Part shown: piece after piece, positions 1 to 45,822 of the stretch
Position numbering within the stretch: the first letter of the stretch is position 1
Layout: each line of letters opens with the position of its first letter
From: a virus
Length of the DNA stretch: 45,822 nucleotides
Reading direction: 5' to 3' (one strand)
Virus record (IMG/VR): IMGVR_UViG_3300031857_009447
Location: 1-45,822 of that record
Made by a program: the position numbers and the translations under genes
Notes under the pieces: model-generated
What the model was told of the DNA's origin: nothing
What the model saw: the letters and a program-made list of their open reading frames with translations, nothing else
Databases searched by the model: none

Positions 1-401
1 CTTCAACAGAAGGAAATCGCAGACATGTATTTGTAAGCAAGGCCTCTGTGATGGAAGCTGGAATGCCCCTTAAAATTGCTCCACGCCATTCTAAGCGCCT
101 CGTATTCGAGTCCAATGGATATAAGGTCTTTATGCCAGAAGGAGCCTCTGTGGTCGTTAAGAGGCCTGGAGGAGTGGGTGTCAAAAATTCATTTATGATG
201 ACATATTCTAGATTCTTTAAGAGTAATTTAGTTAATGCATCAATTAAGAAATCTGGATTCCAAAGATTATTTAATAATTCTATGTCTAAGGCACTCAGGG
301 TTCCCGCCGATATTAGAACAGTTAAATATACATTTAATCCAAATACAATTGCTGTACAGGCTGACGCAGCCTTAACCTCAGCATTCGGAGCATCATTATG
401 A
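1..401 (+). CDS. Neck / head-tail connector protein, 5' end missing
   Basis: The reading frame is open from the first full codon at position 3, so this is the C-terminal part of a longer gene cut by the window edge. The GTG at 48 and ATG at 51 are internal codons, not the start. The visible part reads RRHVFVSKASVMEAGMP and then a short beta-rich stretch with VVVKRPGG. This layout is familiar from small neck or minor capsid proteins of actinobacteriophages, placed just before the tail completion gene. The stop codon overlaps the next ATG (ATGA), suggesting translational coupling. The role in joining head to tail is inferred from family resemblance and position; no catalytic residues are visible. 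Confidence 0.65.
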   Translation, partial: STEGNRRHVFVSKASVMEAGMPLKIAPRHSKRLVFESNGYKVFMPEGASVVVKRPGGVGVKNSFMMTYSRFFKSNLVNASIKKSGFQRLFNNSMSKALRVPADIRTVKYTFNPNTIAVQADAALTSAFGASL

Positions 402-913
402 CAGTTAATTATAAGTTAGACGCAATGCTTGAGCTTCGCAAATACATTTGGACAAAATTGCAGGCGGCAGAGATATTTAACCCAGACGATTATTATAGCG
501 ATAATATAGGAGAGACCTTAGTTCCTATTATCCCAGTTCAACAAATTCCAGATATGAATCAATTTTTGAGCGGGAAGGATCATATAGTCTACGATAAAAT
601 AGGAGTCTCATATGACACCCTATGGCTAATCTGTAATGAACAAATCCTATTTACCGTATATTCAACAGATGTTTCCAAGATCAATGAAGTCCGTAATTTC
701 ATGATAGATGAATTTAGAAGGATGGATGAGTCTGCCAAAGATGTCAATTTGTCCGCAAACTTCAATTCTGAGAAATTCAAGTTCCATAGTATTTATGTTG
801 ATGACATGTCTCCAACGGAGCCATCGCAGGAATTGCAAGGCTTCTATTCAGCAGATATCATCCTTGAGATCAAATATTCTCGCATAACCAACACTTCTGG
901 CCGATATACATAG
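398..913 (+). CDS. Tail completion / tail terminator protein
   Basis: A 171-residue protein whose ATG overlaps the previous TGA by the ATGA arrangement. It has an N-terminal helix (LRKYIWTKLQ), then alternating strands and helices, with no signal peptide or membrane segment. Size and position between a neck protein and the major tail protein fit the tail terminator / completion class, which caps the tail tube and meets the head connector. I recognise the position more than the sequence, so the role is inferred. It is the last gene before a 103-nt gap that precedes the major tail gene. Confidence 0.5.
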   Translation: MTVNYKLDAMLELRKYIWTKLQAAEIFNPDDYYSDNIGETLVPIIPVQQIPDMNQFLSGKDHIVYDKIGVSYDTLWLICNEQILFTVYSTDVSKINEVRNFMIDEFRRMDESAKDVNLSANFNSEKFKFHSIYVDDMSPTEPSQELQGFYSADIILEIKYSRITNTSGRYT

Positions 914-1016
914 TATTTGCCTTTTTGGCCCCTATGCCTTAAAATTGGACATAGAGGAAAGAGGAAAGAGCCTAGCCAGCTCAAACAATTAAATTTTAAA
1001 ATAGGAGGTAGAAACA
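914..1016 (+). promoter_or_regulatory. Leader of the major tail protein gene
   Basis: This 103-nt gap has no gene. It holds a purine-rich tract (about 953-968) and the AGGAGG ribosome binding site at about 1003-1008. CTATG and CATAG near 930-955 could pair as a weak 5-bp stem. I see no convincing -35/-10 pair, so a promoter here is possible but not shown. Confidence 0.35.
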
Positions 1017-1727
1017 ATGGCATTTAATAATGCTAAAAACATCATCGTCGGTGCAGCCCCAGTATTTATTTCTACAAAAGACTCAACCGATGCAACTTAT
1101 GCAGCAGACTTCGAAAACTTGCTAGATGCTGGACACATCACCTTTACAGGTGGCACAACAGCTTCAACAGCTTTGACTGCTTCAGCTAAGGTTCGTAATG
1201 TTGGTTTTACAAACAATGGTCTTCAGATCACTTATAACCCAACATTCGAAGACGTTACCGTAGATCAGTTGCTAGACGCAGCAAAGCTTTTCAAGTCTGC
1301 TATGCAGGTCATGATTATGACTGAAATGACAGAAGGAACTTTGCAGAACGTTCTGGCAGTATTTGGACAAAAGGGTAGCACTCTTACAAAGAATGGCTCA
1401 GCATCAACAGATAACTATGCAGGTCCTAACACTGCAGCAGGAGATCTAACTCTTGGTCTTGAGGCAGGTGCTCTTGGAGTTGCTCCAACAGAGCGTCAGC
1501 TATTTGCAGTTGGACAAGCTCCAACATTCAAAACTGTATCATCTGTAGAGTCATCAGCAAACTCTGAGCGTGTTTATTATGCTCGTCGTGTTCTTTCTGT
1601 ACAACAGACACAGTTCACCCTAGCACGTAACACCCCAACCACATTCCCAGTGACCTTCCGTCTCCTTCCAGACGCTAATTACGTCGGAGCAGAGTATGGT
1701 AAGATTATTGATAGAATCATAGCTTAA
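1017..1727 (+). CDS. Major tail tube protein
   Basis: A 236-residue protein with a very strong ribosome binding site, AGGAGG at about 1003-1008, as expected for an abundant structural protein. The composition is rich in Ala, Thr, Ser and Asn with many short strands, and the C-terminal part reads VTFRLLPDANYVGAEYGKI, typical of phage tube proteins. It sits between tail completion and tail chaperone genes, the standard place for the major tail protein. A 12-bp-stem hairpin follows directly, so its transcript probably ends there, allowing expression at a different level from the tape measure. Codon choice here looks more GC-rich in third positions than in the large tail genes downstream, consistent with high expression. 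Confidence 0.8.
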   Translation: MAFNNAKNIIVGAAPVFISTKDSTDATYAADFENLLDAGHITFTGGTTASTALTASAKVRNVGFTNNGLQITYNPTFEDVTVDQLLDAAKLFKSAMQVMIMTEMTEGTLQNVLAVFGQKGSTLTKNGSASTDNYAGPNTAAGDLTLGLEAGALGVAPTERQLFAVGQAPTFKTVSSVESSANSERVYYARRVLSVQQTQFTLARNTPTTFPVTFRLLPDANYVGAEYGKIIDRIIA

Positions 1728-1745
1728 TTTATTTAGGTTATTAGC

Positions 1746-1772
1746 AAAACCCCCGTATTTTACGGGGGTTTT
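1746..1772 (+). terminator. Hairpin terminator after major tail protein
   Basis: A perfect 12-bp stem, AAAACCCCCGTA / TACGGGGGTTTT, with a TTT loop. The right arm ends in a T run, so it fits an intrinsic terminator on the + strand and, by symmetry of the A/T arms, could work in both directions. It separates the major tail gene from the chaperone/tape measure block. Confidence 0.85.
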
Positions 1773-1776
1773 GTGC

Positions 1777-1805
1777 TTGTGTTAATAAAATCTATTTGTT
1801 ATAAT
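1777..1805 (+). promoter_or_regulatory. Promoter for tail chaperone / tape measure block
   Basis: TTGTGT at 1777-1782, a 17-nt spacer and TATAAT at 1800-1805, preceded by TG at 1797-1798 (extended -10, TGTTATAAT). It lies just after the terminator and 27 nt before the TTG start at 1833, leaving room for a short leader with the TAGGAGG ribosome binding site. Confidence 0.65.
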
Positions 1806-1832
1806 GTTTATAACTATCCATAGGAGGATAAA

Positions 1833-2165
1833 TTGGCTACTACAGTATATGACGTAGAAGAAATAAAACTACAAAATGGCGACACGGCTCAGTTGAAGCC
1901 CCTGTCCATTAAACAGCTCCGTAAATTTATGGCAGCTATGACAAAGGCTCAAGAAGCCACAACAGAAGATCAATCTCTAACAGTACTAATTGATGCATGT
2001 TCAATTGCATTGGAAACACAACTTCCAGATCTTGTAAAAGATCGGGATAAGCTAGAAGACGCTTTAGATGTTCCAACCATTAACAGAATTCTTGAAGTAT
2101 GCGGGGGAATCAAATTAGATGACCCAAACCTAGTAGCGGCAGCGGTTCTGGCTGGTCAGAACTAG
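1833..2165 (+). CDS. Tail assembly chaperone, short form
   Basis: A 110-residue product beginning at a TTG supported by TAGGAGGAT 5-12 nt upstream. It is acidic and largely helical, with a C-terminal region reading LDVPTINRILEVCGGIKL that is typical of the first tail assembly chaperone of siphoviruses. Such proteins bind the tape measure during tail assembly and are absent from the finished tail. Position directly before the tape measure gene supports this. Near its 3' end lies a CCCAAAC slippery heptamer (2123-2129), in the right phase for -1 frameshifting into the next frame, which gives the long form. Confidence 0.8.
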   Translation: MATTVYDVEEIKLQNGDTAQLKPLSIKQLRKFMAAMTKAQEATTEDQSLTVLIDACSIALETQLPDLVKDRDKLEDALDVPTINRILEVCGGIKLDDPNLVAAAVLAGQN

Positions 2166-2491
2166 ATTTAGCCGCTTTATTAGGTAAAGTATTTCTTTTG
2201 GGAACTTGGAGAAATTACCAAGACTTAGAAGAAAGTCTCTCAATGCCAGAGCTTTTGCAAACGATAGAATCTATGCAAGAGAAAGAGAGACAGGATAAAA
2301 TATTCTTGGCATCTTTACAAGGTGTAGACCTAAGAGATGAACAAGAAGAAAAAGGTCCAACCTTTGAAGATATCAGATTAAAGGCTATGGGCATAGAAGC
2401 TACAACAGATGATGTGGTTTCTTTGCAAGGCTCGATGGCTGCAGAAGCAGGATTTGGTATCGGAGCAGGACTTGGATACTCTAAGGAGTAA
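1833..2491 (+). CDS. Tail assembly chaperone, -1 frameshifted long form
   Basis: The predicted product joins 1833-2129 to 2129-2491 by a -1 slip on C_CCA_AAC, giving about 219 residues. The -1 frame has a TGA at 2120-2122 and is open from 2123 to 2491, so the slip must happen in 2123-2165; the heptamer is at the first usable position. The joined sequence continues naturally after the shift through a Ser/Gly linker into WSELDLAALLGKVFLLGTW, a stretch typical of the second chaperone domain, followed by an acidic helical tail. The downstream part has no good start of its own: the TTG at 2198 lacks a ribosome binding site. Frameshifted chaperone pairs before the tape measure are a well-known conserved feature of siphoviruses. 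Confidence 0.85.
2123..2129 (+). promoter_or_regulatory. -1 ribosomal frameshift slippery heptamer
   Basis: CCCAAAC fits X_XXY_YYZ exactly in the frame of the short chaperone (codons CCA at 2124 and AAC at 2127). It lies one nucleotide after the last -1-frame stop codon and 34 nt before the zero-frame stop. I did not identify a clear downstream pseudoknot. Confidence 0.85.
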
Positions 2492-2502
2492 CAAAGAGGT
2501 AA

Positions 2503-5500
2503 ATGGCTGACGAAAGAATTGTAACTAGTATAGTTGCAAACTCGGATTTTTCAAATCTTATTGCCGATGTGCAACGAGTTTCAAGCAGCCTATTCAAACT
2601 TCAACAAGAGTTTGCTGGTGCGAATAGAGCATTAGCTGGACAGATAGGTGCCGCTAATGCAATGTTCAATCAGAACATGCTCAAGACTGGCCAGTTCTCC
2701 TCACACTTCGTAAGCCTAACATCAGATGTAGAAAAATTTGGCAAGAATCTTGATGGCGGAAGGCTAAAGCTAAAAGATTATTTTAGAGTATATCAAGAGA
2801 ATGTAAGAACAAGTGGCGGGTTAATTAGAGATCTCGCTAAGCAACAAGTTCAATTACAAAATGCTGTATTGCAACCCCTAGGTAAAAATGCCCAGGGGTT
2901 AATGCAATATAACGTACATATTCCAAGAGGATTAGATGTAACAAAGAATAAGACGGCATTGCTAAAGCAAGAGCTTCAGATAATGAATAAGGTAATTCAA
3001 GATGGCGGAGTTCAGCTTATTAACTGGGGTAAAAATACTCAGTGGGCAGGACGTCAGCTAACAGTAGGATTAACGCTTCCACTTGTTGCATTTGGCAAGG
3101 CGGCAGCAGATGCATTCAAAGTTGCAGATCAAGAATTAACTCGTTTAACTAAGGTTTATGGAGATGTGGCAGGAACATCCGCACAAGAATTAGCAAAAGT
3201 TAGAAAAGAAGTATCTGCCACAGCAAAAGAATTATCTGCTGCAATGGGCGTTAACTTCTCAGAAACAATCGGATTAGCCGCTGATATTGCCGCAACTGGT
3301 AAAACTGGAAATGAATTATTGTCATCTGTTTCTGAAACTACACGTCTTGCAGTACTCGGTGAGGTAGATCGTCAAGAGGCAATGAAGGCAACTCTTGCAA
3401 TTCAATCAGCATTTAAATCAAATACTCAAGAGCTTGCAGAAACTATTAACTTTTTAAACGCAGTTGAAAACCAAACATCAACAACTCTAAATGATCTAGT
3501 AGAAGCTATTCCAAAAGCTGGTCCAGTCATTAAAGGACTTGGCGGAGATGTTCAAGACCTAGCTCTTTATATGACTGCAATGCGTGAAGGCGGAATCAAC
3601 GCATCAGAGGGAGCAAATGCTTTAAAGTCTGCATTGGCATCTTTAATCAATCCAACAGATGTAGCCGTAAAGAAATTCCAAGGATTTGGAATTGATTTAT
3701 TAGGAATTGTAAGTAAAAATGCAGGAGACACAACGGCTACACTTTTTGCATTACAAGCAGCTCTTGATAGATTAGATCCTTTACAAAAACAGCAAGCTAT
3801 CGAACAGTTATTTGGTAAATTCCAATTCTCAAGATTAAATGCTTTATTTGAAAACCTAGGTCGTCAAGGAAGCCAGACACTTCAAGTCTTAGATTTAATG
3901 AAAGCAAGCGCTGGAGAATTAGAAGCGGTGGCTGGCCGAGAGTTGGCGGCAGTAACAGAATCAGCGGCGGGAAGATATAAGAGAGCGGTAGAAACTCTTA
4001 AAGCAGAATTAGCAAGTACAGGAGATTCATTCCTAAATATTGCAACTAAATTAGTAAATGTATTAAATAAGGTTTTAGAATTTGGCTCCAAGCTCCCTGA
4101 TCCAATTAAGAAATTAATGACATTTGCTGGAGCATTTACAGCAATCATTGGTCCAGTAATTATGCTTACTGGTGTTCTTGCAAACTTCTTTGGATATATT
4201 ATTAAAGGGCTTGGACATTTTAAAGCCTTATTTAAAGGCGCAGAAGGATTTCAACTTTTAACCCCAGAAATTATAGCAGCTAAAAACGCCAGCTCAATGC
4301 TGAGTGATGAATTTTATAGCGATGCAAAAGCTGCCGATACTTTAAGCCTTGCAATTAGGAGATTAAGTGAGGACCTAAAGGGACTACAGCTAAATGCTGC
4401 CAATGCTACATCAACAACTAATTCTTTAGGCGCAACAATTGCAACCGCAGCAGGCACTCCAATAATGACAGTTGGAGGAGCATTGGGAGCTCCAAGAATT
4501 TCAGATCCAAATCATCCTTTAATTGGCCCACAATCAAGGGCGGCGGCACATTTAAATCCACGTGATCCTAATAATCCTTCAAGCATATTTGGATTAACCC
4601 TACAGCCAGTTCCAGTAAATAGAAGAATTGGTGCAACTCCTCAAATATTAATGTCCGAAAGACTTCCAGATGTTCCAGGATTAACAACAATGTCTGGAGT
4701 ATCAACAGGTGTTGTTGCAGCAGAGCATGCTAAATTTGCAGCTCTTATGGCAACACTTGGAGTTCAGAGTCAACAAGAAATTGATGCATTAAAGAAAACT
4801 ATTGGTTTAGGCGGACAGGTATCAAGAGAACTTCTAGATACATTTGATGACATATTGCCAATTACACAAAGATTAACTGCAAATGCTGCAGCGCAATCTG
4901 CTAGTATTGTTGCAGAATTAAGAGCGGGAACAATAAATGTACAACAAGCACGTGCTCAAATCATCGCTGTAAATGCTCAACTTGAAGCATTGATGGGTGC
5001 AGAAATTTCTGCATATGCTGCAGGACGTGGCAGAACAATTGATTTAACAAAGGCACCTTTAATAAATCAGCCTGTAGTTGATGTTGCTGGAAAGCCAAAT
5101 ATTCGTGGAGCATATCGTGGTGGCATATTCCTAGATGTCATGGAAAGCCTAGGAAGAGCCACAGGAACTAAAACTTTTGGCGGACCGTATAGTATTGAAA
5201 CTACAAGGCCTATCGGAAGAAACAGAGGGGGCTCAGTACCAGGATATATAAACGGTGAATATGTATACATGACAAATGGAGAAACCGTTCCTGGTCCGAA
5301 TGTAAATGCAGATATTGTTCCAGCAATGCTTACCCCTGGAGAGTTTGTATTAACAAGAGATGTAGTTCAACAGCAAGGTTCAGATGCCGTAGAGGCTCTA
5401 CATAGAGGCCAAGCAGCTATTGTTCCATTTGGAGCAAATATGGGCGGACAAGTACCAGGGTATAGATTTGGAAGATTTGTAAGGCCAGCATCTTCTAGAT

Positions 5501-8500
5501 CTGCTACATCAAGTAGAACAAGAGATATTGCGGTATCTGGTGGATATGGAAATTATTCTTGGCAAACAAGAAATTCTAGAGTGGGATCGGAAATTGATGA
5601 ATATATTAATTCACTTTCAAGTCCACAAGATAAAGCAAAAGCTGCTTTAATAATTCAAGATTTTGCAGGAAGAGTAACAACTTCTTCAAGCAATCCTTTA
5701 GGTAGATCCAGATATCCAGGAGTGATACAGCCGTCACATATTGCTAGAGAAGGAATTGGGCTATCGGCAATTCTTCAAGCAAACGGACTTCCAGCCCTTA
5801 TTCAAAAAGCAAGAACTCATCAAACTCATTTAACAAGAGCATCAGTAAGTGGAGGACGAAGATACGTTAGCAGATATGTTGTTGATTTTGATGCAATGTC
5901 AAATCTTCAAGCTAATGCTGGAACTTTAAAAGTTGCAGATTTTATTGCAAGAAATATGGGAAGAAAAAATAAGTATAATACTTTATTTAAACAATCAGGT
6001 CTTCCTAAAGAAAAATGGCAATTTACAGAAAACCAAATAGATGAATCTATTTCTGCAATGCTTTCTGGAAAAGGTGACAAATTAATTGGAGACAATATCG
6101 GAGACATAATTTTTGAAAGAGACTTTGTTCCAATTATAGATCAAATAATGATAAATAATGGTGCATCTCCTTCACAAATTACAGCAATAAAGAGAAACAC
6201 AATTTTAAGAAGAAATCGTGGCGGGAGAGTTCCAGGATATAATCGTGGCGGAAGAGTAGCTAGGAATCAAAATAGAGCAGGTGGAACAGTAAGAAGTGGA
6301 AGAAGATTCTATGGGGATTTCCACCCAACGCTAGCAAGTCAAATGGGCTTAACTCCAACACCTGGATTTACACCAATGCCTGTAGGCGGACAACAGATTT
6401 CACAGGCATCCCCAAGCAGAGGAATGCTTGGAATGATGGGATTCCAGGCAGCATCATTTGGCGGAATGTATGCTGGACAATCTCTTGGATCAAGATTTGG
6501 CAGCGGCGGCGCAATGGCTGGATCAATAATTGGCTCTATGCTTCCTATGATGATGATGGGCGGAATGGGAGGAAGAGGTCTAGGAAAAGGCACAGAAGAA
6601 GCTTATAATTTTTATGGAAATAAGTTAGATAAATCTTTAGCTGGAAATACTAAGTTTGCAACATCTTTAGCAAATAATGCTGCCCAAGGATCAAAGTTTT
6701 CAAAAGTTTTAATGACAATGGTCGGTGGACTTACTAAACTTAATTTAGTCTTAGCAGGAGTAACATTAGCAGTCGGCGCAGGAATAAAAATTTTTGAAAA
6801 CTATAAAAAAACACAAGAGTTAAGCGCTGCCGAATTTGGAATGACATCCGAAGCAGCAGAAAAAGCTGGGCTTAAATTTACAGATTACAGTAAAAAAATT
6901 AAAGATGCAGTAGAAGCTCAAAAACTTTTAATAGCTCAAAATAAAATAAATTATCAAAACATGGCTTCTGCAGGGACTCCATTCAAGATGACAATTACTG
7001 AATATAACAAGCTGAGAAAAGAAATAAAAGAAACAATGTCTGCTCAGATTGAAATGATAAATGCAATTCAAAGTAAAGATGTTACAAGAGTTGCTACACA
7101 ATTAAAAACTCAGTTTATATCTATGGGTCTTTCTGCAGAAGAAGCAGCAAAGCGAGTATACACATTGTTACAAATGTCTGATAAAGCATATTTAACAGTG
7201 TCTGTAATGTCTTCAAAAACATTTGGAGAAGTTGTAAATGCACAAACCGCAGCTATCAGTGCATTAAAAGCATTTGATTTTGCAAAACAATTTGAGAATA
7301 CAAAAGATCAAGCAGCCGCATTAAATACCGCTCTTATGGCAATAGATGGCGGAATTAAAGAAATTTATGATAAAGCAGAAAAAGCTGCAGCTAAAAAGAA
7401 GCAAGATTTTGACTCTACAAAAGCTCAATACAATGCAGAAAAAACACAGTTAGATGCAATCAATTCTAAAGTTCAAAATCAAAAGGCAATAGGAGATTTG
7501 GTATTAAACAATTTAGCAAAACAAAATCCTTTAATTAGACAGTTTGCAACTGCACAAGATACTGTTGTTAGCCTATGGCAAAAAATGAGAATTGCAGCAA
7601 GAGGATATACTGGAGATTTAAACGAATTAAATGTACAGCAAACTCAAAGACTTTATGATGCTCAAATTGCTATATCACAAGCAGTTGAAAAATCAACTAA
7701 AACTGGAATACTTAAAAAACAATATGATGAATATAAGAGACTATATGGCATACAAAAAGATTTAGAAAAAGCAGCTAAAGGTCAAAGTGTTAAAGAACAA
7801 ATTAATGCTAGAGATGCAATTCGTGCTATTGATAAAAAGATCAAAAAGATTAATGAAGAAGCAGATGCACGAAAGAAAGCTTTACAAGAAGAAGCACAGG
7901 CCGAAGACATAGCCTTAAGAATTAAACAGAAGAGACTAGAATATGAAAAAATGGTTTCTGCTGGAGACTTTGGAGGTGCTGCAGAAGCTCAAATTGAATT
8001 AAGAAGATTGCAAAATGAGCAACAACTTACATTAACAGAGCAACAAATTGAAGAGCGCAGATTAAAGGATGTCGGCCCACTTGAGCGTCAGAAGGAAAGA
8101 CTTGAGAAAAATCAAGAAAAATTAGCAGACAAAGCAGCAATGGCTGCAGAAAGTCTTGAATCTGTTACTAAAAAAGCTGATGCACAAAAGAAAAAAATTG
8201 ACGAAGTTAATATTGCTCTTACAAGTCTTTTAATTGCAAAAGCCACTGGAGAAGGAATTAAAGGTGCAGCTGCAACATTTATTAAAGCACTAGAAGATTC
8301 TGGTGCTGTTTTGGATAAAACCAAGTATGTTGAGGGTGGCAAGCCAACAAATCTGAGCCCAGTTGAAATTGCAAATCAATTTTTAAAAGATGCTAAATTT
8401 GATGTTGGCGAAATATTAGCTGAAAAAGATATTGTTATAACTGCTAACGGAGACATTATAATTGATGGTGTAAATCTAAAAGATAATACATCTGGTCCAA

Positions 8501-10677
8501 GATACACCAGAGACAACCCAGATATTGTTGCTCCTGGAAAATACGAAACTCATACTGAAGGAGACAAAAAAGGAAGATTAACAACATCTGGATCTACACA
8601 ATTAGTTAAAGATAAAGGATATGTAGAAAAAGAATTCTTTATGTATAATGGAGTTTTGTATAAAGTACAAAATGTAAAAAGTAGGACTGGTTTTGATTTA
8701 GGTCTTGGAGCTGTTGCACAAAAAGCAGACGGCGGAGAAATATCTGGTCCAGGAACTGGAACCTCTGATTCAATTCCAATCATGGCTTCAGATGGAGAAT
8801 ATGTAGTTCGTGCTGCCGCAGTTGAACATTACGGCGTAGACACAATGGAAGCAATAAATGCAAAGAGATTCAAAGATGGCGGACTTGTTAGCAAATCAAA
8901 ATATGGAGATACAGCTAACTTAGATGGAGAAGTCTTTAGAATCAATAACGGAACTCCAGAACAAATATTAGCAGATATAAAAGCTGCATATGCCGCAGAG
9001 CCAAAGAAAAAACAATTTAAAAATACAATTGATTATAACCAAGCAATGGAAGAATGGAATAAAATATATTCATTTGTAACTCCTCCTATAAAATCATATC
9101 CTGCTGAAGGAAAAGAATATCCAATGGGCAGCCTACAAAGATTTTTAGCGGTAGCTAATAGTCAAGCTAAGGGTGGAGACTATAACAAGTGGCTTAAGGC
9201 AGATTTAACATCTCACGCTTTTAAAGCATTTTCTCCAATGGACAGAAGTTATTCGTTAGAAGATTTTCTAGATCTCGAAAGCCCAAAGGAAGTTTTTGAT
9301 TATCTGTCCACAGTTCACAACCTTAATAAATATAGTCTAGATACTAACAAGCAATATCAATTAGGCAGCGATTTAATTCGATGGTGCGGAGCGTTTGTAG
9401 CTTGGGTTGCAAAAAATTCTGGGGTAAATATTTCTAAAAATATGTTTAGTGGTTATAAAGCAGTTGAAGAATATAAAAAACTTGGACAATTTAATGAAAC
9501 AGGTGGGCTAAAGCCTGGAGACATAGTATGGTGGGATTATGCAAAAAGATTTGCAGAGGGAAGCGAAGGAGCAAAAGAATATACTCCAGGTATAGCCGAC
9601 CATGTTGATATTGTAAATAGAATTAATAAATCGGGCATTGAAACAATTGGTGGAGGTTTTGATGCTGGCGTTGGAAGAAGGTCTTTAAATTTCAAACAAA
9701 TACAAAGAGACCTGTATGGATCTGTAACTCCAGAATTTCAATCATTCAAAGATGGCGGATTGGTAAGGCCAACATTAGGTACACCAGATCCGAATCAATC
9801 ATTTATAAATAAATTACTATTTGGAACAAAGTATGTTGGCGGAAATATGAAAATGCTTAAAGGAGAATTGCCATTTGGTCCTGGATCCGTAGGGAAAGCC
9901 GCTGCAAGTTTTGCCACTAAATTTAAAGATTTTGATATAAAGTTTACTCCTGGAACGGTTCCATCAGCAGACTCTGTAGTTGGGTATTTTAATAATGCTC
10001 CCGTATTATTAAAAAATTATTTTGATACTATTAAATCTGGTGCAAAATGGCCAAATCTCACCGAGCATCCAGCGTATGAAGCAGGAGGATCTCTTAATGC
10101 CCTTAGAGCATACGTTACTGGATCAAATAAACCAGTTGGAGAATTATCATGGGATCCTTTTAGTGGAACAGTATTAAGCCTCAATGTTGACAGTGCATTT
10201 AGAAGAAAAGGTCTTGCTAGTAAATTTTGGGAAATTGCCTCAGGTCTAGGACCAATATCTCACTCAGCAGTAAGATCTCTTGAGGGTGATGATTGGGCAA
10301 GAGCTGTAGGAGGCAACCTGCCAGACCTGCAACACTTAGTTCCTAAAATGGCAGGTGGCGGATATATAAATCCTACATACTCTGCTAATATGTCAATGCC
10401 ATCATATTATACTGGCGCAAAGTATATATATGATGATACAATAGCAAAATTACATAAAGGCGAAATGGTTGTTCCATCTGGAATGAATCCAAATAATCCA
10501 TTTGCAACTAATGCTGGTGGTGGCATTAGCATTAATATGCCTCTTACTGTAAATGCCGCACCAGGAATGGATGAAGATTATTTAATAAATAAAGCGGCAA
10601 TAAAAGTTCAAAAAGCAATGGAAACAGCTTTAACAAAGGTCGGCACAGAGAGAAATATAACAAGGAGATATCAGTAA
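2503..10677 (+). CDS. Tail tape measure protein with CHAP-like peptidase and GNAT-like domains
   Basis: 2724 residues, the largest gene here. Residues about 180-500 match the TP901-type tape measure core (motifs such as VYGDVAGTSAQELAKVRKE and a GLGGDVQDLALYMTAM-like segment). Hydrophobic, probably membrane-inserting stretches lie near 538-570, 1308-1358 and 1404-1433. A long charged coiled-coil spans about 1435-1950. GGxVPGY repeats and P/DGE(F/Y)V modules recur near 905-1000, 1240-1260, 2076-2125 and 2638-2660. A CHAP/NlpC-like peptidase domain has RWCGAF with Cys2295 and DHVDIV with His2367, presumably cutting peptidoglycan during DNA entry. Residues about 2530-2610 resemble a GNAT fold, with strands followed by FRRKGLASKFWEIA. 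It starts at an ATG after AGGTAA-type ribosome binding sequence and ends overlapping the next ATG. By the usual 0.15 nm per residue rule the tail could approach 400 nm, less if the extra domains do not span the tube. Confidence 0.95.
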   Translation: MADERIVTSIVANSDFSNLIADVQRVSSSLFKLQQEFAGANRALAGQIGAANAMFNQNMLKTGQFSSHFVSLTSDVEKFGKNLDGGRLKLKDYFRVYQENVRTSGGLIRDLAKQQVQLQNAVLQPLGKNAQGLMQYNVHIPRGLDVTKNKTALLKQELQIMNKVIQDGGVQLINWGKNTQWAGRQLTVGLTLPLVAFGKAAADAFKVADQELTRLTKVYGDVAGTSAQELAKVRKEVSATAKELSAAMGVNFSETIGLAADIAATGKTGNELLSSVSETTRLAVLGEVDRQEAMKATLAIQSAFKSNTQELAETINFLNAVENQTSTTLNDLVEAIPKAGPVIKGLGGDVQDLALYMTAMREGGINASEGANALKSALASLINPTDVAVKKFQGFGIDLLGIVSKNAGDTTATLFALQAALDRLDPLQKQQAIEQLFGKFQFSRLNALFENLGRQGSQTLQVLDLMKASAGELEAVAGRELAAVTESAAGRYKRAVETLKAELASTGDSFLNIATKLVNVLNKVLEFGSKLPDPIKKLMTFAGAFTAIIGPVIMLTGVLANFFGYIIKGLGHFKALFKGAEGFQLLTPEIIAAKNASSMLSDEFYSDAKAADTLSLAIRRLSEDLKGLQLNAANATSTTNSLGATIATAAGTPIMTVGGALGAPRISDPNHPLIGPQSRAAAHLNPRDPNNPSSIFGLTLQPVPVNRRIGATPQILMSERLPDVPGLTTMSGVSTGVVAAEHAKFAALMATLGVQSQQEIDALKKTIGLGGQVSRELLDTFDDILPITQRLTANAAAQSASIVAELRAGTINVQQARAQIIAVNAQLEALMGAEISAYAAGRGRTIDLTKAPLINQPVVDVAGKPNIRGAYRGGIFLDVMESLGRATGTKTFGGPYSIETTRPIGRNRGGSVPGYINGEYVYMTNGETVPGPNVNADIVPAMLTPGEFVLTRDVVQQQGSDAVEALHRGQAAIVPFGANMGGQVPGYRFGRFVRPASSRSATSSRTRDIAVSGGYGNYSWQTRNSRVGSEIDEYINSLSSPQDKAKAALIIQDFAGRVTTSSSNPLGRSRYPGVIQPSHIAREGIGLSAILQANGLPALIQKARTHQTHLTRASVSGGRRYVSRYVVDFDAMSNLQANAGTLKVADFIARNMGRKNKYNTLFKQSGLPKEKWQFTENQIDESISAMLSGKGDKLIGDNIGDIIFERDFVPIIDQIMINNGASPSQITAIKRNTILRRNRGGRVPGYNRGGRVARNQNRAGGTVRSGRRFYGDFHPTLASQMGLTPTPGFTPMPVGGQQISQASPSRGMLGMMGFQAASFGGMYAGQSLGSRFGSGGAMAGSIIGSMLPMMMMGGMGGRGLGKGTEEAYNFYGNKLDKSLAGNTKFATSLANNAAQGSKFSKVLMTMVGGLTKLNLVLAGVTLAVGAGIKIFENYKKTQELSAAEFGMTSEAAEKAGLKFTDYSKKIKDAVEAQKLLIAQNKINYQNMASAGTPFKMTITEYNKLRKEIKETMSAQIEMINAIQSKDVTRVATQLKTQFISMGLSAEEAAKRVYTLLQMSDKAYLTVSVMSSKTFGEVVNAQTAAISALKAFDFAKQFENTKDQAAALNTALMAIDGGIKEIYDKAEKAAAKKKQDFDSTKAQYNAEKTQLDAINSKVQNQKAIGDLVLNNLAKQNPLIRQFATAQDTVVSLWQKMRIAARGYTGDLNELNVQQTQRLYDAQIAISQAVEKSTKTGILKKQYDEYKRLYGIQKDLEKAAKGQSVKEQINARDAIRAIDKKIKKINEEADARKKALQEEAQAEDIALRIKQKRLEYEKMVSAGDFGGAAEAQIELRRLQNEQQLTLTEQQIEERRLKDVGPLERQKERLEKNQEKLADKAAMAAESLESVTKKADAQKKKIDEVNIALTSLLIAKATGEGIKGAAATFIKALEDSGAVLDKTKYVEGGKPTNLSPVEIANQFLKDAKFDVGEILAEKDIVITANGDIIIDGVNLKDNTSGPRYTRDNPDIVAPGKYETHTEGDKKGRLTTSGSTQLVKDKGYVEKEFFMYNGVLYKVQNVKSRTGFDLGLGAVAQKADGGEISGPGTGTSDSIPIMASDGEYVVRAAAVEHYGVDTMEAINAKRFKDGGLVSKSKYGDTANLDGEVFRINNGTPEQILADIKAAYAAEPKKKQFKNTIDYNQAMEEWNKIYSFVTPPIKSYPAEGKEYPMGSLQRFLAVANSQAKGGDYNKWLKADLTSHAFKAFSPMDRSYSLEDFLDLESPKEVFDYLSTVHNLNKYSLDTNKQYQLGSDLIRWCGAFVAWVAKNSGVNISKNMFSGYKAVEEYKKLGQFNETGGLKPGDIVWWDYAKRFAEGSEGAKEYTPGIADHVDIVNRINKSGIETIGGGFDAGVGRRSLNFKQIQRDLYGSVTPEFQSFKDGGLVRPTLGTPDPNQSFINKLLFGTKYVGGNMKMLKGELPFGPGSVGKAAASFATKFKDFDIKFTPGTVPSADSVVGYFNNAPVLLKNYFDTIKSGAKWPNLTEHPAYEAGGSLNALRAYVTGSNKPVGELSWDPFSGTVLSLNVDSAFRRKGLASKFWEIASGLGPISHSAVRSLEGDDWARAVGGNLPDLQHLVPKMAGGGYINPTYSANMSMPSYYTGAKYIYDDTIAKLHKGEMVVPSGMNPNNPFATNAGGGISINMPLTVNAAPGMDEDYLINKAAIKVQKAMETALTKVGTERNITRRYQ

Positions 10678-11162
10678 TGACAAACGGTAATAGAACTAGT
10701 TATTTACCTAGAGGATCTGCAATACAGGTATATGCCAGAGACCTTTATGCCGACCCAAATGATACAACTCAGGCTTGGATTAAATTAAGCGAACATAATA
10801 GAAGTGAATTAGGTATATCTATTGAAAGAATTGAACAAACCCAAAGAATGGCAAATGGTTCTTTAAGAAAATATTTTGTGGCGGATAAAAAACAGTTCGA
10901 TGTCTCTTGGGTAATGCTTCCAGGAACTAGAGGGTATACAGTAGATGGACAATGGGGAGCATTAGATTTAATAGAATTTTACAATAGTACAGAGGGCCAA
11001 GGAACTTTTAGTATTAGATTAAATTTTGCTAAAAGCGGAACAAGTCAAGAGTCTTCAGGGTATGAAGAATATACAGTTTCTTGTACATCGTTTAGCGCCA
11101 CCCTTTTAAAACGAGGAGAGGTTCCTTTTTATAACGTATCTATGTCAATGGAGCAGGTATAA
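10677..11162 (+). CDS. Minor tail protein, distal tail region
   Basis: A 161-residue protein starting at an ATG that shares one base with the tape measure stop (TAATG). It is predicted beta-rich and contains KQFDVSWVMLPGTRGYTVDG and a C-terminal strand FYNVSMSMEQV. Its place directly after the tape measure fits a distal-tail or tube-adaptor protein that links tube to baseplate. No enzymatic motif is seen. The assignment rests on position, size and predicted fold. Confidence 0.55.
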   Translation: MTNGNRTSYLPRGSAIQVYARDLYADPNDTTQAWIKLSEHNRSELGISIERIEQTQRMANGSLRKYFVADKKQFDVSWVMLPGTRGYTVDGQWGALDLIEFYNSTEGQGTFSIRLNFAKSGTSQESSGYEEYTVSCTSFSATLLKRGEVPFYNVSMSMEQV

Positions 11163-13414
11163 TGATAACTGCTAGCAATGATTTAAAAAATATATTTTAT
11201 AATTCCCGCACCGTCAATATTTCGGCGGGAGCAACAATAGAGTACAATATGAATACCCTACTAGATAATATAACAATATCTACAACAGCAACCGATCAAA
11301 ATTATAAAGATGGAATTGATGAGCAGCCTGGTCAATTAATTAGAATTAACCCATTTAAAAAATTGTTTCCATTGGATTCTATTCTAAAGCCATTTAGACC
11401 AGCATTGCCAGGTGTTAAATATTATATTAATCTAACCTCAGATCATGAGGGTTCAAATAAATTTTATGACTATAGAACACTTCCTTATCCAACTGCCCCA
11501 AGAGTATATTACCCTGGATCAAAAAATTATTATAAGTATTGGGTTACTCCACAAAATACAGGAGTAAATGTTACAGTTAATTATATTATTTCCACAGCAT
11601 CTATAAATCAGGCATATGCTACTGGTTCAAAGGTTGTATATAAAACTACAACAGATCATGGATTTACTATTAACAAAAGAGTAACCATATCAGGTTCAGG
11701 CAACGCATCATTTAATTTAACAAATCAATTAATTACGGATGTGCCAGACTCTAGAACATTTTCTGTTACTAATAATTTAGCTCAAGCTTCTGAAATTAGC
11801 TTATCTAAAACTGCAACTCTAGTAAATTCTGGCGGAAGTGCTACGCCAACAAAACCAGCACTAGCAAATAAAATAGTTGTAGCATTTGAAAAGTACCATA
11901 CACTGCCAGCCACCTGCTCATTACTAATAACTTATTCAGATAATACAACTGCATCTGTCACATCTGTGAACGTACCAACCGCAGACGGTAGGCTTATTGT
12001 TTACTACAATGGTACATCTTGGTCTACAACCGCTCCCTTTAGTTCCTCACAAGCAGTATCTTATCCAGCACCAAGAGAAATAAAGTCTATAAATGTTACA
12101 ACACCTTCGGCGGGGGCGGGAAGAATAATAGGGGTCACAGAAATATCTGCTAGATGGGTAAAGGATATATCATCTGATATAGTGTCTTTTGAGATAAATA
12201 GAGAGTCTACATCAAGCGCAACAGACATATTGCCAGTAGGTAATATTACTGCAAATAATTTAACTTTAGATTTAGTTAAGTATAATCAATCAAGCCTTAG
12301 AGTCCTAACATATAATAGAGATGAAGATTGGACGGTTTCACCAACACCAAATGATGTAATTTATTTTGCTAAAAATGCAGAAATTAGACCACATTTTAAA
12401 ATTTTCCATTCTCTTGGAGCGGTAACAGAAGGTTCTTTAAAATATGATAGAGTAGAGCAGGGAACATATTATTTAGACTCGCATTCAATATCAGAATATG
12501 GAAATGTTCAAGTTGATGCTTTAGACGGATCAAAGCAATTAATGGAGACACTTATCCCAGATTTAATTTATAAAAATGCACCAGTTACTTCTATTATTAT
12601 GGGAATATTAGATTCTATTGGTTTTACCAACTATAATATGAATATTTTATTAGACGGCGGGGGATTAAATATAGATACCTCAATTCCAACATTAACAGTT
12701 TGGTGGAGTGAAAATAATAAAACAGTATGGGATTGCTTACAAGAACTATGTAGAGACATTCAAATGAATGCATACTTTGATGAAAATAATATTTTACAAT
12801 TTTACACAAGAGATAAAATGTATCAATCCTCAACAACTCACTGGGAATTTTATTATGAGCAAAGTGGAAACAAGCTTGCCAATATTATAGACTTTAATAA
12901 GCAAGAAGTGGCGTCGGCTAATCAAGTTAAAATTATATGGAAGACTCCGATGAACTCTTTGTACACACAAACTGCAACCGATTTGTGGGCTTCTGAACCT
13001 TCATTTTTAATATCAGGAGGATTAAGATACGACATTGCAGCAGACACACCAGCAGAGTTAGTTAATTTTGACATTGATATTGACAACTTAGATCCAATAA
13101 CAAAATTAGAATCTACTTTTAATTACTCTGGATATTTTTTAGTAGACTCAGAAGTTTTTGAGTATGACGCAATACAGTTTAAATACGTGCCCTTAGCTAG
13201 CTCCAGCAATGAGGGAATACCAGTATTCATTAGCTCAGAAGGCGACTGGGCACAATATAGAGCACTTTCAAAAACAGGATCAGAATATTTTAAACCAACT
13301 GGAAGATATAGAATAAAGGCCAGAGGTGTTTTTGGAACTACACCAGCATCACATGTATCTACGGCTTCTACATCACTAAGTGCATGGTATCAGAAAACGG
13401 ATGAGTGGCGATAA
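11162..13414 (+). CDS. Baseplate / tail tip protein 1
   Basis: 750 residues, starting on a TAATG overlap. The N-terminal half is beta-rich. Near residue 165 it carries a module beginning DHGFTINKRVTISG that recurs as DHGFKNGDTVIISG in the fibre gene at 18475. The C-terminal half has a hub-like region with VTSIIMGILDSIGF and VWDCLQELCRDIQMNAYFDE, the alpha/beta pattern seen in gp27-like hub and tail endopeptidase-type proteins of siphoviruses. I infer it forms the tail tip together with the next gene, and the two might be a split version of one long hub protein. No catalytic motif is evident. Confidence 0.6.
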   Translation: MITASNDLKNIFYNSRTVNISAGATIEYNMNTLLDNITISTTATDQNYKDGIDEQPGQLIRINPFKKLFPLDSILKPFRPALPGVKYYINLTSDHEGSNKFYDYRTLPYPTAPRVYYPGSKNYYKYWVTPQNTGVNVTVNYIISTASINQAYATGSKVVYKTTTDHGFTINKRVTISGSGNASFNLTNQLITDVPDSRTFSVTNNLAQASEISLSKTATLVNSGGSATPTKPALANKIVVAFEKYHTLPATCSLLITYSDNTTASVTSVNVPTADGRLIVYYNGTSWSTTAPFSSSQAVSYPAPREIKSINVTTPSAGAGRIIGVTEISARWVKDISSDIVSFEINRESTSSATDILPVGNITANNLTLDLVKYNQSSLRVLTYNRDEDWTVSPTPNDVIYFAKNAEIRPHFKIFHSLGAVTEGSLKYDRVEQGTYYLDSHSISEYGNVQVDALDGSKQLMETLIPDLIYKNAPVTSIIMGILDSIGFTNYNMNILLDGGGLNIDTSIPTLTVWWSENNKTVWDCLQELCRDIQMNAYFDENNILQFYTRDKMYQSSTTHWEFYYEQSGNKLANIIDFNKQEVASANQVKIIWKTPMNSLYTQTATDLWASEPSFLISGGLRYDIAADTPAELVNFDIDIDNLDPITKLESTFNYSGYFLVDSEVFEYDAIQFKYVPLASSSNEGIPVFISSEGDWAQYRALSKTGSEYFKPTGRYRIKARGVFGTTPASHVSTASTSLSAWYQKTDEWR

Positions 13415-15096
13415 TGTATTATAGATTAATAAATGGGGGAACCAGTATTCCAGAACTATATCAAGTTTTTAGTCCAGGCATTACATCCACTTCAACTACA
13501 ATGACTGTAACCATATCAATGATCGGAGTTGCAGGTACTCCAACCACCTATTCAGTAAAGTACCAAAAAATGTTAAATGAAACTACAACTGACGGTGCTG
13601 AGCAAACGCAGACTTCATCATCGAATGGAATAGTTATAACTGGACTTACGGCCAATGCATTGTATAAAGTAACAACAAAACTTTCTAACTCCTCAGGAGA
13701 TGGAAATCAAATGGAAGTTTTTCACAGACTTTCTTCTGAAATTTTTTCTCCTTCTAAAACAGGATCTCCAAAAGAAATTGGAGAAAAAATAACTGCTAAA
13801 TCATTTTTGACTATCAAAGGAGGCGAAACAAGAGATAATGAATATACTTATGCTTACAAGAGCTTTAATGCTATACAACTACCTACTTCTACTACATCGT
13901 CTTTTGGAGAAGGAGCTTTTGCCAGACCTGTAAAAAATTATACAGAAAGCTATTATGCATTTGGAACTTCTGTTATATTTGAACCATTAATTAAATATAA
14001 GCCTCAAGGCGCTGCCATAGGATTTTTCTTTGATGAGTCTAATGTCTCTGGATATTTTATTTCTTTAGAGACAAGCGCTACCGCAGCTTCGGCAAACTCA
14101 TCGCCATTAAAAATATTTAAATTAGATAAAAAAAGAATTATAAAGTTAAAAGATTCTCAAAAAGGCAATAGAGCAACTCTTGATCAACTATTCGCAGGAA
14201 CAGTTTATAATGTTGACGTTAAGGTAAAAATAGTAAATAAAACAATTACGATAATTGCATATGTTAACGGATTTAGAGTAGAAGCCTCAGACACAACTAT
14301 ATCTCAATCCGACAAAACAATTTTAGATCCAACAAATAAAATTGCCTTAGTGGGATTATCAGGAACAAGTAAATTTGATTATGTCTACGGAGAATCAATT
14401 AATGCCGACTTATATGATGGAGATTATCAAGCTTTAAATTTTTATAATGGTCAATTTACAAAAGACTTTTTAGATTTATCATATGGAGATATGTTATATA
14501 ATGCATCAAACGAAGATGTAGATATGGTAACTAAACAAAATGCCTTTGATGAATTCGGAACGGTAGTTAGAGAAATATCTAGAAAAACAGTTACATTTGG
14601 TAGCGCACCATCTATTCCAATTAGATGGACAACTGGTGGAAATAAGCTGGCTAAAATAATTGGACAAAGCTATGATAATTTTAAAGCAGATGTTTTAGTT
14701 TTAAATAATACCTCAATAACAGTTCCGCTTTCAGATAGAGGAGTAAATCAATTATCTATTTATGGAAATACAATAGGATTTTCTGGTGAGATAGAATACG
14801 ACACATCCTCAGTAAACGAATACTCATCATCCGAGCCAGTAATATTTGAATCTGTTTGGCTACAAAATCAAAAAGACGTTAAATCTTTAGCTGAATGGAT
14901 ACAAGGGCGGGTAGTAAATAAGGCCAAAATAATAACAATGAAAGTATTTGGAAACCCATTAATATCAGTAGGAGATATTATTACAGTAGACTATTCATAT
15001 CAAGGCTTTACTTCTACACAAAAAATCATTGTAGTTAAGGTGTCACAAAGATATCAGGGAGGACTAGAAACCGAAATAGTTGGACGAACTCTTTAG
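13414..15096 (+). CDS. Baseplate / tail tip protein 2 with FN3-like and lectin-like domains
   Basis: I place the start at the ATG of a TAATG overlap, matching neighbouring junctions; a GTG nine bases earlier is possible. 560 residues. The N-terminal 100 residues look like a fibronectin type III domain (threonine-rich strands ending in ALYKVTTKLSNSSGDG). A middle section, with AIGFFFDESNVSGYFISLET and later VKIVNKTITIIAYVNGFRV, resembles a laminin-G/concanavalin-like sugar-binding sandwich. The C-terminus, with NPLISVGDIITVDY and KIIVVKVSQRYQGGLETEI, is the strand pattern often found at the end of tail-hub proteins. It probably lies at the baseplate and may touch the cell surface. Confidence 0.6.
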   Translation: MYYRLINGGTSIPELYQVFSPGITSTSTTMTVTISMIGVAGTPTTYSVKYQKMLNETTTDGAEQTQTSSSNGIVITGLTANALYKVTTKLSNSSGDGNQMEVFHRLSSEIFSPSKTGSPKEIGEKITAKSFLTIKGGETRDNEYTYAYKSFNAIQLPTSTTSSFGEGAFARPVKNYTESYYAFGTSVIFEPLIKYKPQGAAIGFFFDESNVSGYFISLETSATAASANSSPLKIFKLDKKRIIKLKDSQKGNRATLDQLFAGTVYNVDVKVKIVNKTITIIAYVNGFRVEASDTTISQSDKTILDPTNKIALVGLSGTSKFDYVYGESINADLYDGDYQALNFYNGQFTKDFLDLSYGDMLYNASNEDVDMVTKQNAFDEFGTVVREISRKTVTFGSAPSIPIRWTTGGNKLAKIIGQSYDNFKADVLVLNNTSITVPLSDRGVNQLSIYGNTIGFSGEIEYDTSSVNEYSSSEPVIFESVWLQNQKDVKSLAEWIQGRVVNKAKIITMKVFGNPLISVGDIITVDYSYQGFTSTQKIIVVKVSQRYQGGLETEIVGRTL

Positions 15097-15115
15097 TTCA
15101 ACTAAATGGTATAAT
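15093..15115 (+). promoter_or_regulatory. Extended -10 promoter giving a leaderless mRNA, with palindrome
   Basis: TGGTATAAT ends at 15115 and the ATG of the next gene starts at 15122, so the expected +1 is the A of the start codon. There is no Shine-Dalgarno sequence. A 13-nt palindrome TTAGTTCAACTAA (15093-15105) covers the stop codon of the previous gene and the spacer region, and could be an operator. No good -35 is seen. Confidence 0.6.
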
Positions 15116-15121
15116 TAAAAA

Positions 15122-15526
15122 ATGGTAAAAAGAGTCTCTAAATCCAGCATAGTCTCTACTACAAAAAGAGTACTTCCAGCAGGGCACCCAGATTTAGTTT
15201 GGTATGACCCAAGTGAAGTTATTATTGTTGGAGAAGACTCAGAATATAAAGTAAGCGGCACAGGGGTATCTTCCTTCTCCGCTCTTTTAAGCGGATCATT
15301 GACTTCAGGCTCAAAGATAGCAGACCCAAAAGTTAAAGATCCAGAGCAAGAACCATCAGATGTACCTCAGCTATCGGATATTGAAAGTGTAGAATATGTA
15401 AAATATTTTGATCCAGTATCAAAAATTGAAAAAGCAAAAGCAATAATTAAAATTAGAAATTCTAGTAAAAATAAAAATAATGTCGCTGGAGTAGACGCTA
15501 GAATATATCAGCCTAGGGGAATATAA
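15122..15526 (+). CDS. Hypothetical tail-region protein, likely leaderless
   Basis: 134 residues. The first 55 residues contain a basic start (MVKRVSKSSIVSTTKR) and a strand pair; the middle is a Pro/Asp/Glu-rich linker (residues about 63-80), followed by an acidic and then a basic segment. I do not recognise a family. Its ATG lies exactly 6 nt after a TATAAT box with no ribosome binding site, so it is probably translated from a leaderless mRNA. The stop overlaps the next ATG (TAATG), which ties it to the tail fibre gene downstream. A structural or fibre-accessory role is only a guess from location. Confidence 0.6.
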   Translation: MVKRVSKSSIVSTTKRVLPAGHPDLVWYDPSEVIIVGEDSEYKVSGTGVSSFSALLSGSLTSGSKIADPKVKDPEQEPSDVPQLSDIESVEYVKYFDPVSKIEKAKAIIKIRNSSKNKNNVAGVDARIYQPRGI

Positions 15527-16461
15527 TGATAAAGGGAACATATATATTTTATGAAAACGGAAAAGAAATATTACGCAAGTCAAACGTAATTACTAAATTT
15601 GGTAAAAGATTTTTGACCAATTTTATTGCTGGCAATATTTTAAATTCTAGTAAAGATATGGCTTTTGGAATCGATTCTACTACAGCAGTTGTTGGAGACA
15701 CAAGATTAGGTTTTGAATTTTATAGGCTTCCTGTTCTTTTTGGATCAACTGATATACAAACAACAAGTGGAGTTACTACATATTCAGTTGTTTATAAAAC
15801 AACTATCCCACAAGACGTTGTTGCACAAATATATGAAATTGGTTTATATCCAACAAATAGGTCATCAATAAATAATTTTGATAGCAAATTTGTAACTGAT
15901 TTTGATGACCTGTTAGATTGGGAAACATCTGCAGGAGTTAATCCATTAACTACTGCATCTAATTATAGAATCGGCGGTAATCTGTTAAGAATGTCCGCTA
16001 ATACAAGTTCTTCAACTGAGTATAAATCTTCCATACAGGCACTAGATTTATCTGGATATAGCGAAGCAGATTCTATTCGATTAGCTTATTATAGAGAAGA
16101 TGCAAATTTATCGACAATTAAAGTAAGACTATATAGCGAAGCATCAAAATATTATGAAGTAACAATTACTCCAACATCAGGAACTGGTTATAAATTGTCT
16201 TCAAATATTTCATTGTCAACCTTGTTTTCTGGTGCTACCTCCCCCGCCCCAGACATAACAAATATAAATCAAATTGGTATCACAGTAACTGCCAGCTCAG
16301 GTGGGGCAACAACAGTCGGATTAGATGGACTTAGAATAAACGATGAAGACACATTTGATCCAGCATTTGGGTTAATAAGCAGATCTCATTTAACTACGCC
16401 AATTTCAAAAGTGGCGGGAAGACAAGTAGACGTAGAATATAGATTAGATTTGAGCTTCTAA
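15526..16461 (+). CDS. Tail fibre-like protein
   Basis: 311 residues, starting on a TAATG overlap. The N-terminus (KGTYIFYENGKEILRKSNVI, then KFGKRFLTNFIAGN) matches a domain commonly found at the beginning of phage tail fibre genes. Residues about 105-130 carry AQIYEIGLYPTNR. The C-terminal half looks like a jelly-roll carbohydrate-binding sandwich, with ALDLSGYSEADSIRLAYY and IKVRLYSEASKYYEVTI. I infer a surface-binding tail part. No enzymatic residues are seen. Confidence 0.55.
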   Translation: MIKGTYIFYENGKEILRKSNVITKFGKRFLTNFIAGNILNSSKDMAFGIDSTTAVVGDTRLGFEFYRLPVLFGSTDIQTTSGVTTYSVVYKTTIPQDVVAQIYEIGLYPTNRSSINNFDSKFVTDFDDLLDWETSAGVNPLTTASNYRIGGNLLRMSANTSSSTEYKSSIQALDLSGYSEADSIRLAYYREDANLSTIKVRLYSEASKYYEVTITPTSGTGYKLSSNISLSTLFSGATSPAPDITNINQIGITVTASSGGATTVGLDGLRINDEDTFDPAFGLISRSHLTTPISKVAGRQVDVEYRLDLSF

Positions 16462-16462
16462 T

Positions 16463-18472
16463 ATGGCAGAGTTATATGAAGATCTGTTAAAAGATTCAAG
16501 CGAATCATTTGAGGACGGAAACTATTTTCTTTTAACTATAACTGAATTAGAATTAGGAACAATATATCCATTAGAATTTAGATGGAAATATAAAGATGGC
16601 ACATTGGGCAAAGACTGGTCTGCAGTATACAACATTACAACACCATTTAAAACTGCACCAGGGACACCACAATTTTTATCTGGTAACGTAGTTGGCGGAG
16701 CTGGCTCTATTACAGTTGAATGGAATGGAAAAGACAGCGGCGGAGTAAATGATTTAACTAACATTGATAGAGTTGAAGTTTGGATTAGCGAACCACCATT
16801 TGATTCTACTAAACCCGTATATTCTTCAAAAACAAAATTTAAAACACAGATACCAGCACCTGCTGGTACGTATACCGTAGCTCTTTATGCAGTTACTGTT
16901 AATGGGCAATATTCTTCTGTCAGCTCAGCATTTGCGGTAAACGTAACCTCTCCATCAAATCCAGTAACATCGCCAGAAACTCCAGAAGCTCCAACAGCAA
17001 GAGCAGGATTAGCATCTGTTATAGTTGAATGGAGTGGTAAAAAAACTGGCGGAGGAGATTTAACAACAACAGGTTTTGCTGGAGCAAAAGTATATATTGG
17101 AACGTCGGCGGGCTTCACCCCATCAGATAATAATTGGGTTCATACATTAAACTTTGCAAACGGGTCTAATAGAGTTGCCATAGGAGTAGGGTCTGTTATA
17201 GACAAATCTCTTGGTACAACCTTAACATATGGCACACCTTATTATGTAAAAATAGATACAATAAATGCAAGTGGAACATCAAACAACAATCCAGTAGCAG
17301 CATCTGGTGTCCCTGTAACTGTTTCTAAACTGCCAGCAAGCGAAATAAGCACAGGAATACTTACCGCCGAAGCGTCTATAACGGCAGGTATAGATGGAGG
17401 CGCAAGAGCAGTTTTGTCTGGCGGCCCTAGTCCATTTATAATTTATGGAACAGATGGCGCAACAAAATTATTAGAATTTATTGGCGGAGCCACAGGAACA
17501 CTAGCCATTAATGGAGGCGGAACATTTACAGGAAATCTTTCAATAGGCTCTGGCAATACAATATTTAAAGCAGAGCCAGCAACTGGCATATGGTTAGGAA
17601 ATGCAACATATGGATCAGCCCCATTTAGAGTTTCAACAAATGGAGCTTTATTCTCATCATCTGGAGATATTGCTGGTTGGCAAATCAATCCTACATTTTT
17701 ACAGAATACTTCTGGAACATTTAAGATTAGCAGTACAAATACTGATCCTCAAATTCAAGTAGGATCAGATACAGGCGGACATATAAGAATTTCGGCGGGG
17801 AATGGAATAGGACATTATTCAAGTGGAACTACATTAAGTAATAAGTTTACATTAAGCCCAACGGGCACAAGTCAAATATCTGGATGGACGATTGGTGCTG
17901 ATTCTATAAGTTCTCCTTCGGGTAATGTATTCTTGTATTCGGCAGGTAAAGTTGGAGAGACAAATTTAAGAATACAGGCAGGTACAACTGGACAATTTAA
18001 AGTTTATGATGACGGATCATTATTTGCAACATCAGCAGAAATTACTGGTTCTATAAAAGCTGGATCAAACATATATGGATCCAAATTTGTAACCTCAACA
18101 TCGGATTCTGGCGCAAGAATTGAGATGGGTAATTCATTAAATGATACAGTTACTAAAATTGCAATGTATGACTCTAATGGAGCTCAAGGTGGAATTGGAA
18201 TAGTTACAACTAATCAACTTGGTATTTGGTCTCCTGGCGATTGGAGTGGGGCATCATCAATGGCGTTTTATGGACCATCACATCCAAGTAATCCAAATAT
18301 TATAGAGTCTAGAAAACAAATGAGACATGATTACTCATTTGCAGTCAGTGGAGCTGCAACATCTGCACAAAGATTTTTTAGAAATATAGGAATGCAAAGC
18401 GGAGATTTAACTCCAGGTACCTCAGATCCAGTCGGGGTCAAAAATGGCGACATCATATTGATCTGGGAGTAG
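16463..18472 (+). CDS. Tail fibre / tip protein with FN3 domains
   Basis: 669 residues, ATG one base after the preceding stop. The first ~280 residues hold two to three fibronectin type III-like domains (SITVEWNGKDSGG and SVIVEWSGKKTGGG are the matching strands of two copies). From about 290 on it becomes a repetitive, Gly/Ser/Thr-rich shaft with segments such as IAGWQINPTFLQN and ISGWTIGADSISSPSG, typical of long fibre or tip proteins of actinophages. The end has IGMQSGDLTPGTSDPVGV and a final aromatic strand. It likely forms an elongated trimeric or hexameric fibre. The receptor is unknown. Confidence 0.65.
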   Translation: MAELYEDLLKDSSESFEDGNYFLLTITELELGTIYPLEFRWKYKDGTLGKDWSAVYNITTPFKTAPGTPQFLSGNVVGGAGSITVEWNGKDSGGVNDLTNIDRVEVWISEPPFDSTKPVYSSKTKFKTQIPAPAGTYTVALYAVTVNGQYSSVSSAFAVNVTSPSNPVTSPETPEAPTARAGLASVIVEWSGKKTGGGDLTTTGFAGAKVYIGTSAGFTPSDNNWVHTLNFANGSNRVAIGVGSVIDKSLGTTLTYGTPYYVKIDTINASGTSNNNPVAASGVPVTVSKLPASEISTGILTAEASITAGIDGGARAVLSGGPSPFIIYGTDGATKLLEFIGGATGTLAINGGGTFTGNLSIGSGNTIFKAEPATGIWLGNATYGSAPFRVSTNGALFSSSGDIAGWQINPTFLQNTSGTFKISSTNTDPQIQVGSDTGGHIRISAGNGIGHYSSGTTLSNKFTLSPTGTSQISGWTIGADSISSPSGNVFLYSAGKVGETNLRIQAGTTGQFKVYDDGSLFATSAEITGSIKAGSNIYGSKFVTSTSDSGARIEMGNSLNDTVTKIAMYDSNGAQGGIGIVTTNQLGIWSPGDWSGASSMAFYGPSHPSNPNIIESRKQMRHDYSFAVSGAATSAQRFFRNIGMQSGDLTPGTSDPVGVKNGDIILIWE

Positions 18473-18474
18473 CC

Positions 18475-21400
18475 ATGGCTAAAAGACTTTTAGTAAATGT
18501 AAATGGCACTTTAAAAAATGTAAAAAAAATACTTGTTAATGTTGACGGAATTTTAAAAAATGTAAAATCTGGGCTAGTCAATGTTAACGGAATTTTAAAA
18601 CAATTTTTTTCAACATCCGTTACCCCTGTAATTGAACAACAGGTTCAACTCACTAAAAGTTCTTCTATAAATGCTGATTATCATAACTCCACATATCCAG
18701 TTACTTTAACTGGCAGAAAATACCATTTTGCAAATGCTGATGTTTTTAGTTATAGGTTCTACAGGTCTGCCGACCAAGTTGTTTGGACCGCTATGACAAG
18801 CGTAACATTTACCAGCAATCCATCAACTGGATCATCTAGTACGGTATCATATCAACTTCAAAATGCAGATTTCACATCAACCACAATGTATTTCAAATTT
18901 GAATATACGGCAAACAATTCAAGTTCTGGATTGGTAGGAGTTTCTACAAGCAATATTGTAAGCGTGATGTATTTAGATATTCCTGCACCACCTCCTGGAT
19001 TTCCAAATATAAATCAATCCACAATACAGGCACCTTCAACTGCTAGTAGTGGAACCTGGACAGGAAGTCCAATACTATATGACTGGAAATGGCAATACGG
19101 TCCATCAAATTTAACTTTAACATATCAGGCTAATAGAACAATAACATATGCCAGTATATCAGGAACAACAGCCGCAATTACGGCATTTGATCATGGTTTT
19201 AAAAATGGTGATACTGTAATTATTTCTGGAGTTAATGGGCTATATGATATTTCTAGCGCCACAATGTCTTCAGTCTTAACTAATTTATTTTCATACAATA
19301 TATCAAAACCTACGTGGTCATACTCAACACAATATTTTGTTAATGATTATGTTTCATATTCTGGAAGTATTTACAGGTCTGCAATTGCTACTCCCGCAAG
19401 AACAACGTGGTCATTTTCCATTAACTATTCAACGGGTCAATATGTTGATTATAATAATCAACTTTATCAGGCTAATTCGGCAACACCTTCACCAAGAACT
19501 ACTTGGAATAACTCTACTAATTATTCTGTAGGACAATATGTAAATTATGGAGGACAGGTGTGGCAGTCTACTTCAACTTTGTCTGGACAAACTCCTTTTA
19601 ATGGTAGTGACTTTTGGAATTTAATAGATATTTATCCTGGCGGAAGCTATTGGACATTGATAAATATATATCCTGGTGGCTCTTATTGGGAACTGCAATC
19701 AGGCACCATATCACCAAGCGGCGGAATAGCATCAGGACCCAATTATTATGAAGGGGCATATTCTTCTCCAGTATCATACACGATATCCTCATTTCCAGCT
19801 ACAGATTATAAAACTGGAACATCATTATTAGGTCTTACGACAAGGTTAAATGTAGCAGCATACAATGTTGCTACATTTAATAGTTCTGCCAATTCTACAT
19901 CAAGAACTATTTATGGATATCCTTCTTTCTTTTTTGGAGCACAAACTATTACTGGAACAACTGCCTCAATAATATATGCAGAGGCAAATATGAGCGTATA
20001 TGACATAGATGTTAAAATTGGTGCTTCATCTATTTCTGGATATCCAAAAACAAATCAAGCAAATTCTTCTCCAATTTCAATAACTGGTTTGTCTCCTGGA
20101 ACTACATACACTGTTTTAGTTACACCTAAAAATGCTGATAGCCCTAGGGTTTCTGGAGTTCAGAAGACCACATCTTTCACTACACCAAATCCTCCAGGCA
20201 CCCCAACAATAACATTTAGTAGCGTAAATACTGGGGGATTTACAGTTTCTTGGTCTGCCTCTGGAGCAACATCATATACTGTAGATGTTAAAAACACTTC
20301 ATCTGGATTAACAATTGGCGGATATCCAAAAATTAATACAACTTTAACTTCTGATACTATTACTGGATTATTGTCTGGAACAAACTATACTGTATATGTT
20401 ACTGGTAAAAATTCTTCTGGTGATGGCCCTCAAGCTAATAATAATCAATATACTAACGTAACATTATCTTATAATGGAAATAACAACACAGGAGGCAGCG
20501 TACCTTCACAGGGAGAATTTACTTATAATGCTACCGCAACGGTACAAGGAAACACAGGCTCATTAATTAGAACATATGCAACTTGGGCTGGATGGACGTT
20601 GTCCTCAGATGGATCTGGAACTGTGTATGGTCCTGGATTTACAACTACTATTCAAATGAATCAAAATAGAACTTTATATGCAAAATGGAACGCAAATACC
20701 CCAGGTACTCCATCAATAAATTCAGTTTCGTATAGCCCTGCATCTCCTACCCCATCATCTAATTCACTCGTATTTAGTGGAATTAATTTTGGATCAGATA
20801 CACAATCGGTATTAGTTGAATGGGGAACTACAACGGCATATAGTTCTGGCTCTACTGCTGTATCTACAAATGGAGGATCTTATACAACACCAGCAAATTT
20901 AAGTGCAAATACTACTTATTATTGGAGAGCAAGAGGATACAACCCGTTTTATAATGGCTACGGTTCTCCAGCTACTGGATCTGTATTTATTCCACAAGCA
21001 CAAGTTGCACCAAATAATGGAAGCGTTACTGTATCTTTACAATCTGGAACTGGAGGAAGAATAGGAGCTACATACGCAGTAACATCTGCAACTGCTAGCG
21101 GAACCCCAACCCCTACAGTTTCTTCATATCAATGGCAAAGATTTGATTTAGGTAGTAGCACTTGGTTTTCTATATCTGGGGCAACTTCAAGTACATACAC
21201 ATTAAGTTATGCTAATAGTGATGTAGGAAGAACTTTAAGATGTCTTGTGACATTTAGCAATGGAGTTTCTCCTAACTTAAATACTGCATCAAATCCAATA
21301 TCTGTCAGCAATGCTACAATTACTGGAGTAACCGCTACATTATCTTTAAGCGCACCATTTATAGTTTATAGAGTGTATGGATATAATTTTCAATCAATTC

Positions 21401-21669
21401 AATCTAAAAATTCATTTGGAACAACAAACCCGCCAACCAACACAGATGCTAACTATACAGTAAGCGCTACTAGCAACAGTACAATACCAATTACTAGACA
21501 GTCTAGCAATGGTGGAGATTTATTTTATTATAGGTTAGAGGTAGGCGCATGGGGAGGGCTTTCTGCTACTGGAGCCTTTAGCGGATATATAACTACTAAC
21601 GTTATTAGAAATAACGCTACAAATAGAACAAACTCCCCAGTTAATATTTATGGAACAGGATCTGCATAA
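18475..21669 (+). CDS. Mosaic tail fibre / receptor-binding adhesin
   Basis: 1064 residues; ATG two bases after the previous stop. Residues 1-46 are three copies of a ~15-residue unit, LVNVNGxLKNVKx, perhaps an attachment strand. Residues about 222-276 hold a DHGF...VIISG module also found in the gene at 11162. Residues about 280-366 are three CBM5/12-like units with the pattern TxW..S.xYxxGqyVxYxxqlyq. Residues about 500-660 are two FN3-like domains. Residues about 662-738 resemble an InlB B-repeat/Listeria-Bacteroides domain (start LSYNGNNNTGGSVPS, end LYAKW). Then a further FN3-like domain and an Ig-like domain (about 842-945, YQWQRFDLG and LRCLVTFSNG) follow. The modules all point to binding cell-wall or surface glycans. 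Domain calls are by eye. Confidence 0.7.
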   Translation: MAKRLLVNVNGTLKNVKKILVNVDGILKNVKSGLVNVNGILKQFFSTSVTPVIEQQVQLTKSSSINADYHNSTYPVTLTGRKYHFANADVFSYRFYRSADQVVWTAMTSVTFTSNPSTGSSSTVSYQLQNADFTSTTMYFKFEYTANNSSSGLVGVSTSNIVSVMYLDIPAPPPGFPNINQSTIQAPSTASSGTWTGSPILYDWKWQYGPSNLTLTYQANRTITYASISGTTAAITAFDHGFKNGDTVIISGVNGLYDISSATMSSVLTNLFSYNISKPTWSYSTQYFVNDYVSYSGSIYRSAIATPARTTWSFSINYSTGQYVDYNNQLYQANSATPSPRTTWNNSTNYSVGQYVNYGGQVWQSTSTLSGQTPFNGSDFWNLIDIYPGGSYWTLINIYPGGSYWELQSGTISPSGGIASGPNYYEGAYSSPVSYTISSFPATDYKTGTSLLGLTTRLNVAAYNVATFNSSANSTSRTIYGYPSFFFGAQTITGTTASIIYAEANMSVYDIDVKIGASSISGYPKTNQANSSPISITGLSPGTTYTVLVTPKNADSPRVSGVQKTTSFTTPNPPGTPTITFSSVNTGGFTVSWSASGATSYTVDVKNTSSGLTIGGYPKINTTLTSDTITGLLSGTNYTVYVTGKNSSGDGPQANNNQYTNVTLSYNGNNNTGGSVPSQGEFTYNATATVQGNTGSLIRTYATWAGWTLSSDGSGTVYGPGFTTTIQMNQNRTLYAKWNANTPGTPSINSVSYSPASPTPSSNSLVFSGINFGSDTQSVLVEWGTTTAYSSGSTAVSTNGGSYTTPANLSANTTYYWRARGYNPFYNGYGSPATGSVFIPQAQVAPNNGSVTVSLQSGTGGRIGATYAVTSATASGTPTPTVSSYQWQRFDLGSSTWFSISGATSSTYTLSYANSDVGRTLRCLVTFSNGVSPNLNTASNPISVSNATITGVTATLSLSAPFIVYRVYGYNFQSIQSKNSFGTTNPPTNTDANYTVSATSNSTIPITRQSSNGGDLFYYRLEVGAWGGLSATGAFSGYITTNVIRNNATNRTNSPVNIYGTGSA
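18484..18612 (+). repeat. Three tandem ~45-bp coding repeats in the fibre gene
   Basis: Three imperfect copies encode LVNVNGTLKNVKK, LVNVDGILKNVKS and LVNVNGILKQFF at the very N-terminus of the fibre protein. Confidence 0.75.
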
Positions 21670-21881
21670 TGATTAATGACTATGAAAAAATAGAGATTAT
21701 TGATAAAAGACTTAAACTAATTTCTGATATGATTGACTCCTGTAACCAAGATATTCAAAGAACCCAGGACGGAATAGGTGAGCCAGACTTTACAATAGAA
21801 GAATCTAATCTATTTTTAAATGATTTATTTAATAAAAAACAAGCTTTGCTTGAGCAAAAACAGGCATTGACTAACCAATAA
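21669..21881 (+). CDS. Small coiled-coil protein
   Basis: 70 residues on a TAATG overlap with the fibre gene. It is charged and helical throughout, with heptad-like hydrophobics (IEIIDKRLKLISDMIDSC, LNDLFNKKQALLEQKQAL) around a short acidic break. Neither signal peptide nor membrane segment is present. I do not recognise a family. Coupling to the fibre gene suggests a fibre chaperone or accessory. Confidence 0.55.
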   Translation: MINDYEKIEIIDKRLKLISDMIDSCNQDIQRTQDGIGEPDFTIEESNLFLNDLFNKKQALLEQKQALTNQ

Positions 21882-21894
21882 TTAATGCTATAAT
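21867..21894 (+). promoter_or_regulatory. Promoter with extended -10
   Basis: TTGACT at 21867-21872, 16-nt spacer, TGCTATAAT ending at 21894. It overlaps the stop of the previous gene and lies just before AAAGGAGG and the ATG at 21911. This is one of the best -35/-10 pairs in the window. Confidence 0.8.
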
Positions 21895-21910
21895 ATGAAA
21901 GGAGGAAAAA

Positions 21911-22129
21911 ATGACATACGAATTAACTAACGAAGAAAAGGCTGCTATTGTAAACCAGCATATTAAAAATCTGGAATACAGCATCTATAACCTTCAGGTA
22001 TCTTTGGTAGAAGAAAATGCAGTATCCGCACCAGATGCAGATAAGGTTTCTTCTTTAAATAGCCAAATTTCAGAAGCTAATACAAAAAAGACTGCCCTAT
22101 TGGCAGAACTTTCTGACCTAACAGCATAG
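21911..22129 (+). CDS. Small coiled-coil protein
   Basis: 72 residues with a perfect GGAGG ribosome binding site 5 nt before the ATG. It begins TYELTNEEKAAIVNQHIKNL and has two helices split by SAPDADKVSSLNSQ, looking like a helical hairpin. No family is recognised. It resembles the neighbours at 21669 and 22139 in size and helical content, and the three may form a set of accessory proteins. Its own strong promoter suggests high expression compared with the fibre genes. Confidence 0.6.
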   Translation: MTYELTNEEKAAIVNQHIKNLEYSIYNLQVSLVEENAVSAPDADKVSSLNSQISEANTKKTALLAELSDLTA

Positions 22130-22138
22130 GAGATTTAA

Positions 22139-22321
22139 ATGCCAGAAAAAGCGGAATTAATTATAACCGCATTACAACAACGCATTGGAGAGATAGTATC
22201 CAACTATGAAACTCAGGTTGCAATTTTACGTGCTGAAATTACTCAGCTACTTAATGAGAAAAAGGAAAAAGATGAGGCTGTTCAAAAATACGAAGAGCAC
22301 ATTGGTAATATCGCCGACTAA
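22139..22321 (+). CDS. Small coiled-coil protein
   Basis: 60 residues, ATG nine bases after the previous stop with AGGAGA upstream. It is a single long helix rich in Glu, Lys and Gln (ITALQQRIGEIVSNYETQVA), likely a coiled-coil. Function unknown. Its 3' end overlaps the start of the next gene by 20 nt. Confidence 0.55.
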   Translation: MPEKAELIITALQQRIGEIVSNYETQVAILRAEITQLLNEKKEKDEAVQKYEEHIGNIAD

Positions 22322-22667
22322 TTTTCCTTCTGGGCTTGCCGTGAAAACCGATAAAGGAATTTATTGGATTAAGGATAACAAGCGCTACAAGCTTATTTCT
22401 GATCGTGCCGCTAAGTCGTGGTTCTTTACAACCGTAAATGCCACAGAGCAGGCGGTGGCAGGAATGAAATTAGTAGGTAAATTAGGATTCCGTGATGGCT
22501 CTTTGATAAAGAATATAGCGGATGGTAAAATGTATTTAATATCGCAGAATAAAAAGCGGCATATAGTCGATCCAGATTCTTTTGATAGATACGGTTTAAA
22601 CCGTAAATCTGTAATTGAAGTATCTGAGGCGGAAGCAAATATGCATGAACTAGGAGATAACTTATGA
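22302..22667 (+). CDS. Hypothetical protein with two IKDNKRYKL-type repeats
   Basis: The frame is open upstream to 22206, but this would overlap the previous gene by more than 100 nt. I prefer the TTG at 22302 (121 residues); the GTG at 22341 is also possible. The protein has two related units of about 45-50 residues, GIYWIKDNKRYKLISDRAAK and GKMYLISQNKKRHIVDPDSF, each a strand pair with a basic patch followed by a helix. Similar repeats occur in secreted and phage structural proteins of Actinobacteria, where the role is unclear. It overlaps the next gene by ATGA. I infer a virion accessory protein from context. Confidence 0.5.
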   Translation: MVISPTNFPSGLAVKTDKGIYWIKDNKRYKLISDRAAKSWFFTTVNATEQAVAGMKLVGKLGFRDGSLIKNIADGKMYLISQNKKRHIVDPDSFDRYGLNRKSVIEVSEAEANMHELGDNL

Positions 22668-23101
22668 CAGAATATAATCCCGACGTAATATTTAATGCGG
22701 GTGAACCTTTAGATGTTAATAAGTTAAATCAAATTCAAAGAAATGTTACAAGCGTATTCCAATCTAATATCAACCTAAGTCAAACTACAAGTCAGACTAT
22801 TGGAAATCTTCAAAAAGAGGTAAAGGTATTTCCTATTGTAGAAATCGGATCAATAGTTATAGAGACAGCTCCTGGAGCCTGCCGATCCGATACAGTAACT
22901 TTTAAAAATAAAGCATTTACAGATGTTCCAATTATTGTTGCGAGTATAGCTTCTGATATTAATAAAGACTCTGCTGGATTAACCGTAAGAGCGTCGACAT
23001 CAAGTACTACTCAAGGTAGAGTAGAAGTATGCTCAACTGATAAGTTAAGTCAAAAAGTTACAATTAATTATATAGCTATTCAAATGAAAGAGATTGAATA
23101 A
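22664..23101 (+). CDS. Putative lectin-like virion protein
   Basis: 145 residues, starting on ATGA. The N-terminus (YNPDVIFNAGEPLDVNKLNQ) is followed by a helical segment to about residue 50. The C-terminal 90 residues form a beta-rich domain (VTFKNKAFTDVPIIVASIAS, then VTINYIAIQMK) that resembles an H-type lectin sandwich by its strand order. It is the last gene before the strong promoter at 23105, so it probably closes the tail operon. A fibre-tip sugar-binding role is plausible but unproven; the lectin match is by eye only. Confidence 0.5.
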   Translation: MTEYNPDVIFNAGEPLDVNKLNQIQRNVTSVFQSNINLSQTTSQTIGNLQKEVKVFPIVEIGSIVIETAPGACRSDTVTFKNKAFTDVPIIVASIASDINKDSAGLTVRASTSSTTQGRVEVCSTDKLSQKVTINYIAIQMKEIE

Positions 23102-23104
23102 CCC

Positions 23105-23132
23105 TTGACAATATAAAATCAAATGCTACAAT
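23105..23132 (+). promoter_or_regulatory. Strong promoter opening the replication module
   Basis: Perfect TTGACA (23105-23110), 16-nt spacer, and TGCTACAAT ending at 23132. A perfect 8-bp inverted repeat, ATGCTACA-ATT-TGTAGCAT (23123-23141), covers the -10 box and the start site, so a repressor could act here. Confidence 0.85.
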
Positions 23133-23141
23133 TTGTAGCAT

Positions 23142-23164
23142 ATAAACTGCTATCTGCAGTTTAT
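23142..23164 (+). promoter_or_regulatory. Leader hairpin before the metallophosphoesterase
   Basis: ATAAACTGC / GCAGTTTAT is a perfect 9-bp stem with a TATCT loop, located 18 nt before the ATG at 23183 and just upstream of the AAGGAA ribosome binding site. It could stabilise the mRNA or serve as a second operator. Confidence 0.6.
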
Positions 23165-23182
23165 TACTAATTTAAGGAAATA

Positions 23183-23989
23183 ATGGCAAACGATCTAAAG
23201 TGGATGTTATCGTCCGATCAACAGATTCCGTATCAAGATGACAAAGCAATTGCTTTATGGTTTAAGGTAATGAAATGGTTTAAACCAGATGTAGTAGATA
23301 TTCTTGGCGACACCGACGACCAAGCTTGCTATAGCAGGTTTACCGAAGGAAGATCCGCAGAGTTTTTAAGAATGCACAAAGATGAGAACGGCCAGATGAT
23401 CGTTCCATTGATGGAGCACGAAGCAAAAGGGGCTAGGGATTTTTATACAGAAGTAAGAAAAGTTGCGGGCAAAAACGCTCAATTATTTTCTGCTTTAGGC
23501 AACCATGACATTAGAGTATTTAATTATATAGATGCAAAGCTTCCAGATTATATCAAGCACGTAACGCCAGAAAATCTTTGGAACCTGGATTCTTTAGGAT
23601 ATGATTATATTTATTATAATGAACTTCCTAAGAAAAGATTTGGAGATATTCACGTACATCACGGCCTATCAGTAGCAGATACTGGAGCGGTACGTAAAGA
23701 CATGAACGATCTTCAAATATCCTTAATTCGTGGACACTCGCATAGAATTGCCTCTCATTTCCAGACATATGAACTAAGAAATAATGGCAAAGGAGAAACA
23801 ATTCGTGGCTATGAAATTGGACATATGTGCGATGAGAAAAGCGATGGCATGCAATATGCTACGCACCATGATTGGCAAAAAGGGTTTGCAGTTGCTCATA
23901 TTGAGGCTGGCAAATATCCACACATACAAATGATCCATATCTCCCCAGATTACTCTTGTGTTGTAGATGGGAAATATTTTAAGTTATGA
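23183..23989 (+). CDS. Calcineurin-like metallophosphoesterase
   Basis: 268 residues. The metal-binding motifs of the family are present in order: SDQQ (Asp12), GDTDD (Asp43), GNHD (Asn107-His108), HH (159-160) and GHSH (His185, His187). In the first motif the usual Asp-x-His is Asp-x-Gln (Gln14), so one metal ligand is changed. Members hydrolyse phosphomono- or diesters, including nucleic acid and nucleotide substrates; the substrate here is unknown. It is the first gene after the strong promoter, so it is likely expressed early. The stop overlaps the following start by ATGA. Confidence 0.85.
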   Translation: MANDLKWMLSSDQQIPYQDDKAIALWFKVMKWFKPDVVDILGDTDDQACYSRFTEGRSAEFLRMHKDENGQMIVPLMEHEAKGARDFYTEVRKVAGKNAQLFSALGNHDIRVFNYIDAKLPDYIKHVTPENLWNLDSLGYDYIYYNELPKKRFGDIHVHHGLSVADTGAVRKDMNDLQISLIRGHSHRIASHFQTYELRNNGKGETIRGYEIGHMCDEKSDGMQYATHHDWQKGFAVAHIEAGKYPHIQMIHISPDYSCVVDGKYFKL

Positions 23990-24174
23990 TGAAGTGTAAA
24001 AAATGCGGCGGGAGAGTTTTTGTGGACAGAGTCTTTTCGCAGAAATTGCATATAGAACTTTTCTGCCTATTATGCGGAAAAAGGTGGATGTTGAATAAGG
24101 ATAGAAACCCTTTAGGCACATGGCTAGAACAAAAAGAACTAGAACAACAAAAGCATTACTCTATTTCTTCTTAG
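23986..24174 (+). CDS. Small zinc-ribbon protein
   Basis: 62 residues, beginning on ATGA (a second ATG follows directly). CKKCGG near the N-terminus and CLLCGKRW about 25 residues later form a four-cysteine zinc ribbon. The rest is basic and Gln/Glu-rich. This kind of protein often contacts nucleic acid or the transcription machinery, but no specific partner can be named. It overlaps the next gene by 55 nt, which is unusual in this genome. Confidence 0.65.
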   Translation: MMKCKKCGGRVFVDRVFSQKLHIELFCLLCGKRWMLNKDRNPLGTWLEQKELEQQKHYSISS

Positions 24175-24608
24175 AGGGCAAGATACATAAATCCCTTTAT
24201 GTGTCTCGTGCAAAAGATGAGGTAACTGCTTGGTGCTATCCTGATAAACGAAGAGTTATGTATAATTATTCTTTAGTTAAGAAGTATATGAAAAGGGCCT
24301 ATACTTTAAAAGAAGCGGCTAAAGTATTAAATAAACATAAGATTACAATTGAAGATTATATTTTGGCGGGCAAGATCCAAGCTCCAACTAAAATATATCC
24401 AATTAGTAATCCTGGATCTACGGGATGGTCTCAATATATGTTAACGGAGGAAGATATCTTAAAGATACATCAGTTTATATTAGATGATGGATATTCTTCC
24501 TCCACCCCCTCCCGCACAGAATTAGTTGCCCTTCTCAGAAACGATATAATATTGTATACTAAGACAACCGATGGTCGGTTCATCCCAGTATGGAAGGCGG
24601 AAGATTAA
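24120..24608 (+). CDS. HTH DNA-binding protein (MerR/excisionase-like)
   Basis: 162 residues. The N-terminal part (TRTTKALLYFFLEGKIHKSL) is a strand-rich region, and residues about 60-115 carry a helix-turn-helix of the MerR/HTH_17 kind: YTLKEAAKVLNKHKITIEDY, then a wing and MLTEEDILKIHQFI. The start at 24120 overlaps the previous gene by 55 nt; I keep it because the basic N-terminus looks like an integral part of the protein. It probably regulates phage transcription or replication. The downstream ATG overlaps its stop (TAATG). Confidence 0.65.
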   Translation: MARTKRTRTTKALLYFFLEGKIHKSLYVSRAKDEVTAWCYPDKRRVMYNYSLVKKYMKRAYTLKEAAKVLNKHKITIEDYILAGKIQAPTKIYPISNPGSTGWSQYMLTEEDILKIHQFILDDGYSSSTPSRTELVALLRNDIILYTKTTDGRFIPVWKAED

Positions 24609-24715
24609 TGGCTAATAGATTTGTTTTATGTGATATTTGTAATAAGGAAATAGAATTACGTTGGGGTATATTTGGACACGATGCCTTGAGTAGACATAAG
24701 AAGGAGCACAAATAA
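24608..24715 (+). CDS. 35-residue zinc finger protein
   Basis: A very short gene joined to both neighbours by TAATG overlaps. It encodes a protein with CDIC (Cys8, Cys11) and a helix DALSRHKKEH ending in His30-x3-His34, which resembles a single C2H2 zinc finger with a long loop. The perfect fit between stop and start codons on both sides, and the ligand spacing, argue that it is real. Function unknown; nucleic-acid binding is a reasonable guess. Confidence 0.7.
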   Translation: MANRFVLCDICNKEIELRWGIFGHDALSRHKKEHK

Positions 24716-24924
24716 TGTCTGATACAAAAGTAAAGGTTGAATTGTCGTTTACCAGAAATCTTGGCAACTATGAAAGCATAAGAATTGGATTAGGCGTAGA
24801 AGATATCGTAAGGTCTGGAGAGAACGTGACTTCGGCGACTGAGCGTGTATATAAGTTTGTTGAAGAGAAGCTAATTGAGAAGACTCGTGAAGTAGAAGAG
24901 GAATTGCGTGGCAGTAAAAAATAA
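24715..24924 (+). CDS. Hypothetical protein
   Basis: 69 residues, starting on TAATG. Two N-terminal strands (VKVELSFTRNLGNYESIRIG) are followed by a charged helix (VYKFVEEKLIEKTREVEEEL). I know similar short proteins from replication regions of other phages but not their role. It overlaps the next gene by 17 nt. Position before a helicase suggests a replication-linked function. Confidence 0.6.
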   Translation: MSDTKVKVELSFTRNLGNYESIRIGLGVEDIVRSGENVTSATERVYKFVEEKLIEKTREVEEELRGSKK

Positions 24925-25231
24925 AGAACCCTACATGCTAATAGCCTACTATGAAGATTTGTATTCTCAAAAATATAGCAGGAAGCCAAAGATAAATAGG
25001 TTTCGTGAGAAGTGGGCTATGCAAGATGTCATTGATAGTGTAGGATATGACCGTGCAAGAGAGCTGCTCGATTATTATTTTAGAACAGGAAAGAACGGAC
25101 ATCCATTGAATTTCTTTTTTTACAACTTTGATAGAATGGATCAGGTTGAGAAGGAAAGAGAGAAAGACAGAATTAATAGGTCTATGCTAAGGCAGCAGAC
25201 TAAGACTCTAGTAGAAGGCGGACAGGAATGA
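24908..25231 (+). CDS. Hypothetical replication-region protein (possible helicase loader)
   Basis: 107 residues. The GTG start is supported by GAGGAA five nt upstream. It is rich in Tyr, Phe, Arg and Lys with helical segments (YMLIAYYEDLYSQKYSRKPK, VGYDRARELLDYYFRTG), and ends in a charged tail. Its location immediately before the DnaB-like helicase, with an ATGA overlap, is typical for helicase loaders or helicase-binding proteins. The sequence itself does not prove this. Confidence 0.5.
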   Translation: MAVKNKEPYMLIAYYEDLYSQKYSRKPKINRFREKWAMQDVIDSVGYDRARELLDYYFRTGKNGHPLNFFFYNFDRMDQVEKEREKDRINRSMLRQQTKTLVEGGQE

Positions 25232-26481
25232 ATATAGAGGCTAAGGTAATAACGTCAGTATGCAAGAATAAAGATATTAGCACTCTACTGACTTCAAATG
25301 TTGATGAGCTATTTACCGCTTATCGTGATGTGTGGGAGAGTCTAAAGAATTATTATTACAAGTTCAAGTCTGTTCCAGAGGTTGGTATCCTTATGGAAAG
25401 ACACAAAGACTTCGAGCCAGCACCTGATGTTAAAGGAGAGACAGGCTACTACCTTGACCAGCTAAAGAATGATTATGTATCTAGTAGGCTTAAGACTATT
25501 ATTTTACAGGCAGGCTCTGCATTAAAAGAAGATTCACCCCCAAGAGTTCTTGCTGAAATGCAAAGCAGGTTGGCAACACTAAGTCGTCATACAAATAATA
25601 TTAGAGACGTAGATCTTACAGATGTTGAATTAGCAGAACAGCATTTCTCTAATGTTAAAGAGCGTTCTGCAGTAATGGGCGGAAGTCCAGGAATTCTTAC
25701 AGGCATTGAAGCAATCGATAAAGCATATCCTACAGGCATGGCACCAGGACATTTAATTGTTGCTATTGGCTGGCCAGGAAAAGGTAAGACTTGGTTTACC
25801 GCATACCTTGCATGTAAAGCATGGGAACTAGGATTCAAGCCAATGATTGTGTCCCTAGAAATGTCACCAGAGAATATGCGTGATCGTATTTATACTATCA
25901 TGGGTTCAGGACTATTTAAGAATAGCGACTTCTCCAAAGGTGATGTGAATATTGATGACTTTAGAGCGTGGGGTAAAAAAAAGTTTGAGAATAAGAACGG
26001 TTTCATCCTAGTATCTAATGAAGGCCTTGCGGATGTTACTCCATCTGTTGTGCAGGGCAAGATTGACCAGCATAAGCCAGATCTAGTTATCCTAGATTAC
26101 CACCAGCTATTTAACGATAACAAACGAAGCAACTCAGAAGTAGAGCGTAACCGTAATATTTCTCGTGAGTTTAAATTGCTTGCCGTATCAAATAATATTC
26201 CGATTATCGATATCACCGCTGCAACGGCAGACGATATATCGGACCAAGATGAACCGCCAATGATGAGTCAGGTTGCATGGTCAAAGGCAATTGAATACGA
26301 TGCCGATATGGCGATGGCTATCCACAAATATCCAAATACAAATATGATTGAAGTGGTTAGCAGAAAGAATCGACATGGACATGAATTTGATTTCTATCTT
26401 GATTGGGATATTAATAGGGGAATTATCAAACCCATCTACGAGAATTTGCCAAGTTTGAATAATGATTCACAGGCCAATTAA
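25228..26481 (+). CDS. dnaB: DnaB-like replicative helicase
   Basis: 417 residues. The N-terminal ~150 residues are helical, as in the DnaB partner-binding domain. The RecA-type core has Walker A GWPGKGKT (181-188), the SLEMSPE motif and Walker B LVILDYHQL (Asp290), followed by AWSKAIEYDADMAMAI and SRKNRHG, all in family order. It unwinds DNA ahead of the phage fork, probably working with the primase, SSB and polymerase encoded downstream. ATG overlaps the prior stop by ATGA. A slightly short N-terminus compared with bacterial DnaB is normal for phage versions. Confidence 0.9.
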   Translation: MNIEAKVITSVCKNKDISTLLTSNVDELFTAYRDVWESLKNYYYKFKSVPEVGILMERHKDFEPAPDVKGETGYYLDQLKNDYVSSRLKTIILQAGSALKEDSPPRVLAEMQSRLATLSRHTNNIRDVDLTDVELAEQHFSNVKERSAVMGGSPGILTGIEAIDKAYPTGMAPGHLIVAIGWPGKGKTWFTAYLACKAWELGFKPMIVSLEMSPENMRDRIYTIMGSGLFKNSDFSKGDVNIDDFRAWGKKKFENKNGFILVSNEGLADVTPSVVQGKIDQHKPDLVILDYHQLFNDNKRSNSEVERNRNISREFKLLAVSNNIPIIDITAATADDISDQDEPPMMSQVAWSKAIEYDADMAMAIHKYPNTNMIEVVSRKNRHGHEFDFYLDWDINRGIIKPIYENLPSLNNDSQAN

Positions 26482-26761
26482 AAAGTTTCAAGTAGATGTA
26501 GAGTTCGCCGACGACTCAGATATGATAAGAGTTAGAAATCAATTTGAGAATTTGCTAACTCATGATATGAGAATAAAAGGATATGCACGGGTCCTTGACA
26601 TTGACCCCGCATTTTCAGTACAATTTACAGGCGAGACATGGAAGTTCCTAATGACTATCCATGGTATATATGTAGGAAAGAAGAAGGCATGGCAATCAGA
26701 GGGGATTACACAGGGCAAGCTGATACCTCGCTCTATGCGCCCAACCACATTAAAGCAATAG
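26462..26761 (+). CDS. Hypothetical protein between helicase and primase
   Basis: 99 residues, overlapping the helicase by 20 nt and the primase by 73 nt. The sequence has a strand-helix-strand layout (KKFQVDVEFADDSDMIRVRN, then FSVQFTGETWKFLMTIHG) with a basic C-terminus. I do not recognise a family. The long overlap with the primase frame lowers certainty about its end, but its start and ordinary composition look real. Confidence 0.5.
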   Translation: MIHRPIKKFQVDVEFADDSDMIRVRNQFENLLTHDMRIKGYARVLDIDPAFSVQFTGETWKFLMTIHGIYVGKKKAWQSEGITQGKLIPRSMRPTTLKQ

Positions 26762-27687
26762 TCAAAGGACTAGGACTTAGAATTGTTGGTGGCTCAAACA
26801 ATAACATAATACTGTATTGCCCATTTCACAATAATACTCACACGCCATCTTTTTATATTAGCGAAGAAACTGGAGCTTGGCTATGCTTTAATCCGTCATG
26901 CGGAGAGTCGGGCGGCATAAAAGATCTCGTAAAGAAGATATCAAATAAGAATGAATTTGAAACTCTAAGATTTATATTGTCCAAGAAGTCAGAGGCATCA
27001 GATGCATTTCAGGATACCTTAAATTCATTATTTGATGAGAAGCCAGACTTTGAAGAATTCTCACAAGAAGTATTAGATAATCTATATAATGAACTGGGCA
27101 CAAACCAAGAAGCAAAAGATTATTTCCAATCAAGAGGAATAAATGAAGAGTCAATGCAATACTTTAGGCTAGGATATTCTTCTAAAATGGATATGGCCAT
27201 TGTCCCAGTACATAGCCCAGATGGTCTGCCAGTAGGACTTGTAGGCAGGTCAATAAAAGAAAAGAAGTTTAAGAATAGTACTAACCTACCTAAGAATAAA
27301 ACAATGTTTAATATTCACAGAGCTAAGCGTATTGGAGAGAATATTGTTATTGTTGAATCTACATTTGATGCCATACGTGTTCATCAGGCAGGATTCCCAA
27401 ATGTTGTTGCAACTCTAGGTGGACATTTATCAAAAGAGAATATTAGTTTACTTAATAGATATTTTAATAGAATAATAATAATGACAGATGCAGATTTGGC
27501 TGGCAGAGAATTAGGTCTCAGTATTGCCAGCCGATTAAATAATAAAGACATCTTGTGGGCTTCTTACGAATATGGTAAGATATACCCACATGAAGCAAAA
27601 GATGCAGGCGATATGTCTGAAAAAGAAATTATCGCATGTATAAAGAACGCAGTTTCTGATATCGAATATCGATCCTGGAACTCATGA
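26689..27687 (+). CDS. dnaG: DNA primase (CHC2 zinc finger and Toprim)
   Basis: 332 residues from the ATG at 26689, preceded by AGAAGG; an upstream in-frame ATG at 26638 would overlap the previous gene even more. Zinc ligands are Cys44, His47, Cys66 and Cys71 (CPFH and CFNPSC). The Toprim part has IVIVEST (Glu223) and MTDADLAG (Asp267, Asp269), which bind the catalytic metals. It is shorter than bacterial DnaG and lacks the C-terminal helicase-interaction domain. It makes RNA primers for the phage fork. The stop overlaps the promoter for the SSB gene. Confidence 0.9.
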   Translation: MAIRGDYTGQADTSLYAPNHIKAIVKGLGLRIVGGSNNNIILYCPFHNNTHTPSFYISEETGAWLCFNPSCGESGGIKDLVKKISNKNEFETLRFILSKKSEASDAFQDTLNSLFDEKPDFEEFSQEVLDNLYNELGTNQEAKDYFQSRGINEESMQYFRLGYSSKMDMAIVPVHSPDGLPVGLVGRSIKEKKFKNSTNLPKNKTMFNIHRAKRIGENIVIVESTFDAIRVHQAGFPNVVATLGGHLSKENISLLNRYFNRIIIMTDADLAGRELGLSIASRLNNKDILWASYEYGKIYPHEAKDAGDMSEKEIIACIKNAVSDIEYRSWNS

Positions 27688-27693
27688 TATAAT
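27685..27693 (+). promoter_or_regulatory. Extended -10 promoter for the SSB gene
   Basis: TGATATAAT at 27685-27693, the TGA also being the primase stop codon. No clear -35. The leader of about 39 nt contains ACGG/CCGT arms around 27703-27720 and ends with GAGGAG before the ATG at 27739. Confidence 0.6.
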
Positions 27694-27738
27694 GAATACA
27701 CAGACGGATATATACCGTACACTATAGAGGAGAAATAA

Positions 27739-28413
27739 ATGAGTATAGTAAAAGGTCTAAAGGACCTAAACAAAGCGCTAGACAAGCCTACCTACACTGG
27801 TGGGGAAGAAAATAAGGGTCGCTGGTTAAAGATTGAAGACGGCGAAAGCATTAAGATTAGATTCCTACAGGAACTAGATCCAGATTCACCAAATTATAAT
27901 GACAAGCTCGGTTGTGGATTTATCGCATTAGAGCACACAAATCCAAAAGATTACCGCCGTAAAGCTCTAGATACAATGGAGACAGAAGGCCGTGATTGGG
28001 CACAAGAACAACACCGTAAAGATCCAAAGGCTGGATGGAAAGCAAGACCACGTCTATACATTAACGTGCTTGTTGACGATGGCAAGAACGATCCATACGT
28101 AGCAATCCTTTCTCAAGGAACAAGCGGAAAATCTGTTACACCAACTCTAATTGAGTATGCTGGTGAAATGGGAAGCATTACAAATCTAATGTGGAGAATT
28201 AAGAGAACTGGCACAAAGACAGACACCAGTTACACAATTATTCCACTTGCAAAAGATGAGAAGCCTTTTGATTTCTCTAGCCTAGAGTTATTTGATCTAG
28301 AGAAGACAGCAGTAAGAAATGTTCCTTACGCTGAGCAGGAAGCTTTTTATACAGGCGATAGTTCACAAGAAGAATACAGCTCTGCAACTGGCAGTAGCGA
28401 AGTCTGGGCATAG
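27739..28413 (+). CDS. Single-stranded DNA-binding protein (gp32-like)
   Basis: 224 residues with a strong GAGGAG site. The N-terminal region (ALDKPTYTGGEENKGRWLKI, ESIKIRFLQEL) and the basic/aromatic central OB-like region resemble T4 gp32-type SSBs of phages, including a Cys/His-containing stretch that may bind zinc. The C-terminal tail (SSQEEYSSATGSSEVWA) is acidic and Ser-rich, as in SSBs that recruit partners. Its own promoter and the hairpin after it suggest high and separate expression. Codon use is relatively GC-rich in third positions, like the major tail gene. Confidence 0.75.
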   Translation: MSIVKGLKDLNKALDKPTYTGGEENKGRWLKIEDGESIKIRFLQELDPDSPNYNDKLGCGFIALEHTNPKDYRRKALDTMETEGRDWAQEQHRKDPKAGWKARPRLYINVLVDDGKNDPYVAILSQGTSGKSVTPTLIEYAGEMGSITNLMWRIKRTGTKTDTSYTIIPLAKDEKPFDFSSLELFDLEKTAVRNVPYAEQEAFYTGDSSQEEYSSATGSSEVWA

Positions 28414-28426
28414 ACCAGTAATATTG

Positions 28427-28446
28427 TGGGGGCCTTCGGGCCCCCA
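28427..28446 (+). terminator. GC-rich hairpin after the SSB gene
   Basis: TGGGGGCC-TTCG-GGCCCCCA, an 8-bp stem with a stable TTCG tetraloop. No T run follows, so it may only partly terminate or may protect the abundant SSB mRNA from decay. Confidence 0.7.
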
Positions 28447-28457
28447 TTAAGGCGGTT

Positions 28458-31400
28458 ATGAGTTTCATACATTTACACGTTCACAGCCATTACTCTGCAA
28501 TGGATGGATTAAATTCACCAGAGGACTTGGTAAAACAGGCTAAGATACTTGGCATGCCTGCAATCTCAATAACTGACCATGGAACATTGTCGTCACATCG
28601 TGAAATACAAATTGCTTGTGACGTATATGGAGTAAAACCAATTCTTGGAGTAGAAGCCTACATTTCCCCAACAGATAGATTTGATAGATCATCATTTAAA
28701 GATAAAAGCATTCAAGCGTATAATCATATTATCCTTCTTGCAAAAAATAAGAAGGGGCTAGAAAATATAAATAAACTACAAGAGATAGCATGGACAGAAG
28801 GATTTTACTCCAAGCCACGTATTGATAGAGAAGTATTAAATGAGTACTCCGAAGGGATTATTGTCTTATCTGGTTGCCTAAACGGTATTGTCAGCAAGGC
28901 TATTGAAAAAGAGAATTATTCAGAGGCTAAACTTCTTCTTAAGAATTTCAAGCAAACCTTTATGGATGATTTTTATGTTGAAGTACAGTCTCATAATCCG
29001 CCACAAACAAATCAAAAACTTTTAGAATTAGCAGATGAATTAGGAATAAAGGCGGTGGCAACAGGAGATATACATTACGCCAGAAAAGAAGATAGACTTT
29101 TAGAAGAGGCTCTATTAATTATATCCACAAATCCAAAGGCAGACAAAGATGCCGATTTTGAAATGTCCCGTCAAATAAAAGATATGGCAGATAGATTTGA
29201 TTATTTATATCCTGACCGCCGCATGTCATTTAAGGGCATGAATTTATTTATGCAGACTCGTGAGGAAATTGAGGCGGACTTTAAAAAGGCTGGAATAAAT
29301 AGAACCGATATATTTGATAATACCCTAGAGATAGCAGACAAGGTTGGCTCATATGACCTAAATCGTAACCTAGACCTCCTGCCAGTCCCAAAGACCAATG
29401 CTGATGAAAAGCTACGGGACCTAGCTGAAAAGGGCTTAGAAGGGCTAGGGAAGGCCTCAGATGAGGTCTATAGGGCTCGCCTAGAAGAAGAATTGCAGGT
29501 TATTAAGGATAAAAACTTTGCCTCATACTTTTTAATAGTTGCAGATATGATTAATTGGGCAAAGTCCCAAGGTATATTAGTTGGACCAGGACGTGGTTCG
29601 GCAGCAGGATCGTTGGTCTGCTATACAATTGGAATTACAGATGTAGATCCAATTGAATATGGCCTCCTATTTTTTAGGTTTATTAACCCAGATCGTAATG
29701 ACTTCCCAGATATTGATACGGATTTTGAAGACCGCCGTCGTAAAGAAGTAAAAGATTATTTAAAGAAGAAGTTCAAGCACGTTGCATCTATTTCTACATT
29801 TACTTATTTTAAGGATAAGGGTGTAGTTCGTGATGCTGCTCGTGCTTTTATGGTTCCGCTTTCTGATGTTAACCACGCATTAAAGTCTGTAGATACATTT
29901 GAAGAATATGCCACTTCGCCAAATACAAAAGAATTTAGAATGAAATATCCTGAAGTAACTTGGCTTGCAGAAAATTTACGTGGCAAGATAAGAAGTACAG
30001 GTATTCATGCTGCTGGAGTCGTGGTGGCAAAAGATGATATTAGAAATTATGGTCCAGTAGAAACTAGAGAAGACCGTGAAGATAAGGCTTCTGGAAGAAT
30101 TCCAGTAATTGCATATGACATGGACACGGTTGCAGATATTGGTCTAATTAAAATCGATGCCCTAGGACTTAAGTGCCTATCCGTAATTGCAGACACATTA
30201 AATTCTATTAAGGAACGAACTGGCAAGGAAATAAAACTATCAGAGATAACTCTTGACGATAAAGAAGTTTATAAGATGCTTACAGAAGGATATACAAAAG
30301 GTATATTCCAGGCAGAAGCAACTCCTTATACAAACCTGTTAATTAAAATGGGAGCAAATGTATTTGAAGATTTAGTAGTCTCAAATGCTTTGGTTCGTCC
30401 AGGAGCTATGAATACAGTTGGATCTTCTTACATAAAAAGAAAACAAGGGGATGAGGCAGTAAATTATGTTCATCCCATAATGGAAGAATTTACCAGAAAT
30501 ACTTATGGAGTTATTATATATCAAGAACAGGTTATGCAGGCTTGCGTACACCTAGGTGGAATGACTTGGTCTGAGGCAGACAAGGTAAGAAAAATTATTG
30601 GAAAGAAAAAGGATGCAAAAGAATTCGACCAGTTCAAGGATAAATTTATTGAAGGTGCTTCAAAGCACATTTCTAAAAAGCAAGCAGAAAAGCTCTGGCA
30701 TGACTTCGAAGCACACGCTGGATACTCGTTCAATAGGTCTCACGCTGTTGCTTACTCTATGCTTTCTTATTATACCGCTTGGCTTAAGCTACATTATCCT
30801 TTGGAGTTTATTTTCGCAGCGCTCAAAAACGAAGGAGAAAAAGACACAAGAACCGAATACCTAATAGAAGCTAAAAGATTGGGATTAAAGGTTCAACTGC
30901 CACATATAAACGAGTCTGATGTATACTTTTCTTTACAGAAAGACTCTTTGCGATTTGGGTTGGCAGAAATTAAATTTATATCAGACAGTATCGCAAACAA
31001 AATCATAGAAGGAAGACCATATGCAAACTATAAAGACTTTATTGAAAAAGCCTCAAAGAAAGGAAGCGGCATTAATAGTAGGGCTATTAGCTCTCTTAAT
31101 GCTATTGGCGGTGCTGCCTTTGAGGATAATCCTAGGAGCGGTAAAGAAAAAGAAGGATACTACGAATACCTAGGCATACCTTCATTTGATATAAAGAATA
31201 TTCCCCCAAGAGTTAAAGCTCAAGCCTTAACAATAGATCAATTTGATCCAATAGGATCCTTTGTAATGTTCGGAATGGTTAAAAGTATTAAGCGTGGCAA
31301 GGGTTGGGCACGGGTTGAATTGGTAGATGAAACTGGCGGCATAGGTTTATTTCATCATGAGCAAACTCAAATTGAAACAGGCAAGATGTATTTTATTCTT

Positions 31401-31727
31401 GTCGGAGACAATCGTATTGCTAGATATGTTGATGTAAACGATATAAACCCAGACTCTAAAGACCTATTTGTAGACTTCCTATACCGTAAAGAATATGATC
31501 TTGCGGAGGACGAGAAGATTGTGGTAAACTTTACACCATATCAGACAAAGGCTGGCAAGACAATGTCACACATTGTTATGTCTGATAGGGACAAAAATTT
31601 GACCAGAGCCATTGCATTTCCTTCAATGTATAAAATAACTTTAGCTAAAATGCGAGAAGGAATGAAATGCAAGCCAGTGCTATCTAAATTAGATGACGGC
31701 ACATTAATGATTAAGGAAATAAAATGA
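28458..31727 (+). CDS. dnaE: DNA polymerase III alpha subunit (C-family, DnaE type)
   Basis: 1089 residues. The N-terminal PHP domain starts with HLHVHSHYS and has SITDHGT and GVEAYISP motifs. The polymerase core has GPGRGSAAGS, then PDIDTDFEDRRR (Asp418, Asp420, Asp422) and KIDALGLK (Asp567), giving the three catalytic aspartates. A helix-hairpin-helix and an OB-fold region follow near the C-terminus (FVMFGMVKSIKRGKGWARVE). It is slightly shorter than E. coli DnaE but appears complete. C-family polymerases are less common in phages than A- or B-family enzymes. No proofreading subunit or clamp gene is seen in the window, so these may come from the host or from genes outside. Confidence 0.95.
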   Translation: MSFIHLHVHSHYSAMDGLNSPEDLVKQAKILGMPAISITDHGTLSSHREIQIACDVYGVKPILGVEAYISPTDRFDRSSFKDKSIQAYNHIILLAKNKKGLENINKLQEIAWTEGFYSKPRIDREVLNEYSEGIIVLSGCLNGIVSKAIEKENYSEAKLLLKNFKQTFMDDFYVEVQSHNPPQTNQKLLELADELGIKAVATGDIHYARKEDRLLEEALLIISTNPKADKDADFEMSRQIKDMADRFDYLYPDRRMSFKGMNLFMQTREEIEADFKKAGINRTDIFDNTLEIADKVGSYDLNRNLDLLPVPKTNADEKLRDLAEKGLEGLGKASDEVYRARLEEELQVIKDKNFASYFLIVADMINWAKSQGILVGPGRGSAAGSLVCYTIGITDVDPIEYGLLFFRFINPDRNDFPDIDTDFEDRRRKEVKDYLKKKFKHVASISTFTYFKDKGVVRDAARAFMVPLSDVNHALKSVDTFEEYATSPNTKEFRMKYPEVTWLAENLRGKIRSTGIHAAGVVVAKDDIRNYGPVETREDREDKASGRIPVIAYDMDTVADIGLIKIDALGLKCLSVIADTLNSIKERTGKEIKLSEITLDDKEVYKMLTEGYTKGIFQAEATPYTNLLIKMGANVFEDLVVSNALVRPGAMNTVGSSYIKRKQGDEAVNYVHPIMEEFTRNTYGVIIYQEQVMQACVHLGGMTWSEADKVRKIIGKKKDAKEFDQFKDKFIEGASKHISKKQAEKLWHDFEAHAGYSFNRSHAVAYSMLSYYTAWLKLHYPLEFIFAALKNEGEKDTRTEYLIEAKRLGLKVQLPHINESDVYFSLQKDSLRFGLAEIKFISDSIANKIIEGRPYANYKDFIEKASKKGSGINSRAISSLNAIGGAAFEDNPRSGKEKEGYYEYLGIPSFDIKNIPPRVKAQALTIDQFDPIGSFVMFGMVKSIKRGKGWARVELVDETGGIGLFHHEQTQIETGKMYFILVGDNRIARYVDVNDINPDSKDLFVDFLYRKEYDLAEDEKIVVNFTPYQTKAGKTMSHIVMSDRDKNLTRAIAFPSMYKITLAKMREGMKCKPVLSKLDDGTLMIKEIK

Positions 31728-31912
31728 CCGAAGACGTAGTTCAGTCTATGAGCCTAAATAAGATATTGGTAGCATTACTTGAAGAGTATGGGACTTTAGC
31801 AGTTCCGACCACTAGATTTGTAAATGCTGCTAATGAAGATAAAGAACTAGTAGTAGAATATGACGATCAAGATTTGACGTTTAAATTTAGTCTAAAAGGA
31901 AAAGATGAATAG
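31724..31912 (+). CDS. Small acidic hypothetical protein
   Basis: 62 residues on an ATGA overlap with the polymerase. It has a helix (VQSMSLNKILVALLEEYGTL) and two acidic strands (KELVVEYDDQDLTFKFSLKG). I do not recognise a family. Coupling to the polymerase and MazG-like genes suggests a DNA metabolism context only. Confidence 0.6.
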   Translation: MTEDVVQSMSLNKILVALLEEYGTLAVPTTRFVNAANEDKELVVEYDDQDLTFKFSLKGKDE

Positions 31913-32252
31913 TCAAGATATTCTCAGCCAGTACGGACTTGACGCTCTTGCTGCAGTTCTACATGAAACGGCAAAAGAAAAAGGTTTTTGGGATGGCGAT
32001 TACAGCAACGATAAAATCGGAAATAAGTTAGCTCTCGTACACTCAGAAGTTACTGAGGTGCTTGAGGCAATAAGAAAAAAGCAGGGCTCAGAAAAAATTG
32101 TTGAAGAAATAGCAGATACAATAATTAGATTATTAGATGTATATGCAGCAATGAGAAATGAAGAGGCAGTCTTGCATAGCCTAGATGATGTCCTTCACCA
32201 AAAAATAGAAATAAATAAACAGCGTCCACCCCTTCACGGGAACCTGTTCTAA
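31905..32252 (+). CDS. MazG-like nucleotide pyrophosphohydrolase
   Basis: 115 residues, all helical. HSEVTEVLEAIR and EEIADTIIRLLDVYA provide the ExxE and ExxD metal-binding pairs typical of MazG-like all-alpha NTP pyrophosphatases. Such enzymes remove non-canonical nucleotides or lower signalling nucleotides such as (p)ppGpp; the substrate here is not known. It overlaps the previous gene by 8 nt. The recA promoter follows its stop directly. Confidence 0.85.
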   Translation: MNSQDILSQYGLDALAAVLHETAKEKGFWDGDYSNDKIGNKLALVHSEVTEVLEAIRKKQGSEKIVEEIADTIIRLLDVYAAMRNEEAVLHSLDDVLHQKIEINKQRPPLHGNLF

Positions 32253-32253
32253 A

Positions 32254-32262
32254 TGCTATAAT
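32254..32262 (+). promoter_or_regulatory. Extended -10 promoter for recA
   Basis: TGCTATAAT at 32254-32262, just after the stop of the MazG-like gene and 24 nt before the recA ATG. No good -35 is visible; the extended -10 probably carries recognition. Confidence 0.65.
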
Positions 32263-32285
32263 AGTAGAGAGAAGAAAGATAAATA

Positions 32286-33290
32286 ATGACAATTGTCCTA
32301 GATGACATATTAGCAAAGCTAGACCCTAAAACAAGATCAAGAGTTCAGTCTGCAGTAGATGTGCAGGTTGAAAAACAACTTACTCCAAGTATTGGTTTAA
32401 ACAAAGCCCTAAAAGGCGGATTTGGATTTGGTAGACAAGTCTTAGTTTGGGGAAACAAGTCTGCTGGAAAGTCTTCCTTCTGTCTACAAATGATAGCGGA
32501 AGCACAGAAGAATGGAAAAACATGTGCCTGGATTGATGCAGAAGCATCTTATGATCAATCGTGGGCAGAAAAACTCGGAGTAGATTCATCAGAATTGATT
32601 TACTCATCAGCAAAAACTATTAATGACATGGTAGATGTTGCTACACAATTAATGGAGGCAGAAGTAGATATTATTGTAGTTGATTCTATATCCGCTCTTC
32701 TTCCCGCCATCTATTTTGAGAAAGATAGTTCAGAACTCAAGAAGCTTGAGGATACTAAACAAATCGGCGCAGAAGCAAAGGATATGACCCACGCAGTCAA
32801 GATGTTAAACTATGCAAACAAAAATACATTACTTGTTCTCATTTCACAACAAAGAAACCAATTTGGATCTATGCATGCTAGCCACATACCCACGGGCGGA
32901 ATGGCAGTTAAATTCTTTTCCTCTACAGTTGTTAAGCTCTGGTCTTCAGAGGCCGAAGCTAATGCTATTAAAGCTGGCGTTGCGGTTGGTGACAAAATTA
33001 TTGAACAAAGAGTTGGCAGACCAGTCAATTGGATTATTGATTACAACAAACTCGGTCCCCCAAATCTATCGGGACAATACGACTTCTACTACCAGGGAGA
33101 GTCTGTAGGAATAGATTACGTTGGAGAAACTTTAGATGTTGCCGAAATGTATGGCCTTGTAGAAAAGGGTGGCGCATGGTATACAATAGAAGGAGAGCGG
33201 CTACAAGGAAGAGCAAAGGCTGTTCAATATCTACGTGACAATCCAAAAGTCGTAGAGAAATTGACAGAGAAAATCAATGCCAAATCTTAA
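32286..33290 (+). CDS. recA: RecA recombinase
   Basis: 334 residues. Walker A is GNKSAGKS (56-63; bacterial RecA usually has GPESSGKT), the catalytic glutamate is Glu86 in DAEASYD, Walker B is VVDSISAL (Asp133), and the L2 region has SQQRNQFG. The order and length match RecA, without the long acidic C-terminus of some bacterial forms. It promotes strand exchange in phage recombination and repair, together with the RuvC-like and Cas4-like nucleases downstream. It has its own extended -10 promoter. The 3' end overlaps the next gene by 14 nt. Confidence 0.95.
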   Translation: MTIVLDDILAKLDPKTRSRVQSAVDVQVEKQLTPSIGLNKALKGGFGFGRQVLVWGNKSAGKSSFCLQMIAEAQKNGKTCAWIDAEASYDQSWAEKLGVDSSELIYSSAKTINDMVDVATQLMEAEVDIIVVDSISALLPAIYFEKDSSELKKLEDTKQIGAEAKDMTHAVKMLNYANKNTLLVLISQQRNQFGSMHASHIPTGGMAVKFFSSTVVKLWSSEAEANAIKAGVAVGDKIIEQRVGRPVNWIIDYNKLGPPNLSGQYDFYYQGESVGIDYVGETLDVAEMYGLVEKGGAWYTIEGERLQGRAKAVQYLRDNPKVVEKLTEKINAKS

Positions 33291-33459
33291 TGAGTTTATT
33301 AGCAAAAAGCCAGAAGATCCTAGTCTTCAAAAAGTTGAAGAGCCTAGACCATGTGCTTCTTGCAATAAAGACTCAGAATTTTATTATTGGAATGAGGCTT
33401 CTATGGAGATGACTTGGACTTGCCCAGACAATCATAAGAATTCTTATAGGATTAATTAA
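33277..33459 (+). CDS. Small zinc-binding protein
   Basis: 60 residues. CASCNK and CPDNHK about 26 residues apart offer three Cys and one His ligand for a zinc ribbon; the first part is Pro/Glu-rich. It overlaps recA at its start and the next gene at its stop (TAATG). Function unknown. Confidence 0.6.
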   Translation: MPNLNEFISKKPEDPSLQKVEEPRPCASCNKDSEFYYWNEASMEMTWTCPDNHKNSYRIN

Positions 33460-33758
33460 TGTCAGAAAGATCTGAAGCTAAGCGTGACGGAGCCAAACAA
33501 CAAAAGAATAGTGGCAGGGGGGATTACCAAAAAGGTGATGCTATCTGGAATAAGTTTGTTGTGGACTATAAAGAGTCTAAAAAGTCTGTTGCTCTTTCAA
33601 AAGAAATGTGGGCAAAGGTTTGTACCGACACATTTAAGGTTAGCAGATCAATGCATCCAGTTTTAAAATTAATTATAGGCGAGGGAAATAGCAAGACAAG
33701 ATTGGCAGTAATAGAATGGTCTTTACTGGAACAGTTAATAGAAGGAGAATCCAAATGA
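33459..33758 (+). CDS. Hypothetical basic protein
   Basis: 99 residues on a TAATG overlap. The N-terminal 30 residues are basic and probably disordered (KRDGAKQQKNSGRGDYQKGD), followed by a mostly helical domain (FVVDYKESKKSVALSKEMWA). DNA binding is plausible from charge and neighbourhood, but no family is recognised. Confidence 0.6.
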   Translation: MSERSEAKRDGAKQQKNSGRGDYQKGDAIWNKFVVDYKESKKSVALSKEMWAKVCTDTFKVSRSMHPVLKLIIGEGNSKTRLAVIEWSLLEQLIEGESK

Positions 33759-33913
33759 AAGAAATTTTAATGACAACATTTGTAGGGGCTATGGTTGGCG
33801 GAATATTTAGCTTATTTAAGTTGCCTATCCCTGCACCGCCAGTATTCGCTGGACTTATGGGTATTGTTGGGCTTTGGATTGGATATGCCCTTGTGACTAA
33901 GGTAATGTCATGA
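33755..33913 (+). CDS. XapX-type small membrane protein
   Basis: 52 residues from the ATG at 33755, which has GAAGGAGA upstream and overlaps the previous stop (ATGA). A longer frame from 33716 is open but would lie inside the previous gene. There are two hydrophobic segments (ILMTTFVGAMVGGIFSLF and VFAGLMGIVGLWIGYALV) joined by LPIPAPP, the signature loop of the XapX/DUF1427 family. These are small inner-membrane proteins of unknown function, named after the E. coli xanthosine locus. Presence among recombination genes of a phage is odd. A holin-like role cannot be excluded. Confidence 0.75.
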   Translation: MKEILMTTFVGAMVGGIFSLFKLPIPAPPVFAGLMGIVGLWIGYALVTKVMS

Positions 33914-34245
33914 GCGATAAGAATACCTTAGAATTAATTAACGATATTACAGAGTTCAATGATCTTCATGAGTATATGAAAGATCAGCATTTGGATAAAG
34001 CCTTGGCCATTACAGTTAAACTGCTCATGAGTCCAGATGTCCCACCCACTAAAGCTCCAAGCCTTATTATAGAACTTCAAGCCTTATCTACAAAGTTTTC
34101 TATGCTTGCTGCGGTTTACTCTACCATAGCAAAAGATAAAGCTGGAACAATTAATAACAATAAAAAGAATGTATACTATTCAGCAAAGGAGTCGATAGAT
34201 AAACTTGTAGATGCACTCAAGTATATCGTTCGTTATAATGGCTAG
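33910..34245 (+). CDS. Hypothetical helical protein
   Basis: 111 residues, ATGA overlap with the XapX gene. It appears all-helical (ITEFNDLHEYMKDQHLDKAL, then PSLIIELQALSTKFSMLAAV). No family recognised. It directly precedes and overlaps the Cas4-like nuclease gene, so it might be a partner of that nuclease. Confidence 0.6.
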   Translation: MSDKNTLELINDITEFNDLHEYMKDQHLDKALAITVKLLMSPDVPPTKAPSLIIELQALSTKFSMLAAVYSTIAKDKAGTINNNKKNVYYSAKESIDKLVDALKYIVRYNG

Positions 34246-35020
34246 AGAAATTGTAAAGAATTTAAAATTTAAAAAGTATGAAGGTAAATTTGATCCAAAA
34301 GAATTTGCCAAGATGCTAGATGATGCCTACCTTGCCACAAAGCGGGCAGATGGCGACATGACAAAATATACTTTTAGTCCAAGTAGTTTTGGATATGGTC
34401 ATGGCAATTGCCCAAGATATTGGTATATGGCATTTAGTGGAGCTAATTTTGTAGACAATAATGATGCACAGGCAGTTGCTAATATGGCTAATGGAACCTT
34501 GGCCCACGAAAGAATACAAAATCTAATTAATAAAATGGGCGGGCCAATAAAATCAGTAGAAACAGAAATTGAAATAAAGAACGAGTATCCACCCATTAGA
34601 GGATTCATGGATCTTATAATTAACTGGGATGATGAGAATGTAATCGGTGAAATTAAGACGGCTAAGCAAGAAGTTTGGGATGTAAGACAGGCAGAGATGG
34701 CTCCTTCAGCAAATCACCTTCTTCAACTTTTAACATATATGAAACTAAAAGATGTCAAGGAAGCATTCTTTCTTTATGAGAATAAAAATACTCAAGAGCT
34801 CCTTATCATACCAGTTCAAATGAATGCCAAGAACAAGGAGATAATTGAAGAATTGTTCCTGTGGCTATGCGAAGTATATGACAATTTTAAAGATGGGGAT
34901 ATTCCAATTAGGCCATTTGAGAAAACAAGTTATGCTTGTAAGGGTTGCCCAATTAAAAAAGAATGCTGGAAGGGCGAGACTGGCACAGTACAAATAGAAG
35001 CATACAAGGTTCCCAAGTAA
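34238..35020 (+). CDS. Cas4-like PD-(D/E)XK exonuclease
   Basis: 260 residues from the ATG at 34238; an ATG at 34211 is also in frame, and neither has a clear ribosome binding site. The nuclease core has His90 (LAHERI), Asp125 (RGFMDLII) and GEIKT (Glu138-x-Lys140), followed by a QLLTY motif. Four cysteines, Cys58 and Cys234, Cys237, Cys243 (CKGCPIKKEC), match the iron-sulphur cluster of Cas4/AddB-type nucleases. It probably resects DNA ends for RecA-mediated recombination. No CRISPR array or other cas gene is in the window. The stop overlaps the following ATG (TAATG). Confidence 0.85.
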   Translation: MAREIVKNLKFKKYEGKFDPKEFAKMLDDAYLATKRADGDMTKYTFSPSSFGYGHGNCPRYWYMAFSGANFVDNNDAQAVANMANGTLAHERIQNLINKMGGPIKSVETEIEIKNEYPPIRGFMDLIINWDDENVIGEIKTAKQEVWDVRQAEMAPSANHLLQLLTYMKLKDVKEAFFLYENKNTQELLIIPVQMNAKNKEIIEELFLWLCEVYDNFKDGDIPIRPFEKTSYACKGCPIKKECWKGETGTVQIEAYKVPK

Positions 35021-35304
35021 TGATTTGTGCAAATAAAGAATGCCCAAATGGCAAAGAGTTTACCCCAAAAACACATAATCAAAAGTATTGTTCAGATGAA
35101 TGCTGCCGAATTGCTACAAATAGAAGGATTATGGAAAAGTATTATGAAAAGAAAGCAATTAGGGGCGGGGCAAAAAGGTCATGCGTTAAATGTAATTCCA
35201 GGTTAAGCAGATACAATGAATCTAATATTTGTGCGGCATGTCAAAAGAAAGTAGACATTTCTCAGAAGTCCAAGCTATTAAGGATGATAGATGAAATTAA
35301 CTGA
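35020..35304 (+). CDS. Zinc-finger protein with two cysteine clusters
   Basis: 94 residues from the TAATG overlap; a longer frame from 34963 is open but less likely. The first cluster is CANKEC plus CSDECC, the second is CVKC plus CAAC, with a basic helix (RRIMEKYYEKKAIRGGAKRS) between. The first half resembles zinc-finger segments found at the start of phage HNH or transposase-like proteins. No catalytic residues are present. DNA or RNA binding is inferred. Confidence 0.65.
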   Translation: MICANKECPNGKEFTPKTHNQKYCSDECCRIATNRRIMEKYYEKKAIRGGAKRSCVKCNSRLSRYNESNICAACQKKVDISQKSKLLRMIDEIN

Positions 35305-35857
35305 TTTAATTAAGACTAAGGCTAATAGAGTACTTGGTATAGATGCCTCTACAAATTCCGTCGCATTTTGTTTAATGGAAGATAACAAGCCAGTCAAATG
35401 GGGAAAGATAGAATTAACTGGGGCTAATATATATGAAAAGATATATGATGCTAAAGTTAAAACTTCGGTTATGCTAGATGAATTAAAAAGTGATTATATT
35501 GCCGTAGAAGGAGCAATCCTTGTCAGATCCCCAGATGCCGTGATAAAATTATCCTATGTATATGGTGTCGTTATCGCTGAGCTTATGTCTACTGGTGCTT
35601 CCGTTATTACTATATCCCCTAGTTCTTGGCAGGCATATATTGGAAATAAGAACCCAACCAAAGAAGAAAAGGCGGCTATCAGAGTAAACAATCCAGGATA
35701 CGCAGACTCTTGGTATAAAACTCAATTACGTAATATGCGTAAACAAAGAACAGTTGACTACTTCAACAACAAATACAATCTTTCATTAACAGATTATGAC
35801 GTAGCAGATTCATTTGGAATTGCTCATTATGCTAACAAGGTATTAACAGAACGATGA
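35291..35857 (+). CDS. RuvC-like Holliday junction resolvase
   Basis: 188 residues. The RNase H-fold active site is visible as LGIDAST (Asp18), IAVEGA (Glu73) and DYDVADSFG (Asp170 and Asp173, spaced as in RuvC). AAGGATG precedes the ATG. It should cut four-way or branched DNA before packaging. It overlaps the neighbours at both ends (14 nt upstream, ATGA downstream). No RuvA/RuvB genes are seen, as usual for phage. Confidence 0.85.
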   Translation: MKLTDLIKTKANRVLGIDASTNSVAFCLMEDNKPVKWGKIELTGANIYEKIYDAKVKTSVMLDELKSDYIAVEGAILVRSPDAVIKLSYVYGVVIAELMSTGASVITISPSSWQAYIGNKNPTKEEKAAIRVNNPGYADSWYKTQLRNMRKQRTVDYFNNKYNLSLTDYDVADSFGIAHYANKVLTER

Positions 35858-35994
35858 AACTATATAAGAGCAAAGACTGGCTATACAGACGATACGTTGT
35901 CCAGCGTAAGACTATGGAAGAAATAGCAAAAGAGTGTGGCGTAACAACTATGACCATATACAGGTCTCTTAAAGATCACGGGCTTATAAAATGA
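35854..35994 (+). CDS. 46-residue HTH protein
   Basis: A short gene locked between two ATGA overlaps. The protein reads as a single basic HTH: WLYRRYVVQRK, then TMEEIAKECGVTTMTIYRSL, then KDHGLIK. The helix-turn-helix (EEIAKECGVTTMTIYRSLK) is of the type found at the start of HNH endonucleases and sigma-like or resolvase proteins, here standing alone. It opens the glycosyltransferase cassette and may regulate it, or may simply be a small DNA-binding accessory. Confidence 0.75.
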   Translation: MKLYKSKDWLYRRYVVQRKTMEEIAKECGVTTMTIYRSLKDHGLIK

Positions 35995-36686
35995 TATTTA
36001 CACATAAGGTATTTCATCTAGATTCAGACTCAGAAAGAGATTCGCTAGTAAAATCAATAAACATTTATTTGTCAAAGTATTCTGTTGAGATGAAAACACC
36101 AACCATACAGATAAGTTCTGATGAAGATTTACACAGCTTCTATACTCATAATCCAGATTTTAATATTGATCCTAATGGATATAATTTACATGGAGTTCAA
36201 GGATGGAAATATGGAGAGCTGGGAATATGGGCGAGCAATTATATAGCATGGAAAAACTTTTTAAAAACAGATAGCGATTATTTAATATTGATGGAAGATG
36301 ATATTGACTTTAATCAAGATTTTTTTCTTTTATTAGAAAAATATTTGGATGAATTACCAGAAGGATGGGAATTCTTTTCTTTCTTTAGTCCAGCTGATCA
36401 GCATCACAAGTATAATGCCTCTATTTCTTGGGGGGAAAACACATCTTTTATTTATCAAGACTGGTCTTGCCTTTGCTATATCCTAAGCAGAAAAGGCGCT
36501 GAAAAAAGTTTAGCTATGATGAATAATAAAGTTAGTCTACCTCTTGATTGGTTTTTTTATAGACAAAAAGAAAAGTTTTATGGATACTCAATAAAGCCAG
36601 ATAGCCCAAAAGGCTGTACGCTGGCAAGTCTTGAATCAACATTTCAAGGAAAACATGAAAGGAGAATTATAAATGGGATTTTCTGA
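35991..36686 (+). CDS. Glycosyltransferase family 25-like protein
   Basis: 231 residues. It has the pattern of GT25 (LPS-biosynthesis/procollagen galactosyltransferase) enzymes: KVFHLDSDSERDSLV near the start, GELGIWASNYIAWKNFL, LILMEDDIDF (the DxD-like metal/nucleotide-sugar site) and later LSRKGAEKSLAMM. These transfer sugars from nucleotide donors to glycan or protein acceptors; acceptor unknown. ATG overlaps the HTH gene by ATGA. The composition is particularly AT-rich. There is no signal peptide or membrane anchor, so it acts in the cytoplasm. Confidence 0.8.
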   Translation: MIFTHKVFHLDSDSERDSLVKSINIYLSKYSVEMKTPTIQISSDEDLHSFYTHNPDFNIDPNGYNLHGVQGWKYGELGIWASNYIAWKNFLKTDSDYLILMEDDIDFNQDFFLLLEKYLDELPEGWEFFSFFSPADQHHKYNASISWGENTSFIYQDWSCLCYILSRKGAEKSLAMMNNKVSLPLDWFFYRQKEKFYGYSIKPDSPKGCTLASLESTFQGKHERRIINGIF

Positions 36687-37185
36687 TCCAACAAACAAGC
36701 CATGGACTCAGCAAAAAATAGCTGAACTTAATCCTAAAACTGTTTTAGACGTGGGCGCAGGTCAAGGAGTTTACTTAAATTTAATAAGAGATTCGTTAGG
36801 GGAGGATGTAAAGATTAACGCAGTAGAAGTATGGCCTCCATATATAGAGCAATTTAATTTAAGAAATAGATATGATAATCTGTTTGATATAGATGTTAGA
36901 GACATGGAAAGTTTTGACTACGATTTAGTTATTTTAGGAGATGTCCTAGAGCATATGCCAGAGCCAGATGCTATCAAGTTGTGGGATAGAATATCTAAAG
37001 AGGCCAAATATGCAATTATATCTATTCCAATAATACATTATCATCAAGATGCAATTAATGGAAATCCATATGAGGTACATGTGGATGAAGACTGGAATAC
37101 AGAAAGAGTTCTAAAAAGTTTTCATAGCATTATTGAGCATATAGAATTTCCAGTTACTGGAGTATTTGTGGCGAGATTTAAATGA
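36673..37185 (+). CDS. Class I SAM-dependent methyltransferase
   Basis: 170 residues with AAAGGAGA upstream. Motif I is VLDVGAGQG (24-32), the acidic residue of motif II is in NAVEVWPPY, and DLVILGDVLEHMPEPDA is the typical motif IV/V region of small-molecule or glycan methyltransferases. It lacks the NPPY/DPPY motif of DNA-adenine enzymes. Located between two glycosyltransferases, it could modify a sugar or a methyl-capped glycan. Overlaps its neighbours by 14 nt and 4 nt. Confidence 0.8.
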   Translation: MGFSDPTNKPWTQQKIAELNPKTVLDVGAGQGVYLNLIRDSLGEDVKINAVEVWPPYIEQFNLRNRYDNLFDIDVRDMESFDYDLVILGDVLEHMPEPDAIKLWDRISKEAKYAIISIPIIHYHQDAINGNPYEVHVDEDWNTERVLKSFHSIIEHIEFPVTGVFVARFK

Positions 37186-37895
37186 TACCAAAAATTATTT
37201 GGCAAACATATAAAGACCCTTATAATGTATTGCCACAATATCAAAAAGATGCTACTCAAACATGGAAAGATTTAAACCCAGAATATGAATGGCACTACAT
37301 GGATGACTCTCAGGCAAAAGAATTTATATATTCTGAATACGGACAAGAGTGGTTAGACATTTTTAATAATTGTCCAGTTGGAGTAATGCGTGGCGATCTT
37401 TGGAGATATTTAGTTATATATGCATTCGGTGGAGTCTATTCAGATCTAGATACACTTTGCTTATCTTCAATAGACAACTGGCTTTTAAATGATAAAGAAT
37501 TTATTGTATGTCCAGAGACTAGCGAACATTTTTGTCAATGGACATTTGCAGCAACCGCAGGAAATCCTATATTAAAATCAGTTTTATATGAAATTAAAGA
37601 AGCGTTTAAGAATCCAATATATGGACAACCTCATTTTGTACACAGTATGACTGGACCATCAATTTGGACTAAAGGGATATTAAAGGCATTAGATCTAAAT
37701 GTATCAAATTTAATTGATGATTACCTATTGATAAATTCTTCGGATAATGCTAAACTTTATAACTTCCATAATTATGGCGGAGAAGAATGGAGAAAATTTC
37801 ATTTTGTAGATGTTAAGCATATATATGGGAGTCAAAATTGGAAAGATGGATATGTTCAATGGATTGAAGATCCACTAGTGAAAGGTACGAGATAA
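37182..37895 (+). CDS. Glycosyltransferase with DxD motif (GT32-like)
   Basis: 237 residues on an ATGA overlap. IPKIIWQTYKD at the start, then the central NCPVGVMRGDLWRYLVIY and GGVYSDLDT (Asp88-x-Asp90), are the hallmark of OCH1/capsular sugar transferases (GT32, Gly_transf_sug). The DxD binds the metal and nucleotide-sugar. The donor and acceptor are unknown. It has neither membrane anchor nor signal. Together with the GT25-like gene and the methyltransferase it forms one tightly coupled unit. Confidence 0.85.
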   Translation: MIPKIIWQTYKDPYNVLPQYQKDATQTWKDLNPEYEWHYMDDSQAKEFIYSEYGQEWLDIFNNCPVGVMRGDLWRYLVIYAFGGVYSDLDTLCLSSIDNWLLNDKEFIVCPETSEHFCQWTFAATAGNPILKSVLYEIKEAFKNPIYGQPHFVHSMTGPSIWTKGILKALDLNVSNLIDDYLLINSSDNAKLYNFHNYGGEEWRKFHFVDVKHIYGSQNWKDGYVQWIEDPLVKGTR

Positions 37896-38218
37896 TGTTA
37901 GAACCAGTATTTCCAGATTCACCACAGTTTAAATGTGAAGATTTATATTTATTAACTGTAGGTACAGAAGCAGGCAGAGAGATATTTGAAACCTGCCACG
38001 AAATTGCACACATGCTAGTCAAGAAGAATATTGCCTACGGCAACTCAGCCTTAGACCCTGTGCGTATATTTTCGAAGGCGGGACCAAGAGAACAACTCCA
38101 CGTCAGAATTGATGATAAATTAAATAGATTAATGAAAGGCACCGAATATCCAGGCGATAATGATATCGATGATTTAATTGGATATTTAATATTACTAAAA
38201 GTCGCTAAATCCATTTGA
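37895..38218 (+). CDS. Nmad1 / DUF1599-like protein
   Basis: 107 residues on TAATG. The motif series KKNIAYGNSALDPVRIFSK, VRIDDKLNRLMKG and DNDIDDLIGYLILLKVA matches the nucleotide-modification-associated domain 1/DUF1599 family found in phages. The family is linked by context to modified nucleotides and has an all-helical MazG-like character; its exact reaction is not established. It closes the cassette; the terminase promoter overlaps its stop. Confidence 0.75.
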   Translation: MLEPVFPDSPQFKCEDLYLLTVGTEAGREIFETCHEIAHMLVKKNIAYGNSALDPVRIFSKAGPREQLHVRIDDKLNRLMKGTEYPGDNDIDDLIGYLILLKVAKSI

Positions 38219-38243
38219 TATTTTAGTTGACTAAGAGTACAAT
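38215..38243 (+). promoter_or_regulatory. Promoter for the terminase genes, near leaderless
   Basis: TTGATA (38215-38220), 17-nt spacer, TACAAT (38238-38243). Each box has five of six consensus bases. The ATG at 38252 is 8 nt after the -10, so the mRNA would have a leader of about 2 nt. No Shine-Dalgarno is seen. The spacer contains TTAGTTGACTAA, similar to the palindrome at 15093. Confidence 0.7.
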
Positions 38244-38251
38244 GGTTACAT

Positions 38252-38788
38252 ATGGACATTGAATTAGCTGATCATTTTGATCGCATGAATAAGGTTGTTG
38301 AGGAATTACTTAAGGGAAATAACCCTACCCAGATTGCCGCCCTGACGGGTTTTAAGCGGGCAGAAGTGTTAGGGTATATAGATGAGTGGAAAGATGTCGT
38401 TAAAAACGATTCTGGGGCCCGTGAGAGGGCAAAGCAGGCCATCTCTGGAGCAGACCAACACTACGCTATGCTTATTAAAGAGGCGTGGAAGACCGTAGAG
38501 GACGCAGACCAAGCAGGTCAATTAAACGTCAAGGCTACCGCCCTAAAATTAATTGCAGACATTGAAGGCAAAAGAATTGGCATGCTGCAAGAGGTTGGCT
38601 TATTGGACAATGTGGAATTGGCAAATCAAATTGCGGAGACGGAACGCAAGCAAGAAATTTTGGTTGGTATACTAAAGGATGTCTCAGCAGAATATCCGCA
38701 GGTAAGAAAAGAAATTATGCGTAGACTTGCACAGATAACTGGAGTTGTAGAACCTATAGAGATAATTGAGGAAGCTAGTGGATCTTGA
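38252..38788 (+). CDS. terS: Terminase small subunit
   Basis: 178 residues with an N-terminal HTH (MNKVVEELLKGNNPTQIAAL, GFKRAEVLGYIDEW) that would bind the packaging site, a helical middle (QHYAMLIKEAWKTVEDADQA) for oligomerisation and an acidic C-terminus. Position directly before the large subunit, overlapping it, supports the call. The start lies a few bases after a promoter with no ribosome binding site, so translation is probably of a leaderless type. Confidence 0.75.
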   Translation: MDIELADHFDRMNKVVEELLKGNNPTQIAALTGFKRAEVLGYIDEWKDVVKNDSGARERAKQAISGADQHYAMLIKEAWKTVEDADQAGQLNVKATALKLIADIEGKRIGMLQEVGLLDNVELANQIAETERKQEILVGILKDVSAEYPQVRKEIMRRLAQITGVVEPIEIIEEASGS

Positions 38789-40568
38789 TTTTTCAGATCT
38801 CATTGATATCCTAGACGGAGAGGAATTTGATGAAAGACCAGTCGATTTACGAACATTTGTCACAGGAACAAATTATCTTGGACTCCCGCCACTTTCGGAG
38901 TACCAACATACGCTCATCGAAAAAAGCTCTCAGATCTATAAAGAATCCACTCTTATTAAATTATTTGGAGAAGAAGAAGGCCGACGTCGCTTCAAGCAAA
39001 CCTGTAACGAAGTAATTGCACAATTAGGAAAAGGTAGCGGCAAAGATTATTGCTCAACAATTGCAGTATCTTATATGGTTTACTTGTTGCTCTGCTTGAA
39101 AGACCCAGCAACATATTATGGAAAACCTCCTGGAGATTCAATAGATATTCTTAATATTGCTATTAACGCACAGCAGGCAAACAATGTTTTCTTTAAAGGA
39201 TTTAAAACTAGAATAGATAGATCGCCTTGGTTTATTGGTAAGTATGAAGCAAAGGCTTCTGAGATGAAATTTAACAAGGCAATAACCGTTCACTCTGGAC
39301 ACTCTGAGCGTGAGGCGTGGGAAGGTTATAACGTAATAGCAGTTATCCTTGATGAAATTTCAGGATTTGCTACAGAGAATACAACTGGGCATGACCAAGC
39401 AAAAACAGCAGATGCAATATACGATATGTATAGAGGATCGGTAGTTTCACGTTTCCCAGACTACGGAAAGGTTATTCTTTTGTCCTTCCCCCGTTTTAAG
39501 AATGATCCAATACAAAAGTTTTATAATTCTGTTATAGCTGAAAAAGAAGTAATCCTAAGAAATAAAGTCTTAAAGATGGACGAAGGTTTGCCAGACGGCA
39601 CAGAAGGAAATGAAATTGAGGTGGAGTGGGAAGAAGATAATATTATTTCCTATAAGATACCTAAAGTATATGCATTAAAAAGACCTACATGGGAAGTCAA
39701 TCCAACTAAAACAATAGATAACTTTAAAGTAGAATTTTATAAGAATATGCCAGATGCTATGGGAAGATTTGCATGTATGCCATCAGAAGCAATTGATGCA
39801 TTTTTTAAATCTCGTGAGAAGGTTGAGCGGGCATTTAACAATATGTCCTTAGCCGTAGATAATTTTGGCAGATTTGAAAACTGGTTTTTGCCAGACCCAG
39901 ATAAAGAATATTTTATACATGTAGACTTGGCACAAAAACATGACCATTGTGCTGTGTCTATGGCACATGTTCAAAAATGGGTTAATGTTAAAGTAACTGA
40001 TACATACTCACAGCCTGCCCCAATTGTAGAAGTTGACGCAGTAAGATACTGGACACCGACTTCAGATAAGTCCGTAGACTTCACAGAGGTTAAAGATTAT
40101 ATTCTATCTTTAAGAACAAAAGGATTTAAGATAAGAGTCTGCACATTTGATCGCTGGAACTCTCACGATATGATGCAGCAATTAAAACAATATGGAATAA
40201 ATACAGAGACTTTATCTGTAGCCAAAAAACATTACGACGATATGGCAATGGTGATTGCTGAGGATAGGTTGAGCGGACCACATATTAAGCTTTTAATTGA
40301 TGAGCTTTTACAGCTTAGGATTATGAGAGATAGGGTAGACCATCCAAGAAAAGGTTCAAAAGACTTGGCGGATGCAGTTTGTGGTTCTATATATAACGCT
40401 ATAAGTAGAACTAGATTTGAAAGTAATGAAGAAATTGATGTGCATACCTATGATTCATTAATGCGTAGGCCATCAAAAGAGCAGGATGAAATTGTATTAA
40501 ATATGGTTAGGCCGCCAAGAATGCCTTCAAAATTGGCAGACGCTTTAGAGGGTATGGAGATACTGTGA
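38778..40568 (+). CDS. terL: Terminase large subunit
   Basis: 596 residues from the GTG at 38778, which has GAGG six nt upstream; a TTG at 38766 is less well supported. The ATPase has a Walker A variant QLGKGSGKD (82-90) and Walker B VIAVILDEIS (Asp192, Glu193). The RNase H-like nuclease has HVDLAQ (Asp383), CTFDRW (Asp458) and KDLADAV (Asp529, Asp532). It cuts and packs the DNA into heads. It is separated from the neck and tail genes by accessory and lysis genes, so portal and capsid genes are expected elsewhere. Confidence 0.92.
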   Translation: MDLDFSDLIDILDGEEFDERPVDLRTFVTGTNYLGLPPLSEYQHTLIEKSSQIYKESTLIKLFGEEEGRRRFKQTCNEVIAQLGKGSGKDYCSTIAVSYMVYLLLCLKDPATYYGKPPGDSIDILNIAINAQQANNVFFKGFKTRIDRSPWFIGKYEAKASEMKFNKAITVHSGHSEREAWEGYNVIAVILDEISGFATENTTGHDQAKTADAIYDMYRGSVVSRFPDYGKVILLSFPRFKNDPIQKFYNSVIAEKEVILRNKVLKMDEGLPDGTEGNEIEVEWEEDNIISYKIPKVYALKRPTWEVNPTKTIDNFKVEFYKNMPDAMGRFACMPSEAIDAFFKSREKVERAFNNMSLAVDNFGRFENWFLPDPDKEYFIHVDLAQKHDHCAVSMAHVQKWVNVKVTDTYSQPAPIVEVDAVRYWTPTSDKSVDFTEVKDYILSLRTKGFKIRVCTFDRWNSHDMMQQLKQYGINTETLSVAKKHYDDMAMVIAEDRLSGPHIKLLIDELLQLRIMRDRVDHPRKGSKDLADAVCGSIYNAISRTRFESNEEIDVHTYDSLMRRPSKEQDEIVLNMVRPPRMPSKLADALEGMEIL

Positions 40569-40816
40569 GCATATATCAAGAAAGAGCAAAAGAATGTAAG
40601 TGTTGTGGTAAGCATGTGCCCCTTCCTACTGTATTAAAAGAGTATGAGGGAAACACGTTATGCCCAACAACATTTGCTAATGTAATTGAATACAAGAGAC
40701 TGTGGAAATCTCTTGGAGCACGACCACCAGGAAGCGTTAGAAAACATTTCTCAGATTATGTACAACAGTTGGTAGAAACAACTATTGACAAAAATGAGGA
40801 CGGGACAATACAATAG
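40565..40816 (+). CDS. Small zinc-binding protein after terminase
   Basis: 83 residues starting at GTG, whose last bases overlap the terminase stop (GTGA). CKCCGKH and a later single Cys (NTLCPTTF) suggest a partial zinc ribbon, followed by a helix (FANVIEYKRLWKSLG) and a basic segment. I do not recognise the family. Coupling to the terminase suggests a packaging-associated role, which remains unproven. Confidence 0.6.
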   Translation: MSIYQERAKECKCCGKHVPLPTVLKEYEGNTLCPTTFANVIEYKRLWKSLGARPPGSVRKHFSDYVQQLVETTIDKNEDGTIQ

Positions 40817-40822
40817 GGTTAG

Positions 40823-40896
40823 GTGGCGTTAGCTCAGTTGGTTAGAGCCCCAAACTCATAATTTGGCCGTCGTAGGTTCAAGTCCTACACGCCACA
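40823..40896 (+). tRNA. tRNA-Met (anticodon CAT)
   Basis: A complete 74-nt cloverleaf: acceptor GTGGCGT/ACGCCAC with discriminator A; D stem GCTC/GAGC; anticodon stem CCAAA/TTTGG around loop CTCATAA with CAT at 40857-40859; T stem GTAGG/CCTAC with loop TTCAAGT. The 3' CCA is not encoded. The G1-C72 pair and the lack of GGG/CCC in the anticodon stem argue for an elongator rather than initiator; tRNA-Ile with a modified CAT cannot be excluded. Confidence 0.95.
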
Positions 40897-40906
40897 CAAA
40901 AGAGAG

Positions 40907-40912
40907 TATAAT
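40907..40912 (+). promoter_or_regulatory. -10 box giving a leaderless mRNA after the tRNA
   Basis: TATAAT at 40907-40912 starts 10 nt after the tRNA ends and is exactly 6 nt before the ATG at 40919. A -35 at the right distance would fall in the T-arm (CCTACA), only a partial match. It has no TG extension. Confidence 0.55.
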
Positions 40913-40918
40913 AATACT

Positions 40919-41236
40919 ATGGATGAAGAAAGAGAAGAAGAGATGCAGTTAGAACATTATCTAGAAATTGGTGCCATAAGTTTAGCAGGTGTGGATGAAA
41001 ATGGAGAAATTATTTATGCCATTGAAGATAAGGCAAAAGAAATTGCACCAGAACTTTGGGAAGCCCATATTAGATATGTAGACGAATCTCTTATGAAGCT
41101 TTATGAAAAAGGTTTATTGCAAGTAGAATATGATGAGAATCTTGAAGCTATGCTTCACATCAGTCCAGAAGGACAAAAGATCGCAAAAGAAATGGGGCTG
41201 ATAGAAATGAATCTACCAGAACCCCCTAACAATTAG
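40919..41236 (+). CDS. Acidic hypothetical protein, likely leaderless
   Basis: 105 residues, strongly acidic at the N-terminus (MDEEREEEMQLEHYLEIG). The middle has two helices (APELWEAHIRYVDESLMKLY) and a strand pair, and could be a winged-helix-like fold. Family unknown. It is preceded by TATAAT 6 nt upstream and no ribosome binding site, so the mRNA is probably leaderless. Confidence 0.6.
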   Translation: MDEEREEEMQLEHYLEIGAISLAGVDENGEIIYAIEDKAKEIAPELWEAHIRYVDESLMKLYEKGLLQVEYDENLEAMLHISPEGQKIAKEMGLIEMNLPEPPNN

Positions 41237-41245
41237 GAGAATAAA

Positions 41246-41428
41246 ATGCCTTGGGAAATTAAACAAAACTTTGCGGGATGCAAAGGATACGCTGTAGTAA
41301 AACAGGGATCAAACGAATTAGTAGGATGTCATGCAGGAAAATCAGCAGCCTCTGCCCAAATGAGAGCCTTATATGCCTCAGAGGCAGATGAGAAAAAGAT
41401 GCACGACAAGAAGAAGAAAATTTACTAG
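41246..41428 (+). CDS. Small phage protein with GCxGYAVVK/GCH motif
   Basis: 60 residues with TAGGAG upstream. The sequence FAGCKGYAVVKQGSNELVGC followed by HAGKSAASAQMRALYASEAD is a short beta-hairpin and helix that I know as a small domain in actinophage genomes, often near or fused to head proteins. Its biochemical role is unknown. It ends with a Lys-rich tail. Confidence 0.65.
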   Translation: MPWEIKQNFAGCKGYAVVKQGSNELVGCHAGKSAASAQMRALYASEADEKKMHDKKKKIY

Positions 41429-41454
41429 ACTTAAAAAATCTAATTTGCTATAAT
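41426..41454 (+). promoter_or_regulatory. Promoter for the Hsp20 gene
   Basis: TAGACT (41426-41431), 17-nt spacer, TGCTATAAT ending 41454. The -35 overlaps the stop codon of the previous gene. Predicted +1 is near 41461, giving a leader of about 53 nt. Confidence 0.75.
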
Positions 41455-41513
41455 ATATGTGGGTCGCCAATAGGGGCCCACATATTAATTTATTCGCTTA
41501 AAGGAGGAATAAA
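41455..41513 (+). promoter_or_regulatory. Structured Hsp20 leader with a hairpin around the ribosome binding site
   Basis: Two inverted repeats: ATATGTGGG (41455-41463) with CCCACATAT (41477-41485), and TTTATTC (41489-41495) with GAATAAA (41507-41513). The second pair encloses AAAGGAGG in an 11-nt loop and ends at the base before the ATG. An A/U-only stem this close to the start of a heat-shock gene could be temperature sensitive. Confidence 0.5.
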
Positions 41514-41933
41514 ATGGTAACAACATTTGCTATGGATCTTTTTAGAGATCCATTTTTTATTGGCTTCAATCGTGAAGTAGAAAGACTAAACAATATCCAT
41601 CGTGAGGCTACGGCCCAGTCTTTCCCGCCATACAACATTGTCAAGGTAGACGAAGATTCATATCGTGTATCTTTGGCGGTGGCAGGATTTGATAAGAAGG
41701 ATATTGAGGTCTCAGTAGATAATCAGACTCTTATTGTTAAGGGTGAAGTTACTACAGAAGAGACTGGAGAAGTTCTTCACAAAGGAATTGCCGCCCGTAA
41801 ATTCACACGCACATTTGCGCTTGGTGAATATATGGAGGTAGTCGGAGCGGAATTTAAAAACGGCATGCTACACATTGATGTAGATCGTCTAATTCCAGAA
41901 GACAAAAAGCCAAAGACAATCAAGGTCAAATAA
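41514..41933 (+). CDS. Small heat shock protein (Hsp20/alpha-crystallin)
   Basis: 139 residues. The alpha-crystallin domain is clear: FPPYNIVKVDEDSYRVSLAV, AGFDKKDIEVSVDNQTLIVK, then ARKFTRTFALGEYMEVVGA and KNGMLHIDVD, with a C-terminal PKTIKVK resembling the I-x-I/V anchoring motif. It prevents protein aggregation as an ATP-independent chaperone. Such genes occur in some phages, where they may help virion folding or host survival under stress. It has its own promoter, an ideal AAAGGAGG and a structured leader. Confidence 0.92.
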   Translation: MVTTFAMDLFRDPFFIGFNREVERLNNIHREATAQSFPPYNIVKVDEDSYRVSLAVAGFDKKDIEVSVDNQTLIVKGEVTTEETGEVLHKGIAARKFTRTFALGEYMEVVGAEFKNGMLHIDVDRLIPEDKKPKTIKVK

Positions 41934-41941
41934 GGTATAAT
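41913..41941 (+). promoter_or_regulatory. Promoter before the FmdB-like gene
   Basis: AAGACA (41913-41918), 17-nt spacer, TATAAT (41936-41941). The -10 overlaps the end of the Hsp20 gene by a few bases. It has no TG extension. Predicted start near 41948. Confidence 0.6.
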
Positions 41942-41947
41942 GGTTCT

Positions 41948-42037
41948 GTCCATGTAGATGGACACGGGCCGAATAGTTACGCCTTAGGATACACCTGAGC
42001 ATGTGTATAAACTGCTCATTAAAATTTAGGAGAGATA
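41948..42037 (+). ncRNA. Structured 5' leader of unknown type
   Basis: The expected 90-nt leader holds a perfect GTCCAT-GTAG-ATGGAC hairpin right at the +1 and TGAGCA/TGCTCA (about 41996-42018) nearer the start codon, with a GC-richer stretch between. TATAAACTGCT occurs inside the second element and also in the leader hairpin at 23142. It does not match any riboswitch I know. It could be an untranslated regulator or small RNA, or just a leader. Confidence 0.4.
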
Positions 42038-42220
42038 GTGCCAGTTTACGAATATAAATGTGTTCTATGTGAACATGTTAAGGAAGTTACCAAGTCAATC
42101 AATGACGCATCAGTTGTTGAGCTTTGCTCCAATTGTGGCTCTGCAATGATCAAGCAGTATGGTTCATTTGGCATTCAATTCAAAGGTTCAGGCTTCTACA
42201 AAACAGATAACGCTAAATAG
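42038..42220 (+). CDS. FmdB-type zinc ribbon protein
   Basis: 60 residues, GTG start with TAGGAGAG upstream. It matches the FmdB/CxxC_CxxC family: MPVYEYKCVLCEH at the start, CSNCGSAMIKQYG in the middle and KGSGFYKTDNAK at the end. Family members are annotated as putative regulators without a proven mechanism. Here it has its own promoter and structured leader. A phage copy may influence host transcription or protein assembly. Confidence 0.85.
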   Translation: MPVYEYKCVLCEHVKEVTKSINDASVVELCSNCGSAMIKQYGSFGIQFKGSGFYKTDNAK

Positions 42221-42225
42221 TTCAA

Positions 42226-42257
42226 TGTTATAATTAACTTGTTACAAAAGTTGTAAC
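42226..42257 (+). promoter_or_regulatory. Extended -10 promoter with operator-like palindrome
   Basis: TGTTATAAT at 42226-42234 precedes a perfect 7-bp inverted repeat GTTACAA-AAG-TTGTAAC (42241-42257) that begins at the predicted +1. This is a good candidate repressor site or 5' hairpin, directly before the ribosome binding site (GAGGAG) of the PA14 gene. No good -35. Confidence 0.65.
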
Positions 42258-42270
42258 GAGGAGTTTTTAA

Positions 42271-44385
42271 TTGACTGGAACTAAGCTATGGAGACTATCA
42301 TTAGCCGCAATCTTAGGATTTGGATGGCTGTTTCTCGCTCCTGCTCAAAGTAATCCAGACGAATTAACGGCGGCTGCTCAAGAAATACAAGAATTAAATA
42401 ATAGCGTACCTAATCTTGGATATAAAGAAGAATTTCAATCTTTAATTTCTGTAGCTGAAGATAAATATGATGTGGCAGTTGCTGCAAAAGAAGATAAAGA
42501 AGATAAAGAAGATGCTTATGATTTAGCATTAGCAGCAGAAGCAACAGCCTTATCAGAAAAAGAAGCATCTGAAGCCGCAGTTGATACTCAAACTGCAATA
42601 GTGGCAACGGCATTAACAGATAAAAATAATGCTCAGGATGCCCTTGATATAGCAAACATAAATCTATCTACAGCACAAACATATGTGCAGGGTGGGGTAG
42701 GACTTGAATATACTGTTTATAATCTATTAAGAGACGGCTATGTTAATGGACAGCATATAGCAGTACCTGGTTCTGTTATATGTACTGGTGTATGGAATTC
42801 AAATTCAATGAATCTCCCAGTTTGTGGATATTACGAAGATATCATTGTTAAGTTTACTGGGCGTATAACTGTTCCTTCCTGGTTTACAACAACAAAATTT
42901 GCAGGATATACAGATGATGGTTTTAGAATGTATATAGACGGAAACCTTGCAACAAATAATTGGGTTGAGCAGGGAGCCACATGGAGTCCATATTCACCTA
43001 TATATGATGTAAGCTTAGACAAGACTTTAGATGTAGAAATATGGTGGTATAACGGTGGAGGCCCAGGATCTTATCATCTTGGATGGGCGATTCCTGGAGG
43101 CTGGACTGGAGCAGGATGTGACTATGCTGGAGATCCAAGGGTGTGGGGGCAAAACTTTAGCTGTAATTTAAATACATTCTCTCATGGAACTCAAGCAACT
43201 CAAGAACAAATTGATGCATACAATACTGCATATGCTGCACAAGTAGCAGCAACTACGGTTCGTAACAATAAACTATCTATTTATAATCAAGAAGTTGCAA
43301 AATTAAATGTATATAATCAAACTTTAACAACTAAAACAACGTCATATAATAATTCAATAACTACAACATCTAATGCCTTAACTGCAAAAAATAATGCTAT
43401 TAGTGTTTATGAACAGTCAATTATAAATTTAACAAGTGCCATTGAGGATGCCTGGGATTATTATGAAGAACAGATGGCTAGAGAAATTGCCACTGCTCTT
43501 GCACAAGCCGCCGCTGCAGCAGCTAATCAGCCCACTCCTGATCCAAGCCCTGAGCCAAGCCCTGAGCCAAGCCCTGAGCCAAGCCCTGAGCCTTCTTCAG
43601 AACCAACAGAGGAAGCTACTCCTGAGCCTTCACCACAGCCATCACCTGAGCAAACTGAAACAGTCGATCCCACTCCTGAGCCAACCCCTCAAACCACAGA
43701 TGAACCGAAGCCAGAACCAACTGATGATCCTCAGCCCACTCCTGAGCCTTCACCAGAGCCTTCACCTCAGACAACGGATATAGATCCAAGCCCAACTCCT
43801 GAACCTGAACCATCTCCGACTGAACCTTCTGAAGAATCACAAGATAATGTTATCATAAAAGATAAAGAGTTGTTGGCATTAATTCCAGAAAAAGGGACGG
43901 GAACCTCAGAAGATCTTACTTCCGTTATAGCTAATTTAACAAGCAAAGATAATAAATTAATTGTATTAAGCCCAGAACAAGTTGCTGCAGTTAGTCAAAC
44001 ACTAACCGCATTAACAAATGAAGCAAAGATTGAGGTCGCAGAAGATCTTGGAATTAAATCATCTGAAGTTGCAGTAATTGCAGAAACAATGAAATCTAAT
44101 CCTCAATTAGCAACCGCATTTGTGGAATTTAAAGATAGAGAGGCAGCAGCAGAAAACGCCACAATGCCTTATACTTTAGCAGACGCAACTACAGAGGTTC
44201 AAACAGAAGCATTTTTGGCGGATCCAATAGGATCATTAACCAATATAGATTTAGAAAAAGTCCTTAGCCCATCAGAATGGGGTAAAGATATGACTGACGA
44301 TCAAAGAGAAAAGGCGCAGGAAGTAATTGTGCCAGTAATTATTGCATCTAATATTATTGCTGCCGCCATGACAAGGAGGATATAA
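42271..44385 (+). CDS. Secreted PA14-domain protein with Pro-rich repeats
   Basis: 704 residues, TTG start with GAGGAG seven nt upstream. A signal peptide is evident (KLWRLSLAAILGFGWLFLAP, cleavage near AQS-N). Then come a coiled-coil (about 30-135), a PA14-like beta-barrel (about 141-289, with FAGYTDDGFRMYIDGN and VEIWWYNGGG), a second coiled-coil (about 300-405), a Pro/Ser/Glu-rich stretch (about 421-517) with repeated SPEP units, and an Ala/Glu-rich helical C-terminal domain. The last 20 residues (IVPVIIASNIIAAAMTRR) are hydrophobic with a final basic pair and may anchor it to the membrane. PA14 domains often bind carbohydrates. It is likely displayed on the infected cell rather than built into the virion. 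Confidence 0.7.
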   Translation: MTGTKLWRLSLAAILGFGWLFLAPAQSNPDELTAAAQEIQELNNSVPNLGYKEEFQSLISVAEDKYDVAVAAKEDKEDKEDAYDLALAAEATALSEKEASEAAVDTQTAIVATALTDKNNAQDALDIANINLSTAQTYVQGGVGLEYTVYNLLRDGYVNGQHIAVPGSVICTGVWNSNSMNLPVCGYYEDIIVKFTGRITVPSWFTTTKFAGYTDDGFRMYIDGNLATNNWVEQGATWSPYSPIYDVSLDKTLDVEIWWYNGGGPGSYHLGWAIPGGWTGAGCDYAGDPRVWGQNFSCNLNTFSHGTQATQEQIDAYNTAYAAQVAATTVRNNKLSIYNQEVAKLNVYNQTLTTKTTSYNNSITTTSNALTAKNNAISVYEQSIINLTSAIEDAWDYYEEQMAREIATALAQAAAAAANQPTPDPSPEPSPEPSPEPSPEPSSEPTEEATPEPSPQPSPEQTETVDPTPEPTPQTTDEPKPEPTDDPQPTPEPSPEPSPQTTDIDPSPTPEPEPSPTEPSEESQDNVIIKDKELLALIPEKGTGTSEDLTSVIANLTSKDNKLIVLSPEQVAAVSQTLTALTNEAKIEVAEDLGIKSSEVAVIAETMKSNPQLATAFVEFKDREAAAENATMPYTLADATTEVQTEAFLADPIGSLTNIDLEKVLSPSEWGKDMTDDQREKAQEVIVPVIIASNIIAAAMTRRI
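43543..43590 (+). repeat. Four perfect 12-bp tandem repeats (SPEP codons)
   Basis: CCAAGCCCTGAG four times in a row, encoding Pro-Ser-Pro-Glu. Further degenerate copies run to about 43820. Such exact repeats can expand or contract by slippage, changing stalk length. Confidence 0.9.
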
Positions 44386-44579
44386 TGAAAATAATCAAGG
44401 CTATATTTAACTATGCCTGGGAAGTAATTAAGGAGAGCATTGCCCAAATATTTACCCTCCTTGGATTCTTTATCGCATGGCTTACCCTGACAGGCACAGC
44501 CCAGCAGGTAGTAGGCGTAGCAACAGTAATTGCTACTATTATTTGGCTTGCTACGATCCCTCTTCGAAAAGAAGAGTAG
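44385..44579 (+). CDS. Small membrane protein, holin candidate
   Basis: 64 residues on a TAATG overlap. Two hydrophobic segments (IAQIFTLLGFFIAWLTLTG and VVGVATVIATIIWLATIP) flanked by basic ends, the last being RKEE. This is the pattern of small class II holins. It lies before the endolysin and next to another candidate holin. Alternatively it is a membrane partner of the preceding PA14 protein. Confidence 0.6.
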   Translation: MKIIKAIFNYAWEVIKESIAQIFTLLGFFIAWLTLTGTAQQVVGVATVIATIIWLATIPLRKEE

Positions 44580-44582
44580 AAA

Positions 44583-44591
44583 TGCTATAAT
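44583..44591 (+). promoter_or_regulatory. Extended -10 promoter giving a leaderless lipoprotein mRNA
   Basis: TGCTATAAT ends at 44591 and the ATG is at 44598, exactly 6 nt later, so +1 should be the A of ATG. No -35 of quality, no Shine-Dalgarno. Confidence 0.65.
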
Positions 44592-44597
44592 AGAGGC

Positions 44598-44819
44598 ATG
44601 AGAAAATTAGGTGCCTCATTAGCTAGCATAATGCTAGCCCTCACAGTTACATCGTGTAATTTTGATGGTTCATTCCGTTATGAATGCCAGGACCCAGCAA
44701 ACTGGGAGAAGGCAGAATGTAATCCTCCAATTTGTGAGACTACTGGAACCTGTTCAAGAGATTTAGTTGGGCAGGAAGTATGGGATGAGTACCAGAAATC
44801 AAAGGTAAAGAATGGCTAG
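44598..44819 (+). CDS. Small lipoprotein, likely leaderless
   Basis: 73 residues. A short basic N-terminus, a hydrophobic stretch (LGASLASIMLALTVT) and a lipobox LTVTSC with Cys20 as the lipidation site. The mature part is acidic with five further cysteines (CQDP, CNPP, CETTG, CSRD), probably disulphide-linked. Phage lipoproteins often block superinfecting phages; location within the lysis region also allows a spanin-like role, although in a host without outer membrane this would be unneeded. Confidence 0.75.
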   Translation: MRKLGASLASIMLALTVTSCNFDGSFRYECQDPANWEKAECNPPICETTGTCSRDLVGQEVWDEYQKSKVKNG

Positions 44820-45222
44820 AGAAAGATTAACCCCACAAGATCTTGATGCAAGATTAAAGTTTATTCTTGGCATCACGCTTGGAACAATTTTATTGTGTAC
44901 ATCGCTAGGTATTTTGTACGCTCTTATATTTGTAACCCAGCCAATTGGAGCACAGTCAGAAAATGATAAAATGTTTTTTAATGTGCTTGGTAGCGTTGCA
45001 ACATTCATCACAGGTACACTGGCAGGATTGCTAATTGGACAATCTGGTGCTAAAGATGTTATGGCGGCACAGTTAGCAAATAAAGAAATGGATGCTAAAA
45101 ATACTCAAGCAGATAAAAAATTAGAAGCAGAAATTGATGAAGCAGCAGCACGTAGAGCTGCTAAGCCAGCAGATCAAGTTCCTGCTCCACATGAAGTTGA
45201 TGAAGATTGGGATAAGGAATAA
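44812..45222 (+). CDS. Membrane protein, second holin candidate
   Basis: 136 residues, overlapping the lipoprotein gene by 8 nt. Two transmembrane segments (LGITLGTILLCTSLGILYAL and VLGSVATFITGTLAGLLIGQ) in the first 80 residues, then a long charged helical tail with AAARRAAKPADQ, probably cytoplasmic. It sits two bases before the endolysin gene. Holin activity is inferred from topology and position. The 44385 gene is the alternative, and phages may use both. Confidence 0.65.
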   Translation: MARERLTPQDLDARLKFILGITLGTILLCTSLGILYALIFVTQPIGAQSENDKMFFNVLGSVATFITGTLAGLLIGQSGAKDVMAAQLANKEMDAKNTQADKKLEAEIDEAAARRAAKPADQVPAPHEVDEDWDKE

Positions 45223-45224
45223 TT

Positions 45225-45758
45225 ATGGCAGATCAAGGAACAGCAGAACGTTTAGTTGAAGTTGCTAAAGCAGAAGTGGGCGTAGTTGAAGGTCCAAAAG
45301 ATAATGAGACTAAGTATGGTAAATTTACTAAGTCAGATTTTCAACCATGGTGCGGAAGTTTCGTTATGTGGTGCGGTAATGAGGCTGGCGTAAAAGTTCC
45401 TAATACTGTTTACACTCCAGCAGGGGCAGCGGCATTTAAAAAGAAAAATGCATGGATTGACGGAGACTTAGCTGATCCAGAGCCAGGAGATATTGCCTAT
45501 TTTGATTTTCCAGCAGATGGTGTTGATAGAATTTCCCACGTAGGCATTGTTATTAAAGACAATGAAGACGGAACCGTTTGGTGCATAGAGGGCAATACCA
45601 CAAATAGAAAAGGTGGAAGCCAAAGAAATGGCGGAGAAGTATGTAAACAACTTCGTGCATTTAAAAAGAATAAAAAGGGAGTTCAAATATCAATCGTAGG
45701 ATTTGGACGCCCTAAATTTAAGAAATCTGGCGGCGGGGCAGACGAACTAAAAGCATAA
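45225..45758 (+). CDS. CHAP-type endolysin
   Basis: 177 residues, ATG two bases after the previous stop. The CHAP/TIGR02594-like fold has PWCGSFVMWCG (Cys43), EPGDIAYFDF, RISHVGIV (His105) and CIEGNT (Asn124), giving the papain-like catalytic set. It should cleave peptidoglycan peptide bonds or the amide link at lysis. There is no signal peptide, so release depends on a holin. The C-terminal 30 residues are Lys/Gly-rich and may bind the wall. The catalytic arrangement is similar to that within the tape measure protein. Confidence 0.85.
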   Translation: MADQGTAERLVEVAKAEVGVVEGPKDNETKYGKFTKSDFQPWCGSFVMWCGNEAGVKVPNTVYTPAGAAAFKKKNAWIDGDLADPEPGDIAYFDFPADGVDRISHVGIVIKDNEDGTVWCIEGNTTNRKGGSQRNGGEVCKQLRAFKKNKKGVQISIVGFGRPKFKKSGGGADELKA

Positions 45759-45822
45759 TGAAAAATTATAAAGTAAAGCTAGAAGTAGAAGCAGAGGTAG
45801 AAGCTTTTGACGAAGGTGATGC
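45758..45822 (+). CDS. Truncated gene at the window end
   Basis: An ATG sharing a base with the endolysin stop (TAATG) opens a frame that runs off the window: MKNYKVKLEVEAEVEAFDEG. The visible part is one beta strand with alternating Val/Glu. Too short to assign. Confidence 0.6.
   Translation, partial: MKNYKVKLEVEAEVEAFDEGD

What the first reader, a model, noticed from the sequence alone, without database searches (positions are those of the whole stretch)
10080..10350. GNAT-like acetyltransferase module inside the tape measure
Residues about 2530-2610 read VGELSWDPFSG, LSLNVDSAFRRKGLASKFWE, which has the order of GNAT motif A (strand, then R/K-x-x-G-x-A/G helix that binds the acetyl-CoA pyrophosphate). 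I know of no established acetyltransferase role in tail tapes. If active, it could be ejected into the host with the tape to modify a target early.
Basis: partly seen in the sequence, partly recalled or inferred. Interest (0 to 1): 0.6.

Follow-up and report, generated by a model that had tools for sequence, protein, structure and literature searches.

The report
Mini acetyltransferase inside phage tape measure
The tail ruler protein of this uncultured phage carries, next to a cell-wall-cutting domain, a small domain from a phage family of acetyltransferase-like proteins; it has been swapped as a unit between related phages and is under selection, so it is real and probably useful, but its activity and target are untested.

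Summary
The 2724-aa tape measure protein (TMP, 2503-10677 +) contains a GNAT domain at aa ~2530-2614 (nt 10096-10344).

A profile built only from 52 other phage proteins finds it at E=1.4e-18 and, apart from L002, no other TMP in the set. Of 56 family members, 39 match Pfam Acetyltransf_1 (best 1.4e-11). The AlphaFold core (pLDDT 89.6) matches GNATs in every listed PDB hit.

The domain belongs to an apparently undescribed, mostly stand-alone phage "mini-GNAT" family with motif A plus a P-HSxxRTxxGDAWAxxVGG signature. A second TMP (L002) carries the same cassette at 95% identity beside different cargo. The cassette's dS is 0.26 against 1.0-1.25 in other TMP parts, with dN/dS 0.08: recently exchanged as a unit, under purifying selection. 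It sits in a variable C-terminal slot next to a CHAP-like peptidoglycan hydrolase.

Catalysis is unproven: the core is minimal and the usual alpha-4 tyrosine is alanine. An injected effector is plausible; assembly-time action or a non-catalytic role fit almost as well. GNATs in injected phage proteins are already described (PMC5512222); in a tape measure I found none. Verdict: new variant of a known kind.

The parts
2503..10677 (+). Tape measure protein ORF, 2724 aa
   Evidence: the ORF listing; TIGR01760 E=1.3e-29, PF10145 E=4e-28, PHROG TMP families to 4e-118
3073..4146 (+). Conserved TP901/PhageMin_Tail core, aa 191-548
9379..9648 (+). CHAP-like peptidoglycan hydrolase cargo, aa 2293-2382, with Cys of WCGAFV (aa 2295) and His of ADHVDIV (aa 2367)
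   Evidence: PF05257 E=1.9e-4, below the gathering cut-off; PHROG endolysin matches 5e-5 and 2e-4 at aa 2287-2388; positions
9910..10392 (+). Cassette shared with the L002 TMP, aa 2470-2630 (upstream 60-aa segment plus GNAT core)
   Evidence: pairwise codon alignment: 93% aa identity in aa 2501-2600 against 19-50% in the 300 aa before it and 64% after
10096..10344 (+). Mini-GNAT core, aa 2532-2614: strands b2-b3-b4, helix a3, short b5, helix a4
   Evidence: profiles; AlphaFold; Foldseek
10201..10218 (+). GNAT motif A, RRKGLA (R-x-x-G-x-A), expected acetyl-CoA pyrophosphate loop, aa 2567-2572
   Evidence: sequence; the G is invariant in 56 aligned members; strict motif in 54 of 60 distinct members against 3% of control windows
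10255..10314 (+). Family signature ISHSAVRSLEGDDWARAVGG (b5-a4), aa 2585-2604
   Evidence: invariance is partly by construction because members were collected with this pattern
10453..10473 (+). HKGEMVV element closing the cargo slot, aa 2651-2657; also found at the end of other TMPs

Best explanation
The TMP carries a genuine GNAT-superfamily domain as exchangeable cargo in its C-terminal slot, beside a peptidoglycan hydrolase. It belongs to a compact phage family of mostly stand-alone proteins. Most likely mechanism: the domain is an active acyltransferase, held with the TMP C-terminus at the tail tip, extruded with the CHAP domain at infection, reaching the host cytoplasm and acetylating a host protein early. 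Shown here: GNAT membership, location, cassette exchange, purifying selection. Inferred: catalysis, entry into the cytoplasm, protein target.
For: GNAT identity: non-circular profile E=1.4e-18; 39 of 56 members match Acetyltransf_1, best 1.4e-11; the PDB chains listed for the family profile are predominantly acetyltransferases, best E 6e-4; AlphaFold core pLDDT 89.6 with all 50 listed PDB structure matches GNATs, TMq mostly 0.4-0.65. Not an assembly artefact: the same fusion is in an independent contig, L002. Function: dN/dS 0.08 in the module with dS 0.26 against 1.25 (TMP core) and 1.0 (post-GNAT flank). Delivery context: CHAP-like domain next to it, CHAP plus LysM in the C-terminal part of the L007 TMP. 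The TMP C-terminus lies in the baseplate core and is released first in siphophage JBD30 (PMC11445458). Precedents: GNATs in injected polyvalent proteins (PMC5512222); phage GNAT Rac acts on host RNA polymerase (PMC7552054). A family-like GNAT also lies in Rhodococcus phage E3 gp70, annotated as structural protein.
Against: The alpha-4 position that often holds the catalytic Tyr in GNATs is Ala throughout the collected family (position from general GNAT knowledge, and the A is part of the collecting pattern). The core lacks recognisable b1-a1-a2 and b6-b7. Acetyl-CoA is cytoplasmic, while in JBD30 the extruded TMP C-terminus is proposed to be cut off rather than to form the channel. None of the other TMPs recovered by the conserved TMP core carries the module, so it is dispensable for a TMP.
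Confidence: 0.4

Rival explanations
1. The GNAT works in the producer cell. While the TMP is made and assembled in acetyl-CoA-rich cytoplasm it acetylates phage tail proteins, chaperones or a host factor; in the virion it is only a passenger.
For: Acetyl-CoA is present there; neighbours of stand-alone members include terminase, endolysin and tail genes, i.e. late-region genes.
Against: The stand-alone form would suffice for this, and most members are stand-alone. Position beside an entry hydrolase gives no reason for a producer-cell role.
Confidence: 0.25
2. The domain is a non-catalytic GNAT fold used for binding or as a structural or cell-wall-contact module in the tail tip.
For: Ala in place of the usual alpha-4 Tyr, minimal core, short b5; the neighbouring cargo acts on the cell wall.
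Against: Motif A, the acetyl-CoA loop, is kept across the family, although it was not part of the pattern used to collect members.
Confidence: 0.25
3. The resemblance is chance or the fusion is a metagenome assembly chimera.
For: Single-sequence Pfam scores are below threshold.
Against: Independent profile E=1.4e-18; same in-frame fusion in a second contig with dN/dS 0.08; structure model.
Confidence: 0.02

Closest known systems
GNAT (GCN5-related N-acetyltransferase) superfamily, e.g. AAC(6')-Iy, RimI-type enzymes
   Same: Motif A loop R-x-x-G-x-A, b2-b3-b4-a3-b5-a4 order, modelled fold
   Different: Minimal core, no usual alpha-4 Tyr, own HSxxRTxxGDAWAxxVGG signature, inside a 2724-aa tail protein
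GNAT domains of phage polyvalent proteins (Iyer et al. 2017, PMC5512222), and the solo GNAT Mycobacterium phage Alice gp113
   Same: GNAT in a large multidomain phage protein thought to be injected with DNA; solo versions among late structural genes
   Different: That paper has no mention of a tape measure; Alice gp113 scores only 13.5 bits with this family's profile and lacks the full signature
Mycobacterium phage Tonenili gp97, Phabba gp84, Blubba gp73 and Rhodococcus phage E3 gp70
   Same: Same mini-GNAT family by profile; E3 gp70 is annotated as structural protein
   Different: Not tape measures; the Tonenili and E3 genes lie close upstream of the portal gene
Tape measure proteins carrying peptidoglycan hydrolase domains
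   Same: Enzyme cargo in the C-terminal part of a TMP (CHAP here and in L007)
   Different: The added enzyme is a GNAT, which needs cytoplasmic acetyl-CoA
Rac of phiKMV-like phages (PMC7552054)
   Same: Phage-encoded predicted GNAT acting on a host protein (RNA polymerase alpha)
   Different: Stand-alone gene expressed in the cell, not a virion tail domain; no sequence test of kinship was made

Membership tests
GNAT superfamily | Motif A, [RQ]-x-x-G-x-[GA], after strand b4 | tested here: met
   RRKGLA at aa 2567-2572; G invariant in 56 members, strict motif in 54 of 60 distinct members against 3% of control windows
GNAT superfamily | Significant profile similarity to GNAT families | tested here: met
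   Through the family: 39 of 56 members match Acetyltransf_1, and the window module matches the family profile at 1.4e-18. The window sequence alone stays below threshold
GNAT superfamily | GNAT fold around the acetyl-CoA cleft | tested here: met
   AlphaFold core pLDDT 89.6; all 50 listed Foldseek PDB matches are GNATs, best E 4e-3, TMq up to 0.65; longer model E 2.8e-4. The cleft itself was not inspected
GNAT superfamily | Complete fold with b1-a1-a2 and b6-b7 | tested here: inconclusive
   Core model shows b2-b3-b4-a3-b5-a4; the 60 residues upstream are modelled as strands plus a helix, and b6-b7 is not seen
GNAT superfamily | Alpha-4 Tyr often used as general acid (not universal) | tested here: not met
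   Position is Ala in the collected members (WA of GDAWA). Not a strict defining feature of the superfamily
GNAT superfamily | Acyl-CoA binding and transfer | not testable with these tools
   Needs biochemistry
Phage polyvalent proteins (Iyer et al. 2017) | Several effector or enzyme domains in one virion-delivered polypeptide | tested here: inconclusive
   CHAP plus GNAT in one TMP; delivery not shown
Tape measure protein (TP901 type) | TP901 / PhageMin_Tail core and place before the distal tail genes | tested here: met
   next large genes match phrog_10359 minor tail protein

The most novel reading that the evidence does not exclude
A siphophage tape measure protein doubles as a delivery vehicle for a protein-acetylating effector: a swappable mini-GNAT cassette at the tail tip enters the host ahead of the DNA and modifies a host protein before any phage gene is expressed.
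Probability: 0.3. Interest if true: 0.75.

Novelty: new variant of a known kind. Interest (0 to 1): 0.5.

Why it matters
It would extend tape measure cargo from cell-wall hydrolases to a cytosol-dependent protein-modifying enzyme, and so make the open question of whether the TMP C-terminus reaches the cytoplasm directly testable, with acetylation as the read-out. It also uncovers an apparently undescribed family of compact phage GNATs, common in metagenomic phage contigs and found in few cultured phages.

Tried and rejected
Single-sequence Pfam, PHROG and NCBIfam scans of the region: nothing above threshold. Weak hits to the NAD-dependent DNA ligase of phage Eos and phrog_3359: judged chance, no motif A. 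A TMP-core search in bacterial genomes gave no relative, so the host stays unassigned. Six bacterial genome hits of that pattern share only the C-terminal signature and lack motif A, so they were left out; the genome pattern was slightly stricter than the viral one, so 93 against 6 is not an exact comparison. Plasmid search: only two weak matches, E 0.5 or worse. Searching with the upstream 60-aa segment found only the L002 contig again. L001 is the window itself, L106 and L194 are the L002 contig, L162 is Tonenili: not counted as extra examples. An early impression that L002 carries an M23 peptidase and L019 an ADP-ribosyltransferase was not confirmed by Pfam and is not claimed.

Full report
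Observation. The ORF 2503-10677 encodes a 2724-aa tape measure protein with a TP901/PhageMin_Tail core at aa 191-548. The window is an IMG/VR virus record of 45,822 bases; its other genes include minor tail proteins, DnaB-type helicase, DNA polymerase and terminase.

Is it a GNAT? By itself the segment is below Pfam thresholds (E 0.17-0.24). Three lines of evidence raise it above doubt. First, tblastn finds Mycobacterium phage Tonenili gp97 at E=1e-5, a protein with two matching stretches that passes Pfam GNAT cut-offs. Second, the shared C-terminal signature HSxxx[ST]xxGxxWAxxVGG, turned into a DNA pattern, occurs in 93 stretches of viral contigs, and an AGY-serine variant in 21. The ORFs there are mostly 110-220 aa and carry motif A upstream of the signature, which was not part of the search: strict motif in 54 of 60 distinct members against 3% of control windows. 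Of 56 aligned members, 39 match Pfam Acetyltransf_1, best 1.4e-11. A profile from 52 of them, without the window, L002 or Tonenili, hits the window TMP at E=1.4e-18 (Z=100,000), and no other TMP apart from the L002 contig, nor any reversed TMP. Third, AlphaFold gives a confident core (pLDDT 89.6; longer construct 81.6), and the listed Foldseek PDB matches of both models are GNAT-fold proteins. E-values there are modest (best 2.8e-4 and 4e-3), as expected for so small a core.

Anatomy. The core runs b2-b3-b4-a3-short b5-a4. The 60 residues upstream are shared with L002 and modelled as strands and a helix; whether they replace the N-terminal part of a normal GNAT is open. The alpha-4 position that is Tyr in many GNATs is Ala, and the family instead keeps His-Ser in b5 and Trp in a4. 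The invariance of that signature is partly by construction, because members were collected with it.

A moving cassette. L002, a TMP of 2524 aa in another contig, carries the module at 95% identity. Along the pair, aa 2501-2600 is 93% identical while the preceding 300 aa are 19-50% and the following block 64%. Synonymous divergence of the module is 0.26 against 1.25 in the TMP core and 1.0 after the module, with dN/dS 0.08. The simplest reading is recent exchange of this segment between TMPs, with purifying selection since. This rests on one pair and on 14 synonymous and 4 non-synonymous changes. Among the TMPs collected by the conserved TMP core, 46 of them with their stop codon in the held sequence, none carries the module; most are about 2100 aa, and the longer ones have extra material. 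In the window the extra part is CHAP-like plus GNAT; in L007, which ends in the same way, it is CHAP plus LysM. So the module is an occasional guest in a variable C-terminal cargo slot.

How it may work. In siphophage JBD30 the TMP C-termini lie in the baseplate core and are released first at infection, and the authors propose that this part is cleaved off (PMC11445458). Cell-wall cutting by CHAP fits that place. An acetyltransferase needs acetyl-CoA, so to work it must either reach the host cytoplasm or act in the producer cell. Precedents favour a host target: GNATs are described in injected polyvalent proteins (PMC5512222) and the phage GNAT Rac acts on host RNA polymerase (PMC7552054). Rhodococcus phage E3 gp70, which contains a family-like GNAT, is annotated as a structural protein. 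None of this shows activity or delivery here. I put the injected enzyme at about 0.4, assembly-time action at 0.25 and a non-catalytic fold at 0.25.

Novelty. GNATs in virion or injected proteins, and enzymes in tape measures, are each known. The combination was not found in the papers searched (open-access library only). The mini-GNAT family is nearly absent from cultured phages: mainly mycobacteriophages of the Tonenili, Phabba and Blubba type and Rhodococcus phage E3. I rate it a new variant of a known kind.

Noticed in passing
L090-L182, L195-L214 (viral contigs): A large family of mostly stand-alone phage mini-GNATs, sometimes two in one contig, with neighbours that include terminase, endolysin and tail genes. 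Apparently undescribed and rare in cultured phages.
   Followed up: partly
L183-L188 (actinobacterial genomes): Bacterial proteins of 171-236 aa that share the HSPDRTxxGDxWAxxVGG C-terminus but have no GNAT motif A; possibly a diverged sister group.
   Followed up: no
window aa ~995-1235 (nt ~5485-6207): A second variable region of the TMP, between PGPNVNADIVPAMLTPGEF and GGRVPGYNRGG elements; about 20% identical to the same place in L002 and without Pfam match. Possibly another cargo slot.
   Followed up: partly
L003:7431-9686 (Tonenili gp97): 751-aa protein with two mini-GNAT copies, named ParB-like nuclease domain protein in BFVD, close upstream of the portal gene.
   Followed up: partly
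L190, L191, L192: Unrelated TMP-like proteins ending in the same HKGEMV.P element, preceded by cargo-like sequence (by eye hydrolase-like in L190 and L191); the element may be a common marker of TMP ends.
   Followed up: no
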